Assembly (NCBI GenBank): GCA_016286365.1
Contig: JAEESN010000001.1
Location: 1-64,000, forward strand
DNA length: 64,000 nucleotides
Direction of reading: 5' to 3'
Source: Treponema sp.
Lineage (GTDB): Bacteria; Spirochaetota; Spirochaetia; Treponematales; Treponemataceae
Position 1 is the stretch's first letter; the number at the start of each line of letters is the position of its first letter. Positions 1 through 64,000 of the stretch are shown in pieces. The translations under genes and the position numbers were made by a program. The notes below the pieces were generated by a model. The model made no database searches and was not told the origin of the DNA. It was given only the letters and a program-made list of their open reading frames with translations.

Positions 1-99
1 GATTTGGTTGAATATATTACATATTACAACACAGAGCGTATTAAAATGGGATTAAACGGCCTGAGCCCTATTGAATTTAGAGCTCAATATGCCGCATAA
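1..99 (+). CDS. IS3-family transposase (OrfB, integrase core), C-terminal fragment
   Basis: Open from the first base to TAA at 97-99, 32 residues visible. The peptide reads DLVEYITYYNTERIKMG and then LNGLSPIEFRAQ, which is the characteristic C-terminus of IS3/IS150 OrfB transposases (YN..R....L.G.SP..YR). The catalytic DDE residues lie upstream of the window. Whether the full copy is intact cannot be judged here. The element sits next to the phase-variable lipoprotein locus, consistent with an accessory region that undergoes rearrangement. Confidence 0.8.
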   Translation, partial: DLVEYITYYNTERIKMGLNGLSPIEFRAQYAA

Positions 100-127
100 T
101 TTTGTCTATAAAAAAGGGTTCAGTTCA
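1..127 (+). mobile_element. Right end of an IS3-family insertion sequence (truncated by window edge)
   Basis: This stretch contains the last codons of an IS3-type transposase followed by a short tail that ends in GGGTTCAGTTCA (116-127). Read on the other strand this is TGAACTGAACCC, which resembles the terminal inverted repeat of IS150/IS3-group elements. The left end lies outside the window, so the partner repeat and the target duplication cannot be checked. The boundary at 127 is an inference. Confidence 0.65.
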
Positions 128-131
128 TTAC

Positions 132-163
132 CTGGCACGCCAGCGTGTAGCGCACGAGTGCGC
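132..163. repeat. GC-rich chain of overlapping palindromes
   Basis: Within AT-rich DNA just past the IS end there is a roughly 32-base GC-rich island made of overlapping inverted repeats: CTGGC-AC-GCCAG (132-143), CACGC-CA-GCGTG (136-147), CGTG-N5-CACG (144-156) and GCGCAC-GA-GTGCGC (150-163), the last followed by GGTTTT. It can form several mutually exclusive hairpins. It could be a dispersed palindromic repeat, an IS-associated structure or a terminator-like remnant. The rest of 164-304 shows no gene. Confidence 0.7.
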
Positions 164-209
164 GGTTTTGCAAATCCACTAGGCAACTGTAAGCGATTTT
201 TGCTCTCAG

Positions 210-239
210 TTAACATTTTTTTGTAGAAAAAATTAATAT
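210..239 (+). promoter_or_regulatory. Weak candidate promoter for the phase-variable lipoprotein gene
   Basis: TTAACA (210-215) and TAATAT (234-239) are separated by 18 bases, about 65 bases upstream of the proposed GTG start. The region is very AT-rich, so chance matches are likely. No other recognisable promoter lies between the IS end and the gene. Confidence 0.2.
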
Positions 240-304
240 TCTATAGTAATATTTAGGTATCAACTTAGTTTTATAAAAAAAGTTTACTTGGTGAGTGTTT
301 GTCG

Positions 305-2996
<2,692 letters not shown>

Positions 2997-3037
2997 TAAT
3001 CCCCATTCCTTTTCCTCATACATTTACAAAGTCCCTC

Positions 3038-3082
3038 TGCATGTGTTAATATAATTTATTATATTTTAAAAACTTACATGCA
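3038..3082. repeat. Nested inverted repeats between the two lipoprotein genes
   Basis: Outer arms TGCATGT (3038-3044) and ACATGCA (3076-3082) enclose a second palindrome AATATAAT-TT-ATTATATT (3048-3065). The two are offset by about 3 bases, so one continuous hairpin would carry a bulge. The structure lies in the 120-base gap upstream of the second lipoprotein gene. It could be a weak terminator for the first gene or a regulator site for the second, since TATAAT-like sequences lie inside it. Confidence 0.5.
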
Positions 3083-3116
3083 ATTCAATTCTGGTTGTTT
3101 TTTTTGAGGGTTGTGA

Positions 3117-6100
3117 ATGAAGACTTTTAACCATTTTTTACGTTCTGCTCTGTTTCTTACTGCGCTTGTTCTTTCTGTTTTCTCCTGCAACATGTTTGAC
3201 GCATCGGTAAATGATTATTTAAGTTATTATACGCAGGGTATTTTTGCAAGTGAAATTAGCCCTTATGAAAATATGCCTTCTAAATATATCAACGGCATTC
3301 TTTATATTCCTTCTAATCTAGAACAGTATTATTGTTTGGAATTTTATTATTCAGATACAAAAAATAGAGAGCATGTACGTTTTTGTTATAAAGATGCTTT
3401 AGATATTACTCGAGGTTTTCCAGGGTACTCTTCTTCTGCTGATTATTATGCTGATCTTGATCATAATAATCATCATTGTAAAATTTATTTCAGTCCTTCA
3501 TATCTCAAAAGTAAAGACAAAGAAACCGCAGACAGAAATATTAATTTAAAATTATTGTTTCAATATGCCAGCACAGATGATTTTGCAGATCCGATTGACA
3601 CCGAACCCTTCTACCTGAACTGCGTCGTAAACACTCCGCCGGAAATCCTGGAAGATAATTATACATATTGTAAACTGATTGTTGACGGGGTAAAAAGAAA
3701 TATCCTTTGTTTTAATATTAAACCCGAAGAAGAAAATCTTTATGGGGATCTAAAAAATTCAAACGGAAATTACACAATCAGAATAAACGGAACTCAATAC
3801 GAGTTTTATTTTGACACAACAACTCATAAACCTGTTTTCCAGGGAACAAATAAGTTTTATAGCTCAATAAGCAGTATTCCGGGCGGCAGCGGGCTTGAAA
3901 CTCCCGAAGGAGGATTCGAAGCAAAGACAAATCCTGTTTATTTTGTCACAGACGAAAATACAGAAAAACTCTACGAAATTCTTATTGTAGATAACCACGG
4001 TCTTGAAAAAAAATATACGATTTCTACAAAGCCATCCGGAAAACAAAAGCTTAATCTTAGTGTATCTGAAGGAATTGATTCTATTGAGATTACACCTGAT
4101 TTTACGGCAGTTCCTCAAAAACAAGGCGAAACCCCAATCACTGTAAATAATCTTATCCTTGTTTATACAATAGATGATGGTGAACTCCAGCAAAAGAACT
4201 TTAATAATAATGATACGACTCCTTTTACTATTTACGTTCCTGGGGGCACAGAAAGAATCAATTATTATATGAAAACCGATCAGCCAGACATAAACCAGAG
4301 TGAACACAAAGAAACAAAATTTACCCTCCAGAAAAAAATTTATGTTAAACCAACCCCAGAAGACTCGAACTACAGAGGCGGTACAAGCGACACCCCATGG
4401 AACATCAAAGACGCCCTTGAATACCTTGGCCACCAGACCGGCGAATGGACCTTGGATGTCGGCAGCGGGGAGTATAAGGCTATGTCTGAGGCTGATATAG
4501 ATGCTGTAGGAGAAGCTTTTATATATGTGAAAAAAGACCCGTCTGTTAATGTAAAAATAAACATCGAGGGAGAATCAGATACCCAAAGAGCCACATTTAA
4601 TGCAAATAGTATAGGCCGTGTTTTTTCTGCAAATGGAGTACCGGTTAGTTTAAAGTATGTGAACATTGCAGGTGGAAATTATGATAAAAATGGTGCAGGA
4701 GTAGTGTCGAACAATTCTTTATCTCTTGAAAACTGTAATATATATGGTAATACATCAACAATATGTCAATCTTCAGATCCAGAATTTAACGACGGTACAG
4801 GACATGGTGGAGGAATATATAAAAGCGGAACCACTCTGTTGTATGTAAAGAATTGTAAAGTTTATAGTAATGAATCAAAACGTAAAGGAGCAGGAATTTT
4901 CGTAAATTCTAGTACAGTTTATATCGAAAACACTAAAATTTATGATAATAAATCAGGTACATGGGGTGGTGGTATTTGGAATCAAAATGGTAACGTTTAT
5001 ATATATGGTGGAAGTATAATTGGTACAGCTTCAGATGATACGGCACAATATACTGAAAATTTAGGAAAATATTCAAATAGAGCAGGAAGTGGTGGTGGAG
5101 GAATTTATTCAAAAAAGGGAACTATCAATATAGGCTATTATCTTGATGAGGAACAAGAACTTACAGAAGATGATGAGCATACAAATTCTGTAATCTATAA
5201 TACTGCAAACTATGGTGGTGGCATTTATTGTGATCGGGCATTAGTACGTATGTATAAAGGTATTATTAATTGTAATTATGGGTATCAAGGTGGAGGAGTA
5301 TATTTATATAAATCTAGTGACGATCTCTCAAAATTTAACATAAAAGATTCATCAATGAGCAAGAATAATGTAAGTAATAAGGGTGGTGCAGTTTATGTTG
5401 AAGATAAAGAAAAAACAGTTTTTATGCCTATGGGAACTGTTACTATAGATTCAAGCTCCGCAAAAAATAATGATGTTTATTTGTATTATGAAACTGACCC
5501 TCAAAAAACGCCAGTCGATACCGCTATATCATTAAATTCTAGTTCTGAACTTGATTCTTCTTCGCATATTTCAATTACTCCTGGTAGTTATTCTGATACA
5601 AATCCTAAATTAGTCGGTATTGCTGTTGCAGATATAGCCCAAAAATATAAATGCTTCTCTGTAACAAAATCCGGTAATACTGAATATTTTCTAAATCCAA
5701 AAGCAGTATTAACAACATACCAGCCGGCAGAAACCTTACCCGATAACTATTCTGTTTCTAGCGGAAAGACCCTCTACGTCTGGTCCGGGGCCGATATTAC
5801 AAGAATTGCCGCTTTATCTAAAAACTATGATTTTACCGGTGCAACTGTAAAACTTCTGGATAATATTCAGACATCAATAAGAGATGATGATGATCAGATC
5901 GGTTCATCTGATAAACCTTTTAACGGTATTTTTGATGGAAACAGTAAAGAAATAAATTGTTCGAATAATACAGATGCTATATTTCATATTACAGGTGGTA
6001 GTGCTGAAATTAAAAATATTAAACTAACCGGCTCAGTTACATTAAACGATAGTGTTCCACAATATCCAGCTTTACTTATTGCTTTAATGAAAGGTGGAAA

Positions 6101-6827
6101 AATTGAAGACTGCAAAAACTATTGTTCATTAACTATAACAACAGGAGTAGATCTTAAATGTGTAGGAGCACTTGTAAGTCAGGCACAAAAGAATAGTGAT
6201 GAGACAGCTTATGCAGAATTAAATAAATGCATTAATTATGCTTATGTTAATGTTACTTGTACGGAACAAGATAGCTATGGATGTGTAGGTGGGCTTGTTG
6301 GATCGTCTGCTGGATGTAATTTTACAAATTGTGCTCAAAGAAACTATGTAAAAGGAGGAAAGCATGCAGGAGGCCTTCTTGGTAAATTTGCAGGTTATAC
6401 TACGGCAAGTACTTTTAGAAATTGTTATGTTTCTGCAAATGTAACATCAACTGTGTCCGGGGGCTTTGCAGGAGGATTAACAAATTCTCATTTAACTTAT
6501 GAATATCCTGTTGAATTTTATAATTGTTATTATATGGGAACATTATATACAAATAATGGTTCTTCTGGCGGCTTTGTAGGAAATGATTACGGGGCTAATC
6601 CTAATTCAAACACATTAAAATTTTCAAATTGTATACTTGTCCAAAATTACTATACTGGAAATGCTACTTATGAACCTAATCCAGAGGAAGGTACAACAAT
6701 AGAAGCTGATAGTGATACAATAACCAAAATTAAAAATAAATTAAATTCAATAGCCAATGATAATGAAAATTATACGAGATTTAAAAATTTAAATAATAGA
6801 TGTGTTTTCGATGATGAAACCCAATAG
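3117..6827 (+). CDS. Large beta-helix lipoprotein with GLUG-like C-terminal repeats
   Basis: 1236 residues. ATG 3117 follows GAGGG (3106-3110), itself preceded by a T8 run. The signal peptide (MKTFNHFLRSALFLTALVL) ends in lipobox VFSC with Cys24, so export and lipid anchoring are expected. Residues about 150-400 match the first lipoprotein (VNTPPEIL, NGTQYEF, KPVFQ, NPVYFVT), which shows tandem paralogy. Residues about 500-780 form a beta-helix with GGGIY/GGGVY repeats. Residues about 1015-1125 carry GGLVG, GGLLGKFAG and GGFAGG turns typical of GLUG-motif surface proteins. Roles such as adhesin or glycan binding are guesses. Unlike its neighbour it has no repeat tract in the signal peptide and is intact. 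The next gene has its own promoter. Confidence 0.85.
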   Translation: MKTFNHFLRSALFLTALVLSVFSCNMFDASVNDYLSYYTQGIFASEISPYENMPSKYINGILYIPSNLEQYYCLEFYYSDTKNREHVRFCYKDALDITRGFPGYSSSADYYADLDHNNHHCKIYFSPSYLKSKDKETADRNINLKLLFQYASTDDFADPIDTEPFYLNCVVNTPPEILEDNYTYCKLIVDGVKRNILCFNIKPEEENLYGDLKNSNGNYTIRINGTQYEFYFDTTTHKPVFQGTNKFYSSISSIPGGSGLETPEGGFEAKTNPVYFVTDENTEKLYEILIVDNHGLEKKYTISTKPSGKQKLNLSVSEGIDSIEITPDFTAVPQKQGETPITVNNLILVYTIDDGELQQKNFNNNDTTPFTIYVPGGTERINYYMKTDQPDINQSEHKETKFTLQKKIYVKPTPEDSNYRGGTSDTPWNIKDALEYLGHQTGEWTLDVGSGEYKAMSEADIDAVGEAFIYVKKDPSVNVKINIEGESDTQRATFNANSIGRVFSANGVPVSLKYVNIAGGNYDKNGAGVVSNNSLSLENCNIYGNTSTICQSSDPEFNDGTGHGGGIYKSGTTLLYVKNCKVYSNESKRKGAGIFVNSSTVYIENTKIYDNKSGTWGGGIWNQNGNVYIYGGSIIGTASDDTAQYTENLGKYSNRAGSGGGGIYSKKGTINIGYYLDEEQELTEDDEHTNSVIYNTANYGGGIYCDRALVRMYKGIINCNYGYQGGGVYLYKSSDDLSKFNIKDSSMSKNNVSNKGGAVYVEDKEKTVFMPMGTVTIDSSSAKNNDVYLYYETDPQKTPVDTAISLNSSSELDSSSHISITPGSYSDTNPKLVGIAVADIAQKYKCFSVTKSGNTEYFLNPKAVLTTYQPAETLPDNYSVSSGKTLYVWSGADITRIAALSKNYDFTGATVKLLDNIQTSIRDDDDQIGSSDKPFNGIFDGNSKEINCSNNTDAIFHITGGSAEIKNIKLTGSVTLNDSVPQYPALLIALMKGGKIEDCKNYCSLTITTGVDLKCVGALVSQAQKNSDETAYAELNKCINYAYVNVTCTEQDSYGCVGGLVGSSAGCNFTNCAQRNYVKGGKHAGGLLGKFAGYTTASTFRNCYVSANVTSTVSGGFAGGLTNSHLTYEYPVEFYNCYYMGTLYTNNGSSGGFVGNDYGANPNSNTLKFSNCILVQNYYTGNATYEPNPEEGTTIEADSDTITKIKNKLNSIANDNENYTRFKNLNNRCVFDDETQ

Positions 6828-6840
6828 TATTCCTCCTCAC

Positions 6841-6869
6841 TTGACTAAAAACAGGATTTTATTCATAAT
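6841..6869 (+). promoter_or_regulatory. Sigma-70-type promoter upstream of the COX24-like gene
   Basis: TTGACT (6841-6846) and CATAAT (6864-6869) are separated by 17 bases. The predicted transcription start, near 6876, leaves a leader of about 25 bases before the GTG at 6900. This is one of the best promoter matches in the window and fits a small, highly expressed gene closed by a strong terminator. Confidence 0.6.
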
Positions 6870-6899
6870 ATAAAGACTTTATAAAGTAGGAGTGCCATC

Positions 6900-6989
6900 G
6901 TGCCTTGTGGTAAGAAAAGAAAGCGCCAGAAGATGGCGACACATAAGCGAAAGAAGATGCTTAGACGTAATCGACATAAGAGCAGTTAG
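6900..6989 (+). CDS. 29-residue COX24/AURKAIP1-domain (mS38-like) basic protein
   Basis: GTG start with AGGAG at 6888-6892 (7-base spacer) and TAG at 6987-6989. The product begins MPCGKKRKRQKMATHKRKK and is almost entirely Lys/Arg/His. This matches the very short AURKAIP1/COX24-domain proteins found in spirochaetes and Bacteroidetes, whose mitochondrial relatives (mS38) bind the small ribosomal subunit. A role as a small-subunit ribosomal protein is inferred from the family. It is a monocistronic unit between a strong promoter and a strong terminator, which fits high expression. Its size makes it easily missed in annotation. Confidence 0.85.
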   Translation: MPCGKKRKRQKMATHKRKKMLRRNRHKSS

Positions 6990-7018
6990 TTCTAGGTCGA
7001 ATGCTTGTGTAGTAGACT

Positions 7019-7049
7019 AAGACCGCGTAGAAAACGCGGTCTTTTTTTT
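7019..7049 (+). terminator. Rho-independent terminator after the COX24-like gene
   Basis: GACCGCGT (7021-7028), loop AGAAA, ACGCGGTC (7034-7041), then eight T residues (7042-7049). It is flanked by AA before and TT after, which extend the stem. It separates the small gene from dxs. Confidence 0.93.
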
Positions 7050-7071
7050 CAATAAAGAGTTTGCGGGAAAA

Positions 7072-8973
7072 ATGTTATCTAAGATACATTCACCAGAAGA
7101 TATAAAAAATCTTTCTCAAAAAGAATTAAAGGAACTCGCCGGCGAAATCAGAACTACAATACTCGAAGTAGTAGGTAAAAACGGCGGTCATCTTGCTAGT
7201 AATCTTGGTGTTGTAGAATTAACCATCGCTTTACACCGCTGCTTTAATACTCCAAAAGACGCTATCGTATGGGATGTAAGCCATCAGTGTTATGCACATA
7301 AACTCCTAACCGGAAGATACAATAACTTTTCTACACTCAGAAAAAAAGACGGAATCTCGGGTTTTACAAATAAAGACGAAAGCCCCCACGACTTTTTTAC
7401 AAGCGGTCATTCATCAACTTCCATATCTGCCTCTCTGGGGCTTTTAACTGCCTGGGAAATAGAACACAAAGAAGGCAAGGTAATTGCAGTAATAGGAGAC
7501 GGTGCATTAACAGGAGGCATGGCTTTCGAAGCACTTTCTCATACAGGTCAGCTTTGTAAAAACCTTATTGTAATCGTAAACGATAATCAGATGTCCATAG
7601 ATCACAATACGGGCTCTCTTTCGCGTTATTTAAGCCGTCTTTCCATGTCTCCAAAGTATCAGACCTTCAGATACCACGTAGATAAGTGCATAGATAAGAT
7701 TCCATATTTTGGTCGCTTTTTCGAAAAAATCATCTTCCGCATCAAGAGGTCTTTAAAAGGTCTTATCCTTACAAATAATCTTTTTACCGATTTGGGTTTT
7801 GAATACGTTGGTCCGCTCGACGGTCACAATGAACAGGTTTTAGAAAAAGTATTAAAAAGAGTTTCAAAACTTCATCGTCCTGTTGTTGTTCACGTTGTTA
7901 CTAAAAAAGGAAAAGGCTACAGCCCTGCAGAAAATAATCCCGAGCTCTTCCACGGGATCGGGCCTTTCCAGATAAGCGACGGTACTGTAGAAAAATTCGA
8001 CACTTTAAGTTTTACAGAAGCATTCAGCAACATGATTGTAGATAAAGCTTCCCAAAACGATAAGATTGTATGTATAACTGCGGCTATGGCAAAGGGTACG
8101 GGGCTTACAAGATTTTCTTATAAATATCCGGAGCGTTTTTTTGATGTTGGAATTGCAGAAGAGCATGCGGTAACCTTTGCAGGTGGACTTGCCCGTGGCG
8201 GTTTAATCCCTGTTGTCTGCATTTATTCTACATTCATCCAGCGCGCCGTTGACCAGATGATTCACGATGTGAGCCTTCAAAATGCTCATGCAATTTTTAT
8301 GCTGGACAGGGCAGGCGCCGTTCCCGACGATGGAGTAACTCATCAGGGTGTTTTTGATATTGCCTTATTCAGGTCCATCCCTAATCTTAATATTTTAAGT
8401 CCTGTAAGTCAGAAGGATTTGGACCTTTGTTTTGATTATGCTTTAAACGATTCTTCTGCAACTGTAATAAGGTATCCAAAGCTTTCGTGCCCTTCAGAAC
8501 TTAATCAGTTTAATACTCCTGTAGAAAAGGGAAGGGGTATTTTTATTCCGTGCAGCGAGCTTACTATCGGGAATATACCAGAATCACAACTCGAAAAAAT
8601 CAAACATAAAATCCTTGTTGTTTCTACAGGCGGAATGTTTTCGGAAGTTAAGGTTGCCGTGCGTTCAGTTCTTTTAAGCGACGGATATGCAGATATCTAT
8701 CTTTTAAGATTCATTAAACCTTTAGACGAAGAATATTTTACCAGCATTGCTAAAAAATATTATGGAATTGTTTTTGTAGAAGACGGAGTGATTACAGGCG
8801 GCATAAGCGAATATCTAAACAGCATCCTCTATAAAAATAAAATTTACAATACAAAGATTCTAGGTTTTAAAGACAGATATTTTGATCACGGAACAAGAGC
8901 CGAAGTTTTAGACGAAGCAGGACTTTCTTCTAAAGCAATAGAAAATGCCGTAAAGGAGCTTTCACGTGCTTAA
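7072..8973 (+). CDS. dxs: 1-deoxy-D-xylulose-5-phosphate synthase
   Basis: 633 residues, normal length for DXS. The enzyme condenses pyruvate and glyceraldehyde 3-phosphate to DXP with thiamine diphosphate, the first step of the MEP isoprenoid pathway, in the cytosol. Visible motifs are the ThDP/Mg site GDGALTGGMAFEAL followed by NDNQMSID, and the transketolase-type catalytic region EEHAVTFAGGLA. ATG 7072 has only a weak GGGAA upstream. It lies just past a terminator, so it probably starts a new transcript, and its 3' end overlaps folP by 8 bases. Clear family member. Confidence 0.97.
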   Translation: MLSKIHSPEDIKNLSQKELKELAGEIRTTILEVVGKNGGHLASNLGVVELTIALHRCFNTPKDAIVWDVSHQCYAHKLLTGRYNNFSTLRKKDGISGFTNKDESPHDFFTSGHSSTSISASLGLLTAWEIEHKEGKVIAVIGDGALTGGMAFEALSHTGQLCKNLIVIVNDNQMSIDHNTGSLSRYLSRLSMSPKYQTFRYHVDKCIDKIPYFGRFFEKIIFRIKRSLKGLILTNNLFTDLGFEYVGPLDGHNEQVLEKVLKRVSKLHRPVVVHVVTKKGKGYSPAENNPELFHGIGPFQISDGTVEKFDTLSFTEAFSNMIVDKASQNDKIVCITAAMAKGTGLTRFSYKYPERFFDVGIAEEHAVTFAGGLARGGLIPVVCIYSTFIQRAVDQMIHDVSLQNAHAIFMLDRAGAVPDDGVTHQGVFDIALFRSIPNLNILSPVSQKDLDLCFDYALNDSSATVIRYPKLSCPSELNQFNTPVEKGRGIFIPCSELTIGNIPESQLEKIKHKILVVSTGGMFSEVKVAVRSVLLSDGYADIYLLRFIKPLDEEYFTSIAKKYYGIVFVEDGVITGGISEYLNSILYKNKIYNTKILGFKDRYFDHGTRAEVLDEAGLSSKAIENAVKELSRA

Positions 8974-9772
8974 GATGACTTTTGGAGAAAGAACAATTTC
9001 TACAGAGCGCAGGGCATTTATTATGGGAATTGTAAACGCAACTCCTGATTCTTTTTTTTCTAAGAGCCGCGGTGGTGTGAATAAAGCTTTTGAACTTTTG
9101 GATCAGGGTGCAGATATAATCGACATTGGCGGAGAATCTACAAGACCCGGCTTTACACAAGTAAGCAAAGAAGAAGAGATAAAAAGAATTGTCCCGGTGA
9201 TTAAAGCGCTAAGAAAAAAATCAGATGTAGTAATTTCTGTAGATACAAGAAAAAAAGAAGTGATGAAGGCAGCGTACGAAGAAGGAGCAGATATTTTAAA
9301 TGATGTTTCTTCTTTTGAGTCAGACCCCGCTCTTGCTGATTACGCAGCAGAAAAAAATCTTTCTGTAATTTTGATGCACGGCTATAACAAAAGCGAAAAT
9401 CATGAAAGCTCTGAAAATATCACAAAAGAAGTTTCTGATTATCTTTTAGAAAGAGCGAATTTTGCAATAGCTCACGGAATCAAAAAAGAAAAAATCATCC
9501 TGGACCCCGGAATCGGCTTTGGAAAAACTAACGAAGAAAATATCAGCCTTATAAAAGATACAGAAAAATTATGCAGTTCAGGCTATCCTCTTTTAATGGC
9601 GCTTTCGCGTAAGCGTGTAATCGGAAATATGACAGGGCGTGATGTAGAAGAAAGGCTTACAGGAACAGTAACTGCTGACTTAATTTCTGTTATAAAAGGG
9701 GCAAAAATCCTTCGTGTTCACGATGTAAAAGAGACTTTAGATTCATTAAATGTAATGAAATATTTGCTTTAG
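8966..9772 (+). CDS. folP: Dihydropteroate synthase
   Basis: 268 residues. It joins p-aminobenzoate to dihydropterin pyrophosphate in folate synthesis and is the sulfonamide target. The N-terminal signature MGIVNATPDSFF and the pterin-binding DIGGESTRPG loop are present, followed by SVDTRK, ILDPGIGFGKT and RKRVIG. A GTG at 8966 is preferred over the ATG at 8975 because GGAG at 8955-8958 is 7 bases upstream of the GTG. It overlaps dxs by 8 bases, which suggests translational coupling. It is followed after 25 bases by cdaA. Confidence 0.96.
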   Translation: MLKMTFGERTISTERRAFIMGIVNATPDSFFSKSRGGVNKAFELLDQGADIIDIGGESTRPGFTQVSKEEEIKRIVPVIKALRKKSDVVISVDTRKKEVMKAAYEEGADILNDVSSFESDPALADYAAEKNLSVILMHGYNKSENHESSENITKEVSDYLLERANFAIAHGIKKEKIILDPGIGFGKTNEENISLIKDTEKLCSSGYPLLMALSRKRVIGNMTGRDVEERLTGTVTADLISVIKGAKILRVHDVKETLDSLNVMKYLL

Positions 9773-9797
9773 TATGATATAATATTCAGTAAGTTTT

Positions 9798-10613
9798 ATG
9801 GAATTATACAGCAAATTTTTATACATTTATGATTTTATTGCTCCTGTTTTAGATGTAGGAATCTTATGTTTTCTGCTTTATAAGATTTATGATTTTATGC
9901 AGAAGACAAACAGCTTTCAGATTCTTAAATCAGCAATCATAATCGGAAGTGCTTTTGTAATTGCCGTAATCTTTAAATTAAATACAATCATCTGGCTCAT
10001 GCGTATTGCTGCTCCCGGTCTTGTAATTGCGTTTGCAGTAATCTTCCAGCCCGAAATCCGTAAGCTCTTTTTAAGAATAGGGCAGAACCAGTGGCTTTCT
10101 TTTGGTACTCGTTCCAAAGACACATATATCGATTCAGTTTTGACTGCCGCAGACATGCTTTCCAATCAGAGGCGCGGTATGCTTGCAGTTTTTTTAAGAC
10201 ACACAAGGCTCGAAAATATCATACAGACAGGAACAAAGCTTAATGCCGATTTATCTTCCGGTCTTTTAGTTACTGTATTCGGGCACGACACCCCCTTACA
10301 CGATGGAGCATGTTTTATTCAGGGCGGTAAACTTATTGCTGCCGGATGTTTTCTTCCGCTCAGCGAAGATTACAACATCAAAAAAACATTCGGAACACGT
10401 CACCGTGCGGCATTAGGTCTTTCTGAAGTTTCCGATGCGGTTGTTCTTGTCGTATCCGAAGAAACAGGTGCTTTGAGCCTGGCTTATGATTCAAAATTAA
10501 ACTATGACTTAAGCGTAGAAGAAGTTCGAAAGATTCTTGAAAGCCTTCTTGAAATTACTTCTGAATCTAAAAATACAGAGGAGGTAACAGATGAAACTAA
10601 AGCAGTTAACTGA
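9798..10613 (+). CDS. cdaA: Diadenylate cyclase CdaA (c-di-AMP synthase)
   Basis: 271 residues. It makes cyclic di-AMP from two ATP. The N-terminal third has about three membrane helices, and the DisA_N catalytic domain follows with LHDGACF and the GTRHRAALG motif, both essential in this family. It overlaps cdaR by 23 bases, the usual cdaA-cdaR pairing. c-di-AMP commonly controls potassium and osmolyte transport and envelope homeostasis; no glmM is adjacent here. Assignment is firm; the local signalling targets are not visible in this window. Confidence 0.95.
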   Translation: MELYSKFLYIYDFIAPVLDVGILCFLLYKIYDFMQKTNSFQILKSAIIIGSAFVIAVIFKLNTIIWLMRIAAPGLVIAFAVIFQPEIRKLFLRIGQNQWLSFGTRSKDTYIDSVLTAADMLSNQRRGMLAVFLRHTRLENIIQTGTKLNADLSSGLLVTVFGHDTPLHDGACFIQGGKLIAAGCFLPLSEDYNIKKTFGTRHRAALGLSEVSDAVVLVVSEETGALSLAYDSKLNYDLSVEEVRKILESLLEITSESKNTEEVTDETKAVN

Positions 10614-11580
10614 AAAACTCCTCGACAAATGGTTTATAAAATTACTCTGTCTTGCAATCGCAATCGGTTTATATATTTTCCATCAGGTTTCTGCAATAGA
10701 AAAACGAAGTTTTGTTGTTCCTTTAACAATGATTGAAAACGGCTCTGTTACTCACGTAGACGGAAAAAAGAAATCTGTTACAGTTACAATCCGTGCAAAT
10801 GCAGATCAGATTACCCAGGTTCATTCATCGGATATCACTGCTTCTGTAATCCTGGATGCTCTTCCAAAAAGTGGTGAATATTCTGTTCCTGTAAATATCG
10901 ATATTAATCCTGAGCTTTTACTTAATAATCCTTTCGAGATTCGTGTTTCTCCTGAGTATGTAAAGGTACAGGTAGAAAAAAAGAGCATTCAGTATATAAA
11001 GGTTGTTCCTTCGATTGTTGGCGAATGTCTTCACGGCTACGAGGTTTCTAAAGTACAGGTTAATCCTGAATACGTAGAAGTAATTGGTCCTGAATCACTG
11101 CTCGAAAATACTGCCGAAATCAAAACCGAAATGATCGAAGTAGACAATGCTAAAAGCTCATTTACAATCAGCGTAAACTGTAAGGAAATAAGCAATGCCC
11201 TGGATATTACGAATAAGGGACCTTACGAAGTTACTGTAGAAATCGAAGCAATTGAACTTCAGCGCGACTTTGAAAAAATTCCTGTTGAATTAAAGGGACT
11301 TAATGCGAATATGGCTCTTAAAGGCGATGCTCCCGAAGTTACATTTAAAGTCGAAGGAAATATGGCAACGCTCGAAGCATACGAACTTCCAAAAAATTCT
11401 GTTTATGTAGATGTTTCGACAATTCACGAGCCTGGAACTTATGAACTTCCGCTTGTAATCAATCTTCCGTCTTCTTTCAAGGTGCTCGAAAAGTCTGTAG
11501 AAAACGTAACTGTAACACTCGAAGAGGTAAGTCTTTCTTCTTCTGTTTATGATGCAAACGCAAATATGGTTCTGGAGTAA
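10591..11580 (+). CDS. cdaR: YbbR-domain protein CdaR, likely regulator of CdaA
   Basis: 329 residues with an N-terminal membrane anchor (LLCLAIAIGLYIFHQ) followed by extracytoplasmic beta-rich YbbR-type repeats. The repeats show phrases such as VKVQVEKK and PEYVEVIGP at regular spacing. CdaR proteins bind the membrane part of CdaA and tune c-di-AMP synthesis. The start lies inside cdaA (23-base overlap) with GAGG upstream at about 10578-10581. acpS follows 2 bases after the stop. Confidence 0.88.
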   Translation: MKLKQLTEKLLDKWFIKLLCLAIAIGLYIFHQVSAIEKRSFVVPLTMIENGSVTHVDGKKKSVTVTIRANADQITQVHSSDITASVILDALPKSGEYSVPVNIDINPELLLNNPFEIRVSPEYVKVQVEKKSIQYIKVVPSIVGECLHGYEVSKVQVNPEYVEVIGPESLLENTAEIKTEMIEVDNAKSSFTISVNCKEISNALDITNKGPYEVTVEIEAIELQRDFEKIPVELKGLNANMALKGDAPEVTFKVEGNMATLEAYELPKNSVYVDVSTIHEPGTYELPLVINLPSSFKVLEKSVENVTVTLEEVSLSSSVYDANANMVLE

Positions 11581-11582
11581 AA

Positions 11583-11954
11583 ATGGTTTTTGGAATTGGT
11601 GTTGACGTATGTAAAATCGAAAGATTCCAGAAGCTTGCAGAAGACGAATCTTTTATTAAGCGATTTTTTAATCCCGGCGAAATAAGGCAGTTTGATGCTT
11701 CTTCCAGGGCGAGTGAATATTATGCATCGCGTTTTGCCGTAAAAGAAGCTTTTTCTAAGGCGCTTGGAACCGGATTAAAAGGATTTGAATTAAAAGATAT
11801 TTTTGTAGTAAACAACGAGCAGGGAAAACCCGAAATTAAATTAGAAAAATCAGCCGAAGAAATATTTGCAAAAATCTGTCCGGGTGGAAAAATCAATCTT
11901 TCCATCTCACACGAAAAAGAATATGCTGCGGCTTTTGTAGTCATAGAGCAATAA
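11583..11954 (+). CDS. acpS: Holo-[acyl-carrier-protein] synthase
   Basis: 123 residues, standard AcpS size. It transfers 4'-phosphopantetheine from CoA to apo-ACP. The Mg-binding motif GIGVDVCKIERF at the N-terminus and FAVKEAFSKALGTG in the middle are the family hallmarks, and SISHEKEYAAAFV closes the protein. It is tightly spaced after cdaR, so it is probably cotranscribed. Confidence 0.95.
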   Translation: MVFGIGVDVCKIERFQKLAEDESFIKRFFNPGEIRQFDASSRASEYYASRFAVKEAFSKALGTGLKGFELKDIFVVNNEQGKPEIKLEKSAEEIFAKICPGGKINLSISHEKEYAAAFVVIEQ

Positions 11955-11983
11955 ATGTATTAAAATAAAGGTGAGGTATAAAA

Positions 11984-12871
11984 ATGAGTGCAACATCTTC
12001 TAAAAAACCAACAGATCCGGAAAAAAAACCGTCACTTTCTTACTGGTCTAAAGATAAATGTACCTGTCCCGTATGTAAAAAGCCCTTCCCAAAAGAAATA
12101 ATGCGAAGCGGTAACGGACGTATGAATGCGGGAAATCTTTCCGAAGAACTGCACCGTGATTATATCCCTTCTGCAAAATACGGAAAAGTTTATCCTCTGA
12201 TTTACGAAGTTGGTGCCTGTCCTAACTGTTTTGCTGCTTTCTTCTGGAACGATTTTACTGATATTAAAAAAACAGAAGTTGCAGACCGCATGTTCGATCA
12301 CTCAGAAAAACGCAAGCAGGCATGTAATAATATTTTCCCTTATTTTGACTTAAAGAATGAAAGAACCCTTTTTGATGGTGCTGCAATGTATTATCTTGCT
12401 TTAATGACTTATGATGATGCAGACCCCGATATGATTCCTACAATGAAGAAGGCAATCATTTCTTTACGCCTTGCATGGCTTACAAACGAAATTCATCAGA
12501 GATGCAGTGGCCACAATTATGATTATATTTCTCAGGTTTTTTACAGAAAGGCTTTGTTCTTCTATCAGCAGGCTGTAATAAACGAAACAAACCGTGTGGA
12601 AAAAAGTTCAACCCTTGGTAATATGGGCCCGGATATGGATAAAAACTACGGCTGGGATGGCGTAATCTATCTTTGCGGTTTACTTGAATATAAATACGGT
12701 CAGACAGACGACATTCAGCTCCGTCTTAAAAAATTAAGTGAATCTAAAACTGCTATTGCCCGAATCTTTGGTCTTGGTAAGTCTTCTAAAAATAAACCGG
12801 GACCTCTTCTTGAACACGCACGAGATTTATACGATAAGCTTGCAAAAGAAGTAAACGACGATGACATCTAG
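11984..12871 (+). CDS. DUF2225 family protein with zinc-type cysteine motif
   Basis: 295 residues. The N-terminus has KCTCPVCKKPF and, about 60 residues later, GACPNCFAAFFW. The paired CxxC motifs suggest a bound metal. The rest is predominantly helical and TPR-like. DUF2225 proteins are common in spirochaetes and clostridia, and their function is unknown. It lies between acpS and truA and overlaps truA by 11 bases. GAGG at about 11972 precedes the ATG. No function is proposed. Confidence 0.82.
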   Translation: MSATSSKKPTDPEKKPSLSYWSKDKCTCPVCKKPFPKEIMRSGNGRMNAGNLSEELHRDYIPSAKYGKVYPLIYEVGACPNCFAAFFWNDFTDIKKTEVADRMFDHSEKRKQACNNIFPYFDLKNERTLFDGAAMYYLALMTYDDADPDMIPTMKKAIISLRLAWLTNEIHQRCSGHNYDYISQVFYRKALFFYQQAVINETNRVEKSSTLGNMGPDMDKNYGWDGVIYLCGLLEYKYGQTDDIQLRLKKLSESKTAIARIFGLGKSSKNKPGPLLEHARDLYDKLAKEVNDDDI

Positions 12872-13661
12872 AAATATACTTTTAACTGTTTCTTACGACG
12901 GAACCGATTTTTGCGGATGGCAGAGACAGGATGATAAATCCGGTAACGAAGCCGAAAGAACCGTTCAGGGAGAAATAGAAAAAGCACTTTTTAAAATTCA
13001 CAAAGTAAAAACTGATTTACATGGCTCAGGCCGTACAGATAGCGGTGTTCACGCTCTTGGTCAGACTGCAAACTTTATTTCTCCAATTGATTCAATTCCA
13101 GCCCCAAATTATGTTCGTGCTTTAAATACATTTCTTCCGGACGATGTACGCATTCTGGATTCAAAAGAAGTTCCCCTTGACTTTGATGCACGCTTTAATG
13201 CCACAAGCCGCGTATACAGGTATTTTATGTGTACTTGTGATACAACCTCTGCCGATAACATGCGCTATACCTGGCTTATAAAAAACTATACTCCGAATCT
13301 TGAAAAGCTCAATCATTTTGCTTCGTGCTTACGAGGTGAGCTTGACTGTGCAGCCTTTGCCGCAAGCGGAGATTTAAGTGTTTCTACAAACCGCTATATA
13401 GATAATGCATATTTTTTTATGCAGAAAGACCGATGGGGAAACGATTTACTTGTTTTCGAAATAGAAGCAAATGCATTTTTGTGGAAGATGGTTCGAACGC
13501 TTACCGGAACCTTAATCAATTTAGATAAATACAATGCCCGCGAAGATTCAATGGAAAAAATCCTTCTTTCTAAAGACCGCACTAAAGCCGGAATGACAGC
13601 TCCTCCACAGGGATTATTTTTATACAAGATAAAATATGATGGTGTAAGGCGGCATGTATAA
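12861..13661 (+). CDS. truA: tRNA pseudouridine(38-40) synthase
   Basis: 266 residues. It isomerises uridines 38-40 of the tRNA anticodon arm. The catalytic aspartate is in GSGRTDSGVHALGQ, and the N-terminal SYDGTDFCGWQRQ and the later RVYRYFMC are typical TruA blocks. It is the last gene of the dxs-truA run; priA converges on it from the other strand 41 bases beyond the stop. Confidence 0.95.
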   Translation: MTSRNILLTVSYDGTDFCGWQRQDDKSGNEAERTVQGEIEKALFKIHKVKTDLHGSGRTDSGVHALGQTANFISPIDSIPAPNYVRALNTFLPDDVRILDSKEVPLDFDARFNATSRVYRYFMCTCDTTSADNMRYTWLIKNYTPNLEKLNHFASCLRGELDCAAFAASGDLSVSTNRYIDNAYFFMQKDRWGNDLLVFEIEANAFLWKMVRTLTGTLINLDKYNAREDSMEKILLSKDRTKAGMTAPPQGLFLYKIKYDGVRRHV

Positions 13662-13702
13662 GCACGGCGCCGGGATTTAAGCAAAAACTGTGTATTTTCC
13701 GT

Positions 13703-15691
13703 TTACAAAAGCGAAACGGGGTCTACGTCGTACTCAATATAAACATATTGATTGTGAGTGTATTCAAATAAAAGCTTTCTGGCTGCCGCCTGCAGTGGAA
13801 TAATCGAGCTTCCTTTTAAAATAATCTGATAGCGGAAATTATTGCTGATTTTTTCGATCGGGCATTCGGCCGGGCCAATTATATCTACATTCTTTGGTGA
13901 TTCTGATGCAAGTATTTTTGCTGCATCTTCTGCAGTATCCAGCGCGAGCTTTTTATTAAACGAGCGGAAAACTATGCGTAAAAGACGCGAGAACGGAGGA
14001 AAATCCATGAGTTTTCTTTCGTTTAATTCGTTTTCGTAAAATTCGCTGATTAAGCCCTTACATGCGAAGTAAACCGGTTCGCGACCTGGACTATACGTCT
14101 GTACTATTACCTTACCATCCGGGTTATAGCGGCCGGCTCTTCCGCCCACCTGTGTAATAAGAGAAAAAGTCCGCTCGGCCGCCCTAAAATCAGGCATGTG
14201 AAGCCCCGCGTCTGCCATAATAACACCGACAAGCTGGAGCTTTGGAAAATTAAGCCCCTTTGCCACCATCTGTGTTCCCAAAAGTAAGTCGTATTCACCG
14301 CGGCGAAATTCGTCGAGCTTTGTTAAAAGTTCATCCTTATTTTTAAGTGCATCCGTGTCGAGCCGTAATATTTTTGCATTAGGAAACTTTGCACGGGCTT
14401 CTGCTTCTATAAACTCTGTTCCAAAACCGCTTGAACCAATTTCCAGAGAGCCGCATTCAGGACAGCTTTGAGGAGGAATTACAGACCAGCCGCAGTAATG
14501 ACATTTTAATCTGTTTATGTTTTTGTGGTAGGTGAGTGGGACAGAACAGTTTTTGCATTTAAGTTCATAGCCGCAGGAATTACAGCGGAAAAAGTGTGTA
14601 AAGCCACGCCTGTTTAAAAATAAAATTGCCTGCTGCCCGTTTTTAAGCGACTTATTTATTTCGTCTTCCAGCGGTTTAGAAATACAGCTTTCGTTACTAA
14701 AATAATTTAAATCTATGCACTGGATTTTCGGCATCTGTCCGCCGGCAAGCCTTTTTGTAAGCCTGTGTGTTATGATTGTTCCTGTTTTCATCCCGTACCA
14801 GGCTTCTACAGATGGAGTGGCGCTTCCCATTATCAAAGGAATTTTTAAGGTAGAAGAGCGGTGCATGGCAACCTGTCTAGCGTGATACCTTGGATTATTT
14901 CCTGATTTATATGAGTTATCGTGTTCTTCGTCTATGATGATTAATCCAAGATCTGGAACAGGCGCAAAAACCGCACTTCTGGCTCCTACGATTATCCTTG
15001 CTTCCTTGTGCATAATCCTATGCCACTGATTAAGCTTCTGGCTTGGGGTGAGTCCTGAATGGATTACTGCAGCTGTGTTTCCAAAACGCTCTGTCACAGA
15101 TTTTATAACCTGGCCTGTTAATCCAATTTCGGGAACAAGGTAGATTACTCCCTGGCCTTTTTCTAAAACCTTTTCTGCAATCTGTAAAAAAACTTCTGTT
15201 TTTCCGCTTCCTGTTGGTCCGAATAAATAGTGATAGAGTGATTTATTCTGTTTAAAAATATCTTCTACGGCTTTGCTTTGTTCGTCCGAAAGTACGTTCT
15301 TCTTCTGGGCCGAAACTTCTTCTTCAAAATTAAATCCACCTGCAGAACTTTCACGCCTTCCCGAAGGAATCATGGAAAATACTGCTTCGCCAAAAGTACA
15401 TAAATAATAGTGCGAAACCCACAAAGCAAGGTCAATCAGTTCTTTTCCAAAGAGTGGCTCTTTATCTAAGATTTTTTTAATCGGCCTGATTTTGCTTTCA
15501 TCTACGGCGCAGGATTCTGGAATTGTCTCTGATATTTCTGTAATAAACCCGGTTGTTTTTTTATTTCCAAACATTATTTCGGCACGCTTTCCGATTTCGG
15601 GTTTTAATTCTGGATCTTCTTTTTCTGGAGGAATGTATGAGTATGTAAAAGGCTGATTAAGCGGTAAGTTTAATATAACCTGTAGATACAA
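13703..15691 (-). CDS. priA: Primosomal protein N' (replication restart helicase)
   Basis: 662 residues. PriA is a 3'-5' DNA helicase that reloads the replisome at stalled forks. Walker A is FGPTGSGKTEVFL, and the Walker B-like motif is DEEHDNSYKSG. The cysteine-rich zinc insert reads CNSCGYELKCKNCSV and then CHYCG and CPECGS. The C-terminal helicase lobe has GTQMVAKGLNFP and VGGRAGR. Translation appears to start at TTG 15691 with AGAGG upstream. It is 12 bases downstream of the uracil-DNA glycosylase gene, so thiI-udg-priA form a likely operon. Confidence 0.95.
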   Translation of the reverse strand: MYLQVILNLPLNQPFTYSYIPPEKEDPELKPEIGKRAEIMFGNKKTTGFITEISETIPESCAVDESKIRPIKKILDKEPLFGKELIDLALWVSHYYLCTFGEAVFSMIPSGRRESSAGGFNFEEEVSAQKKNVLSDEQSKAVEDIFKQNKSLYHYLFGPTGSGKTEVFLQIAEKVLEKGQGVIYLVPEIGLTGQVIKSVTERFGNTAAVIHSGLTPSQKLNQWHRIMHKEARIIVGARSAVFAPVPDLGLIIIDEEHDNSYKSGNNPRYHARQVAMHRSSTLKIPLIMGSATPSVEAWYGMKTGTIITHRLTKRLAGGQMPKIQCIDLNYFSNESCISKPLEDEINKSLKNGQQAILFLNRRGFTHFFRCNSCGYELKCKNCSVPLTYHKNINRLKCHYCGWSVIPPQSCPECGSLEIGSSGFGTEFIEAEARAKFPNAKILRLDTDALKNKDELLTKLDEFRRGEYDLLLGTQMVAKGLNFPKLQLVGVIMADAGLHMPDFRAAERTFSLITQVGGRAGRYNPDGKVIVQTYSPGREPVYFACKGLISEFYENELNERKLMDFPPFSRLLRIVFRSFNKKLALDTAEDAAKILASESPKNVDIIGPAECPIEKISNNFRYQIILKGSSIIPLQAAARKLLFEYTHNQYVYIEYDVDPVSLL

Positions 15692-15703
15692 ATTTTTTCC
15701 TCT

Positions 15704-16549
15704 TTATTTTGAGATTTCGTCGAGCTTTGAGCGGAATTTTTTAAGATCATCCCAGGCAGGCTTTTTTAATTCTGCATTTTTTAATAAGGCATTCGGATGA
15801 TAAGTTACCATGAGTGGGATTTTGTTATATTCATAAAAGTTTCCGTGCATGTTCGACATTGAATCTTCTGAATCAAGGATTGTCTGGGCCGCAATTCGTC
15901 CAAGGCACAAAAGCATCTTTGGTTTTAAAACTTTTATCTGTGCCTCTAAAAAAGAAAAACATGCATCCTTTTCTTCCGATGAAGGCTCTCTATCCTGAGG
16001 CGGTCTGCATTTTATAACATTTGTGATGTAACAGTTTGTCTTACGATCAAGCTTTATTGCCATAAGCATTTTGTCTAAAAGTTCACCAGCTTTTCCTACG
16101 GCAGGATAGCCTTTTATATCTGCATCGTAATCAGGACAGTCACCAATAACAAGAACATCCGGATTACTCACTCCGTCACCATAAACAATATGGATTTTAC
16201 TCTGGCAAAGGTCGCACCTTGTACATTTTTTAATTTTATCTGTGAGTGTCTGGAGTGTGAGTCCCTGTGGGGAAGGAGGAGTTTCTGATGATGTGTCTGC
16301 ATTTCCTGTGGCAACTATAGATTGATTTACTGAAGGGGAGTTTTCTGTGACAGCCGGAGAAACAGTTTGTACTGTCGATAAAGCAGTTTCTATAGACGGA
16401 GAAGAAATCGTTTCTTTTGCCTCTGCTGCAATTTCCACATCATCTTCGAACTCTGGCTCTGTCTTAAAACATTCCCTCTGGTAGCCTTCGTTCGAAGCAT
16501 CTATTGTTTTGAGTAAATTAAAAAGTTCTTTTTTTTCTTCTTTTTTCAT
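15704..16549 (-). CDS. Uracil-DNA glycosylase family 4 (Fe-S) with low-complexity N-terminal extension
   Basis: About 281 residues from the preferred ATG at 16549, which overlaps the thiI stop as ATGA. An upstream ATG at 16573 is possible. The catalytic domain starts near residue 110 with CTRCDLC, followed by VIGDCPDYDADIKGYPAVG (motif A region), NVIKCRPP and a later Cys, giving the four cysteines expected for the 4Fe-4S cluster, and TYHPNALL (motif B). The enzyme removes uracil from DNA. Motif A reads GDCP rather than the common GEAP. The first ~100 residues are Ser/Thr/Glu-rich and probably disordered. Confidence 0.88.
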   Translation of the reverse strand: MKKEEKKELFNLLKTIDASNEGYQRECFKTEPEFEDDVEIAAEAKETISSPSIETALSTVQTVSPAVTENSPSVNQSIVATGNADTSSETPPSPQGLTLQTLTDKIKKCTRCDLCQSKIHIVYGDGVSNPDVLVIGDCPDYDADIKGYPAVGKAGELLDKMLMAIKLDRKTNCYITNVIKCRPPQDREPSSEEKDACFSFLEAQIKVLKPKMLLCLGRIAAQTILDSEDSMSNMHGNFYEYNKIPLMVTYHPNALLKNAELKKPAWDDLKKFRSKLDEISK

Positions 16550-17733
16550 TCTACGTCTTTCCAGGTTTTCCATTCAGGTTCATCGCCAAAGGTGAGTTTT
16601 ACAATTTCGCGCTCTTCGTATGCTTTTTTAATAAGCTCATCAACTTCGAGTTCTTTATAAATCTCTTCTGCCTGTTCAACACTTCCGCGCAAAACAGGGT
16701 GCTTTGGGCTGAATAAAACACAGCAGTCTTCGTATGGAAGAATCGATGTTTCGTATGTATCTATAAACTCTGAGTCACGAATGATTTCTTCTTTATCCAT
16801 TCCGCAAAGAGGACGCATCATTGGGTATTCTGCAAAATGCTCTGTAACTGTCATGTTTTCTATTGTCTGGCTTGCAACCTGTCCAACGCTTTCCCCTGTT
16901 ATGATGCATTTAGCATTACATCTTTTTGCAAGGAGGTTTGCTACCTTCATCATGCACACGCGGAGCATAAGGGTAGACCACGCTTCGGGAGCCTTTTCTT
17001 TAATCTTCATCTGAACTTCTGTAAAAGGAATGATGTTCAGGTAAGTTTTAATTCCGTAATAGGCAAGCTTTTGTCCAAGTGTTACAACCTTCTGTTTTGC
17101 TTCTTCGGAAGTGTAAGGGTAGGAATGAAAATAACAGCTTTCGATTTTCATACCGCGGCGAAGCATTCTGTATCCTGCAACAGGAGAATCAAGTCCCCCG
17201 CTTAAAAGTAAAAGTCCTTTCCCGCTTGAACCTACCGGAAGTCCTCGGCAGCCTTTATTAGCATCTGTATAAACATAAGTTTTTTCACGAAGCTCAACAT
17301 AAATCGTAACATCAGGATTATGAACATCAACCTTCATCAAAGCTTCTACAGGTCCTGCAACTTCGCAGTTTATCTGGTATGAATTAAGAGGGAAGGTTTT
17401 ATATGCGCGGCGTGAATCAATCTTAAAGGTTTTTGCTCCTTTTTTATGAGCTTCTTCTGCAACCTGGTATACAGTTTCTGTGATTTTTTTTATGTCATTT
17501 TCGCATGTTTTAGTTAATGCCCAGCCTGTAATTCCAAGAAGATGGTTTAATGTAAATTCTACAGCCTCTTTGTCTTCTTCTTCGCAATCTATATAAAGGC
17601 GGCCTGCAATCAGTTTGATTTTTACGTTCTTTCCCGAAAGGCAGTCGCGTACGTTATGTACTAAAAGATTTTCAAATTCCTGTTTATTCGAGCCCTTGAG
17701 GGTTAATTCCCCAATTTTTCCTAAGTAAGTCAT
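16546..17733 (-). CDS. thiI: tRNA 4-thiouridine synthase ThiI (no rhodanese domain)
   Basis: 395 residues. An N-terminal ferredoxin-like/THUMP region binds tRNA. The PP-loop ATPase domain has SGGLDSPVAGYRML, and later CIITGESVGQVASQT and YPMMRPL. ThiI adenylates U8 of tRNA for sulfur transfer. The length ends where the rhodanese domain of the E. coli type would start, so this is the short type seen in Bacillus, which takes sulfur directly from a cysteine desulfurase. It is the first gene of the thiI-udg-priA operon and is divergent from 17772 with only 38 bases between starts. Confidence 0.95.
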   Translation of the reverse strand: MTYLGKIGELTLKGSNKQEFENLLVHNVRDCLSGKNVKIKLIAGRLYIDCEEEDKEAVEFTLNHLLGITGWALTKTCENDIKKITETVYQVAEEAHKKGAKTFKIDSRRAYKTFPLNSYQINCEVAGPVEALMKVDVHNPDVTIYVELREKTYVYTDANKGCRGLPVGSSGKGLLLLSGGLDSPVAGYRMLRRGMKIESCYFHSYPYTSEEAKQKVVTLGQKLAYYGIKTYLNIIPFTEVQMKIKEKAPEAWSTLMLRVCMMKVANLLAKRCNAKCIITGESVGQVASQTIENMTVTEHFAEYPMMRPLCGMDKEEIIRDSEFIDTYETSILPYEDCCVLFSPKHPVLRGSVEQAEEIYKELEVDELIKKAYEEREIVKLTFGDEPEWKTWKDVE

Positions 17734-17771
17734 AAATAAAGTATAATGAAAAAAATGCCGATATTCTACTT

Positions 17772-18872
17772 ATGAAAAAAGGATTTTTACTTATTCTGCT
17801 TTTTTTCTTAATCTCTCCTGTATTTTGCCAGGAAACAATTCCCGATGAATTATGCGGAATCTGGGAAGGTAAGGACAGATTTGTGTTTATCGAGAAAAAT
17901 CCAGATGATAAAAATCCTGAAATTGTAATCCTTCTGAAAATGTTCTACGGCTATTACCTTGATTTTACTGCAGAGCCTCGTGCAAAGCGAAACGAACGTC
18001 CTGTAGTAATCAACGATGCAACAGAAAAAGACTGTGAGCACATAACATTTTCGGTTAACGATATAGATCGTTCAGATAAACCTGACAACGCATGGGAAAT
18101 CCGTCTTGTGTATTCTAAACGCGAAATTAATTATGTTCCCGTTGCAGTTTTAGACGGAAAGATGTATCTGAACTTTTTTGTAAAAAATCTTACCTACGAC
18201 GAAGATGATAATCCTATAATCACAAGTAACGGTTTCTGGCGCGGAAATGCATACTCAGAAGGAATTAAAGCATGCCGTCAGAATGTTCGCGATAATATCC
18301 CGGGTTTTTATGTAAACGGTAATGAATATTTTGATGTACGCTTCTGGAGAACCGACAGCGATTTTAGTCCCGATAACGCACGCCTTATTTACGACGAAAA
18401 ATTATACGAAGTTTATAAACACATCTATTCTGCAGGAACTGTTTATTCATGCGTTACAGGAAGAAGCCACACAATCAGAAATGTTGTAGCACCCTTTAAG
18501 TTTGACGAAAACAATTATTTATTCAACGAAGATAAAACCCTTATGATTCCAAAACAGGAGCCATATCTTGTAAAGGTTGCAGATAAAGAAACCTACGATG
18601 ACCTTATAGAAATCGTACGCATTCAAAACAGCATTATTGCACCTATGCCACGCGGACCATTTGCAGATGCAGACTTGGATCTTGATTTTCACTGGGACTT
18701 AATCGATGAGCTTGAAAAATACAATGTTCTTGTTCAAAAGACAAGGGCAGTACAAAAAGAATGGGGACCACGCCCAAGAGACGTAATCAAAAAAAGAAAA
18801 GAAGAGCTACAGCTGGAAGCAGAGCGCAAAGCTTTGGAAAATACAAGCACTTCTGCAACAGTCGCACAATAA
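17772..18872 (+). CDS. Exported protein of unknown function
   Basis: 366 residues. It begins with a clear signal peptide (MKKGFLLILLFFLISPVFC, then QE), with the Cys at the cleavage region in VFCQ. It could be a lipoprotein or a simple Sec substrate. No family was recognised. The mature part is rich in aromatic and charged residues (ELCGIWEGKDRF near the start), with a Lys/Glu-rich C-terminal helix. There is no clear Shine-Dalgarno upstream of ATG 17772. It is single and closed by the terminator at 18905. Confidence 0.75.
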   Translation: MKKGFLLILLFFLISPVFCQETIPDELCGIWEGKDRFVFIEKNPDDKNPEIVILLKMFYGYYLDFTAEPRAKRNERPVVINDATEKDCEHITFSVNDIDRSDKPDNAWEIRLVYSKREINYVPVAVLDGKMYLNFFVKNLTYDEDDNPIITSNGFWRGNAYSEGIKACRQNVRDNIPGFYVNGNEYFDVRFWRTDSDFSPDNARLIYDEKLYEVYKHIYSAGTVYSCVTGRSHTIRNVVAPFKFDENNYLFNEDKTLMIPKQEPYLVKVADKETYDDLIEIVRIQNSIIAPMPRGPFADADLDLDFHWDLIDELEKYNVLVQKTRAVQKEWGPRPRDVIKKRKEELQLEAERKALENTSTSATVAQ

Positions 18873-18904
18873 AATCATCCAAAAAATATTCAATATGCAA
18901 AATT

Positions 18905-18932
18905 AAAGCCCTGTGATTTTCACAGGGCTTTT
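18905..18932. terminator. Bidirectional rho-independent terminator
   Basis: AAAGCCCTGTGA (18905-18916), a short T-rich loop, and TCACAGGGCTTT, ending in a T run. The A-rich left flank gives a T tail on the opposite strand as well. It separates the convergent genes ending at 18872 (+) and 18935 (-). Confidence 0.92.
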
Positions 18933-18934
18933 GT

Positions 18935-19777
18935 TTATTTATTGTATTCGCGGTTGAACTTATTTATATAATAAATATATTCTTCCAGGACATCAGCAAA
19001 ACAAAGATACTTAAATTTTGCCATCATCTTTGCCCAGTTCCACTGCTTGATATTTTCTGTATGCGGATAAGGTGTGTAGAAAAGACGCTTTGAAAAATGG
19101 CGGATTACAGTGTCCTTGTACATAAACTTCTGGTCATTAAAACGCTGCGAGATTTTAAGCTGTTTAGTAGTACTTCGGATGATTGCGCTTTCGTCTGCAA
19201 ATGTAAGTTTATGTGTTTTAATTTCTACGCGTGATTTTTCGAAAAGACCTGTTTCCTTACATTTTTTGATGTTGAACAAAATTACACCGGCATTCATGAA
19301 TTTGCGGATCCAGAAGAGGATGATTTTTCCGTAGTGATCCTTTGCCGCAGCATATTCGTAATCAGTTACATCCTTGTTGTAAAGGAGAGTGATATCGCGG
19401 TTGAATAAGAGGTCAGCATCAAGATAAAGAATCTTATCCGGAATCTGTGGAACTAAATCTGCAAAGAGGCGTAAAAGGGTATAAGGAGAGCAATAGCACT
19501 GTTCGTTAGGACTGTTTGCAAATTCCTTGTTGTAAATATCTGTAACATCGATTTTAGTAACCTTGTTCTCGGGATTATAAGTTTTTATAACCTGTTCAAG
19601 AAATTTAGCCTGTTTGTCTGTAATCGGTGTGTAATCTTCACGAAGGTGATGAACATCCATAGTGAATAAAAAGATATTAAATGGCTCTTTAGTTTCTGTT
19701 CTTTTCATGATAGAAATTGAGCACGAAAGAATACCATCGAATACCTTGTAGTTTCCGGCATATAATAAATTAATCAT
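18935..19777 (-). CDS. Glycosyltransferase family 8 protein
   Basis: 280 residues. GT8 enzymes are retaining galactosyl/glucosyltransferases that use UDP-sugars. The metal-binding DxD is in ILYLDADLLFNRDIT, and NAGVILFNIKKC and ADESAI are also typical. It is the last gene of a four-gene operon (GT8, acyltransferase, acyltransferase, GT8) and overlaps the preceding acyltransferase gene by 8 bases. This suggests a role in a surface glycolipid or lipooligosaccharide. The acceptor is unknown. Confidence 0.87.
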   Translation of the reverse strand: MINLLYAGNYKVFDGILSCSISIMKRTETKEPFNIFLFTMDVHHLREDYTPITDKQAKFLEQVIKTYNPENKVTKIDVTDIYNKEFANSPNEQCYCSPYTLLRLFADLVPQIPDKILYLDADLLFNRDITLLYNKDVTDYEYAAAKDHYGKIILFWIRKFMNAGVILFNIKKCKETGLFEKSRVEIKTHKLTFADESAIIRSTTKQLKISQRFNDQKFMYKDTVIRHFSKRLFYTPYPHTENIKQWNWAKMMAKFKYLCFADVLEEYIYYINKFNREYNK

Positions 19778-20558
19778 TGCTTTCCTCTTTTTTTATGTAT
19801 TTGATTATTTCCATATTATTATTTTTTGTTCGTTCTGTCATCGCATTATAGACCTTGTTTCTTAAATCCATTTTCTGTTCTTTTGGCGAAAGCGATTTAT
19901 CTGCAAAAAATGGTCCGTCTACATAAGTTACGATTCTATGTTTGGAAGAAAATCTTCTTTTCTGATAAGTGTTTGTAAAACAGAAGGTCGGAACATCATA
20001 CTGTACCGGATATCTGAACGAAGTTTCTGCAAATGGTCTTATCTTAGTGTAGTAAGGCCAGATGTGTGCTTCAGGATAAATCATCACAGGGTGATTCTGT
20101 TCAATCCTCATTTTTATGATGTTCATAAAGTTTTTAGCCGCTTCAAAATCGTCGGGGAGGGGAAGTGCTCCAAGGTAAGGATTAATTCTTCCTAAAATCG
20201 GCATGGAAACATTGTTTGGATGAACGATTACCCAGATGTGATTAGGCTTTGCAACCTGGGCCGGAATAAAAGGATCGCACGCAGCATTTGTGTGATTAGC
20301 ATACATAAAATATGCCTTATGCTTATATGGTTTTAAAACTTCTTTGTTTATTATTTTGTGATGAACTGCAAGCTTTAATACTAAGCCCGAAACAGGACGG
20401 AAGGTAAGCGTATACCAGAACCAGTGAAGGAATTTCCATTTAAAATTATTCTTTCCGTAGTCGTATTTCCCATCGATTTTACGCGGAGTAATTTCTATAG
20501 TTGAAAATTCATTTTTGAGTTCATCGGTGTAATAAATTACTTTCTGTTCTTTTTTCAT
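19770..20558 (-). CDS. PlsC-like acyltransferase with altered HX4D motif
   Basis: 262 residues. The middle region reads FMYANHTNAACDPF and later PVMIYPEAHIWP, fitting the lysophospholipid acyltransferase superfamily (motifs I and III). In the usual NHX4D motif four residues separate His and Asp; here there are five (H-TNAAC-D). A membrane-associated helix near residues 45-65 (FLHWFWYTLTFRPVSGLVL) is present. It lies 3 bases after another acyltransferase gene and overlaps a GT8 gene. It probably acylates a glycolipid or lysolipid; the substrate is unknown. Confidence 0.75.
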   Translation of the reverse strand: MKKEQKVIYYTDELKNEFSTIEITPRKIDGKYDYGKNNFKWKFLHWFWYTLTFRPVSGLVLKLAVHHKIINKEVLKPYKHKAYFMYANHTNAACDPFIPAQVAKPNHIWVIVHPNNVSMPILGRINPYLGALPLPDDFEAAKNFMNIIKMRIEQNHPVMIYPEAHIWPYYTKIRPFAETSFRYPVQYDVPTFCFTNTYQKRRFSSKHRIVTYVDGPFFADKSLSPKEQKMDLRNKVYNAMTERTKNNNMEIIKYIKKEESND

Positions 20559-20561
20559 CGC

Positions 20562-21404
20562 TTATTTTTCTTCGGGCAGATATTCAAGCGGAATTCCGTA
20601 AGTCTTTTCGTAAACTTCCTTCCACATGTCGTAATTCTTGTCGCGCATGTATTCGATGTTTTCTTTGCGAGATTTATTCGGATCCGGATAAATAGGCTCA
20701 AGAACATTTATTGTATAAGCCTGGATAGGAAATCCGTCGCCGCCGATTTTATCTGTATCTTCCATTGTGATAAAGATTGGTAAAACCGGAGCCATGCTGT
20801 TTACAGCAAGATTGAATGCACCGTTTGTAAGAGGACGAGGCTTTCTGTAATTCCACCACATTCCCTGTTCAGCGTAAACTAAGATTTTCTGCTTTTTCTT
20901 TAAAAGAGTTGCTACGGCATCGATAAAGAGCTTCATGCAGGAGAAGTTTGAGCTTAAAGGAAGTGTATTACAGTGGCGGAAGAAAAGTCCGTAAAGGCCC
21001 GGGAAAGAAGTGAAGTTTCCTTCGCGGATTACTTTATAAAGATTTGTTCCGATGTATGGATGAACCATGTTGTGGATAGCAAAGTTATCAAAGGCATTAA
21101 AGTGGTTACAGGTAAGGATAACACCCTGATCTAAAAGCTTTTCAAAGTTTTCTATTCCCTTGATTTCTTTTATTACAAGTTGACCGTTTTTAATCAGGTC
21201 CAGGATGAATTTATAGGCCTTTTTGTTTATAAAGTAAGATAAAATCTTATTCTTTAATTTTTTCTGAAGATAATCCACCTTATCTGCTGTGAGCGGAATT
21301 GTCGGAGGATCATTTTCAACATCTTTGTTGAACCATCTTTTTCTTTCGTATTCGTCTATTCTAGCGAGTACGGCGAGTCTTTCTTTGTCTTTTTCGATAC
21401 ACAT
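20562..21404 (-). CDS. 1-acyl-glycerol-3-phosphate-type acyltransferase (PlsC family)
   Basis: About 280 residues. The catalytic NHX4D motif is intact (TCNHFNAFDNF), and block III is visible as ILVYAEQGMWWNYRKPRP. A TTG at 21410 is in frame, but ATG 21404 is preferred. The start overlaps the 3' end of the upstream GT8 gene by about 44 bases, so translation is likely coupled. Acyl transfer from acyl-CoA or acyl-ACP to a lipid hydroxyl is the family reaction. Location between glycosyltransferases suggests glycolipid assembly. Confidence 0.82.
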   Translation of the reverse strand: MCIEKDKERLAVLARIDEYERKRWFNKDVENDPPTIPLTADKVDYLQKKLKNKILSYFINKKAYKFILDLIKNGQLVIKEIKGIENFEKLLDQGVILTCNHFNAFDNFAIHNMVHPYIGTNLYKVIREGNFTSFPGLYGLFFRHCNTLPLSSNFSCMKLFIDAVATLLKKKQKILVYAEQGMWWNYRKPRPLTNGAFNLAVNSMAPVLPIFITMEDTDKIGGDGFPIQAYTINVLEPIYPDPNKSRKENIEYMRDKNYDMWKEVYEKTYGIPLEYLPEEK

Positions 21405-22428
21405 AGGCAATCTTATATCCGTTTGAATTAATAAATCTGTATAAACTCTTTATTCCGGGAAGATTTAAGAAAAGCTGTGTTCCTTTTTTAAGGAAACTTG
21501 TCTTCATGTCAAGAACGTTTTTATAGTTGTTAGGATTATCAATTTCTGACTGTGCAAGCTTTTTAAGATTTTCGAACTGAGTTGTATCATCCATCTTCTG
21601 CTTGTAGGTATAATCTTCACGACCTTTTTTAATCATTTCGTAGAAGTCAGTCATCTTTGCATATTTCCAGAATTCCTCTTCGAAAATAACGTGCTTGTAT
21701 CTCCATGGCTTCCAGTTAAGATTATAGTGGATGAGGTTTACCTTGCGGCATTTAAATTTCTTGTCATCAAAAGGCATTTTGTTCCAGCCAAAATCAAGGA
21801 TTCTTGTTTTGTTCTGGCAGATTACGTTTAAATAATCTTCGTCCTGTGTAACGCGGAATTTATACTGCTTTAAAAGATTGATAAAGCGCTTCTGGACATT
21901 GTATGCGCGGAACATCTTTGTGTTCATCAAAAGCATTCCGGCATTAAAATATGTCTTAAGCTTACAACCCAAAACCTTTTCTACATATTCACCGAATACT
22001 CTGTATTTCTGCATTACCTGTTCAGGAACACAGCCTACAAGGTAGTTAGAAATATTCTTTCTGTAAAGCTTTGAAATATCACCTGTGACAACGATGTCTG
22101 CATCAAGATAGATAACCTTGTTGTACTGAGGGAAGAGTGTGTCAATAAAGAATCTGTTGTATGTATCTAAAGAATAATAATCACGAACATGTAAATCCTG
22201 CTTGATTTTTTCCATTGCAGGACGGATATCAAAATATTCAATAGAAGAATAAGGAGTTAAGCATTTTTCTACACTTTTTTTCCATTCAGAATTCAAGTCT
22301 GAAGAAGAAAGTACATGAAATTTATAAAAGTATTTTGGGGATGCATTTTCAAGAAGTGATTTTAATGTAACAGCCATGTACGGAAAATAATTGTTATCAA
22401 CCGCAAAAAATATTGGTATGGTTTTCAT
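21361..22428 (-). CDS. Glycosyltransferase family 8 protein
   Basis: 355 residues. The N-terminus IPIFFAVDNNYFPYMAVTL and the DxD motif in VIYLDADIVVTGDIS, followed by YFNAGMLLMN and NVICQNKTRILD, are standard GT8 features. The C-terminal ~60 residues are basic and may touch the membrane. It is the first gene of the operon, with about 208 bases of non-coding DNA between it and the divergent TPR gene at 22637. It probably adds hexose to a lipid or LOS-like acceptor. Confidence 0.88.
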   Translation of the reverse strand: MKTIPIFFAVDNNYFPYMAVTLKSLLENASPKYFYKFHVLSSSDLNSEWKKSVEKCLTPYSSIEYFDIRPAMEKIKQDLHVRDYYSLDTYNRFFIDTLFPQYNKVIYLDADIVVTGDISKLYRKNISNYLVGCVPEQVMQKYRVFGEYVEKVLGCKLKTYFNAGMLLMNTKMFRAYNVQKRFINLLKQYKFRVTQDEDYLNVICQNKTRILDFGWNKMPFDDKKFKCRKVNLIHYNLNWKPWRYKHVIFEEEFWKYAKMTDFYEMIKKGREDYTYKQKMDDTTQFENLKKLAQSEIDNPNNYKNVLDMKTSFLKKGTQLFLNLPGIKSLYRFINSNGYKIAYVYRKRQRKTRRTR

Positions 22429-22570
22429 CTTATACCTCTAGAATAAAATCTTAACTGTTAATAAAATATTAATCAAGCATAATAATCACTTTAATTTTAC
22501 AAAACCAGAAGAAATGTCATTTATAACAGAGTTTTATACTGATTATTTTTTCGTTGAAAATGAAACCCTT

Positions 22571-22598
22571 TTGTGTTAATTTTTTTATATAATATAGA
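22571..22598 (+). promoter_or_regulatory. Candidate promoter for the TPR gene at 22637
   Basis: TTGTGT (22571-22576) and TATAGA (22593-22598) with a 16-base spacer. The leader would be about 30 bases, with AAAGGAG just before the ATG. The surrounding 22429-22636 region is very AT-rich and holds no gene. Confidence 0.3.
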
Positions 22599-22636
22599 AA
22601 TATTACAAAGCTAATACAGATAAAGGAGAAATCATC

Positions 22637-23455
22637 ATGAAAACTAAAAAGACCTTATTGATCGCTTTATTCTCATTTTTATTTATAAATATTCATGCAC
22701 AAACTACAATTTCTGCTAACGGTCAGAAATATATCGATAATTTTATGAAGCTTCGTATGGAACTCACTGCAAATAAAGAAAAAAAGGATGCTGTAAAAGC
22801 ATTAAACTCATACAAAGCCGCAAATCCTTATGCAAATTATACAAATCAGGAAAAACTGATTATAGATTCTTTTTACATCCTGGAAAAATATAATTATACC
22901 TGGGAAGAAAAGGGAACAGAAGCAGCTCTTAAAAAAGAACTTATATCACAGGCAGACAAAAACGAAGCCTTTATTAAAAATAATAAAAATAATACATCCG
23001 GTTGGGTTTACGTCCTTACAGCAGATTTATATTCATGCTATATGTCTTATTCTCCAATGAGCGGGGCTATGAAATACGGTATGACAGTAAAAAATTACTA
23101 TCAGGAATGTCTTAAAATCGACCCTAAAAATTCCTACTGCCTTACTCACATGGGACAGTGGTATTACTGGGCTCCGGGCATAAACGGTGGAAGCAATAAA
23201 AAGGCTCTTCAGTCATTTAAAGATGCAGTTACTTATGCAAGAAACGATGCGGAAAGATTTTATGCAAACATGTTTTTATCTCAGATGTACTTTGAATTAA
23301 AGGATAAATCTTCTGCAAAAACCTATCTTTCTAAAGCTGAAGCAATCTATCCTTCAAGCGAAACCGTAAAGGAACTTAAAAAATACAACGTTCAGGGATA
23401 CTCACTTTTTACCTACAGCAAGAAGAAAGCCGAAGACGAAAAACGCGTAGATTAA
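22637..23455 (+). CDS. Exported TPR-like repeat protein
   Basis: 272 residues with a signal peptide (MKTKKTLLIALFSFLFINIHA, cleavage before QTT). The mature part is helical; residues about 165-255 look like tetratricopeptide repeats (LKIDPKNSYCLTHMGQWYYW, then ALQSFKDAVTYARN and AKTYLSKAEAIYPSSE). TPRs usually scaffold protein contacts, so a periplasmic partner-binding role is plausible but unproven. A good AAAGGAG precedes the ATG. It lies 88 bases before ileS and is probably a separate unit. Confidence 0.75.
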   Translation: MKTKKTLLIALFSFLFINIHAQTTISANGQKYIDNFMKLRMELTANKEKKDAVKALNSYKAANPYANYTNQEKLIIDSFYILEKYNYTWEEKGTEAALKKELISQADKNEAFIKNNKNNTSGWVYVLTADLYSCYMSYSPMSGAMKYGMTVKNYYQECLKIDPKNSYCLTHMGQWYYWAPGINGGSNKKALQSFKDAVTYARNDAERFYANMFLSQMYFELKDKSSAKTYLSKAEAIYPSSETVKELKKYNVQGYSLFTYSKKKAEDEKRVD

Positions 23456-23543
23456 AAATTTGAATAGTCCGTTTATATAGAATATTTTTGCGTTTTATGG
23501 CATAATCGGGATTAATAAAATATTTAAATATAAGGACAAATTC

Positions 23544-26500
23544 ATGAGCTTTAAACCGGTTGACCCTAAAGTAGATTTTCCAAAACAGGAAGAAGAAATC
23601 CTCAAATACTGGGAAGATAATAAAATTTTCCAGAAATCATTAGATCAGAGAAAGGATGCAGAAGAATACGTTTTCTTTGATGGACCTCCGTTTGCAACAG
23701 GTCTTCCACACTTTGGTCATTTTATTCCGTCAACTATTAAAGATATTATTCCACGCTATCAGACAATGAAGGGCAAAAAAGTTGAACGCCGCTTTGGATG
23801 GGACTGTCATGGTCTTCCAATCGAAAACCTGATAGAAAAGGAACTTGGAATCAACTCTAAGCACGAAATCGAACAGATGGGTGTAGATAAATTTAACGAA
23901 GCATGTAAGGCATCTGTTCTCCGCTATACATCGGAATGGCGTCAGACAATCACACGTATGGGACGCTGGGTTGATTTTGATCACGACTACAAAACAATGA
24001 ACCCTGAATACATGGAATCAATCTGGTGGGTTTGTAAATCTTTGTGGGATAAAAATCTTATCTACGAAGGAAAATACATCCTCCCTTATTGTCCACGCTG
24101 TTCAACCGTTCTTTCTACTCACGAACTTGCACAGGGCTATAAAGATGTAAACGATATGACTGTAACCGTTCGCTTTAAGATTACAAAAGCACCGGCTGCA
24201 ATCGACGACCCGGATATGACTAACGGAAAAACATATTTTATTGCATGGACAACAACTCCATGGACACTTCCGTCTAACCTTGGTCTTTGTATGGGCCCTG
24301 AACTCGATTACGTAAAAATCCGCGACAAGGAATCAGGTGATTTTTATATCTTTGCAAAGGCACGTCTTTCTGCTTACTACAAAAACGAAGAAGATTACGA
24401 AATCATTTATACACGCAAGGGTAAAGATTTTATTGGTGCACGCTACGAACCTTTATTCCCATATTTTAAAGAATACGCAGATGCCGCTAAGTGCGAAGCA
24501 GATTCAGGCTTTAAGTGTACAGAAGGTGCATTCAGAATGTTCAATGCAGACTACGTTACTACAGACGATGGTACCGGTATTGTTCATATTGCTCCTGCCT
24601 TTGGTGAAGACGACCACAAAGTATTTGCAGGTTCCGGCGTTCCGGAAGTTGAACCAATCGACGCAGAATGCCGCTTTATCAATCCTGTTTCTGATTATAT
24701 TGGACGCTTTGTAAAAGACTGCGATAAAGATATCATGGACCGCCTTAAACAGGAAGGTAAGCTGATTAAAAAAGAACAGCACATGCATACTTACCCTCAC
24801 TGCTGGAGATGTGGTTCTCCTTTAATCTACCGTGGAATCGGTTCATGGTTCGTAAAGGTAGCAGATCATCACGAAGCACTTTTGCGTGCAAACTCACAGA
24901 TTAAATGGCAGCCTTCACATATCAAAGAAGGACGCTTTGGTAAATGGCTTGCAGGAAGCCGCGACTGGGCAGTAAGCCGTAACCGTTACTGGGGTAACCC
25001 GATTCCAATCTGGAAGTGCGAAGACCCTGAATGTAATCACACACTCTGCGTGGGTTCACGCGACGAATTAAAAGAATTATCTGGTATTTACCCTGACGAT
25101 TTACACAAACAGTTTGTAGACAAGATTACAATCAAATGTCCAAAGTGTGGAAAAACAATGTACCGCATTCCTGAAGTATTTGACTGCTGGTTTGAATCCG
25201 GTTCCATGCCATACGCACAGAATCACTATCCGTTCGAAAATAAAGAATACTTCGAAACTCATTTCCCTGCAAACTTTATTTCGGAAGGTCTTGACCAGAC
25301 GCGCGGATGGTTTTATACACTTACAATCCTCGCAAGTCACCTCTTCGATAAGCCTGCATTCCAGAACTGTATTGTAAACGGACTTGTACTCGCTTCCGAC
25401 GGAAGAAAGATGTCTAAGTCGCTCAGAAACTATACAGACCCTGTAGAAGCAATCAACCGCTTTGGTGCAGATGCTCTCCGTCTTTTCTTAATCCATTCTG
25501 CAGTTGTAAAGGCAGACGACTTAAGATACTCAGATGAAGGTGTACGCGATGTTCTTAAATCAATCATCATTCCTTGGTGGAACTCATATTCGTTCTTTGT
25601 AACTTATGCAAATATCGATAATGCAGGCCCTACAGGACACCTTTTTGATTCAAAGCTTCCGTCTAATCCACTTGACGCATGGCTTTTGTCTATCACACAG
25701 AAATTAATCAAAGATGTTTCAGACGCCCTTGATGATTATGACCTTTCTACAGCCGTAGACCCAATCGTAAAATTCATCGACGATCTTAATAACTGGTACA
25801 TCAGAAGAAACCGCCGTCGATTCTGGAAATCAGAAAACGATTCAGACAAGGCAGAGGCATACGAAGCACTTTACATTGCTCTTAAAACTCTTGCTCAAGT
25901 TTCGGCTCCGTTTGTTCCATTCATCACAGAAGAAATGTACCAGAACCTTAAAACTTCGGGCGACCCGGAATCTGTACACCTCTGCGATTATCCTGTTGTA
26001 AATAAGGCTTGGATTAACGAAGAACTCGAATTCAAGATGAAGACTGTTCAGAAGGCTGTTTCTATGGGACACAGTCTTAGAAATACATTCAACCTTAAAA
26101 ACCGTCAGCCTCTTGCTTCAATCGCTCTTGTAACAAAAAATCCTGACGAAAAGAAAGTTCTTGCCGAAATGGAAGATTGTATCCGCGAAGAATTAAACGT
26201 TAAGGAAGTTGTTTTCCACGAACGCGAAGATGAACTTGTTGAATACAAAGCTAAGGCAAACTTTAAGGTTCTTGGAAAGGAACTTGGTCCTAAGATGAAG
26301 GCTGCAGCAAGCGTAATCACAGGTTTAACAAGCGAACAGATTCAGTCAATTCTTGAAGGAACAAAACTCACAATCGATGTTGAAGGAACTTCGGTTGAAC
26401 TCGATACAGAAAAAGTTATTGTTGAACGCTTTGAAAAAGATGACCTTAAGGTTTTGAACGAAGGAACTTTAACGGTTGGTCTTGATTCAAAGATTACAGA

Positions 26501-26762
26501 CGAACTCAAAAAAGAAGGTTATGTCCGCGATCTTATCCGTGGTATCCAGAACTTACGTAAGGAATCTGGACTCGAAGTTCAGGACAGAATCAATCTTTCT
26601 ATTACAGGCGACTCTGATCTTGAACAGGCATTCAACATGTTCAAAGATTTTATTACTAACGAAACACTCGCAGTTACTGCCCAGTGGAAACCTTCAATTT
26701 CGGGTAGCACACAGGTAGAAGCTGACGATAAGACATGGGGTATTAGTATTGAAAAAGCTTAA
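23544..26762 (+). CDS. ileS: Isoleucyl-tRNA synthetase, eukaryote-like (IleS2) type
   Basis: 1072 residues. It charges tRNA-Ile. The HIGH signature is at residues 55-60 as PHFGHF within PPFATGLPHFGHF, and KMSKS is near residue 622 (DGRKMSKSLRNY). The editing-domain phrase TTPWTLPSNLGL and zinc-type cysteine pairs (CPRCSTVL, CPKCGKTMYR) are present. The GLPHxGH form and the length match the eukaryote-like IleS clade, which is typically insensitive to mupirocin, rather than the E. coli IleS1 type. The lipoprotein gene at 26749 overlaps the 3' end by 14 bases. Confidence 0.97.
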   Translation: MSFKPVDPKVDFPKQEEEILKYWEDNKIFQKSLDQRKDAEEYVFFDGPPFATGLPHFGHFIPSTIKDIIPRYQTMKGKKVERRFGWDCHGLPIENLIEKELGINSKHEIEQMGVDKFNEACKASVLRYTSEWRQTITRMGRWVDFDHDYKTMNPEYMESIWWVCKSLWDKNLIYEGKYILPYCPRCSTVLSTHELAQGYKDVNDMTVTVRFKITKAPAAIDDPDMTNGKTYFIAWTTTPWTLPSNLGLCMGPELDYVKIRDKESGDFYIFAKARLSAYYKNEEDYEIIYTRKGKDFIGARYEPLFPYFKEYADAAKCEADSGFKCTEGAFRMFNADYVTTDDGTGIVHIAPAFGEDDHKVFAGSGVPEVEPIDAECRFINPVSDYIGRFVKDCDKDIMDRLKQEGKLIKKEQHMHTYPHCWRCGSPLIYRGIGSWFVKVADHHEALLRANSQIKWQPSHIKEGRFGKWLAGSRDWAVSRNRYWGNPIPIWKCEDPECNHTLCVGSRDELKELSGIYPDDLHKQFVDKITIKCPKCGKTMYRIPEVFDCWFESGSMPYAQNHYPFENKEYFETHFPANFISEGLDQTRGWFYTLTILASHLFDKPAFQNCIVNGLVLASDGRKMSKSLRNYTDPVEAINRFGADALRLFLIHSAVVKADDLRYSDEGVRDVLKSIIIPWWNSYSFFVTYANIDNAGPTGHLFDSKLPSNPLDAWLLSITQKLIKDVSDALDDYDLSTAVDPIVKFIDDLNNWYIRRNRRRFWKSENDSDKAEAYEALYIALKTLAQVSAPFVPFITEEMYQNLKTSGDPESVHLCDYPVVNKAWINEELEFKMKTVQKAVSMGHSLRNTFNLKNRQPLASIALVTKNPDEKKVLAEMEDCIREELNVKEVVFHEREDELVEYKAKANFKVLGKELGPKMKAAASVITGLTSEQIQSILEGTKLTIDVEGTSVELDTEKVIVERFEKDDLKVLNEGTLTVGLDSKITDELKKEGYVRDLIRGIQNLRKESGLEVQDRINLSITGDSDLEQAFNMFKDFITNETLAVTAQWKPSISGSTQVEADDKTWGISIEKA

Positions 26763-27633
26763 AAGACTTTTTGTAATTGTTCTGGCTTTGCTTTTTGCAT
26801 CGTGTAAATCTCTTCCAGAAGACGCACAGTCAAGCGTAAAGGCAATAGATCTGATTGATTCTGCAAGCAGTTTTTACTTGTCCATCCCGAAAAAGGTGGA
26901 TGAAGATTTAGTAACCAGAATCATAAGGTCGAATGTTGAACAGCTTTCGGATGATGATATTAAGGCTCTTGCACAAAGGGTAAATCATCTTTATATCGGA
27001 ATCTCCAGAAGTAATTACAAAAATGTTCTTCAGGCTTCGATTGAATCTGATGTTCCTGTAAAATATGTACCACGCCTTTTGAGTTCTAAAAATGGATGGA
27101 CTAAGACAAGTTTTAATCCTGTGAACTCAAAAAATCAGTACGAAATTTATTCTCAGAATAAGCTGAACGTTGCATTCCCTTCGGATAATCACATTGTCCT
27201 TGGACGCGATGTAAACGGAATGCTTTCGACATACGATGTAATAAGAAACTCAAGCGAAGAAGAAGGGCAGGACGGCTACTTTTCTTCCCTCGACAAACAA
27301 ATCTACGACTGGCTGGGCGGTTCAAGGGAAGAAATAAGATTCTTTACAGTTCAGCCTTCGACCTATCTGCACGTGCTTTTGGGAAATAACCTGAATCTGC
27401 AGCTTCTTTCTGTCTGGGGTGCTTTCCGTCAGAATCCAAAGAGCAAAGATTCTTATCTTTTAGATTTGACCTTCAACTTTAAAAACGAAGCATATAAAAA
27501 GGCGAGCAAAACAATTTTAATGATTGCCTTTGGTCTTACAGATTCATCATCTAACGCAGACAGCCCTACCATTTTAGAGATTTCTGATATAGAATTAAGT
27601 AAAAAGCAGATATATAAAATTTTAGCACTATAG
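26749..27633 (+). CDS. Lipoprotein of unknown function
   Basis: 294 residues. The start is TTG 26749, inside the ileS 3' end; no ATG is available nearby. The N-terminus [19 protein letters not shown] is a lipoprotein signal with lipobox FASC (Cys19). No domain was recognised. The mature protein has mixed alpha/beta character with [14 protein letters not shown] and a C-terminal region ending in IYKILAL. It is 10 bases upstream of the uracil-PRTase-like gene and likely cotranscribed with ileS. Confidence 0.78.
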
Positions 27634-27643
27634 GAGTAATCAA

Positions 27644-28678
27644 ATGGCAAATGACAAAATCATTCTTAAAGCAGAAGACTTAGACGGATATCTGACCTCT
27701 GAAGATATGGCAGATTTACAGAAGCTCGAAGTGATGTTTAAGGAGACGATGAAGTCATTTGACCCGGTTGATGAAGAAAAAATCATAAACGGTTACGACA
27801 AGATGGGACACGAGATGCAGGAAATCTGTAAAAAGCATCCTGGCATTAAAGTTTATTCTTTTGTAACAGAAGAGGGAGCTCACGCAGAAGCTTCCCGTGT
27901 AATTTCAAAGCTCCGCGATATAAAAACTAATCACCAGGAATTCATGTATTACAGTCAGCGCGCTTATGAAATGCTTTTCCGCATGGCTTATACAGACCAG
28001 CATTCAGATAAAAAGGGCCACATGATTGTAAAAACTCCGGTTGATTTTCCTGTACAGAATTATGCCGTTCATAAGATCCCGGACATCGACGATAAAATCG
28101 AAAATACTGCAGTCTGTGTAATGCTCCGCGGAGCCCTTTTACCAAGTATGATTATGTCTAAGGAAATCGAAGAATATTCTTCACACGGATATAAAACTCC
28201 ATTTGCACTTTTCAAAATAAGCCGTAACGATACAAAAAACGAATCGAACATGGAATACATAATGGATTTGAACAAGTCTTTCTTTAAGCTCGAAGACTTA
28301 GACGGAAAAGATTTGATTTTCGCAGATCCAATGAACGCTACAGGTGGTTCGCTTGTAACTGTTGTAAAATACCTTCAGAGTCAGGGAGTAAAGCCAAAAT
28401 CAATCGCGTTCTTTAATACAATTTCCACTCTCAAAGGAAGCATTCGCGTTACCCGTGCATTGGAAAACTGCACATGTTATACACTCTGGCTCGACCCTGT
28501 AATGAACGAAAAAGCATACATCATGCCGGGACTTGGCGATGCAGGTGACCGTTTGAACGGCTGCGATACAAAAGAAGCTCCAAGAAACATGATTCAGCTT
28601 ATTGCAGACTACGGACACAATATTTCGGGATTATATAAATCACAGTTATATGAAATTGAAAAAATCGTTCTTGGCTAA
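27644..28678 (+). CDS. Uracil phosphoribosyltransferase-like protein with N-terminal extension
   Basis: 344 residues. The C-terminal ~210 residues match UPRTase: [15 protein letters not shown], the PRPP loop [15 protein letters not shown], and the uracil-binding [12 protein letters not shown] near the end. UPRTase makes UMP from uracil and PRPP. The N-terminal ~130 residues are an extra helical segment absent from ordinary Upp (about 210 residues). A GGAG lies upstream of ATG 27644. The extension may be regulatory or indicate a distinct subfamily, so the exact substrate is inferred. Confidence 0.82.
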
Positions 28679-29291
28679 AATCCGTAAGCCTTTATTCATT
28701 TTAACTGTTTCTCTTTTTGCTGCTCTTGTTTTTACTATAGGGCTTTCTTCTTGTAATTCAACTTCTCGTCTTATTCCGGGCATGGAAGAACAGAAAAACC
28801 TTGATTTATATAACCAGTACATGATTATTGCAGACGAATATTTTTCCCAGAAAAAATACGACAAGGCTAAAACCTATTATACAGAATGTCTAAACTGCGA
28901 AGATTTATACTGGGATGCCTATTACAAGCTTGCAAAAATAAGTGTTCTACAGTCTGATTGGAATGGTGCAGAAGAAAAGTTTAAAACACTGCTCAAAAGA
29001 GATCCTGAAAATTCTACCCTTAAAGAAAATCTTGCTTACGTTTATGCCCAGAAAGGCAACAAGGATGAAGCAGTTAAAATCTATCTTGAATTAATAGAAA
29101 CTTCGGGTGCAAAAAGCTCATTCTACGAAAACCTTATTACAATTTATATTTCGCAGAAAAAGGTGAGCGACGCCGAAAAATATCTTGCTCTTTTAAAAGA
29201 AAAATTTCCGGACACTCAAAGCATCCAGAAATTTCAGAGTGCAATTGATGCACTAAAAGAATCTATGGAAAATAAAGAAAACAAGAATTAG
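28650..29291 (+). CDS. TPR-repeat lipoprotein
   Basis: About 213 residues from ATG 28650; a longer frame from 28602 would hide the signal peptide. The signal [20 protein letters not shown] leads to a hydrophobic core and lipobox LSSC. The mature part has at least three TPR units ([57 protein letters not shown]). It is probably anchored to a membrane and acts as a scaffold. It overlaps the preceding PRTase-like gene by 29 bases and converges on the gene ending at 29288 with a 4-base overlap of stops. Confidence 0.83.
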
Positions 29292-30670
29292 TTGTTTTCT
29301 ACAAAAGCTCTGTATTTATCGGCATTAGCACGGAAAGCAACAACAGGTGAATCTTCGTCCTCCTGTGCATGAATCAATGCTTCGTCTGCTTCTTTTAAGA
29401 GTCTTTCGCCGGAAATAATTCTTATTGTCTTTGTACTTACACCAATGTAGATTTTGGCTCTTCCGTTTAATACGTTTGCAAGGTCTACATAAAGCTTTTG
29501 TGCAAAGTTGAAAGCCTGTTCGCTGTTGCTTCCGATTTTAAGTCCAACGTAAGAATCATTTTTATATTCAAAGATTAAGTCTTTGAACTGGAAGTGAGAA
29601 GAAATTACATCACAGATTTTTTTAGTGATTTCATCTTTTCTTGAAACACCTGCAATCTTTACGATGAATAATCCCAAATCAATTTCTGAGGCTGTTGCTC
29701 GGTTTAATTCATTATCGAGTCTTGTTAAAAGGTAAGATTCCCATCCAAAGCCAGTGTCAGGCGAGAATAATCCTTCCGGTTCGTTATCGAGCTTCATAGG
29801 TTTTAATTCTTCGCTTGGAAGAGTTAATGTATTGTTTGAATTAAGCTGTGCCTTATATTCGTTTGTTTCTTTATCTGCAATCTGTTTTGATTCTTCTACC
29901 TGAGGTTTTCCAAGAATCTCGTTTACAAATGCCTTGTGTTCTTCCGGAGCAGGGGCAGCAAAAATATTATCATCCTGTGGTTCTTCCGGAATGATGTGGT
30001 CTGGAAGTTCAAAATCTGTGCTGTCAAAATCATCATCATCTTCTGTTACTTCTGCTTCTGCTGCATCTGTATTTTCTTCTGCTGCAGGTTCATCTTCTAC
30101 AGCGTGAGTACCAGGAAGAATCTCGTCGATTTCTTTTTCGAGTTCTTCTTTTCTTGCTGCAACCTTATCTTTTTCGTCCTGTGTATGACCTTCTATTAAG
30201 ATGAGGATTACTGTAAGAAGGGTAGCGAATAAAATAATCAGGAAAGAAAATTTAATGTATTTAGAAAGAAGCTTAGGCTGGAGAACAAAAATATCTGCGT
30301 GAATAGAAATATTATTTTCGTTTAATGTAAAGCTCTTTGTGTCTGAATAAATCAGCTTTGGATTTACATTCTGTGGTTTAATTCCCGAAGGGTATGTATA
30401 AAAAGTCTGATTATTTATTTTAATCTGAAGGTAAGCAAAATCACTTTTGTTGTCGAGCGCTGCCTGAATTCTGTCGTTAAACTCAATAGTGTTGAATTCG
30501 CATGATGGCGGAATCATTTTAATTTTAAGGGCGATATTTTCCAGGCGCTTCTCTGCGTTGATGTGTCCGTTTTTCTGAAGCTTGTAGATATTAAAACCAA
30601 AAACAGCAATTGCAAAAATAAAGATTAACGAAATTGCAATAGTATAAAGTCTGATAAATGTTTTCTTCAT
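29288..30670 (-). CDS. Membrane protein with degenerate GGDEF-like domain
   Basis: 460 residues. A TM helix lies at the N-terminus (LYTIAISLIFIFAIAVFGF), followed by a periplasmic segment of about 100 residues and a second helix (FSFLIILFATLLTVILILI). A long acidic linker (EEEIDEIL, DDDFDSTDFELP) then leads to a C-terminal domain shaped like GGDEF: SYLLTRLDNELNRA, KDLIFEYKNDSYVGLK, then IYIGVSTKTIRIISGERLL and ADEALIHAQ. Where active cyclases have GGDEF this has YKNDSYV, so c-di-GMP synthesis is unlikely and a nucleotide-binding or structural role is possible. The function is unknown. Confidence 0.7.
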   Translation of the reverse strand: MKKTFIRLYTIAISLIFIFAIAVFGFNIYKLQKNGHINAEKRLENIALKIKMIPPSCEFNTIEFNDRIQAALDNKSDFAYLQIKINNQTFYTYPSGIKPQNVNPKLIYSDTKSFTLNENNISIHADIFVLQPKLLSKYIKFSFLIILFATLLTVILILIEGHTQDEKDKVAARKEELEKEIDEILPGTHAVEDEPAAEENTDAAEAEVTEDDDDFDSTDFELPDHIIPEEPQDDNIFAAPAPEEHKAFVNEILGKPQVEESKQIADKETNEYKAQLNSNNTLTLPSEELKPMKLDNEPEGLFSPDTGFGWESYLLTRLDNELNRATASEIDLGLFIVKIAGVSRKDEITKKICDVISSHFQFKDLIFEYKNDSYVGLKIGSNSEQAFNFAQKLYVDLANVLNGRAKIYIGVSTKTIRIISGERLLKEADEALIHAQEDEDSPVVAFRANADKYRAFVENN

Positions 30671-30672
30671 AA

Positions 30673-32211
30673 TTAATTATACCTTAGTAAAGTTTTGTAT
30701 GCAATATTTAGTAAAGATGAAAAACTTTCATTATTTATATTTTCGTTCATTTTTAACTGCGACATAAGGGGTAAAAGACAAATATCACACTGATTAAGCT
30801 CTTTCATGCTCTTTACCACTCTATGTTCATCATAATTCTTTGTAAAATCTAAAATAAAGCTCTTAAAATCTAAAGTTGAAGTTTTAATTTTGGATAATAA
30901 ATTCGTGCTCTCGCTTTCATTTTTCTTTACCAGAATTTCATAATAATCATCTTTTGTGGAGTATTGTGAGCCTGTGGATTTGAGATAATCTTCGAGAGAG
31001 TTTTTATATGAAACAAGGACATCTGTTGTAAAACGACTGTCGTTGATTTTTATTAAAGGTGTTCGGAACATAAGATGAGAAAATTGTTTTTCTGTGCTTA
31101 AAAGTCTTGAGGCATTCCCTGAATATATTGAATCAAGATAAGTTGATTTTGCGTAAGGCTTTCCTTCGAGGTATGAAAAATCAGCACCGTAAATTTTTAT
31201 TTTATTAAAGCCAGCTATTCTTGCAAAATCCAGTGCTGCAATCGTAACAGTTCCGCTTCCTGTATAAAGGTAAATAAAATTATCTTTAAAATATTTGGCT
31301 GCATAATTTGAAAAAGGATGATTATTATACGAAAAGATTATGCTTCCGTTTTTTTCTTTCACATAGTTTACAGCAGAATTGTTCGAAGTTAAATCAAAAA
31401 TAAAAAGGGTAGAAGATAAATCTTTATGAGCCATAAAATGACTTCTTGAAACTGCCTGCCCGTCTATTGAAATTACAGCGTCCGGAATAATGTCATTTTT
31501 ATATAGAATTGAATATGCTGTGTCCGTAGAAATTATGAATAAAGAGGAGCGTTCGTTTTGTATGTCTTTGATTTTTTTATCGAGTGATGGCCCTGCTGCA
31601 ACAACAAGCGCTGTTTTAGAATTATCTATTTTTTTAATTTTATCTTCCGGGATTTTAAGCTCGCGGCTTTGAATAAGATTTTTGATTATGTTATCCTGCC
31701 AGATTTTTCCAAAATGACTTTGTACTGAATAATCCTGAAAGATGATTTTAAGACTATCCTGAATAATGCCTCTTATGCCGACAGCCGCCTCCGGATTTTC
31801 ATTACACCAGCTTTTCTGTTCAAGGATTTTTATATTGCCGTGGAAAACCGGAAAATAATTTTGGATAAATAAAGAAGAAAGATTTTCTTTTCCCGTAAGA
31901 ATGAGGCCCTGCTTTTCCGAAAGCTTTTTAACAAGTTCTATACCTTTAAGAAAATCTATATCACTCTGGCTATTTTCCACACCGATTATAAATGCATCCG
32001 GGTTTATATTTAAAATTGCTTCTAGGACTGTCCCCCCTGCAACGCCAATCAGAATAATAAATTTGTCGTTTTCTGAAATATTTTCTATAAATCTTTGTGC
32101 TTCGTTTTGAGGATTATATCTTGATTCAATAGTTCTGCCGTTTTGTAAAACCGGGATTAAAGTTCCGTTTTTAGCAGTTTCTATGCTTTTATAAATAGAA
32201 TTATTCTGCAT
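30673..32211 (-). CDS. DUF115/Maf-like motility-associated glycosyltransferase-type protein
   Basis: 512 residues. The central region TALVVAAGPSLDKKI, IIPDAVISIDGQ and FNKIKIYGADFSYLEGKPY matches the DUF115 family, which includes Maf proteins that glycosylate flagellin with nonulosonic acids in Campylobacter and Clostridium. The start overlaps the upstream paralogue by 11 bases. Spirochaetal flagellins are glycosylated, so a flagellin target is possible, but the family also includes pterin pyrophosphokinase-like enzymes and the substrate is unproven. The last ~80 residues are helical. Confidence 0.78.
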   Translation of the reverse strand: MQNNSIYKSIETAKNGTLIPVLQNGRTIESRYNPQNEAQRFIENISENDKFIILIGVAGGTVLEAILNINPDAFIIGVENSQSDIDFLKGIELVKKLSEKQGLILTGKENLSSLFIQNYFPVFHGNIKILEQKSWCNENPEAAVGIRGIIQDSLKIIFQDYSVQSHFGKIWQDNIIKNLIQSRELKIPEDKIKKIDNSKTALVVAAGPSLDKKIKDIQNERSSLFIISTDTAYSILYKNDIIPDAVISIDGQAVSRSHFMAHKDLSSTLFIFDLTSNNSAVNYVKEKNGSIIFSYNNHPFSNYAAKYFKDNFIYLYTGSGTVTIAALDFARIAGFNKIKIYGADFSYLEGKPYAKSTYLDSIYSGNASRLLSTEKQFSHLMFRTPLIKINDSRFTTDVLVSYKNSLEDYLKSTGSQYSTKDDYYEILVKKNESESTNLLSKIKTSTLDFKSFILDFTKNYDEHRVVKSMKELNQCDICLLPLMSQLKMNENINNESFSSLLNIAYKTLLRYN

Positions 32212-33685
32212 CGAGTAATGCCTTTATCTTTTCTATTATTCTATCATTCTTTTCCTTAATTTTCTTCTCTAAAAGAGTTTTTTCTTCCGTATTTTTTGCG
32301 TGATCTTTTAAAATATAATCCATAGGGAAAAGCTGATTTTTCCATTCATCCGTGCCGGATTTTTCGTCTATAAACTGGAGCATTTTTTTACAGATTGATT
32401 TTTTTTCTTCGGAAGATAAAACTTTTTCTTCGCCCGTAATCAAACTTTTTTCTTTTGTCTGCTTCGAAAGATTTTTTTCGAACAAAGAAGGTTCAATATC
32501 TTTAATATCTCCAAGTTCATTTTTTATTTCTTTATTTTCTATAACGCGGAAAACTTTTTTGTTTAGTTTTTTTCTTTTAAACCAGTCTTCATATATTTTT
32601 AAAGAAAGTGCTGCATTAAATCCGCCGGAGATTCTTTTTTCTTTTGTGCTAAGGCGGTTATCAAAACATGAGTTTTCTATTTCGAGTTCATTCGGCTGTG
32701 TATGTGAATATCCTTTGGAGGTGGCTAAATCAAGACCGCAGAAATATATTTTATCTGTATAGTTTAAAAATAATTCCAAGGCTGTCCCGCTTACAGTTCC
32801 GTTTCTTTCTGCTTTTTGGGAAGATAAGCCTGTATAAGAAAATAATTTGGCCGAAAGCCCGTCTTTATAATCAAGCGGGATTATTGGATTTTTATCGTAT
32901 AAATCTTTATATAAAACCGCTTCAGAGCTCATGGCCACCGGAATAGTAGAATATTTATGTAATTTTTTAAGATGCTTTAGTGCCCAGAATCCTCCATCAG
33001 TTGTAAGACAGAGGTCCGGAATAATATCGTTTTTTAATAAAACAGAAAGCGAAGAGGAGAGGGCTACGACAATTATTTTATGCTGATTATTTTTTATGAT
33101 TTTAATAGCGTTTTTTAAAGAAGGTCCCGATGCTGTAATCACAACAGGAACATTTACCTTATTAAGCAGTGTAATTTTATTTAAATTTTTAAAAAAGTTT
33201 ACAGAGTTTATAAGCCATTTTTTTTCAAAATACTGCCTTGTGATTAAAACTGTTTTTGAATATTCAAAAGCTTCTTTGTAAGAACTCCAAACCTCTTTTA
33301 TTTCTTTCGAAAAAATATTCTGTGCTGCGGGCCAGGTTACAATCTGTGTATTTAAAAGTTCTTCTTCTGTAAAGTTCGAAAATATATTTTTAATTTTTGA
33401 AGGCTCTGTAGCATCAAGTTCTAAATCCCAGTTTCCGTTATTTTTTAATTCTTTAATAAATCTTAATGCGCAGATTTTAGCTTTGGGGAATTTTTCTTTA
33501 AGAAAAGTTTTTACATAAGAAAGGCCCGGTTCAATCACTAAAAGAATTTTTGGAGCAAAGGGGAAGTCTAAGCCTTCTGTAAATCTCTGAGCTTCTTTTG
33601 AAGGTGTATAAGAAGAATGATAAAAAACTGAATTTATTTTAAATGAATCTTCCTGATTTTTTGCTTTAATAAATTCAATATTCAA
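32201..33685 (-). CDS. DUF115/Maf-like protein, tandem paralogue
   Basis: 494 residues. It has the same core as its downstream neighbour: PVVITASGPSLKNAIK, IIPDLCLTTDGGFWALKHL and DKIYFCGLDLATSKGYSH. The two differ strongly elsewhere, so they are old paralogues with likely different substrates or positions in one pathway. The C-terminus is Lys/Glu-rich and probably coiled coil. It lies 3 bases after the unknown gene at 33689. Confidence 0.78.
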   Translation of the reverse strand: MNIEFIKAKNQEDSFKINSVFYHSSYTPSKEAQRFTEGLDFPFAPKILLVIEPGLSYVKTFLKEKFPKAKICALRFIKELKNNGNWDLELDATEPSKIKNIFSNFTEEELLNTQIVTWPAAQNIFSKEIKEVWSSYKEAFEYSKTVLITRQYFEKKWLINSVNFFKNLNKITLLNKVNVPVVITASGPSLKNAIKIIKNNQHKIIVVALSSSLSVLLKNDIIPDLCLTTDGGFWALKHLKKLHKYSTIPVAMSSEAVLYKDLYDKNPIIPLDYKDGLSAKLFSYTGLSSQKAERNGTVSGTALELFLNYTDKIYFCGLDLATSKGYSHTQPNELEIENSCFDNRLSTKEKRISGGFNAALSLKIYEDWFKRKKLNKKVFRVIENKEIKNELGDIKDIEPSLFEKNLSKQTKEKSLITGEEKVLSSEEKKSICKKMLQFIDEKSGTDEWKNQLFPMDYILKDHAKNTEEKTLLEKKIKEKNDRIIEKIKALLDAE

Positions 33686-33688
33686 TTT

Positions 33689-34492
33689 TTATCTTGCCTG
33701 TATAAATTCAATTAATTCTTGATAAGAACCTGCATGACCGTAATCAGATAAATCAATGGATTCAGAATAAAACGAAATGATTTCTTTTAAGCTTTGTTCC
33801 AGATGTTTTTTGATTAAATCATAAGGAATCTGTGTTTTAGAAACAATTACGAGATTAAAACTGCATTTATTGTATCTGAAGATGTAATCAGGTTTTGAAA
33901 AATGCATTCTTAATTTATTGTAAATTGCGTCGTTTATAGACTGTGTGATTACGTCTTTAAATTCCTGGTTTTTCAGGTTTTTATTGATATATGCTTCTAC
34001 GCTTTTTTCTGCAGAAAGTCTGAATAAGCTTATAAAATCATCATTGTTTTTAGTAAAGTTTAAGATAGCAGGAGTTTTTGAGCCTTCGTTTACAATTAAA
34101 TTAAAATCTTCTATGAGTTTGTCGCTCGCAAAATCTGGTCTTGAGTTTTCATCCATTATTAATAAAATTTTATCATCAGTATAATAAATGCAGATGAGTT
34201 TGATTTTATTTATAAGATTGTCCGATAAAAGCTGCATAAACGGACGCAGGATGTTTGGTTCATCAAAGATGTAGAATTTGTTTTTCTGTACTATTGTTCC
34301 ATCCCAGAAATCCTGAGTAGAAACCGAAGAAAGGATTGTATCTCCGTCAAAACCATAACTGTCTGTGATTATAAAACTGTTATTTTTTTTAGTTAAAATT
34401 GCAGAGTAGGAAAGTGAATATTTTTGTGTAAAATCAAAAAAACTCAAAACTCCCTGAGCAGAGAACTTGAGTGATTTTTCTAATAAACCCAT
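33689..34492 (-). CDS. Conserved unknown, middle of DUF115 operon
   Basis: 267 residues, no family recognised. No signal peptide or obvious membrane helix. The N-terminal half has beta-strand-like segments (AILTKKNNSFIITDSYGFDG, FYIFDEPN) with a C-terminal alpha/beta part (FNLVIVSKTQIPYDLIKKHL). The ATG overlaps the upstream stop by one base (TAATG), and it lies 3 bases before the next gene, so it is cotranscribed with the acidic protein and the DUF115 pair. Its role can only be guessed as linked to theirs. Confidence 0.65.
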   Translation of the reverse strand: MGLLEKSLKFSAQGVLSFFDFTQKYSLSYSAILTKKNNSFIITDSYGFDGDTILSSVSTQDFWDGTIVQKNKFYIFDEPNILRPFMQLLSDNLINKIKLICIYYTDDKILLIMDENSRPDFASDKLIEDFNLIVNEGSKTPAILNFTKNNDDFISLFRLSAEKSVEAYINKNLKNQEFKDVITQSINDAIYNKLRMHFSKPDYIFRYNKCSFNLVIVSKTQIPYDLIKKHLEQSLKEIISFYSESIDLSDYGHAGSYQELIEFIQAR

Positions 34493-36771
34493 TAAGAAAG
34501 TCCTAATTCAGAGAATAATTTTTTATAAGTTGTAAATTCTTCTGATTTAGCAAATTCAACAATCTTATCTTCAGGAAGGTTTTCCAAAAGCTGATCCATG
34601 TAAAGAAGAACCGATTTAATATCCTTCTTTAATTCATTGTTGTCTGAATTTGTACTATCACCCGGTTTACTTTCCGAAGTAAGATAATCAAGGTTACTTT
34701 CAGAGATTTCTGTCTTTGTTTCGTCAGTTGCAAAAGGAGCATCTACAGAACCAAAAACATCTGTTTCTTCAGGAGCTTCTGCCGGCTGGTCAAATACATC
34801 TGTAAATGTTTCGGTAGCATCATCTGAACCTGAATCAAGTTCGCCTGTAAGAGTTGGTTCAGTATCAGGTTTATTTGAATTCAAATCGTCGATGTAATCT
34901 GTAGAAGAAGATTCAACAAGGATATCATCATCTTTAGGAATAGAAATTTCAGAAGGAAGTTCTTCCTGTAAAACTGTATCGTCTGTTGTTTCTTCTATGC
35001 TGTCTAAGTTTGGTTCAATCAATGTTTCGTTTTCGATGTTTTCTGCAAATTCTTCAGAAAGTGTATCTTTTTCCATTGAAAGGCCAAAGTTTTCTTCGTC
35101 GGAAATTGTTTCGGAAGCATCTACTGCAGTTTCTTCGAACTCTGGCTCTGCGTTATCTACAACATCAACCGGTGTGTCATCTGTGATTGCAGGTTCATCT
35201 ACAGAATTAAAATCTGCAGTTGTCATGATGTTATTGAGTTCGTCGTTAGAAAGGGCGATTGTATCGTCTCCATCGTCTCCACCAAAGAATCCGCCTTCGT
35301 CTTTAGTTTCTTCAATTCCAAGGCTTTCAAAGTTCATGTCCTCTGAAGGCTGTTTGTCTTTAGCTTCTGCAAGATCAGTCTTAAGTCTGCTGATTTCGCT
35401 CTTAAGGTTCGAAAGATCATCAACAATCTGTCGGAGGAGGGAATTATCTACAGTGCTTGTACCAGAATCTGATGGGACAGGCTGTAAATCTTCAACTTCC
35501 TGCATTTCTTCTATTTTTTCGTTATTATCTCTGATTACATTTACAACAGGGGCAGAAGAAGTTGTCTCGTTAGAAACCGAAAGATCATAATCAACAACTT
35601 TTTCTATATTCTTAGCTTCTGCAACATCCTGGGTAACAGGAGTTTCTTCTGCATCTGCATCAATACCAAAGTCAGAAAGATCTACTTCTTCTGAATCAAA
35701 TGATTCTGTTGGAGCAGATGTAATTCCCGAAGATTCTTCTGCAACAGGTTCTGCAGCAATTGTATCATCTGTCTGAATACCTGCTTCTTCGTATGCTGTT
35801 TCTATAGGATCTTCGTCTTCATCATCAAAGTCGTCGTTTATAGATGTATTTTCTTCTGTCTGAACAGAATCTGCTGCACTGTCAAAAGAAATGTCCATTT
35901 CCAAAGGTTTTTCGTCAACAATCTGTTCTTCTTCTTTCTTTTCTTCTTCAAATCCACCGTCAAGGAAGTCATCAAGAGAAACTTCTTCTGAGCCGGCTGC
36001 CGAAGGACTTCCTTCTGCTCCAGGTTCGTATCCGTTATTTCCTGCTGCAACAGATTCGTCACTGAATCCGCCATCCATAAAGTCGTCTAAAGAAAGTTCT
36101 GTTTCTCCTTCGCTGTCTGCACCAGGAGCGCTTTCGATTGTTTCTTCGGAAGGAATGTCTGTAGGAATGTCGAATGTGCTGTCTTCAGAAATGTCTGCAA
36201 TTGGTTCTGCTGTATCGCCTGCTGTTACTCCATCAGTTACAACATCCATAGAAGGAAGATCAAAAGAAGCATCTTCGATTACAGGTTCTTCTGTAGGAAT
36301 GTCAAAGCTTAAATCTTCTACTGCAGGTTCTGCTTCCGGCTCTGTAACAGATGTTTCTTCGATTACAGGTTCATCAAAACTAAGGTCACTTATATTATCT
36401 TCAAGTTTTACTTCGTCGCCGCTTCCAAGATTAAAGTTCAAATCATCAGTTTCGTCAGGATTATGTCCTGTTTCGTCTGTTTCTACGATATCAACTCCGT
36501 TTGTAATATTCATAAGTTCATCAGTATTAAGGGTTGTATCTTCGGAAGAAGGGTCGAGGGTGTTTTCGAGAGAAGGTGTATTTTCAAAAATGTTTAAATC
36601 GTCATCATCAGTAACAGGAGTTTCGTCAAATTCCGGCAAATCAAGACTATCCGAAAAGTTTAATTCTTCGGTTGCATCTGCCGTAACTGGTGCTTCAATT
36701 TCGTCCTGTGTGTTTTTTACCCAAACGCCGTAGCTGTCAAGCTCATTTGTGTTTTCTGTTGAATCGCTCAT
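34492..36771 (-). CDS. Large acidic repeat protein with coiled coil
   Basis: About 759 residues from ATG 36771, chosen because GAGAGGA lies 5 bases upstream. The protein is overwhelmingly Asp/Glu/Ser/Thr and probably disordered. Short motifs recur: S/TFD(I/L)P-like near residues 131, 155, 169, 199 and 295, and SLDDF(M/L)DGGF at 227-236 and 265-274, with a looser copy at 362. A coiled coil spans about 444-473 (LLRQIVDDLSNLKSEISRLK). The C-terminus is a conserved-looking helical tail (LPEDKIVEFAKSEEFTTYKK). No signal peptide is visible. It may be a cytoplasmic scaffold that docks partners through repeated motifs. The function is unknown. Confidence 0.75.
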   Translation of the reverse strand: MSDSTENTNELDSYGVWVKNTQDEIEAPVTADATEELNFSDSLDLPEFDETPVTDDDDLNIFENTPSLENTLDPSSEDTTLNTDELMNITNGVDIVETDETGHNPDETDDLNFNLGSGDEVKLEDNISDLSFDEPVIEETSVTEPEAEPAVEDLSFDIPTEEPVIEDASFDLPSMDVVTDGVTAGDTAEPIADISEDSTFDIPTDIPSEETIESAPGADSEGETELSLDDFMDGGFSDESVAAGNNGYEPGAEGSPSAAGSEEVSLDDFLDGGFEEEKKEEEQIVDEKPLEMDISFDSAADSVQTEENTSINDDFDDEDEDPIETAYEEAGIQTDDTIAAEPVAEESSGITSAPTESFDSEEVDLSDFGIDADAEETPVTQDVAEAKNIEKVVDYDLSVSNETTSSAPVVNVIRDNNEKIEEMQEVEDLQPVPSDSGTSTVDNSLLRQIVDDLSNLKSEISRLKTDLAEAKDKQPSEDMNFESLGIEETKDEGGFFGGDDGDDTIALSNDELNNIMTTADFNSVDEPAITDDTPVDVVDNAEPEFEETAVDASETISDEENFGLSMEKDTLSEEFAENIENETLIEPNLDSIEETTDDTVLQEELPSEISIPKDDDILVESSSTDYIDDLNSNKPDTEPTLTGELDSGSDDATETFTDVFDQPAEAPEETDVFGSVDAPFATDETKTEISESNLDYLTSESKPGDSTNSDNNELKKDIKSVLLYMDQLLENLPEDKIVEFAKSEEFTTYKKLFSELGLS

Positions 36772-36920
36772 GTACATCCTCTCAAAAATAATATTATTCT
36801 TTTTAAATATCGGCATAAATACCCGTATATATTAATAGTAATATTATTTCTAATTTTATTTATTATATCACAACTTTTTAATTCAGAAAACTAAAAAGAT
36901 ATACCGATAAATAAACTATC

Positions 36921-37418
36921 ATGAAACGAGCAAAGTATTTATTGGTGTTGTTTGTATCTACATTTGTTTATGTTGCATTGTCATTAACAGTTGGTCAGAA
37001 CAGTATGAGATGTTACAGACAGATGGAAGAACAGAAGAGAATTGTCAGTAAACAAAAGTCAGATATTCAGAATCTCAATACAGAATTAATTCTTGAACTC
37101 ACTGCTTTAAAGAATGACAGGGCTGTAATTGCAGCTTATGCCAGAAAGCTTGATTATGTAACAGAAGGCGAAAAGCTCGTTAAGATAAATGGCCTTAAAC
37201 CGGCAAATAACACAGTATACGAAACAGGAAGCGTAATCCGCCACGTAGAACCTCAGTATGTTTCAGAAAAACTTTGCAAAATTGCATCTGCATGTGCAGG
37301 ACTTATTCTTTTAGTTCTTATGCTTCTTTCTGATATTAAAAACGGATACATTACTCTTGGAAAAAAGAACTATACAACTATAAACGGAATCCCAGTTTAC
37401 GACGTTCCTCAGATTTAA
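36921..37418 (+). CDS. DivIC/FtsB-like septum formation initiator family protein
   Basis: 165 residues. A TM helix (YLLVLFVSTFVYVALSLTV) is followed by a coiled coil (MEEQKRIVSKQKSDIQNLNT) and then AYARKLDYVTEGEKLVKING, the small C-terminal motif of FtsB/DivIC proteins that scaffold the divisome. It differs from typical members in having a second C-terminal helix (IASACAGLILLVLMLLS). The assignment is moderate. It is a single gene divergent from the acidic protein gene. Confidence 0.65.
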   Translation: MKRAKYLLVLFVSTFVYVALSLTVGQNSMRCYRQMEEQKRIVSKQKSDIQNLNTELILELTALKNDRAVIAAYARKLDYVTEGEKLVKINGLKPANNTVYETGSVIRHVEPQYVSEKLCKIASACAGLILLVLMLLSDIKNGYITLGKKNYTTINGIPVYDVPQI

Positions 37419-37473
37419 TAAAATTTATTGATAATTGTTTTACGGTAACGAGATTGCTTTGATTCCAGGATTT

Positions 37474-38337
37474 TTAAGATCTTCTTTTCCAGGTAACTGT
37501 TACAGTTCCTTCTTTTGCGTTTTCATCCCCATCAGACAATAATGTTTTTTTAGTGCCCGAAAGGGTATTGTTGTCTTTTAAACTGAATGTCCACTGAATA
37601 GGAGAAGCGTTTACTGCTTCTTTTAAGGCAACCTGACGTGGAAGCTCAGGGAAGAATGAAGCATTTGATTTTGCCGACTGAATGACAAGTATTTTTGAAG
37701 AATCAAGTTCATCGAATTTTACGACTACGTTCATGGAAGCGCCGTTTTTGAATACAACGAATCCTCTTCCGCCCCTCATGATTACGATTTTATCTATTAC
37801 TTCTTCTCCGTCCCAGGTGCCCGAAAGCATTTCTGTAGAAGATGCCGAAGTTTCTGCCGCTGTGTTTTCTGATTTTACGACAATTTCTGTTTTTTCCGAA
37901 GTGATTAATTTTTTGATTGAATCCTGGAGTACAGCTTTTGGTTCAGTTAAGATTTTATAGTAAGAATCGTATTCTTTTGATTGTGATTTTTTAGACTGAT
38001 TAACGCCCTTAATTACAAAGAGGGTAGAAATCCACTTTGATTCACCTTTTTTTTCGATGACGGCATAAAAAGAAAGATTGTTTGATGAAAATGCTGATTC
38101 TGCGGGTGGGGCTGTGAGCTGTGCGTCGGATCTTTTGTCTGTTACGGAGAAGGACGGGATTTCGCACAGCTGGGTGTAGTAAAGGTCACTTGTCATCTTG
38201 TACATATTCTGGTCAACTTCCGAAGCGACTACACCATAATAATCAATTTTGATTACGTTCTGCGCATTCAATGCAGCAGTTAAAGAAAAAATGAGGATTA
38301 TTGATAATGTCTTTAATACCCTTAAAGTTTTTTCCAA
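37474..38337 (-). CDS. Exported protein of unknown function downstream of smpB
   Basis: About 287 residues. A TTG at 38337, one base after the smpB stop and with AGAGG upstream, gives a good signal peptide (EKTLRVLKTLSIILIFSLTA, then ALNAQ). The longer in-frame start at 38445 would overlap smpB and bury the signal, so it was rejected. The middle contains VSTLFVIKGVN-like strands and a C-terminal ~80-residue beta-rich domain around LSGTWDGEEVIDKIVIMRGG. It is probably periplasmic. No known family was recognised. Confidence 0.7.
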   Translation of the reverse strand: MEKTLRVLKTLSIILIFSLTAALNAQNVIKIDYYGVVASEVDQNMYKMTSDLYYTQLCEIPSFSVTDKRSDAQLTAPPAESAFSSNNLSFYAVIEKKGESKWISTLFVIKGVNQSKKSQSKEYDSYYKILTEPKAVLQDSIKKLITSEKTEIVVKSENTAAETSASSTEMLSGTWDGEEVIDKIVIMRGGRGFVVFKNGASMNVVVKFDELDSSKILVIQSAKSNASFFPELPRQVALKEAVNASPIQWTFSLKDNNTLSGTKKTLLSDGDENAKEGTVTVTWKRRS

Positions 38338-38338
38338 A

Positions 38339-38803
38339 TCAACCTCTGATTTTATTCGAGAATTCCCTCTGGATTTCCCTCTTAATATCACGGTCCTTAA
38401 TTGTTGCACGCTTATCGTACTGTTTTTTACCCTTACATACTCCAAGCGAAGCTTTTACTCTACCGTTCTTTAAATAAAACTCCACAGGAACCAAAGTGTA
38501 ACCTTTTTCTTCAACTTTTCTTGTAAGTCTTTTTATTTCTTCAGCGTGAAGAAGAAGCTTTTTTGGCCTGTCCGGGTTATGGTTAAAAATCGATGAAAAT
38601 GCATATTCACTGATGTGTAAATTTTTAAGCCAAACCTCACCATTTACAATTTCGGCAAAGCTGTCTGGAAAAGAGATGTTTCCGTTTTTAAAAGATTTTA
38701 CTTCGGTTCCTTCGAGCGCTATTCCGCACTCGTAAGTTTCTTCAATAAAATAGTCAAAACGTACTTTTCGGTTTTCTGCAATAACTTTTTTTCCTTCTGA
38801 CAT
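38339..38803 (-). CDS. smpB: tmRNA-binding protein SmpB
   Basis: About 154 residues from ATG 38803 (MSEGKKVIAENRK), normal SmpB length. It delivers tmRNA to stalled ribosomes for trans-translation. Family motifs FIEETYECGIALEGTEVKS, DSFAEI and KKLLLHAEEI are present, ending in the basic tail that enters the mRNA channel (KRDIKREIQREF in part). Upstream in-frame ATGs exist but would start inside or before the predicted -10 box. The next gene starts 1 base after its stop. Confidence 0.95.
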   Translation of the reverse strand: MSEGKKVIAENRKVRFDYFIEETYECGIALEGTEVKSFKNGNISFPDSFAEIVNGEVWLKNLHISEYAFSSIFNHNPDRPKKLLLHAEEIKRLTRKVEEKGYTLVPVEFYLKNGRVKASLGVCKGKKQYDKRATIKDRDIKREIQREFSNKIRG

Positions 38804-38812
38804 ACTATTTCC

Positions 38813-38841
38813 ATTATAAGGCATAGTTTTAATGCTTTCAA
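38813..38841 (-). promoter_or_regulatory. Promoter for smpB, nearly leaderless
   Basis: On the minus strand TTGAAA (38841-38836) and TATAAT (38818-38813) are separated by exactly 17 bases. The smpB ATG at 38803 is only 9 bases beyond the -10 box, so the transcript would start within a few bases of the ATG. It shares the intergenic space with the divergent lepB promoter. Confidence 0.6.
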
Positions 38842-38843
38842 GT

Positions 38844-38872
38844 TTACAAATTAACAATTTTTGTTATTGTAA
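38844..38872. repeat. Inverted repeat in the smpB-lepB divergent region
   Basis: Arms TTACAA-AT-TAACAA (38844-38857) and TTGTTA-TTGTAA (38861-38872) pair around a TTT loop with a 2-base bulge. The right arm overlaps the predicted -35 box of lepB, and the repeat is next to the smpB -35. It could be an operator shared by the two divergent promoters. Confidence 0.45.
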
Positions 38873-38895
38873 GTTACTATTCTTTATGGTATTTT
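38867..38895 (+). promoter_or_regulatory. Candidate promoter for lepB-hemW
   Basis: TTGTAA (38867-38872) and TATTTT (38890-38895) have a 17-base spacer, and TGG directly before the -10 box gives an extended -10 element. The predicted start is near 38902, leaving a leader of about 19 bases with AAGGGA before ATG 38921. Confidence 0.45.
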
Positions 38896-38920
38896 TATAG
38901 AAATAAGGGAATTATTATTT

Positions 38921-39619
38921 ATGAATCGTCAGCTTTATGAGTATTCTTACACATTAAAAAAACAGATACGCAGCCGTAACATCAAGATTGTTTTAGCATT
39001 CATTTTTTCAATCATTTTTATTTCTGTAGTAACTCATATCATACTGTTTCCGGTTAGACAGAATGCAGATTCAATGGATCCCGATATCCCCGAAAAATCA
39101 CTTGTTTTTGTAACTCCTCTTTTAAAAAATCCTGACCGAGGAGATGTTGTTCTTTTAGAAGCAGATATAGATTTGAACATCAATATTTTTAAAAGAATCG
39201 CTAATACCTTTGTAACATTTTTTACAGCAAAACAGATTAATCTTTTAAACGATATGGAAATCCCTGGAACAAAAGAAGAATTAAGAAGGGTAGTCGCTCT
39301 TCCCGGAGATGCCCTTTACATGAAGGATTATAAGCTCTACGTAAAACCACAGGGACAAAAGCATTTCCTTACCGAATTTGAACTTTCTAAAGATACATAT
39401 AACATCACATTCTGTAAATCTATTGAAGGCTGGGATAATACAATTGGTATTAACGGTGATTTTGAAGAATTTACCCTTGGAGAAGATGAATACTATGTTT
39501 TAAGCGACAACAGATTTTCGAGCACGGATTCAAGAATATGGGGACCGGTTTCTCAAAAAAGATTTAAGGGAACAGCTCTCCTTTGTTACTGGCCGTTTAA
39601 GGCATTTAAAGGTTTATAA
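38921..39619 (+). CDS. lepB: Signal peptidase I family protein with Arg at the usual catalytic Lys
   Basis: 232 residues. A TM helix at residues about 20-45 (IVLAFIFSIIFISVVTHIIL) is followed by the S26 serine region QNADSMDPDIPEKSLVFV (box B), a GDVVLLEAD strand, box D-like ELRRVVALPGDALYMKD, and box E LSDNRFSSTDSRIWGPV. These place it in the type I signal peptidase family, which cleaves Sec signal peptides at the membrane. In characterised bacterial enzymes box D begins KR (Lys general base); here it is RR, so the dyad Lys is apparently missing. It could be a variant or inactive paralogue. hemW starts at the base after its stop. Confidence 0.85.
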   Translation: MNRQLYEYSYTLKKQIRSRNIKIVLAFIFSIIFISVVTHIILFPVRQNADSMDPDIPEKSLVFVTPLLKNPDRGDVVLLEADIDLNINIFKRIANTFVTFFTAKQINLLNDMEIPGTKEELRRVVALPGDALYMKDYKLYVKPQGQKHFLTEFELSKDTYNITFCKSIEGWDNTIGINGDFEEFTLGEDEYYVLSDNRFSSTDSRIWGPVSQKRFKGTALLCYWPFKAFKGL

Positions 39620-40822
39620 TTGAAAAAGCCTTTTTCACTTTATATTCATATTCCTTTTTGTATTTCTAAATGCTCTTACTGTGACTTTTTCAGCATAAAG
39701 TGTGGCATCTCAAATCTCACTACTTCTTGTATCCCCGATTCTTACATCACTTCTCTTATAAACGAACTTAAGTTCCGAATAAAAGATTATAAAAGTAAAG
39801 AATGTAAATCGGTTTACATAGGAGGCGGAACTCCAAGTCTTCTTACACAAAATCAATTTACTTCAATTTTTGATTTTATTAAAAATGAGCTTGAACTTAC
39901 AAAAGACTATGAGTTTACAGTAGAACTTAATCCCGACGATGTAACAGAAGAACTCTTGCAATTTTTAAATGCTTCTACAATAAATAGAATTTCTCTTGGC
40001 ATTCAGTCGCTCGACGATTCAGTTTTAAAATTTGTAAAAAGAAGGGCAGGCAAAAAAGAAAATCTTAATGCAATCAATTTAATAGAAAAATTCTGGAAAA
40101 AAGAAGTTTCTTACGATTTGATCTCTGCTTTGCCGCTTGAAAAAGAAAAATCATTTTTAGAAAATCTTGATTTTATCTGTTCTAAAAAGCCCGACCACAT
40201 TTCGCTTTATTCATTGACTGTAGAAGAAGAAACTGAACTTGGAAAAGAAATTTTTTCTTCGCGTCTTGATTATGATTTTGAAAAAGCTGATTCAATGTGG
40301 CTTAAAGGAAAAAAGCTTTTGGAAAAACGGGGATATCACCAGTACGAGATTTCTAATTTCTGTCTTAAGGGAAAAGAATGCCGTCATAATTTAACTTACT
40401 GGAATCACCAGGATTATATAGGGGCTGGAAGCGGTGGAACTGGAACAATTTATAATCAGGATGGAAGCGGTATAAGGTGGACAAATATAAAAGATATAGA
40501 AAAATACATAAAGGCATGGGAAAAATATAATCCATCTACCTCTATAGCTGATTCTGATTGCCAGATTACAGAAAAAATAGAGCGTGACACCTCAAAGTTT
40601 GAGTTTTTCATGATGGGATTAAGAAAAAATGCAGGAATAAGTGACACAGAATATAAATCAGTTTTTAATGAAGAAATTCCTTTATCCGTTGTAAATCTAT
40701 TTAAAAAATGGCAGAAAAAAAAGCTTTCGGAAATTGAAACACAGGGCGCAGATACAAGATATTATCTTAATTCTAAAGGTCTTTTGTTTTTGAATCAGTT
40801 TCTTGAGCAAATGGAATTGTAA
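39620..40822 (+). CDS. hemW: HemW-family radical SAM protein (coproporphyrinogen III oxidase-like)
   Basis: 400 residues. The radical-SAM cluster motif is in IPFCISKCSYCDFFS (CxxxCxxC), followed by YIGGGTPSLL, VELNPDDV and ISLGIQSLDD, as in HemN/HemW proteins. HemW is thought to insert heme rather than act as HemN, and many annotated HemN-like proteins in organisms without heme synthesis are this type. The start is TTG 39620 with AAAGG upstream, directly after the lepB stop. The 3' end overlaps the convergent histidine kinase gene by 50 bases. Confidence 0.88.
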   Translation: MKKPFSLYIHIPFCISKCSYCDFFSIKCGISNLTTSCIPDSYITSLINELKFRIKDYKSKECKSVYIGGGTPSLLTQNQFTSIFDFIKNELELTKDYEFTVELNPDDVTEELLQFLNASTINRISLGIQSLDDSVLKFVKRRAGKKENLNAINLIEKFWKKEVSYDLISALPLEKEKSFLENLDFICSKKPDHISLYSLTVEEETELGKEIFSSRLDYDFEKADSMWLKGKKLLEKRGYHQYEISNFCLKGKECRHNLTYWNHQDYIGAGSGGTGTIYNQDGSGIRWTNIKDIEKYIKAWEKYNPSTSIADSDCQITEKIERDTSKFEFFMMGLRKNAGISDTEYKSVFNEEIPLSVVNLFKKWQKKKLSEIETQGADTRYYLNSKGLLFLNQFLEQMEL

Positions 40823-42155
40823 TTATAAAGCTTGAACCCTTTCCTTTTTCTGATTCAACGTTTACCGACCATCCGTGCGTATCTATGATGTTTTTTACAA
40901 CAGAAAGACCTATTCCCATTCCTTCTTCGCGTCTGGAGTTGGTTCCCCTGTAAAAAATATCAAAAATACTCGAAATATCAGCCTGATCTATGCCGATTCC
41001 TGTATCCGAGAAGATAAAATAGAGTGTTTTTTCTTTTATATAGGCTTTTAAAGTGATTGTATCGCCTTCTTTTGTGTATCTGATGGCGTTTCCCAAAAGA
41101 TTTTCGAAGGCTCTGTTTACAAGCTGTGTATTTAATGGAATAAAAATATCATCCGGAATCTGAACATCGCTAATAAGCTTTCTTTTAAAAACACTTGCAG
41201 AAAGTTCTGCTTCCTTACAGAAATTTTTAATCAAAAGAGTGATGTTATTTATCTGAAGCTGCTCTCGTATTTCAAGATTGTTCATCTTCATGTAGTTGAT
41301 GAGGGTATCGATCATCGATTCAAGCTGGGTTGATTTCTGGAAGATAAGATTGTATGTTTTTTTGATTTCTTCCTTATCTTCTATCATACTGTCCGAAAGT
41401 GCTTCCGTATAACCTTTGATGATTGCAACAGGAGTTCTTAAGTCGTGGCTTATTCCCATGATGAATTTATTTTTCTGATTCTGTGCCTCGATTAAAGAAA
41501 AGCGCATTTTTTCTATACTCTTAGAAATTGAAGATATTTCGTTTGTGCTTTTTTCCTTGTCTATCTGATCGACCGGGGTGTTTAATTCTCCGTCTGCAAT
41601 ATCCTGGGTCTTTTTTTCAAGAGTGATGATAGAGCGCGAAATATTTTTAAAAATATGAATCAGGATAACCACACATATGATTACTACAACCATCAAAAAT
41701 GTCAGAAGCGAGATGATTAATGGGGGACGGTTTTCGGCCGCTTTTTTTTCTTTTGGAACACGGGTTACAAAATAACATTTTCTGAATTCAAACTTGAGCG
41801 ATGTATACTGATAGTAATAAATATCCGAAGTTGAATTTATTATGTTCCATAATTCGGTTATAGAAAATTTTGAATTTGGTGAAAGTCCCTCAAGAGTCGA
41901 AAGAAGAATCTCTCCTTTGTCGGAGATTAAAAGAGTTTCAACATCAGGGGGAAGACCGTTTATATAACGCTTAATCTTATTCCATTCATCCTGGGTATAT
42001 AAATTGCTCGAAGCCTGTTTAAGTTCCTTGTAGTCCCTGATTAAAACGCGTTCAGAAGAGCGGATGTAATTTTGTATAAAAATATATATCGCGCATAAGA
42101 GTGGGATAGTGATGATTATGGATGCAAGAAGAAAAAATTGTTTTTTAATTGTCAT
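40773..42155 (-). CDS. Sensor histidine kinase (HAMP-HisKA-HATPase)
   Basis: 460 residues. TM1 is near the N-terminus (FLLASIIITIPLLCAIYIFI), a periplasmic sensor of about 110 residues follows, and TM2 is PPLIISLLTFLMVVVIICVV. The HAMP helix contains TQDIADGELNTPVDQI. The phospho-acceptor His is in GISHDLRTPVAI, the N box is NLLGNAIRYT, and the G boxes are DTGIGID and GMGIGLSV. It pairs with the response regulator 24 bases upstream in the same operon. The signal is unknown. Confidence 0.93.
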   Translation of the reverse strand: MTIKKQFFLLASIIITIPLLCAIYIFIQNYIRSSERVLIRDYKELKQASSNLYTQDEWNKIKRYINGLPPDVETLLISDKGEILLSTLEGLSPNSKFSITELWNIINSTSDIYYYQYTSLKFEFRKCYFVTRVPKEKKAAENRPPLIISLLTFLMVVVIICVVILIHIFKNISRSIITLEKKTQDIADGELNTPVDQIDKEKSTNEISSISKSIEKMRFSLIEAQNQKNKFIMGISHDLRTPVAIIKGYTEALSDSMIEDKEEIKKTYNLIFQKSTQLESMIDTLINYMKMNNLEIREQLQINNITLLIKNFCKEAELSASVFKRKLISDVQIPDDIFIPLNTQLVNRAFENLLGNAIRYTKEGDTITLKAYIKEKTLYFIFSDTGIGIDQADISSIFDIFYRGTNSRREEGMGIGLSVVKNIIDTHGWSVNVESEKGKGSSFIITIPFAQETDSKTKDL

Positions 42156-42179
42156 AATCTATTCTTTCGTTTGTGATTA

Positions 42180-42887
42180 TTATTTTATGGTGCTCTTGTT
42201 AAAGGAATAACCTTTTCCAAAATCAGTTCTTATATATTCAATTTTTGAGTTGTCGGATTCAAGCTTTTTTCTTAATCGCTGGATGTAAACGGCAACTGCA
42301 GTTATATCTCCAAAAGGAACTTTCCACACGTCGTTATAAATTTTTTCGGGCGAAAGTGAAACACCGGCATTTTTGATTATATATTCCAAAACCTCGTATT
42401 CTTTTGTAGAAAGTGGAATTTTTTTAGTTCCTTTTTTTAATACGCAGCTGTTGAGTAAAAGTGTGTATTCCCCAAAATTAATGCATTCTTCTGCAGGAGT
42501 AGCAAGAAGAAGGTGTCTGTTTAAAGCAGCTTTAACACGGGCAACTAAAACGCGCGGAGAAAATGGTTTTGTAACAAAGTCATCGGCTCCACCGCCAAGT
42601 CCCTGGATTATATCTTCGTCTGCGTCGCGGGCAGAAACAATTATTACAGGAGTTTTTTTGTTGTCTTTTCTGAATCGTTCAAGAAAATCAAATCCGCTCA
42701 TTCCCGGAAGGTTTAAATCTAAGATTATTAAATCCGGGATGTTACTGGATTTAAGCTGTTCGAGTGCTTCTTCTGCAGTCTGAAACTCAGATGTATTCAT
42801 GTTCTCTTTTTCGAGGTACATGCTGATTAATTTTGAGATTGATTTTTCGTCTTCGATGATGAATATTTTTGCCTTAATTTCTTTCAT
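42180..42887 (-). CDS. OmpR-family response regulator
   Basis: 235 residues. The receiver domain has IIEDEKSISKLI (acidic pocket), phospho-Asp in LIILDLNLPGMSGF and Lys in VTKPFSPRVL. The C-terminal winged helix has STKEYEVLEYIIKNAG and AVYIQRLRKKLE. It is the first gene of the pair with the histidine kinase. The gene is divergent from the flagellar operon across 218 bases, so control of flagellar genes is possible but only by position. Confidence 0.93.
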   Translation of the reverse strand: MKEIKAKIFIIEDEKSISKLISMYLEKENMNTSEFQTAEEALEQLKSSNIPDLIILDLNLPGMSGFDFLERFRKDNKKTPVIIVSARDADEDIIQGLGGGADDFVTKPFSPRVLVARVKAALNRHLLLATPAEECINFGEYTLLLNSCVLKKGTKKIPLSTKEYEVLEYIIKNAGVSLSPEKIYNDVWKVPFGDITAVAVYIQRLRKKLESDNSKIEYIRTDFGKGYSFNKSTIK

Positions 42888-42899
42888 AATTATGATTTT

Positions 42900-42927
42900 A
42901 TTATAATATCAGTTTAAAAAAATGTAA
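42900..42927 (-). promoter_or_regulatory. Candidate promoter for the response regulator
   Basis: On the minus strand TTACAT (42927-42922) and TATAAT (42905-42900) are separated by 16 bases. The ATG at 42887 is 12 bases past the -10 box, so the leader would be only about 5-7 bases. It is the second short-leader candidate in the window. Confidence 0.4.
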
Positions 42928-43006
42928 CAAATTTATGAATAATAACGAAAATTTATAGATTTTTGACGTTTCAAAGCGTTTTTTTGCCTCAGAAAAAATA
43001 TATTTA

Positions 43007-43034
43007 TTGAAATAAAAAAAATTCCGATTATAAT
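43007..43034 (+). promoter_or_regulatory. Sigma-70-type promoter of the flagellar operon
   Basis: TTGAAA (43007-43012) and TATAAT (43029-43034) with a 16-base spacer. The start is predicted near 43041 and the leader is about 65 bases to the flbD ATG at 43106. No sigma-28 type sequence was seen here, which fits the sigma-70 control reported for major spirochaetal motility operons. Confidence 0.65.
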
Positions 43035-43037
43035 AGA

Positions 43038-43069
43038 AGTGATATAAATTTATTTAAATATATATCACT
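43038..43069 (+). promoter_or_regulatory. Inverted repeat at the flagellar transcription start
   Basis: AGTGATATA (43038-43046) and TATATCACT (43061-43069) form a perfect 9-base inverted repeat with a 14-base AT spacer. It covers the predicted +1 site, a typical repressor position, but could also form a 5' leader hairpin. Confidence 0.5.
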
Positions 43070-43105
43070 GGTTTCTGCAGGGGTATATATTTGGAACCAT
43101 AAATT

Positions 43106-43306
43106 ATGATTGATGTAATGCGGTTAGATGGGAAAAAATATTGGGTGAATCCGCACATGATCGAAAGTATGGAAACAACTCCGGATTTAACTTTAACTAT
43201 GTTGTCCGGAAAAAAGATCATCGTCCGAAATTCCCCCGAAGAAATTATAAAAAAGATTATTGAATACCGAAGGCAAATTGGTATTGATAAACAAGAGGTC
43301 TTATAA
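43106..43306 (+). CDS. flbD: Flagellar protein FlbD
   Basis: 66 residues. It reads MIDVMRLDGKKYWVNPHMIE and then MLSGKKIIVRNSPEEII, typical of the small FlbD protein found beside flgE and motA in spirochaetes and clostridia. Its biochemical role is not established. It is the first gene of this operon and overlaps motA by one base (TAATG). Confidence 0.88.
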   Translation: MIDVMRLDGKKYWVNPHMIESMETTPDLTLTMLSGKKIIVRNSPEEIIKKIIEYRRQIGIDKQEVL

Positions 43307-44088
43307 TGGATATAGCAACATTCCTGGGTATTTTTGGTGGTGCTGCCATGGTAGTAATGTCTGTATTGACATCTGGCGGTCAGATTATGGGTATTGTCGA
43401 CGTACCTTCTATGTTCATGACAATCGGTGGTTCATACTTTGCAATGTTTGTTGCCGCTCCGTTAAAAAAATGTATCGGTATGCTTAAGGTAATGGGACGA
43501 GCATTTAAAATCCCTGACTTTGGTGAAAAGAACATTGTTATAAATATGCAGGCTCTTTCGGAAAAAGCCCGACGTGAAGGTATTCTTGCCCTCGAAGACG
43601 GACTTGATGATCTTGAAGATCCATTTATGAAAATGGGACTTCGTCTTGTAGTCGACGGAACTGATGGTAACATCATCCGTGCAATCATGGAAAACGAAAT
43701 GAATCAGGTAGAAGCCCGCCATATGGAATGGATTGGTCTTTTGAACGCATGGGCTGGTTACGCTCCTGGTTTTGGTATGATGGGTACCGTACTTGGTCTT
43801 ATTGGTATGCTTCGTAACCTCGAAGATAAATCATCTATCGGTCCTAACATGGCCGTTGCGCTCGTAACAACACTTTACGGATCTATGATGGCCAACTGGC
43901 TTATTGCTCCATTCTCCACAAAACTTCTTGCACACAACTCTCAGGAAATACGCGCAAAAGAAATGATTATCGAAGGTGTACTTGCTATTCAGGCAGGTGA
44001 AAACCCTCGTATTATGGCTCAGAAACTTCTTACTTATCTTGATCCTGTAACAAGAAAAGCAATAGAAAGTGATGTATTAAAGGATTAA
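43306..44088 (+). CDS. motA: Flagellar motor stator protein MotA
   Basis: 260 residues, four TM helices. It forms the proton-conducting stator with MotB in the cytoplasmic membrane. Recognisable blocks are FLGIFGGAAMVVMSVLTSG at the N-terminus and the later GFGMMGTVLGLIGMLRNL and VALVTTLYGSMMANWLIAP of MotA/TolQ/ExbB proteins. It is translationally coupled to flbD, and motB follows 9 bases after its stop. Confidence 0.96.
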   Translation: MDIATFLGIFGGAAMVVMSVLTSGGQIMGIVDVPSMFMTIGGSYFAMFVAAPLKKCIGMLKVMGRAFKIPDFGEKNIVINMQALSEKARREGILALEDGLDDLEDPFMKMGLRLVVDGTDGNIIRAIMENEMNQVEARHMEWIGLLNAWAGYAPGFGMMGTVLGLIGMLRNLEDKSSIGPNMAVALVTTLYGSMMANWLIAPFSTKLLAHNSQEIRAKEMIIEGVLAIQAGENPRIMAQKLLTYLDPVTRKAIESDVLKD

Positions 44089-44097
44089 TCAGGGAAT

Positions 44098-44847
44098 ATG
44101 GCAAAGAAAGCAAAGGAACCACAAAAACCGTCTCTAGCCTGGCAGGGTACTTATGGTGATATGATTACCCTCATGCTCTGTTTCTTCGTTATGTTGTATA
44201 ACCCTTCAGAAGTAGACGTAACCCAGCTTGCTACCATTACTCAGTCTCTCGAAATGACAGAAACAGAAACAACTTCCGGTGGTATGTCACTTTCTGCCGG
44301 TATGCTTTCTGATCTTGGAAATAACATCAACTCACTTCCTTCTACAGAAAAAGGACGTTCCCTTGGTAATGCTAAAAAGAAGGCAGTAAGTCTTTTTGCT
44401 CCGGATGTAAATTCAACCAGAATTACAGTAACAAGTGATGAACGCGGATTGATTATCACTCTGCTTGCAGATAACTTCTTTGACGAAGGAAGTGCAGAAT
44501 TAAATATAGAAGAAACCCGCGAAACTTTATTAAGGCTTTCGGATTTCTTTAATTCGCCGGAAGTTCAGGACAGAAGGTACAGAATAGAAGGTCACACAGA
44601 TGATACTCCTGTTCCACAGATTCTGGACGAAAACGGTAAGAACATTGGTTTCCCAAGTAACTGGGAACTTTCGGCTGCAAGAGCAATTAATGTTTTACAT
44701 TATCTTGCCGATTATGGAGTAGAGGAGAAAAACTTCTCTGTAGCTGGTTATGCGGATACACGTCCTAAATTTTCCAATGATACACCAGAGGAAAGAGCAT
44801 ATAACAGACGTGTAGATATAATTATTCTAGACGAAGGACATTTTTAA
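44098..44847 (+). CDS. motB: Flagellar motor stator protein MotB
   Basis: 249 residues. The N-terminal TM has the proton-binding Asp (TYGDMITLMLCFFVML, Asp21). A linker follows, then the OmpA-like peptidoglycan-binding domain RYRIEGHTDDTPV, WELSAARAINVLHYL and NRRVDIIIL. It anchors the stator to peptidoglycan, which in spirochaetes surrounds the inner membrane beneath the periplasmic flagella. Confidence 0.96.
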   Translation: MAKKAKEPQKPSLAWQGTYGDMITLMLCFFVMLYNPSEVDVTQLATITQSLEMTETETTSGGMSLSAGMLSDLGNNINSLPSTEKGRSLGNAKKKAVSLFAPDVNSTRITVTSDERGLIITLLADNFFDEGSAELNIEETRETLLRLSDFFNSPEVQDRRYRIEGHTDDTPVPQILDENGKNIGFPSNWELSAARAINVLHYLADYGVEEKNFSVAGYADTRPKFSNDTPEERAYNRRVDIIILDEGHF

Positions 44848-44883
44848 TGTTATCATGTATTGAATTATTTGCTGGAGGGGAAA

Positions 44884-45438
44884 ATGGCAGATGATGAAGA
44901 ATTAAATCTTGACGACAATGGTGCTGGAGACGCTCCTGCAAAAAAAGGTGGTTCAGGATTTTTACCAAATCTCTTGAAATGGGTTGCTATAGGGCTTGCA
45001 GCAATTATTCTTATTGTTGTTGTCTGTGTAATCACAGTTAAGATAATCAATAAGGGCTCTACAAACAATACCTTTAATCCATCAAATGTAACAGAAGAAT
45101 ATACAGGTACTCGTGAAATTTTTGACTGGTATAAGTCTCTTGGTATGTTCCAGGTATTCACTATTGATGATGTACCTGCTACAGTTCGCGTAGACGTTTA
45201 TCTTGGTTATAAAAAAGATGATAAGGAATGTTCTACAGAAATTACATCAAGAATGGTAGAAATAAAAGAGTTTTTACGAATTTATTTCCGTTCTAAAACA
45301 GCAGCTGAACTTGAAAATCCTGCTAACGAAAAAAAATTTACTATAGAAATCAAGAACGGTATTAACGATACTGTATTAAGCAGTTCTAAGATTCGCGCAG
45401 TAAGTTTTAATCAGCTTGACGTTGTTAAGCAGAAATAA
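44884..45438 (+). CDS. fliL: Flagellar basal body-associated protein FliL
   Basis: About 184 residues from ATG 44884, which has GGAGGGG a few bases upstream; a TTG at 44860 is less likely. It has an acidic N-terminus, one TM helix (WVAIGLAAIILIVVVCVITV) and a periplasmic domain with EIFDWYKSLGMF and RMVEIKEFLRIYF. FliL rings support stators in the periplasm. It lies between motB and fliM in the usual spirochaete order. Confidence 0.9.
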   Translation: MADDEELNLDDNGAGDAPAKKGGSGFLPNLLKWVAIGLAAIILIVVVCVITVKIINKGSTNNTFNPSNVTEEYTGTREIFDWYKSLGMFQVFTIDDVPATVRVDVYLGYKKDDKECSTEITSRMVEIKEFLRIYFRSKTAAELENPANEKKFTIEIKNGINDTVLSSSKIRAVSFNQLDVVKQK

Positions 45439-45459
45439 AAAAGGGTAAGGTGGAAGTGC

Positions 45460-46497
45460 ATGAATGAGGTTTTATCTCAGGATGAAATTGACCAGCTTTT
45501 AAGTGCAATCAGTTCCGGCGACACAGAATCTGATGACTTTAAACCGGTCAATAACGCCCGAAAAATAAAAATATATGACTTCAAACGTCCTGATAAATTC
45601 TCAAAGGAACAGTTGCGTACGGTCTCAAATATGCACGAGACCTTTGCTCGTTTAACAACTACATCTTTGTCTGCACAGCTCCGTTCTTTAGTTCATGTAC
45701 ACGTTGCTTCGGTAGATCAGCTTACATACGAGGAATTTATCCGTTCCATCCCGACTCCTACAACATTAGCTGTAATCAACATGGATCCTTTAAAAGGTAA
45801 TGCGGTATTGGAAATTGACCCTGCAATTACCTTCTGTATGATTGACCGTCTTTTTGGTGGACGTGGCGCTACTTCCGGAAACAAAAACCGAGATTTAACA
45901 GATATTGAACAGGAAGTAATGGAAGGCGTAATCGTACGTATTTTAGCAAATATGCGCGAAGCATGGACTCAGGTTATCGACTTACGTCCACGTTTTGCTC
46001 AGATAGAAACAAACCCACAGTTTGCACAGATTGTACCTCCGACAGAAATGGTCGTTCTTGTAACACTCGACACCAAGGTTGGAGACGAAGAAGGAATGAT
46101 GAACTTCTGTATTCCTTACCTTACAATCGAACCAATCATTTCAAAACTTTCATCACAGTTCTGGTTCTCATCTGTAAGAAGAAGTTCTACTACACAGTAC
46201 CTTGGTACAATTAAAGGTCAGCTTTCATCCGTAGATATGGATGTAGTTGCAGAAATCGGTACTATCAATCTTCCAATCCGCGATGTTCTTTCGCTCAGAG
46301 TTGGAGATGTTGTACGTTTATCAAGTATTAAAGTAGGGGATCCTTTATCCCTAAGCGTTGGAAATAAAAAGAAGTTTTATTGTCAGCCGGGTGTTGTCGG
46401 CAAGAAAATGGCAGTACAAATAACCGGAAAAATGGAAGATCAGGATTCTGAAGAATTTGAAGAACTTTCTGTAGAAGGAGAAGAAACATATGAGTGA
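45460..46497 (+). CDS. fliM: Flagellar motor switch protein FliM
   Basis: 345 residues. The N-terminal CheY-P binding peptide LSQDEIDQLLSAI is intact. The middle domain contains FARLTTTSLSAQLRSLV and the FGGRG loop, and the SpoA domain at the C-terminus carries VGDVVRLSSIKVGDPL. It is part of the C-ring that sets rotation direction. It overlaps fliY by 8 bases. Confidence 0.96.
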   Translation: MNEVLSQDEIDQLLSAISSGDTESDDFKPVNNARKIKIYDFKRPDKFSKEQLRTVSNMHETFARLTTTSLSAQLRSLVHVHVASVDQLTYEEFIRSIPTPTTLAVINMDPLKGNAVLEIDPAITFCMIDRLFGGRGATSGNKNRDLTDIEQEVMEGVIVRILANMREAWTQVIDLRPRFAQIETNPQFAQIVPPTEMVVLVTLDTKVGDEEGMMNFCIPYLTIEPIISKLSSQFWFSSVRRSSTTQYLGTIKGQLSSVDMDVVAEIGTINLPIRDVLSLRVGDVVRLSSIKVGDPLSLSVGNKKKFYCQPGVVGKKMAVQITGKMEDQDSEEFEELSVEGEETYE

Positions 46498-47659
46498 TGG
46501 TGCTATCTCACAAGACGAAATTGATGCTTTACTTTCAGGTGTTGCAATCGATGGATTAAACTCATCTGGTCATGTAGGAAATGGCCCAAATTACAGTATC
46601 GATATCTCTACTTTGCAGAAGCTTGCTGATGACTTAAAAGGTAAGCTCGAAGAGAATATCAATAAATATACTGGAGCTGCATTTAAAGTTGAGAATCCTG
46701 TTGCAGAACTCACAGACAGAGATAAAGTTCTTTCTAAACTTCCTGAAGTAGTTATTTCGGTTTCAATGGATTATACAGAGGGTGCTAAAGGCAGTCACAT
46801 GTACCTTATGTCATCGGACTTTGCCTTAAAAGTATTCTCTTTGGTAAATAAAGAAGAAACAGCAGATGTAGATGATGTTGTTCTTTCTGTAGTTTCTGAA
46901 CTGGTTGCAACACATACAAGTGCTCAGATTAATGTTCTTGATGCAACAGGAAAACTTCCTGGTCTTGCAAACGGAACGCCTGAAACATCAAATGAATCTA
47001 AAGCGATGATTATGTTCCCTCAGGGGGAATTCATCTTAACAAGCTATCCTCTTACTTTAGACGGAACAGCTTATACTTTGTGGGAATGTCTTGGCGGCGA
47101 TGTTGCCGAAAAGATGTCTGCAGCTTTAGGTGGTAATGCAAAAGAAGAACCGGTTCAGGAATTAGCCGGTATGGGAAATATGGCAGCTGGCATGGGCGGA
47201 GGAATGGCTGCTCCAAATCCAATGGGAAACATGATGGGAGCTCAAATGAATAATCAGATGCCGAATATGGGAATGCAGATGCAGATGCCTAATATGGGTA
47301 TGCAGATGCCAAATATGGGTGTAAACATGGGAATGAATGTTCCTAATGTTCAGTCTTTACAGTATCCGACACTTTCTTCCGGAGTTGCAGGTGGAGAACA
47401 GGGAAACATCGGTTTAATTATGGATGTTTTCATGGAAATGACTGTAGAACTTGGTCGTACAAAGAAATCTATTAAAGATATTCTTGGTATGGGAGAAGGT
47501 ACAATCATTGAGCTTGATAAACTTGCCGGTGAACCTGTAGATATTCTTGTAAACCATAAACCGATTGCTAAGGGAGAAGTTGTAGTCATCGATGAAAACT
47601 TCGGTGTTCGTGTAACAGAAATTCTTTCTCCAATGGAACGCGTAAACGAATTAAGCTAA
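46490..47659 (+). CDS. fliY: Flagellar motor switch protein FliY/FliN with Met/Asn-rich linker
   Basis: 389 residues. It opens with a second CheY-binding-type peptide (ISQDEIDALLSGV). A CheC-like middle domain (about 40-220) contains VVLSVVSELVATHTS. The Met/Asn/Gly-rich linker at about 237-285 repeats PNMGMQM. The C-terminal SpoA domain (IGLIMDVFMEMTVELGRTK to VRVTEILSP) is the FliN-type switch part. In the CheC-like region the E-x-x-N pattern reads E-L-V-A, so phosphatase activity is doubtful. The linker length and composition are unusual. Confidence 0.92.
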   Translation: MSDGAISQDEIDALLSGVAIDGLNSSGHVGNGPNYSIDISTLQKLADDLKGKLEENINKYTGAAFKVENPVAELTDRDKVLSKLPEVVISVSMDYTEGAKGSHMYLMSSDFALKVFSLVNKEETADVDDVVLSVVSELVATHTSAQINVLDATGKLPGLANGTPETSNESKAMIMFPQGEFILTSYPLTLDGTAYTLWECLGGDVAEKMSAALGGNAKEEPVQELAGMGNMAAGMGGGMAAPNPMGNMMGAQMNNQMPNMGMQMQMPNMGMQMPNMGVNMGMNVPNVQSLQYPTLSSGVAGGEQGNIGLIMDVFMEMTVELGRTKKSIKDILGMGEGTIIELDKLAGEPVDILVNHKPIAKGEVVVIDENFGVRVTEILSPMERVNELS

Positions 47660-47712
47660 GCGATTAAGTTCGCAAAAAAAATATATAAACCGATTTTAAT
47701 GGGTGGGAAAAA

Positions 47713-48369
47713 TTGGTGATGTCTAAAAAATTTTTTACAGCAATAGTTTTGCTTTTTGCTGTATCTTTTAACTTTTATTCTCAGGATGCAAATCCGGAAA
47801 ATACTGAGTCAACAGTCCAGGAATCTCAAGTAAATTCAGACGGTACAGGTGCTGCTTCCGAAGATGTTACAGATGATTATTTTTCTGATAATCCTGTAAA
47901 CGCTTCTGATTTTAAAAGTCCTTCATCATTAGGAACAATCGTAAAAATGATTCTTTTTTTGATCCTCATAATCGCTGTTATTTATGGCCTCATGTGGTTC
48001 TTTAAAAGAAAGAGTAATTTTTCTAAGAGTGATGATGATTTTATGCGCCGCGTTTCATCGCTCAATCTTTCGCCTGGAAAATCTGTAGAAATCGTAACAC
48101 TTCTGGAACATGCATATATTCTTGGAGTTACAGATAACAACATAAATCTTCTTGGCGAAATAGAAGACAAAGAACTTGTTGATGCATTAAATTTGAACTT
48201 TGATAAAAAGCAGACTGTTAAAAAACCGATGAACTTTAGCGACGTACTCGATATGTTTATGCCGAACGGTCCACGTGAAAGAAAAAATATTTTTGACGAT
48301 GCAGAAAAGAAAATCAGAAATCTTTCTAAATCTAAAAAAGAAGAACAGCAGGTAAGAGATGAAAAATAA
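47713..48369 (+). CDS. fliO: Flagellar biosynthesis protein FliO (FliZ)
   Basis: 218 residues. An N-terminal signal-like segment (KKFFTAIVLLFAVSFNFYS), a short periplasmic part and one TM helix (IVKMILFLILIIAVIYGLMW) are followed by FliO signatures (VSSLNLSPGKSVEIVTLLEH). FliO helps assemble the FliP export gate. TTG 47713, GTG 47716 and ATG 47719 are all in frame after GGGTGGG (47701-47707), and the exact start is unsettled. It overlaps fliP by 11 bases. Confidence 0.9.
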   Translation: MVMSKKFFTAIVLLFAVSFNFYSQDANPENTESTVQESQVNSDGTGAASEDVTDDYFSDNPVNASDFKSPSSLGTIVKMILFLILIIAVIYGLMWFFKRKSNFSKSDDDFMRRVSSLNLSPGKSVEIVTLLEHAYILGVTDNNINLLGEIEDKELVDALNLNFDKKQTVKKPMNFSDVLDMFMPNGPRERKNIFDDAEKKIRNLSKSKKEEQQVRDEK

Positions 48370-49174
48370 AATAAAGGCAATTTTTTTATCAGCAGTTCTC
48401 TTTATTTCTCCTGTTATGCTTTTTGCTCAGAGTACAACTCCATCTGCTCCACAGGGAACTACAGAAATGCGTAATGATGCACGTCCACTCCAGGTTCCGA
48501 ATATTGCAGTTCAGATTACAGAACCACGCTCTGGAAACGAAGTTGCTTTTTCTGTAAGACTTTTACTTCTTCTTACAATCTTAACTTTAGCACCAAGTAT
48601 TTTAATCCTGGTTACCTGTTTCCTTCGTTTTTCCATCGTTCTTGATTTTATCAAACGTGCGCTGTCTCTTCAGCAGGTTCCGCCAACAGCAGTTTTAAAC
48701 GGAATTGCTTTCTTTATGACAATCTTTATCATGTGGCCGACTTTTTCTAAGATGTACGATAATTCTTTAAAACCTCTTTCTGACGGTCAGATTGGTATTG
48801 AAGAAGCATATAAAAAGGCAGAAGAGCCAATAAGAGATTTCATGTTCTTACAGATGTCTGATGATACAAGTTACATCAAAACATTCATGAGCATGGCAAA
48901 AATGGAAAAGCCTAAAAACAAAAGTGATGTTCCTACATATATTTTAATTCCGGCTTACATCATCCACGAACTTACAATTGCATTCAAGATCGGTATTCTT
49001 TTATACATACCGTTTATCATTATAGATATGGTCGTCGCGAGTATCCTCATGGCAATGGGTATGATGATGCTTCCGCCTGTTCAGATTTCCATGCCGTTCA
49101 AACTGATTCTCTTTGTTTTAGTAGACGGATGGGGACTTTTAACACAGCAGTTATTCCTGTCTGTCATACATTAG
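48359..49174 (+). CDS. fliP: Flagellar export gate protein FliP
   Basis: 271 residues. A cleavable signal peptide (KIKAIFLSAVLFISPVMLFA) is followed by the TM helices of FliP: LTILTLAPSILILVTCFLRF, VLNGIAFFMTIFIMWPTF and MDVVASILMAMGMMMLPP-type segments. It forms the core of the flagellar type III export gate with FliQ and FliR. fliQ starts 9 bases after the stop. Confidence 0.96.
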   Translation: MKNKIKAIFLSAVLFISPVMLFAQSTTPSAPQGTTEMRNDARPLQVPNIAVQITEPRSGNEVAFSVRLLLLLTILTLAPSILILVTCFLRFSIVLDFIKRALSLQQVPPTAVLNGIAFFMTIFIMWPTFSKMYDNSLKPLSDGQIGIEEAYKKAEEPIRDFMFLQMSDDTSYIKTFMSMAKMEKPKNKSDVPTYILIPAYIIHELTIAFKIGILLYIPFIIIDMVVASILMAMGMMMLPPVQISMPFKLILFVLVDGWGLLTQQLFLSVIH

Positions 49175-49183
49175 GGGGTCTAG

Positions 49184-49453
49184 ATGAGTTTGGGACAGGT
49201 CATCTCCTTAATGCGTGGAGCCGTAACACAGACAATTTCTCTTGTAGCACCAATTCTGATTGTCGCTTTGATTGTTGGTCTTATAGTTGCTATCTTACAG
49301 GCTGTAACTTCCATCCAGGAACAGACATTAACATTTCTTCCAAAGCTTATTGTAATTCTTCTTATGATTGCGCTTCTTGGAGGGACAATGTTTTCTTCGC
49401 TTTCTCAATACACAATCAGAATCTTCGAAATGATACCTCAGGTTGCCAGATAG
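49184..49453 (+). CDS. fliQ: Flagellar export gate protein FliQ
   Basis: 89 residues, two TM helices (LVAPILIVALIVGLIVAILQ and LIVILLMIALLGGTMF) with the AVTSIQEQTLTFLPK loop typical of FliQ. It builds the export gate around FliP/FliR. Normal length and position between fliP and fliR. Confidence 0.96.
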   Translation: MSLGQVISLMRGAVTQTISLVAPILIVALIVGLIVAILQAVTSIQEQTLTFLPKLIVILLMIALLGGTMFSSLSQYTIRIFEMIPQVAR

Positions 49454-49466
49454 GCAGGAAGGGTAG

Positions 49467-50273
49467 ATGATAGAAAGTATTCTTACAAGAGCACCGGTTT
49501 TTCTCCTCGTTTATGTAAGATGTTTTGCCCTCCTTTTGACTCTTCCTCTTTTTTCAATGCGTTCTGTTTCAAGAATCGTAAAACTTGCTCTTGCCGGATA
49601 CATGGCATTTTTTATTTACAGTTCATTTGATTTTTCAGTTTATAAAGATTTTGCAGATCCAAACGGGGCTTTTTCTATCAGCTATATACTGCTTTTAGTA
49701 GGCGAAGGATTAATCGGCGTTATTCTTGGTTTTTATATTACGATTATATTTGGTGCATTCAGTACAGCAGGACAGTTTACAGCTTTCCAGATGGGATTCA
49801 GTGCTGCAAGTACCTACGATTCTTTAGCTCAGGTTGAAAATCCTCTTATGGGACAGTTTTTCAACTTTATGGCAATTTATATTTTTATTCAATGTCAGTG
49901 GTTTCAGCGTCTTTTTCTGGGAGGACTTGTAACAAGCTTTAGAACTTTGAGCGCTTATACTGTCGTAGTAAACAATGAACATTTTGTGCGTTTTATGCTT
50001 TCGGGTCTTACAAAACTCTTTGCAGATGCACTTGTAATATCTCTTCCGCTCATGGGAACACTTCTTTTAATTTCTGTGTGTACCGGTCTTCTTTCCAAAG
50101 CCGCTCCACAGATGAACCTCTTGTCCGAAGGTTTCCCGATTATGATTTTAGTTTCATTCTATCTTATAGCAACTCTTTTACCATATATGTGTGATTTCTT
50201 TATCAATTCATTTGTTAAAGGATTTGGTCTTTTAGAACGTCTGTTTATACAATTTTCAGGGGGAATAAAGTAA
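49467..50273 (+). CDS. fliR: Flagellar export gate protein FliR
   Basis: 268 residues, about six TM helices (FLLVYVRCFALLLTLPLF, ILGFYITIIFGAFSTAG, ALVISLPLMGTLLLISVCTG). It is the third part of the type III export gate. ATG 49467 has AGGAAGGG just upstream. flhB begins at the base directly after its stop. Confidence 0.95.
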   Translation: MIESILTRAPVFLLVYVRCFALLLTLPLFSMRSVSRIVKLALAGYMAFFIYSSFDFSVYKDFADPNGAFSISYILLLVGEGLIGVILGFYITIIFGAFSTAGQFTAFQMGFSAASTYDSLAQVENPLMGQFFNFMAIYIFIQCQWFQRLFLGGLVTSFRTLSAYTVVVNNEHFVRFMLSGLTKLFADALVISLPLMGTLLLISVCTGLLSKAAPQMNLLSEGFPIMILVSFYLIATLLPYMCDFFINSFVKGFGLLERLFIQFSGGIK

Positions 50274-51335
50274 GTGGCTGCAGAAGACGAGGGCAGAACC
50301 GAGGAACCGTCAGAGTATAAATTAGAGAAAGCCAGAAAGGAAGGCCGTGTCGCAAAAAGTCAGGAAGTAAGTTCAGCGCTTGTAATCCTTTTGTGCGTAG
50401 TTATGCTCATTTTCCTTGGAAAGTATATCTTCTCTCAGTGCATTCAGATTTATACTTTTTATTTTAATAAGTGCCACACCGTGATGATTCGTGACCCTCA
50501 GCTTTTTTCGTTCTTTTTTTTAGAGTTATTTAAAATTGTTATTCCGATTGCTTTAGTTGGAGCAATTGCAGCTTTTCTTGGAAACGTTATTCAGACAAGG
50601 GGAGTAATCTTCAGCCTGAAACCGATTGAACCAAAATTTAATAATATTGTTCCACGTTTTGGAGAATTCTTCAGAAAGACTTTATTTTCCGGCCGCGGAT
50701 TATTCAACATAGCAAAATCATTTTTAAAAGTTACTGTAATAGTTATTATTGCCTTTGTTTTAATCAGTGATGATATTTATGTCCTCATAGAAATAATCAA
50801 AAACGGGCAGATTTTTAATGCAGTCGGTAAAATTGCGATGATGGCAGCAAAGCTTTTACTCATTGTTGCAATTCTTTTTCTTGGAATCTCTATTCCTGAT
50901 TACTTTGTTCAGCGCCGTGAATTCCGCGAATCTATGAAGATGACAAAGCAGGAAGTAAAGGAAGAATATAAGGAACTCGAAGGAGATCCTGAAGTTAAAA
51001 ACAGGCTTCGTCAGATGCAGCAGCAGTTACTTGCGCAGAATATTCCAAAAGCAGTTGCCGCATCGGATGTAGTAATTACAAACCCTACACACTTTGCAAT
51101 TGCCTTAAGTTATGACCGCTTTAATGGTGATGAAGCTCCAAAGGTAACGGCTAAGGGTGAAGATCAGACGGCGTTCTATATAAGGCGTGTTGCAACCGAA
51201 AATAACGTCCCGATAGTGGAAAATAAACCAGTTGCACGTGGACTATATACAGAAACGCAAATTGGTGATATAATACCAGAGACATATTATAAAGCGATTT
51301 CGCTTATATATTCGCATTTACAAAACTATTCGTAA
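50274..51335 (+). CDS. flhB: Flagellar export protein FlhB (autocleaving)
   Basis: 353 residues. The cytoplasmic N-terminus EDEGRTEEPSEYKLEKARKE and the SQEVSSALVIL region are typical. Four TM helices follow, then the C-terminal cytoplasmic domain with the self-cleavage motif NPTH in VVITNPTHFAIALSYD. FlhB switches export specificity from rod/hook to filament. GTG start at 50274 with AGGGGG upstream, directly joined to fliR. Confidence 0.96.
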   Translation: MAAEDEGRTEEPSEYKLEKARKEGRVAKSQEVSSALVILLCVVMLIFLGKYIFSQCIQIYTFYFNKCHTVMIRDPQLFSFFFLELFKIVIPIALVGAIAAFLGNVIQTRGVIFSLKPIEPKFNNIVPRFGEFFRKTLFSGRGLFNIAKSFLKVTVIVIIAFVLISDDIYVLIEIIKNGQIFNAVGKIAMMAAKLLLIVAILFLGISIPDYFVQRREFRESMKMTKQEVKEEYKELEGDPEVKNRLRQMQQQLLAQNIPKAVAASDVVITNPTHFAIALSYDRFNGDEAPKVTAKGEDQTAFYIRRVATENNVPIVENKPVARGLYTETQIGDIIPETYYKAISLIYSHLQNYS

Positions 51336-51356
51336 TAATTTGCTGGGTGGGGACTG

Positions 51357-53459
51357 ATGGCAAACGAAAGTCGTGGGAAAATTTCTAATTTTTTTCAAAA
51401 AAATTATGTAGCTATAGTTACTGTAATTATAGTTTTCCTCATCTTTATCCCTTTACCAAAAACTCTTATTGACTTACTGATGACGCTCAATTTAGCTGCA
51501 AGCTTTGTAGTCCTCCTTGCAGTTTTATATACTCCGCGTGCATCGGATTTCCAGACATTCCCGCGAATTATCCTCTTTCAGACAATGCTCGGGCTTGGTA
51601 TAAACGTTGCTTCTACCAGGCTTATTTTGTCTAACAGCGGAGCTGATGAGCGGGCTCAAAGTGCCATGGTACAGGCTTTTGCAAGAATTGTTGCAGGAAA
51701 TAATATAGTCATTGGTTTTGTAATCTTTATTATTCTTATTGTTGTACAGGTATTGGTTGTTACAAAGGGTTCTGGCCGTGTATCTGAAGTAGCTGCAAGG
51801 TTCTCTTTGGATTCCATGACTCAGAAATTCTTTGACGTAGATAACCGCCTTAACTCTGGTATTATCGATGATCAGGAAGCAACACGTTTAAAAGACGCAA
51901 TTCGTAAGGAAATTGACTTTTATTCTAACATGGACGGTTCGTCTAAGTTCGTTTCTGGAAGTGTAAAAGCCGGTATCTTTATTACTGTTGTAAACCTTTT
52001 AGGTGGTGTTATTGTAGGTTCAGTAAACTATCATCTTGATGTTTCAAATGCATTTTCTATTTATTCAGCACTTACAATCGGTGACGGCCTTATGTCCCAG
52101 CTCCCGTCGCTCATCATCTCTTTTGCAACAGGTTTACTCGTAACCGGTACTAAGAGCGATGAACCTCTTGGAGAACAGCTTGTCAACGATTTTACAAGAT
52201 CTGGTCATATATACGAAATTGTTGGAGCAATTCTCTGTCTTGCAGGTGTTGTTTTAAAAGTTTATCTTTTACTCCCAGTAGGAGCAATTTTCATATTCAT
52301 TGGATTTAGAATGACAAGGCAAGAGGAAAAGGCAGAAGCTGCAAAAGCCGACGAGAAGAACGGAAGTCAGTCCCAGTCCGCTCAGGCTCAGGCAGATGCA
52401 GAAAAAATTGCCATGCTGGATCCACTTTCGCTCGAACTTGGTTATGCGCTTATTCCTTTGGTAAGCAAAGAAAAAGGTGCAGAACTTCTTGAGCGAATCA
52501 CACGAATCCGAAACGAAGCAAAACTCGACATGGGCTTTGTAATTCCAAAAATCCGTATTCAGGATAACATGACCCTTGATCCAAATGATTACAGCTTTAA
52601 GATTAAGGGTATAGAAGCTGGACGTGCAAACATCAGGCTTGGTTATTACATGTGTATGGATACCGGTTCTGTCATTAATCCAATACAGGGAGAAAAGACA
52701 AAGGATCCGGCATTCGGAATGGATGCAATCTGGCTTCCGGAAGACCGCAGGGCCGAAGCTGAAAATGCAGGTTACGTAATTGTAGACCCACCAACAATCA
52801 TCGCAACCCATCTTACAGAAATAATTCGTGCTCATGCTGCAGAAATGCTCGGACGCCAGGAAGTTTCTTCAATCATCGATACAGTCAAAGAGAAAAATCC
52901 TGTACTTGTTGACGAAGTTCTTAACACAGCAAAGCTCTCTTACGGTCAGATCGAAAAGGTTTTACAGAATCTTCTGGAAGAAAAGGTATCTATCCGAAAC
53001 ATCGTTACCATTCTGGAAACACTTGCAAACTATGCGGGCGTTTCAAAAAATCCATGGGAACTTACAGAAAAAGTTCGTCAGGCACTCGGTCTTCAGATTT
53101 GTATGCAGTATGCAGATCCGGAAGACAAAAAACTTCGCGTAATGCGTCTTTCTCAAGGTCTTTCAGAAATGATTCAGGAACACGCTTATATGCCTGATGA
53201 CGGTTCTAAACCATACGTTGCCTTAGATCCTGTAGACAGACGAAAGTGGATTACAGCAGTAAGCGGATCTTTAGCTCGTGTAAACGAAAAGGGATATCAG
53301 CCAATCATACTTTGTGTAAGTGCAATCAGGCAGCTTGTACATTCGGCAATAGAAAGGGAAATGCCTGGAGTAATTGTACTTTCCGATATGGAAATGTTTA
53401 CAGCAGGTCGTGCAGTATCAATCGAAATTGTAGATGAGATAACCAGTGAAGAGGAATAA
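51357..53459 (+). CDS. flhA: Flagellar export protein FlhA
   Basis: 700 residues. The N-terminal half has about eight TM helices with conserved loops (PRASDFQTFPRIILFQTMLG, GDGLMSQLPSLIISFATGLL). A Gln/Ala/Ser-rich linker (near 325-345) leads to the cytoplasmic ring domain. It docks chaperone-substrate complexes and uses the proton motive force for export. ATG 51357 is preceded by GGTGGGG. Confidence 0.97.
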   Translation: MANESRGKISNFFQKNYVAIVTVIIVFLIFIPLPKTLIDLLMTLNLAASFVVLLAVLYTPRASDFQTFPRIILFQTMLGLGINVASTRLILSNSGADERAQSAMVQAFARIVAGNNIVIGFVIFIILIVVQVLVVTKGSGRVSEVAARFSLDSMTQKFFDVDNRLNSGIIDDQEATRLKDAIRKEIDFYSNMDGSSKFVSGSVKAGIFITVVNLLGGVIVGSVNYHLDVSNAFSIYSALTIGDGLMSQLPSLIISFATGLLVTGTKSDEPLGEQLVNDFTRSGHIYEIVGAILCLAGVVLKVYLLLPVGAIFIFIGFRMTRQEEKAEAAKADEKNGSQSQSAQAQADAEKIAMLDPLSLELGYALIPLVSKEKGAELLERITRIRNEAKLDMGFVIPKIRIQDNMTLDPNDYSFKIKGIEAGRANIRLGYYMCMDTGSVINPIQGEKTKDPAFGMDAIWLPEDRRAEAENAGYVIVDPPTIIATHLTEIIRAHAAEMLGRQEVSSIIDTVKEKNPVLVDEVLNTAKLSYGQIEKVLQNLLEEKVSIRNIVTILETLANYAGVSKNPWELTEKVRQALGLQICMQYADPEDKKLRVMRLSQGLSEMIQEHAYMPDDGSKPYVALDPVDRRKWITAVSGSLARVNEKGYQPIILCVSAIRQLVHSAIEREMPGVIVLSDMEMFTAGRAVSIEIVDEITSEEE

Positions 53460-53464
53460 AACGG

Positions 53465-54706
53465 ATGCAGTTTGAAAACGAAATAAAACAGACAATTGAA
53501 TGCGACACATTTGCTGATTGTAAGGCTAAGCTTTACGAAAGATACGGTAACGACTACAAAATCGAAAATAAAGAAACAAAACTCAAGCACGTTGGATTAT
53601 TCGGTTTAAGACAGAAAGAAGTCACTGTGGTTACTTACACTGTTCCTCACAAAAAAGTTTATGACAATTCCGAAACTTATTACAAAGAAGAGCAGAAAAA
53701 ACAGGAAGAAATGCAGAGGCTCGAAGCAAACCGTCAGGAAATTTTAAAACAGCAGAAAGACGTGATTTTAACAAACACAATCAATCAGCTTTCAAAACAG
53801 ATTGATGACATGAATCAAAAGCTTTCTACTATGGGTTCAGATATAAAAAGCACAACTTCCGGTACTCCTGAATCAATCTTAAAAATCGAAGAGCTTTTAG
53901 CAGAAAACGAATTCACTCTTCCATATATCAGAATGATTACAGAAAAAATCCGCTCAACATTTTCTCTTGATGAACTTGAAGATTTTAAAAGGGTTGAACG
54001 CTATGTTGTAGACTGGATTGGAGAATCAATCGAAATTGCTCCTGAAAGAACAGTTCGTCCTCCAAGAGTAATAATCATTGTAGGTCCTACAGGAGTTGGA
54101 AAAACTACGACGATTGCAAAACTCGCTTCTAATTCAATACTCGATGCAAAAAACAAACAGGCTAAAAAACCGGAAATCTGTATTGTCACAATCGATACGA
54201 TGAGGGTTGGCGCTCTTGAACAGCTTGCAAAGTTCGGAGAAATCTTAAATAAAAATGTACTTAAGGCAGAAACTTCGGAAGACGTTACTCAGATTTACGA
54301 AGAATACAAAGAACATGTTGATTATATTTTTATTGATACAAGCGGTTATTCACCAAACGATGCAACACATATTAGCGAAATGAAGAATATTCTGGACGTT
54401 AAGATGAATCCGACAATTTATCTTTCGGTTAGCGCTTCTACAAAGGCAAGCGATCTTCACAATATTTTCCGTAACTACGAACCTTTTGATTACTCATCAG
54501 TCATCGTAACAAAATGCGATGAAACAAAACAATTTGGAAACATCATCAGTGTTTTATGGGAAAGACATAAAAGCATTTCTTATATTACAGACGGACAGCG
54601 CGTTCCACGTAATATCAAGAGAGCTGATGTAATTGATATCTTAAAAAATTTAACTGGCTTTGATGTAGACAGAGTTCACATCGAAGACAAATTTGGAGAA
54701 AAATAA
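53465..54706 (+). CDS. flhF: Flagellar GTPase FlhF (SRP-like)
   Basis: 413 residues. An N-terminal B domain with coiled coil ([20 protein letters not shown]) is followed by the NG GTPase domain: P-loop [46 protein letters not shown] and [10 protein letters not shown]. FlhF fixes the position and early assembly of the flagellum; in spirochaetes it controls the number and placement of periplasmic flagella. flhG starts 1 base after its stop. Confidence 0.95.
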
Positions 54707-54707
54707 T

Positions 54708-55583
54708 ATGGAAGAACAGGCAGAAGAATTAAGGGAATTGATGCAGGACGGCACAGATTCAAAGAAAGAAAAGCACAACACAAGAATTATTGCCGTAACA
54801 AGCGGTAAGGGTGGCGTTGGTAAAACTAATTTTGCCGTCAACATGGCAATTGCCTATGCCCAGCTTGGTAAGAAAGTAATCCTCATCGACGGGGACCTTG
54901 GTATGGCAAACGTAAATGTTCTTCTTAATATAGTGCCAACCTACAATCTTATGCACGTAATCAATAAGAAAAAGACCATGAAGGATATCATTATTGATAC
55001 TGAATTCGGCATTAAATTTATTGCAGGTGCAAACGGATTTTCTAAAATTGCAAACCTAAGCGTAGATGAACTTGATTACTTTGCAAAACAGTTTGCTTCA
55101 CTTGGAAATGCAGATATCATCATCATAGATACAGGTGCTGGTATTGCAAATAACGTTCTTCAGTTTGTTGCAGCAGCAGACGAAGTATTTGTTGTAACAA
55201 CTCCGGAACCAACTGCAATCACAGATGCATACGGAATCATCAAAATCATCACAACAGAAATTGTTGACCGCCCTGTAGACATCAAGCTCATTGTAAACCG
55301 TGTTCATTCTGCAGACGAAGGAAAACGTATTTCGGAAAGAATCATCAATATTGTTGGTCAGTTCCTTAATTATAAAGTTGAATATCTTGGATTTGTTTAT
55401 GAAGATCCTGTTGTTCAGGCATCGGTAATCAGACAGAAGCCGTTCATCTTTGTAAATCCTACTTCAAAACCTTCTGTTTGTATGAAGCACATCGTAGGAA
55501 AAATCGAAAAGGCTGAACCTGAATATAACGACGGTGTTTCAAGCTTCTTAAAGAAGTTCCTTTCGAAGAAACCGAAGGCATAA
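54708..55583 (+). CDS. flhG: MinD-like ATPase FlhG (FleN/YlxH)
   Basis: About 291 residues from ATG 54708, with GGAGAAA upstream; an in-frame TTG at 54693 would overlap flhF. The deviant Walker A is [18 protein letters not shown], followed by [17 protein letters not shown] and [14 protein letters not shown]. FlhG stimulates the FlhF GTPase and sets flagellar number. The usual partner of FlhF in the same operon. Confidence 0.95.
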
Positions 55584-55615
55584 AAAAATTGCTATGATTT
55601 TTACACATTATGGTG

Positions 55616-55621
55616 TATAAT
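55616..55621 (+). promoter_or_regulatory. Possible -10 box of an internal promoter
   Basis: TATAAT at 55616-55621 lies next to a TACAC-N6-GTGTA inverted repeat in the 68-base gap before the membrane protein gene. No good -35 at 16-18 bases is visible. It may be a weak internal promoter or chance. Confidence 0.2.
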
Positions 55622-55651
55622 ATATAGAGAATTTTTATTGGGAGGTAAAAA

Positions 55652-56440
55652 TTGCGCAACATCAAGACAATTGTTTCTTTTTCTGCAGCTGGCTTTATTT
55701 TATCTCTCATTTTCGGCATTTTTTCTAATTCAAGTTTTATAAGGGTTTTACTCGTTGCTCTTGCATGGGCTATAGCATTTGGTCTTTTAGGCCTTTTGAT
55801 TTCTTTCCTTTTTAATACCGTTCTTAAAGTTGAATCCTCTTCTTACAGTTCTTCCGAGGCTTCTCCTTCACAGGGCATGGGAATTAAAACTGAATCTTTA
55901 GGCAATAATGTAGACATCGTTGTAGAAGACCAGGAGCTCGACAGAACAGAGAGTGTAAACAGATACTCAGTCGGACAGAATCATCAGATGTTAAACGATT
56001 CAGATCTTGATGAAAATAAAACAGCACAGGAAAATGCCTCTGCAGTAGTTTCTGATAATCCTGGCTTTGTGCCAATCAGAAATCTTGAAACATATAAAAA
56101 CATTTCGGGTACAGAATCTGTAAAACCTTCTGAATTGAAAAAAAAGGAAGACGAAGAAGAAGAGCTTGAAGAAATAGAAGAAATTGAAGGTGTAGAATCT
56201 TCTTCTCCTTCTAACAACGTACAGATTGCTGGTACAGATGATGCACTTGATGTACTTCCGGATATGGGCGAATACGTAAGCTCTGGAAATGTAAACACTA
56301 ACGATGGCTTTGGTTATGACGGTTCTGGTTATTCAGACAGTTCATACGGAAATAGTAACAAAAAAGTTGATGGAGAAAACATGCAGAATACAGAATTGAT
56401 TGCAAAAGCAATAAGTTCGGTATTATCAGCAGAAACATAA
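55652..56440 (+). CDS. Membrane protein with acidic cytoplasmic tail, flagellar operon
   Basis: 262 residues, starting at TTG 55652 with GGGAGGT upstream. Two N-terminal TM helices (FSAAGFILSLIFGIFS and VLLVALAWAIAFGLLGLLIS) are followed by a long Ser/Glu/Asp-rich, probably disordered tail, ending in LIAKAISSVLSAET. No family was recognised. It sits between flhG and fliA, where other spirochaetes also have a small uncharacterised gene, so a motility role is likely but undefined. Confidence 0.68.
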   Translation: MRNIKTIVSFSAAGFILSLIFGIFSNSSFIRVLLVALAWAIAFGLLGLLISFLFNTVLKVESSSYSSSEASPSQGMGIKTESLGNNVDIVVEDQELDRTESVNRYSVGQNHQMLNDSDLDENKTAQENASAVVSDNPGFVPIRNLETYKNISGTESVKPSELKKKEDEEEELEEIEEIEGVESSSPSNNVQIAGTDDALDVLPDMGEYVSSGNVNTNDGFGYDGSGYSDSSYGNSNKKVDGENMQNTELIAKAISSVLSAET

Positions 56441-56456
56441 AAAAAGGGGAAGGCTT

Positions 56457-57239
56457 ATGCCTATTAATGATTTACAGGAAGAAGATGATCTCTGGGAAGA
56501 ATTTAAGAAAACTAAATCTTCTGCTATAAGAGATAAATTTATCAGACAATATATGCCTCTCGTAAAATATGTTGCAGGAAAAGTTGCTGTCGGCATGCCA
56601 AACAGTGTTGAGTTCGATGATTTAGTCGGATTCGGGCAGTTTGGTTTACTTGACGCAATTAATAAATATGATACTTCCAAGAATGTTAAATTCAAAACAT
56701 ATGCGGTAACAAGAATCCGTGGTGCAATTTTTGATGAGCTTCGTCAGATAGACTGGGTTCCTCGTTCTGTAAGACAAAAGTCACGCGAGATTGAAGATGC
56801 AATTTCTTCTCTTGAATCACGACTTGGTCGAACTGCTTCTGATGCAGAAATCGCTGATTCTTTGAACATGACAGAGGATGAATATCACAAGACTGTGATG
56901 AAGGTTTCGGGCACAAGCATTCTTTCTTTGAACGATGTGTGGTATGCCGGAGACGATAACGACAACATGTCTATTGGAAACAGCATCGAAGCACCTTCAA
57001 GTTTAAATCCTGATGTTATTACAGAAAGAGACGAAATCAAAAAAGTAATAGCAGAAGCAATCAACGAATTACCGGAAAAAGAAAAGATGGTAATCGTTCT
57101 TTACTATCATGAAGATTTAACTTTTAAAGAAATTGGCGAAGTTCTTGAAGTAAGTGAATCACGAATTTCACAGCTTCATACAAAGGCAAATTTAAGGTTA
57201 AGGGCAAAACTCACAAACTTAAGAAAAGGAATCATATAA
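56457..57239 (+). CDS. fliA: Flagellar sigma factor FliA (sigma-28/WhiG family)
   Basis: 260 residues. Region 2 reads YMPLVKYVAGKVAVGMPNSV, then DDLVGFGQFGLLDAI and FKTYAVTRIRGAIFDELR. Region 4 reads LPEKEKMVIVLYYHEDLTFK and VSESRISQLHTKA. It directs RNA polymerase to late flagellar genes. AAAAGGGGAAGG precedes the ATG. In spirochaetes its regulon is limited because most motility operons use sigma-70. Confidence 0.96.
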   Translation: MPINDLQEEDDLWEEFKKTKSSAIRDKFIRQYMPLVKYVAGKVAVGMPNSVEFDDLVGFGQFGLLDAINKYDTSKNVKFKTYAVTRIRGAIFDELRQIDWVPRSVRQKSREIEDAISSLESRLGRTASDAEIADSLNMTEDEYHKTVMKVSGTSILSLNDVWYAGDDNDNMSIGNSIEAPSSLNPDVITERDEIKKVIAEAINELPEKEKMVIVLYYHEDLTFKEIGEVLEVSESRISQLHTKANLRLRAKLTNLRKGII

Positions 57240-57245
57240 TAAAAT

Positions 57246-59213
57246 ATGGTAACTTTGGAAAGCATCCGCGAAGAAATGAAAAAGCGTCTCGAGCTTGATA
57301 ATCAGCTTCATTCTGTAGAAGTTTATGCAGATACAATTGACGAAGCTCTGGCAGATGCGTCTGTTCAGCTGGATACAAAGGTTGCCAATTTACAGTATGA
57401 AATAATCGAAAAGGGAAGTGATGGAATTTTAGGTCTTGGTAAAAAACACTGGAGACTTAAGATTTATCAGGATCCAAGCACAATCAAAGTTGTTAAAAAT
57501 CTTGCTTCCGAAGGTCTTTCATTCGACGACAATCTTGAAGAAGGAATGCAGGTTAAAAATCAGGACGGATTATTCTTTGTTCGCCACTTTGGTTCGGATG
57601 TCGTTCTCAAGGTTATTTTACCAGTCGGAAACGGAACTCCAATCGATATAAAAGATGTTGTTGCAGAAATCAAGCGTCCTGATACCCTTGAGTTTGATGA
57701 ATCGCTTGTAAGAAAATATGTTAAAAACGGTACGGATGGTCAGTACAACATCATCGGTAAATATAAGCACGTTGCTGCCGGAGATGCCCTTATTTCTGTT
57801 GATGTAACTAAAGACGAGATGAAGGCTTCTATCCTTGTTTCTTCTCCATCAATGAGTGGTGCAGAAGCTTCCCGCGATTCTATTTTAAGAGCACTTTCTT
57901 CTCAGGGTATTATTGATCAGTGTATCAATATGGAAAAAATTGATGAGTTTGTAGACCATCCTGTTTACAATATGCCTTTTGAAGTTGCAGAAGCAATCAA
58001 GCCTGTTGACGGAAAAGATGCATACCTCCAGTACAACTTTGAAACAGATACACAAAAGCTCAGGGGAAAGATTTCGGAATCAGGACAGATCAACTACAAG
58101 GAATGGAACCAGATTCAGAACGTTATTGCCGGTCAGCCTCTTGCAAAGAAAATTGCAGCAGAAAGAGGAAAGGGCGGAAAGACAATTTTTGGTCGTTATC
58201 TGGAAGCAAAGAACGGAAAGGATATACAGATTCAGCTTGGTACAAACGTACGCTTCGACCGCGATGGAGTTACAATCAAGGCAGAAATCGATGGAGAAGT
58301 TATGCTCATCGGTGGAAAGATCTGCGTAGAACCTGTTAAGTATCTTGATGCCGTTGACGTTAAGACTGGTGATATCAAGTTTGTCGGAACTGTAGTAATC
58401 AAGGGTTCTGTAGAAGAAGGATATAACGTAGAAGCAACTAACATCGAAGTACACGGTATTGTAGATAAGAGCCGTCTTATTGCATCTGGAAACATTGTTG
58501 TACAGTCTGGCATTTTTGGAAAGGGCGAAGGATACATCAAAGCTGGAAAATCACTCTGGGCTAAGTTTATTAACGATGCAACTGTAGAAGTAGAAGAAAA
58601 TGTAATCGTAACAGACAGTATTGTAAACTCAAATGTTACGGCTATGAAAAATATTGTTTTACGCGGAAAGAAGGCACAGATTATTGGTGGACATCTTTTA
58701 GCAACAGAAGAGATTTGTGCAAGAAAGGTCGGATCTCCTGGTGGTGGTACAGAAACAATCCTCGAAGTTGGAATCGATCCACGCGCTAAGACACGCCTTC
58801 TTGATTTACAGAAGAAGCAGGCAGACAATACAAAAGAAGCAGAATTAATCGAACTTGATATTCAGACACTCGAACAGCAGAAGAAGCTTCGTAAGAAATT
58901 ACCTCAGGATAAGGAAGATAAGTTAAATTCTCTTAAGCAGAGAAAAGACACTGTTTCCGAAGAATTGGAATCAATGAATCAGGAAATAGAACAGATTCAG
59001 GAACATTTACGTGAATTAAAGGCAGTTGGTAAAGTTAAAGTCGAAGATACTGTTTTTGCCGGTGTAAAGATTTATGTCCGCGATGTTCTGGACGAAGTAA
59101 AAATGGATGTAAAGAATACTACATTCTATTTTGAAAAGAGCTTTAGTAAACGTGGTCCGTATGAACCGCCTTCCTTAGAAGAAGAGGTACCGAGTGGCTA
59201 TAGCTCCAATTGA
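57246..59213 (+). CDS. FapA/DUF342 flagellar assembly protein A family
   Basis: 655 residues. The N-terminal ~80 residues carry the Jag-N-like phrase IIEKGSDGILGLGKKHWRLK. The DUF342 core (about 190-500) includes VIAGQPLAKKIAAERGKGGK and beta-helix-like repeats such as VEATNIEVHGIVDKSRLIAS. A coiled coil follows (about 520-600). DUF342/FapA proteins sit beside flagellar or polymer genes; their biochemical role is unclear. The spacing to fliA is 6 bases, and the next gene overlaps it by 20 bases. Confidence 0.85.
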   Translation: MVTLESIREEMKKRLELDNQLHSVEVYADTIDEALADASVQLDTKVANLQYEIIEKGSDGILGLGKKHWRLKIYQDPSTIKVVKNLASEGLSFDDNLEEGMQVKNQDGLFFVRHFGSDVVLKVILPVGNGTPIDIKDVVAEIKRPDTLEFDESLVRKYVKNGTDGQYNIIGKYKHVAAGDALISVDVTKDEMKASILVSSPSMSGAEASRDSILRALSSQGIIDQCINMEKIDEFVDHPVYNMPFEVAEAIKPVDGKDAYLQYNFETDTQKLRGKISESGQINYKEWNQIQNVIAGQPLAKKIAAERGKGGKTIFGRYLEAKNGKDIQIQLGTNVRFDRDGVTIKAEIDGEVMLIGGKICVEPVKYLDAVDVKTGDIKFVGTVVIKGSVEEGYNVEATNIEVHGIVDKSRLIASGNIVVQSGIFGKGEGYIKAGKSLWAKFINDATVEVEENVIVTDSIVNSNVTAMKNIVLRGKKAQIIGGHLLATEEICARKVGSPGGGTETILEVGIDPRAKTRLLDLQKKQADNTKEAELIELDIQTLEQQKKLRKKLPQDKEDKLNSLKQRKDTVSEELESMNQEIEQIQEHLRELKAVGKVKVEDTVFAGVKIYVRDVLDEVKMDVKNTTFYFEKSFSKRGPYEPPSLEEEVPSGYSSN

Positions 59214-59535
59214 TCTTCAGACAATGTATTCCCAGCTCAATAACGTGGCAAAAAGTTCTGCACAGGAACAGATGGCTCAGGTCGCTCAGTCGGTGCAGCA
59301 GGTAAATCATATCCAGGAAAATCTTGAAGAATCCACACGCGTTCAGAATACAAATAACGATAAAAATGAATCAGATACTGTAAATCCCGATGGAAGTAAC
59401 GGCTCTTCGGGGGGATATCAGAATCAGAATAAAAAACAGGGAACAACTTACAGCAAAAATCCGGAAGAAAACAACAAACCTTCCAAAACTCTTGCTGAAT
59501 CTTATGTTGGAACCATAATCGATATTACGAGGTAG
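59194..59535 (+). CDS. Small Gln/Asn-rich protein of unknown function
   Basis: 113 residues. The start is GTG 59194 with GAGG upstream, inside the fapA-like gene. The N-terminal half is amphipathic helix (IDLQTMYSQLNNVAKSSAQE, QVAQSVQQVNHIQE) and the rest is polar and probably disordered, ending in SYVGTIIDITR. No family was recognised. Operon position suggests a flagellar or envelope accessory role. Confidence 0.62.
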   Translation: MAIAPIDLQTMYSQLNNVAKSSAQEQMAQVAQSVQQVNHIQENLEESTRVQNTNNDKNESDTVNPDGSNGSSGGYQNQNKKQGTTYSKNPEENNKPSKTLAESYVGTIIDITR

Positions 59536-59537
59536 AT

Positions 59538-60359
59538 ATGAATATTTTTATTATAAGTGTCTGCGCTGTAAATATTATATTATGGATTATCTTTCTGGCC
59601 CGCTTTAAAAAAATCTTTTCTACAGATTCAATCATCGATAAGACCCGCGAGCAGATGAACAAATTTATTTCCGACATCGATAAGGCAACAGACCGTGATG
59701 TTTATCTTTCGGGAGAAGCAGCAAAAAGAATTCAGAAGCTTTTAGACGAAGAAGAACAGAAGCTCGAAATGTTTAATCAGGCTTCTTCACGCCTCCGCGA
59801 TATGATTGCAGAAGCAGACAGGATAAATAAACTTTCGAATAAAAAATCTACAATCTTTCAAGATTTTAATAAGGTTCAGCCTGTAAAGAAAAATTATAAT
59901 AACAACATAAATGCCTATCTTGAAAATGCACGTAAAGCTTCTCAAAAAAATAATCAGACTTTAGATCCTGAATCAACTTTTGAACCTGTAAAAACCGGTC
60001 AGCAGGATTTATTCGAAGAAAAACAGGAAAATATTATAAAACAGGAAATGAATGTAACAAGCGAAGGGGCTGCCTATAAAGAAGTTCCTTTAATCATTAC
60101 AGAAATCTATCAGGATAAAAAAGAAGATGATGATGGTACAGAGCCAGTCGAAAAACATGGTGCAGAAGAACAAATGCAGAATACACGTTCTGATTATGAA
60201 ACTCCGATAATTGAATCTTCTGTTCCAGAGCGCACGCATAATCAATCATTATCTAAAAAAGTACAGGATTTATATGAGCAGGGAATGGACAGCGAAGAAA
60301 TTGCTTCTAAGCTTTCGTGCTCGATTACAGAAGTTGATTTAATTCTTGCAATGTTATAA
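59538..60359 (+). CDS. Membrane-anchored protein with C-terminal HTH-like motif (SwrB/YlxL-like position)
   Basis: 273 residues. An N-terminal TM helix (IFIISVCAVNIILWIIFL) is followed by a coiled coil (RIQKLLDEEEQKLEMFNQAS), a polar spacer, and a C-terminal helix-turn-helix-like motif VQDLYEQGMDSEEIASKLSC then SITEVDLIL. Downstream of sigD, Bacillus has SwrB, a single-pass protein needed for motility, at the same relative position; that parallel is positional and structural only. It is the last gene of the flagellar block. Confidence 0.6.
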   Translation: MNIFIISVCAVNIILWIIFLARFKKIFSTDSIIDKTREQMNKFISDIDKATDRDVYLSGEAAKRIQKLLDEEEQKLEMFNQASSRLRDMIAEADRINKLSNKKSTIFQDFNKVQPVKKNYNNNINAYLENARKASQKNNQTLDPESTFEPVKTGQQDLFEEKQENIIKQEMNVTSEGAAYKEVPLIITEIYQDKKEDDDGTEPVEKHGAEEQMQNTRSDYETPIIESSVPERTHNQSLSKKVQDLYEQGMDSEEIASKLSCSITEVDLILAML

Positions 60360-60379
60360 AAAATAATAGAGGTAAAAAT

Positions 60380-61447
60380 ATGAAAGTTACGAAACAGAAA
60401 TTTGGTCTTTTAGGCGATGGAACAAGGGTAAATCTTTTTACAGTAAAAAATGAAAGCATGAGTTTTTCTTGTACTGATTATGGTGCTACAATTACAAGCA
60501 TCGTACTCAACAATGATGACGGCTCAAAAACTGACGTGCTCCTCGGCTATTCGACATTCGATAAATTTGTTAATACAAGAAGCTTTTTCGGAGTAATTGT
60601 AGGGCGCTTTGCAAACAGAATCGGAAATGCAAAATTTACACTCGACGGCAAAGAATATACACTTGATAAAAATGATGGTCCTAATACACTTCACGGCGGC
60701 TTTAACGGCTACGATAAGGTTATCTGGGATGCAAAACCTGTTTCTAAAAAAAACTGTGCAGGTGTTAAATTTACACGTCTTTCTCCGGACGGTGAACAGG
60801 GATTCCCGGGCAATGTAAAACTCGAAATCACTTATCTTTTGGACAATAAAAATAATCTTACACTTTACTATACGGCAACAACAGATAAGGCAACTCCAAT
60901 CAATATCACAAATCACGCTTTCTTTAATCTTGCAGGTAACGGTACTGTTCATAAGCACATCATGGAAATGAACTCTACAAAATACCTCGAAGTAAATTCA
61001 AAACTCATTCCTACAGGAAAACTTCTTGACGTAAAGGGAACTGCATTTGATTTTACAAAGCCAAAGGAAATCGGAAAGGATATCAAGCAGACTGGAGTAG
61101 GTTATGATCACTGCTATGTAACAGAGATGTATGACCCTGAAAATCCACAGTGCGGACTTCCTCTTGATGCTTCCGACTTAGTTAATTTTGCTAAGGTAAA
61201 AGATCCTTCTACAGGTCACGTAATGGAAGTATTTACAAACATGGAAGGATGCCAGTTCTATTCTGGAAATTATATTGGAAAGACAATCGGAAAGAACGGA
61301 GTTGAATATAAGGCTCACGATGCTTTCTGTCTTGAAACCCAGTGTTTCCCTGATACTCCAAACAAAGAAAAATTCCCAACCTGTATTTTGCAGCCTGGTC
61401 AGAAGATGAAGGCTAAAACAGTTTACAGCTTCTATACGGAAAAATAA
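60380..61447 (+). CDS. galM: Aldose 1-epimerase (galactose mutarotase)
   Basis: 355 residues. It interconverts alpha and beta anomers of galactose or glucose. Catalytic-region motifs are LHGGFNGYDKVIWDA, NITNHAFFNLAGNG (first His), GYDHCYV (second His) and ETQCFPDTPNKEKFP (Glu). RBS AGAGGT lies before the ATG. It is likely to be transcribed separately from the flagellar genes or by read-through; no terminator was seen before it. Confidence 0.95.
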   Translation: MKVTKQKFGLLGDGTRVNLFTVKNESMSFSCTDYGATITSIVLNNDDGSKTDVLLGYSTFDKFVNTRSFFGVIVGRFANRIGNAKFTLDGKEYTLDKNDGPNTLHGGFNGYDKVIWDAKPVSKKNCAGVKFTRLSPDGEQGFPGNVKLEITYLLDNKNNLTLYYTATTDKATPINITNHAFFNLAGNGTVHKHIMEMNSTKYLEVNSKLIPTGKLLDVKGTAFDFTKPKEIGKDIKQTGVGYDHCYVTEMYDPENPQCGLPLDASDLVNFAKVKDPSTGHVMEVFTNMEGCQFYSGNYIGKTIGKNGVEYKAHDAFCLETQCFPDTPNKEKFPTCILQPGQKMKAKTVYSFYTEK

Positions 61448-61498
61448 TTTTTGTTTCTTTATACAGTAAAAAAAGTCTCTTTTATAAACATAATTTTG

Positions 61499-61527
61499 TT
61501 GAATTTCGACCGATTCAAGAGTAAAAT
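61499..61527 (+). promoter_or_regulatory. Promoter of the V-type ATPase operon
   Basis: TTGAAT (61499-61504) and TAAAAT (61522-61527) with a 17-base spacer. TTGAAT-N8-ATTCAA (61499-61518) is an inverted repeat that covers the -35 box and part of the spacer, an operator-like position. The leader to the preferred atpE ATG is about 40 bases. Confidence 0.5.
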
Positions 61528-61574
61528 GAAATTCTAAAAAAGTTTAAAATTATATATAACGAGGTATGCGCGTC

Positions 61575-62195
61575 ATGGATGTACAATTACAGGATTTGAT
61601 TGAACGAATCAAAAAAGATGGTGTTGCTGCTGCAGAATCACAGGCTGCCCAGATTATCGAAGAAGCTGGTAAAAAGTCTGATGAAATCATAAAAGATGCA
61701 GAGTTTAAAGCCGCAGAAATCATAAAAAGTGCTAAGAACGAAACTCAGAGAATGGAAAAATCAAGCGAAGAGGCTATTGTTCAGGCAGGCCGCAACATGC
61801 TTTTGTCTTTTAAGGATTCTCTGGTAAAAGAGCTGGATTTGTTAATTCAGGCAGAAACCTCTAAAGCTCTTTCAGGCGATATATTAAAAACACTTGTTCC
61901 GGAAACTGTAAGGGAATGGGCTAAAAAAAGCGAAGTTTCGGAACTCTCTGTTTTACTTTCAGAAAAAGATCTTAAAGATTTAAATTCTGCATTCACACAG
62001 GAACTTAAATCAGAAATCGAAAAAGGTCTTGAAATTAAACCTGATAAAACTATGACAGCAGGCTTTAGAATCGGTGTTAAAAACGGTTCGGCATTCTATG
62101 ATTATTCAAGCGAAAGTCTTGCCGAAATGTTTGCCGCTTATCTGAATCCAAAAGTAGCCGGATTAATGAAAGATGCTGCTAAGGACGCACAATAG
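61575..62195 (+). CDS. atpE: V-type ATP synthase subunit E
   Basis: About 206 residues from ATG 61575. An upstream ATG at 61566 sits only 1 base after the GAGG and is less likely. The N-terminal half is a long coiled coil (AAESQAAQIIEEAGKKSDEI), the peripheral stalk helix. The C-terminal part has EVSELSVLLSEKDL and MTAGFRIGVKNGSAFYDYS, as in V/A-type subunit E. It links the catalytic head to the membrane sector. The next gene overlaps by one base. Confidence 0.9.
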   Translation: MDVQLQDLIERIKKDGVAAAESQAAQIIEEAGKKSDEIIKDAEFKAAEIIKSAKNETQRMEKSSEEAIVQAGRNMLLSFKDSLVKELDLLIQAETSKALSGDILKTLVPETVREWAKKSEVSELSVLLSEKDLKDLNSAFTQELKSEIEKGLEIKPDKTMTAGFRIGVKNGSAFYDYSSESLAEMFAAYLNPKVAGLMKDAAKDAQ

Positions 62196-62746
62196 TGGCT
62201 TATTATTATCTGGTTTCTCAGTTACCAAATATTCCGGTTACAGAAACTAAGTCTGCATTGCCTATGACGGCTAAACAATTTCTCGAAGTATGTTCACGTT
62301 TTGTGACAGAAAAGGAAAATGCAGTTTTACAGGAACTTTCTTTAGTCCCTCAGAAAATCTTAAAAAAGACCGGTTCTGTTTTCCTGGATACATGGTATCA
62401 GAAAGAAAGAAATCTTCGTTATGCGCTTGCACAGATTCGTGCACAGAAGATGAAGAAGGAAGCATACACTTTGCCCGAAGGTTGTACTGCAGACATCATT
62501 GCAGCGGCCAGAACAGCAGTTGGCATGGATAGTCCTTTAAGTGCAGAACAGTTTCTTTTTGAATACAGGTTACGCCTGCTCGATGACTTACGTCCAATAG
62601 ATGCATTTTCTATTGATGCGGTGTATGCCTATGGCTTAAAACTTATGCTCATCGAAAGAATGAGGAAATTTGAAGTCGAAAACGGACAGATATCTTATCA
62701 TAAGATTTACGATGATATTTTAATTAATGATATGGAGACAAAATGA
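62195..62746 (+). CDS. DUF2764 protein of the V-ATPase operon
   Basis: 183 residues, GTG start at 62195 overlapping the atpE stop. It begins AYYYLVSQLPNIPVTETKS and ends in IYDDILINDME, resembling the DUF2764 proteins found between atpE and atpA in spirochaete and Bacteroidetes V-ATPase operons. They are possibly related to subunit C of archaeal V/A-ATPases, whose gene is not seen here. The sequence shows no catalytic motif. It overlaps atpA as ATGA. Confidence 0.75.
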   Translation: MAYYYLVSQLPNIPVTETKSALPMTAKQFLEVCSRFVTEKENAVLQELSLVPQKILKKTGSVFLDTWYQKERNLRYALAQIRAQKMKKEAYTLPEGCTADIIAAARTAVGMDSPLSAEQFLFEYRLRLLDDLRPIDAFSIDAVYAYGLKLMLIERMRKFEVENGQISYHKIYDDILINDMETK

Positions 62747-64000
62747 CGGATACAAAAGCAAAAGTAGTCGGCATTAACGGAAACATGATTACCATTGAGT
62801 TTGACGGTAATGTTTCTATGAATGAAGTAGGCTACGTAAATGTTGACGGTAAAAAGCTTCGGGGTGAAATTATCCGTATTCGCGGTAAAAAAGCCCAGAT
62901 GCAGATATTCGAAATGACACAGGGAATCAAGGCAGGCGATACTGTTGATCTTATGGGTGAACTCTTGTGTGCCGAACTTGGACCTGGTCTTCTTGGTCAG
63001 ACTTTTGATGGTTTACAGAACCCGCTCCCACTCGTAGCAGAAAAGGCAGGCTTCTTCCTCGAAAGAGGTATTTATGTAGACCCTCTTCCAAAAGATAAAA
63101 AATGGGAATGGACTCCTTCTGTAAAACCTGGTGATAAGCTCCTCCGCGGAGATTCAATCGGTTCTGTTCCGGAAGGACCTTTTACACATAAAATCCTTGT
63201 TCCTTTTGATTTACTTGGTATGTATACCGTAAAGAAGGTAACTCCTGCCGGTTCTTATACAATCGAAGACGAAATGGCAGTCGTTACTGATGAAAAAGGA
63301 AATGATCATTCATTAAAAATGGCATTCAAATGGCCTGTAAAACGTGCCGTTGACTGTTATGCAGAACGTCTTGCTCCTAGTGAGCCGATGGTTACTCAGA
63401 CTCGTCTTATCGATACCTTCTATCCTGTATGTAAGGGTGGTACTTATTGTATCCCAGGTCCATTCGGAGCTGGTAAAACAGTATTACAGCATACAACATC
63501 ACGCCATGCCGACGTAGATATCGTAATCATCGCTGCGTGTGGTGAACGTGCGGGTGAAGTAGTAGAAACAATCAAAGAGTTCCCTGAACTTAAAGACCCT
63601 CGTACGGGCCGTTCATTAATGGAAAGAACAATCATCATTTGTAATACATCTTCCATGCCGGTAGCAAGCCGCGAAGCTTCGGTTTATACTTCTGTAACAC
63701 TCGCAGAATACTACCGCCAGATGGGACTTCACGTTCTTCTTCTTGCAGACTCAACCTCACGCTGGGCACAGGCACTTCGTGAAATGTCTGGTCGTCTGGA
63801 AGAGATTCCTGGTGAAGAAGCATTCCCAGCATACCTTGAATCATACATTGCAGCCTTCTATGAACGAGCTGGTATTGTCCGCTTAAGAGACGGAAAGGTT
63901 GGTTCTGTAACAATTGGTGGTACAGTATCTCCTGCCGGTGGTAACTTTGAAGAACCTGTAACTCAGGCAACACTTAAAGTAGTTGGTGCTTTCCACGGAC
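62743..64000 (+). CDS. atpA: V-type ATP synthase subunit A, partial (3' end beyond window)
   Basis: 419 codons are visible from ATG 62743, with no stop before the window end; the family is about 590 residues. It opens MTDTKAKVVGINGNMITIEF, then GEIIRIRGKKAQMQIFE. Walker A is GPFGAGKT at residues 239-246, preceded by the subunit A-specific insertion. CGERAGEVVETIKEF and DSTSRWAQALREMSGRLEEI are the catalytic-subunit blocks. It hydrolyses or makes ATP in a V/A-type rotary enzyme. Confidence 0.96.
   Translation, partial: MTDTKAKVVGINGNMITIEFDGNVSMNEVGYVNVDGKKLRGEIIRIRGKKAQMQIFEMTQGIKAGDTVDLMGELLCAELGPGLLGQTFDGLQNPLPLVAEKAGFFLERGIYVDPLPKDKKWEWTPSVKPGDKLLRGDSIGSVPEGPFTHKILVPFDLLGMYTVKKVTPAGSYTIEDEMAVVTDEKGNDHSLKMAFKWPVKRAVDCYAERLAPSEPMVTQTRLIDTFYPVCKGGTYCIPGPFGAGKTVLQHTTSRHADVDIVIIAACGERAGEVVETIKEFPELKDPRTGRSLMERTIIICNTSSMPVASREASVYTSVTLAEYYRQMGLHVLLLADSTSRWAQALREMSGRLEEIPGEEAFPAYLESYIAAFYERAGIVRLRDGKVGSVTIGGTVSPAGGNFEEPVTQATLKVVGAFHG

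Follow-up and report, generated by a model that had tools for sequence, protein, structure and literature searches.

We describe a four-gene operon of a Treponema sp. that probably comprises two modules, each of which would attach a sugar and then acylate it; both would work from the cytoplasmic side on the same membrane lipid. The cassette is best read as a modular route to glycolipids acylated on their sugars, one that is not specific to treponemes. The basis is four open genes, conserved catalytic-type motifs, pairwise coupling of glycosyltransferases with acyltransferases, gene fusions, a change of glycosyltransferase family, and the loss of the arginine of the EGTR motif.

Results

The window, the whole stretch of DNA that was analyzed, is 64,000 nucleotides long (contig JAEESN010000001.1, positions 1 to 64,000). 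Within it, four genes run head-to-tail on the minus strand in the order GT8A, ATA, ATB, GT8B. The first operon gene, GT8A (21361-22428, 355 aa), encodes a GT8 glycosyltransferase and is the partner of ATA (20562-21410), a PF01553 acyltransferase of 282 aa from a TTG start, with an alternative ATG two codons in (21404-21402). ATB (19770-20558, 262 aa) is a PF01553-type acyltransferase, and its partner GT8B (18935-19777, 280 aa) is a second, diverged GT8 glycosyltransferase. GT8A and ATA overlap by 50 bases (44 counted from the ATG), ATA and ATB are 3 bases apart, and ATB and GT8B overlap by 8 bases, in agreement with the initial annotation, which had described four genes with overlaps or 3-base gaps. 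Its assignment of two GT8 enzymes and two PlsC-like acyltransferases is borne out by Pfam, with all four matches over cut-off: PF01501 at 1e-44 for GT8A and 5.3e-12 for GT8B, and PF01553 at 2.3e-11 for ATA and 1.8e-5 for ATB (25 bits against a cut-off of 23). The genome holds two PF01501 genes in total, both in the operon, and seven PF01553 genes, two of them in the operon. Behind GT8B lies a terminator-like hairpin of 12 pairs (18905-18931, both strands); the terminator scan is weak by itself, because it found 4 such sites in the region against 2.5 expected by shuffling.

The cassette arrangement is more than chance. In 74 loci collected with GT8B as the seed, which are mutually related rather than independent, all four genes are present in 60, and 161 of 162 neighboring core genes share a strand, with a median gap of -4. 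The operon consists of two glycosyltransferase–acyltransferase pairs, GT8A with ATA and GT8B with ATB. GT8A and ATA form one protein of ≈600 aa in 36 of the 74 related loci, and ATB and GT8B are a single protein in one other Treponemataceae genome (L050). Across 100 Treponemataceae genomes, scored at thresholds set by eye (200 bits; 190 for ATB) that leave weaker paralogues uncounted, GT8A and ATA occur together in 27 with no discordant genome, and GT8B and ATB in 24, the one discordant case being a 59% complete MAG. Fisher p-values for this co-occurrence overstate independence because the genomes are related. GT8A and ATA occur without the second pair in 7 of the 100 genomes, so the modules are separable.

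The glycosyltransferase also changes family. A GT2 enzyme occupies the GT8A place in L049 and L209 and sits between ATB and ATA in L250; in L253 and L254, GT2 is assigned from position and size only, and L261 and L262 lie outside the family scan. GT4 is fused to ATB in both orders (GT4-ATB in L255 and L260, ATB-GT4 in L263), adjoins ATB in L251, L256, L259, L264, and L213, and forms a GT4-acyltransferase fusion in L054. Of the eight GT4 proteins scanned with NCBIfam, seven have as their top glycosyltransferase model one for a glycerolipid enzyme (IagA/BgsA or MGlcDAG synthase), each of these matches being far below cut-off; the eighth, in L251, is the exception. ATB has no recognized glycosyltransferase alongside in L199-L201, where the neighbors were outside the Pfam scan, or in L214, where the largest neighbor is a CoA-enzyme activator. 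The initial annotation had suggested that the four genes serve a single pathway of lipid glycosylation and acylation. Fusions, co-occurrence (27/27 and 24/25, which leaves the pathway reading unrefuted), and glycosyltransferase swapping support the single pathway well; that its acceptor is a lipid is our inference.

Both acyltransferases keep a catalytic histidine and a downstream acid. In the alignment columns, H..D is present in 81 of 82 distinct ATA rows (H..E in one) and 88 of 89 ATB rows; searched by pattern, the spacing is HX4D in 78 of 82 ATA rows and HX5D in 88 of 89 ATB rows. The arginine of motif III, EGTR in PlsC, has a phosphate-binding role. At this site, ATB reads EAHIWP in 89 of 89 distinct rows, and the ATA column reads EQ(S/G/A)(M/L)W in 77 of 82 and EGSEW in 5, leaving arginine at position 4 in none of the 171 rows (82 ATA and 89 ATB). 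This argument is imperfect: of the genome's remaining PF01553 proteins, five in number, two are likewise without the arginine (EGRY, ESRH) and three keep it (EGRR, EGTR, SGTR). Against TIGR00530 (PlsC/AGPAT), ATA scores 25.5 bits versus a curated cut-off of 102.95, and ATB has no match at E<=0.01. The AF2 model of ATB (pTM 0.86) has a predicted fold of the PlsC/GPAT/PatA/LpxM type (Z 15.2 for PlsC; 10.4 for PatA, with an rmsd of 5.0 over 184 residues; 8.6 for LpxM), and PlsC and the GPATs outscore PatA in this model-based comparison. The predicted fold does not tell sugar from glycerol-phosphate acceptors, and the PatA match is weak evidence because the fold is common to the whole superfamily.

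On the glycosyltransferase side, the GT8-type positions of GT8A are conserved in 78 distinct rows. Its best solved relative by sequence is LgtC (1ss9, 1.8e-18), and in NCBIfam it matches best, though below cut-off, a model for an LPS galactosyltransferase (5.8e-19). In a quick GT8B tree, with one partial row omitted, long branches meet at the base.

The cassette crosses phyla, with hosts in Treponema, Lachnospiraceae, Mycoplasmatota, and other Bacillota. Related sets, partly fused, occur in gut bacteria unrelated to treponemes, and named isolates with the cassette include T. bryantii, T. berlinense, and Agathobacter ruminis. Of the 74 related loci, 37 come from Bacillota or Mycoplasmatota (two from the latter), and diverged homologues reside on brewery plasmids, so the "treponemal" limit placed on the glycolipid by the initial annotation does not hold. 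ATB matches were found in 72 Bacillota genomes, of which 20 were opened. A scan of viral contigs yielded no relative of ATB, and a viral origin was rejected.

A TPR protein, of secreted type as judged from its sequence, is a frequent companion of the cassette in Treponema only. Its gene in the window (22637-23455, plus strand) is divergent from the cassette and encodes an N-terminal hydrophobic, signal-like segment, identified by eye. A TPR profile, built from these same neighbors, finds a match within the fetched sequence at 25 of the 37 spirochaete loci and at none of the 37 remaining loci; against the PDB, it gives weak matches only, several to designed TPR proteins. In L115 and L116, the TPR gene is on the cassette strand and overlaps the final gene of the cassette; in L158, it lies 22 bases downstream on that strand. 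Nine Treponemataceae loci, of which two are the same record, have a PF04018 undecaprenyl-phosphate-translocase-like gene close to the cassette. ORFs for ABC ATPases and permeases, of several kinds and scattered in position, recur across 18 of 80 loci, with a median distance of 2.5 kb.

Diverged homologues of all four enzymes surround a horA-type transporter on 17 of 17 brewery plasmid records found, a set in which the transporter is at least 95% identical and some cassette matches are partial. Seven of the 17 were opened (L182, L185, L265-L269); in L182, the profiles score 312 bits for GT8A, 244 for ATB, 238 for GT8B, and 184 for ATA. This brewery form is carried by L. brevis and P. claussenii. 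The available part of PMC3765258 describes a conserved order of five genes around horA, assigns four of the five to phospholipid or cell-wall functions, reports that the four envelope genes are transcribed more than 3-fold above horA in beer, and poses the role of these neighbors as a question. The statement in the initial annotation that no known pathway is recognizable thus stands for function but not for the genes, a diverged group having already been published around horA. Our literature search, with most subscription journals outside its scope, found no functional study of the cassette or of its brewery form, and no tested substrate of the cassette enzymes.

HorA-type ABC transporters are common. 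A search of 200 fetched loci with HorA gave 13 ORF matches at E<=1e-30, some overlapping and none inside a cassette, and we rejected the transporter as a general cassette part. The nearest lie beyond the cassette by ≈580 bases in L209 (two, on the ATA strand), by ≈740 bases in L111 (two, same strand), and by ≈940 bases in L078 (opposite strand). In two non-spoiling P. damnosus strains, TMW 2.1532 and 2.1534, the ORF in the ATB position measures 483 bases rather than 777 and has an annotated full-length transporter next to it; of two strong spoilers, TMW 2.1533 has a split ATA, and in TMW 2.1535 an IS element separates ATB from GT8A. The available part of the source paper for these strains links spoilage to a fabZ cluster and reports that its relation to horA was not significant. 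The transporter match of L. brevis TMW 1.2112 falls into two pieces and lies where no gene is annotated, while ATB, GT8A, and ATA are annotated in that strain.

Discussion

In the proposed pathway, GT8A would move a sugar from a nucleotide sugar onto a lipid acceptor, and ATA would esterify that sugar with a fatty acid; GT8B would then add a second sugar, and ATB would acylate it. The resulting lipid would carry two sugars and, bound to them, one or two additional acyl chains. The acceptor may be diacylglycerol, monoglycosyl-diacylglycerol, or another lipid, and either module might act first. We presume that the sugar acylated by each enzyme is the one its own partner added; the cellular side and the number of acyl chains are likewise presumed. 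GT8 enzymes also have glycans and proteins among their acceptors. MGDG synthase (PF06925), the one acceptor maker searched for, has no match in the genome.

ATA and ATB could instead be ordinary glycerol-phosphate or lysophosphatidate acyltransferases for phospholipid, with the GT8s decorating surface polysaccharide and only regulation in common. Their PF01553 family, the annotation of the plasmid homologues as lysophospholipid or 1-acyl-G3P acyltransferases, PlsC as the best structural match of the ATB model, and the two other acyltransferases of the genome without the arginine all fit this account. We consider it quite improbable, given the arginine absent from every ATA and ATB row, the five other PF01553 genes of the genome, the pairwise co-occurrence, and the fusions, which involve GT8 and also, in the case of ATB and of one further acyltransferase, GT4.

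An improbable role, too, is building or trimming the lipid that anchors a surface polymer, lipoteichoic-acid-like in Bacillota and lipooligosaccharide or LTA-like in treponemes. The LPS galactosyltransferase and LgtC matches of GT8A, the resemblance of the partner GT4s to the LTA-anchor enzymes IagA/BgsA, and the PF04018 genes point in this direction, although no polymerase was recognized among the recurrent neighbor families of the 80 loci (assessed by eye, part Pfam-scanned). The cassette is not restricted to diderms with lipid A-type LPS. Because monoderms and mycoplasma relatives carry it, lipooligosaccharide cannot be the common product, and the lipooligosaccharide anchor offered as an example by the initial annotation is unlikely; an anchor role in some hosts only is conceivable. 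Glycosylation and acylation of a carotenoid or hopanoid is scarcely credible. The CruC/CruD-like pathway does combine the same two enzyme kinds, its acyltransferase modifying the sugar that its glycosyltransferase transfers, but the 99% complete genome has no match to squalene/phytoene synthase (PF00494), found in 7 of 14 controls, and we rejected such glycosides.

Returning to the sugar-acylated glycolipid, we offer an extension that is speculative and rather unlikely: the pathway would be mobile, spreading between phyla in the guts of herbivores, and brewery plasmids would have picked it up; there the glycolipid, and not only the HorA pump, would underlie hop tolerance, with HorA (BmrA/MsbA type) possibly its flippase. 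If the proposed pathway is true, the cassette would supply candidate enzymes for acylating glycolipid sugars, a function for the highly transcribed horA neighbors, and an example of a lipid pathway that passes as one unit between spirochaetes, which are diderms, and monoderm bacteria. Acyl-glucolipids have been described in acholeplasmas and lactobacilli.

Of known systems, the horA-flanking set of beer-spoilage lactobacilli and pediococci likewise has two GT8 and two acyltransferase homologues, around an ABC transporter. It is unfused, its two acyltransferases share 32-41% protein identity with those of the cassette, and its GT8B is split off by the divergent ABC gene; the HorA-type transporter lies inside the brewery cluster, whereas the four genes of the window adjoin with no gene between. 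LgtC has the GT8 fold in common with the cassette GT8s, which differ in being paired with or fused to acyltransferases. PlsC (1-acyl-G3P acyltransferase) shares PF01553, the α/β fold, and the His-Asp pair with the cassette acyltransferases, but its EGTR is replaced by an EQxMWW-type motif in ATA and by EAHIWP in ATB, which has HX5D. PatA belongs to a different Pfam family, PF03279; the glycosyltransferases of PIM synthesis are GT4. PatA shares 5-8% identity over aligned residues with ATB, and its acceptor is a phosphatidylinositol mannoside. The Rouxiella glucoselipid operon glcABC makes a diacylated sugar lipid, an acylated glucose, as an operon like the proposed cassette; the available part of its description names acetyl-/acyltransferases and a phosphatase and no glycosyltransferase (PMC12299268). 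A functional parallel to the proposed cassette acyltransferases may be PatA of mycobacterial phosphatidylinositol mannoside synthesis, which acylates a sugar added by a partner glycosyltransferase, at O-6 of mannose in PIM1/PIM2 according to the available part of PMC4792965.

Results

Organization and conservation of the operon

The initial annotation placed a four-gene operon at 18935–22428, and its position is borne out by the minus-strand open reading frames for GT8A (21361–22428), ATA (20562–21410), ATB (19770–20558), and GT8B (18935–19777), in that order, where GT8A and GT8B are GT8 glycosyltransferases (PF01501) and ATA and ATB are PF01553 acyltransferases. GT8A and ATA overlap by 50 bases (44 when counted from an ATG two codons into ATA), ATA and ATB are separated by 3 bases, ATB and GT8B overlap by 8, and a 12-pair hairpin lies directly behind GT8B. 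All four proteins of this cassette pass the Pfam cut-offs, and none reaches a cut-off in an NCBIfam scan. The genome (2.68 Mb, 99% complete) contains exactly two PF01501 matches, both in the cassette, and seven PF01553 matches, two of them in the cassette. A 366-aa protein encoded at 17772–18872 is without any match in Pfam and NCBIfam scans; a neighbor family at its place recurs in 10 of 80 loci, the window counted.

Searching the genome collection with GT8B gave 74 loci, distributed among Spirochaetota (37), Bacillota (35, mostly Lachnospiraceae), and Mycoplasmatota (2). All four domains are present in 60 loci, and of 162 pairs of adjacent core genes, 161 share a strand and 155 overlap or lie at most 60 bases apart (median gap −4). 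The 14 incomplete loci comprise ten with ATB-GT8B only (including L097, cut by a contig end), two without GT8A (L090 and L110), one that stops within GT8A (L149), and one with GT8B alone (L126); in four sampled genomes matching incomplete loci (G054, G092, G097, and G098), GT8A and ATA sit on a different contig. The commonest Treponema order is GT8A-ATA-ATB-GT8B, and the commonest Lachnospiraceae order is ATB-GT8B followed by a fused GT8A-ATA. This latter pair forms a single protein of ≈600 aa in 36 of the 74 loci, and ATB and GT8B are fused in L050 (593 aa); a single-protein version is therefore known for either half of the operon. In Roseburia sp. 831b, the four genes are plasmid-borne and unfused.

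Three Treponema loci (L115, L116, and L158) have the fused arrangement of the Lachnospiraceae type, and their GT8B sequences group with two Bacillota rows in the GT8B tree (support 94, unstarred branch). The Spirochaetota label requires two changes on this tree, and its starred branches are compatible with one origin. Given these loci and their tree placement, the cassette has probably moved between phyla, and probably more than once.

Neighboring genes

A TPR protein of secreted type, with a signal-like N terminus (22637–23455), is a frequent neighbor of the cassette, but only in Treponema: a profile built from these same neighbors matched the retrieved sequence around 25 of 37 spirochaete loci and 0 of 37 non-spirochaete loci. 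It follows the cassette directly, on the same strand, in L115, L116, and L158. Of 100 Treponemataceae genomes, 51 contain matches to its family, many of which are paralogues located apart from the cassette. Loci L163, L164, and L166 show runs of weak TPR match (17–33 bits), a GT2, and an ATB-like acyltransferase, and in L165 a GT2 is flanked by TPR and acyltransferase matches. The TPR protein may be a periplasmic partner in diderm hosts.

In several Treponemataceae, an undecaprenyl-phosphate-translocase-like gene (PF04018, Pfam identity from L110) lies near the cassette (L110 3039–4022; L104 8900–9847; L095, equivalent to L075, 8923–9819; L139 8470–9423; L090 8993–9925; also L080, L081, and L077). 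It is mostly convergent with GT8B, divergent from GT8A in L139, and ≈150 bases downstream on the same strand in L090. Downstream of the cassette and in its orientation, L209 (5803–9470, ≈580 bases away) and L111 (11360–14871, ≈740 bases away) each carry a pair of half-size ABC exporters, which are possible export partners.

Co-occurrence and exchange of the glycosyltransferase

Across 100 Treponemataceae genomes, GT8A and ATA occur together in 27 and never apart, and GT8B and ATB occur together in 24, the one ATB-only genome being a 59% complete MAG. Both glycosyltransferases are present in 20 genomes, GT8A without GT8B in seven, and GT8B without GT8A in four (G004, G010, G014, and G091). In these four, the same cluster holds an ATA-like gene (105–127 bits) adjoined by a common protein, which is a GT2 by Pfam in the one scanned (L049).

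Among 200 genomes from the Lachnospiraceae family of L145 (Agathobacter ruminis), ATB is present in 12 (E ≤ 1e-30). Nine of these have all four genes together (ATA in two pieces in L207); the others have a GT2 at the GT8A place, ATB beside a GT4, or no recognized adjoining glycosyltransferase, one genome each. ATB also occurs in 72 of 392 genomes from the phylum of L135, and 20 of these 72 neighborhoods were examined. Five contain all four GT8-type parts (L245, L246, L248, L252, and L258), two contain ATB and GT8B (L247 and L249), and three place a protein of about 430 aa between ATB and ATA (a GT2 in the one scanned, L250). A GT4 adjoins ATB in four (L251, L256, L259, and L264), ATB lies inside a ≈650-aa protein in five, with GT4 at one end or the other in the three scanned (L255, L260, and L263), and in L257 the sole neighbor scanned is a glycoside hydrolase. 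The GT4-acyltransferase fusions, found in both orders (L054 7125–8951; L255 6373–8313; L260 4935–6920; L263 5074–7056), are candidate single-protein acyl-glycolipid synthases. For seven of eight GT4-bearing proteins (L251 excepted), the top NCBIfam glycosyltransferase model is of glycerolipid type, either LTA-anchor IagA/BgsA or monoglucosyl-diacylglycerol synthase, with all matches far under cut-off and accompanied by many further GT4 models. The same acyltransferase kinds thus accompany GT8, GT2, and GT4 enzymes and are repeatedly fused with two of these families. A second ATB-type acyltransferase, apart from the cassette, is present in three cassette-carrying genomes of Bacilli and Mycoplasmatota (L199, L200, and L201).

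Acyltransferase motifs and fold

By pattern count, HX4D is present in 78 of 82 distinct ATA rows and the longer HX5D in 88 of 89 ATB rows; when read by alignment column, 81 of the ATA rows and 88 of the ATB rows have the His-Asp pair, and one ATA row has His-Glu instead. Motif III of PlsC enzymes, EGTR, has a role in phosphate binding. In a plant GPAT, basic residues bind the phosphate, according to passages of PMC4792965. By alignment column, the corresponding motif of ATA reads EQ(S/G/A)(M/L)W in 77 of 82 rows and EGSEW in five, and ATB has EAHIWP in 89 of 89; none of the 171 rows has Arg at the fourth place. Among the five other PF01553 proteins of the genome, three keep this Arg (EGRR, EGTR, and SGTR) and two do not (EGRY and ESRH). 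The missing Arg is therefore a real argument against a glycerol-phosphate acceptor, but not a decisive one.

The ATB structure model (pTM 0.86) matches PlsC (Z 15.2), GPATs (12–13), PatA (10.4), which shares the fold and has a glycolipid as substrate, and LpxM (8.6), which acts on lipid A; the modeled fold cannot decide the acceptor. The fused GT8A-ATA model (pLDDT 86, pTM 0.57, relative domain placement unsure) matches WbbM, LgtC, and GlyE; the 50 matches listed are all glycosyltransferases, so this comparison covers its GT8 half.

Homologues on brewery plasmids

A plasmid tblastn with ATA and ATB matched mostly brewery lactobacilli and pediococci. On a Fructilactobacillus lindneri plasmid (L182), the order is GT8B, a BmrA/MsbA-type ABC transporter on the opposite strand, ATB, GT8A, and ATA, each enzyme confirmed by profile score. 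We take the transporter to be horA because a 99.1% identical copy lies on NC_017019 from P. claussenii, a 33,246-base record, and pPECL-8 of that species, also 33,246 bases, is described in part of PMC3765258 as carrying horA. A transporter at least 95% identical occurs in 17 plasmid records, all of which also match all four enzymes (some matches partial); the records are near copies and so represent one event, not 17.

Four phospholipid/cell-wall genes flanking horA are described in passages of PMC3765258; in beer, transcription of each was >3-fold higher than that of horA, and the authors call for study of their role. An excerpt of PMC6533708 lists two glycosyltransferases and two acyltransferases among plasmid genes exclusive to L. 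brevis strains that spoil beer, all four occurring in one shared group of six out of seven spoilers; from L185 (TMW 1.2108), we infer that they correspond to the cassette genes. The set is broken or interrupted on five brewery plasmids (L265–L269), the defects being a short ORF at ATB, a split ATA, an IS element separating ATB from GT8A, and a transporter match in two pieces. Evidence for the cassette's own importance for spoilage is mixed, and the literature searched yielded no functional study of it. On a Lactobacillus ultunensis plasmid (L186 4591–5703 and 5770–6660), genes for an ATA-like acyltransferase and a GT4 are divergently oriented; the top NCBIfam match of the GT4 is the LTA-anchor enzyme IagA/BgsA.

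Discussion

The cassette is real, conserved, mobile, and composed of two modules. Since the same kinds of acyltransferase occur with GT8, GT2, and GT4 enzymes and are repeatedly fused to two of these families, the sequences are best explained if each acyltransferase acts on the sugar or glycolipid made by its partner. We somewhat favor a scheme in which each glycosyltransferase would add a sugar to a membrane lipid and its partner would then acylate that sugar; the most likely purpose of the cassette is to make sugar-acylated glycolipids. In the literature searched, neither these enzymes nor their fused forms had been given a product; the kind of pathway is already known.
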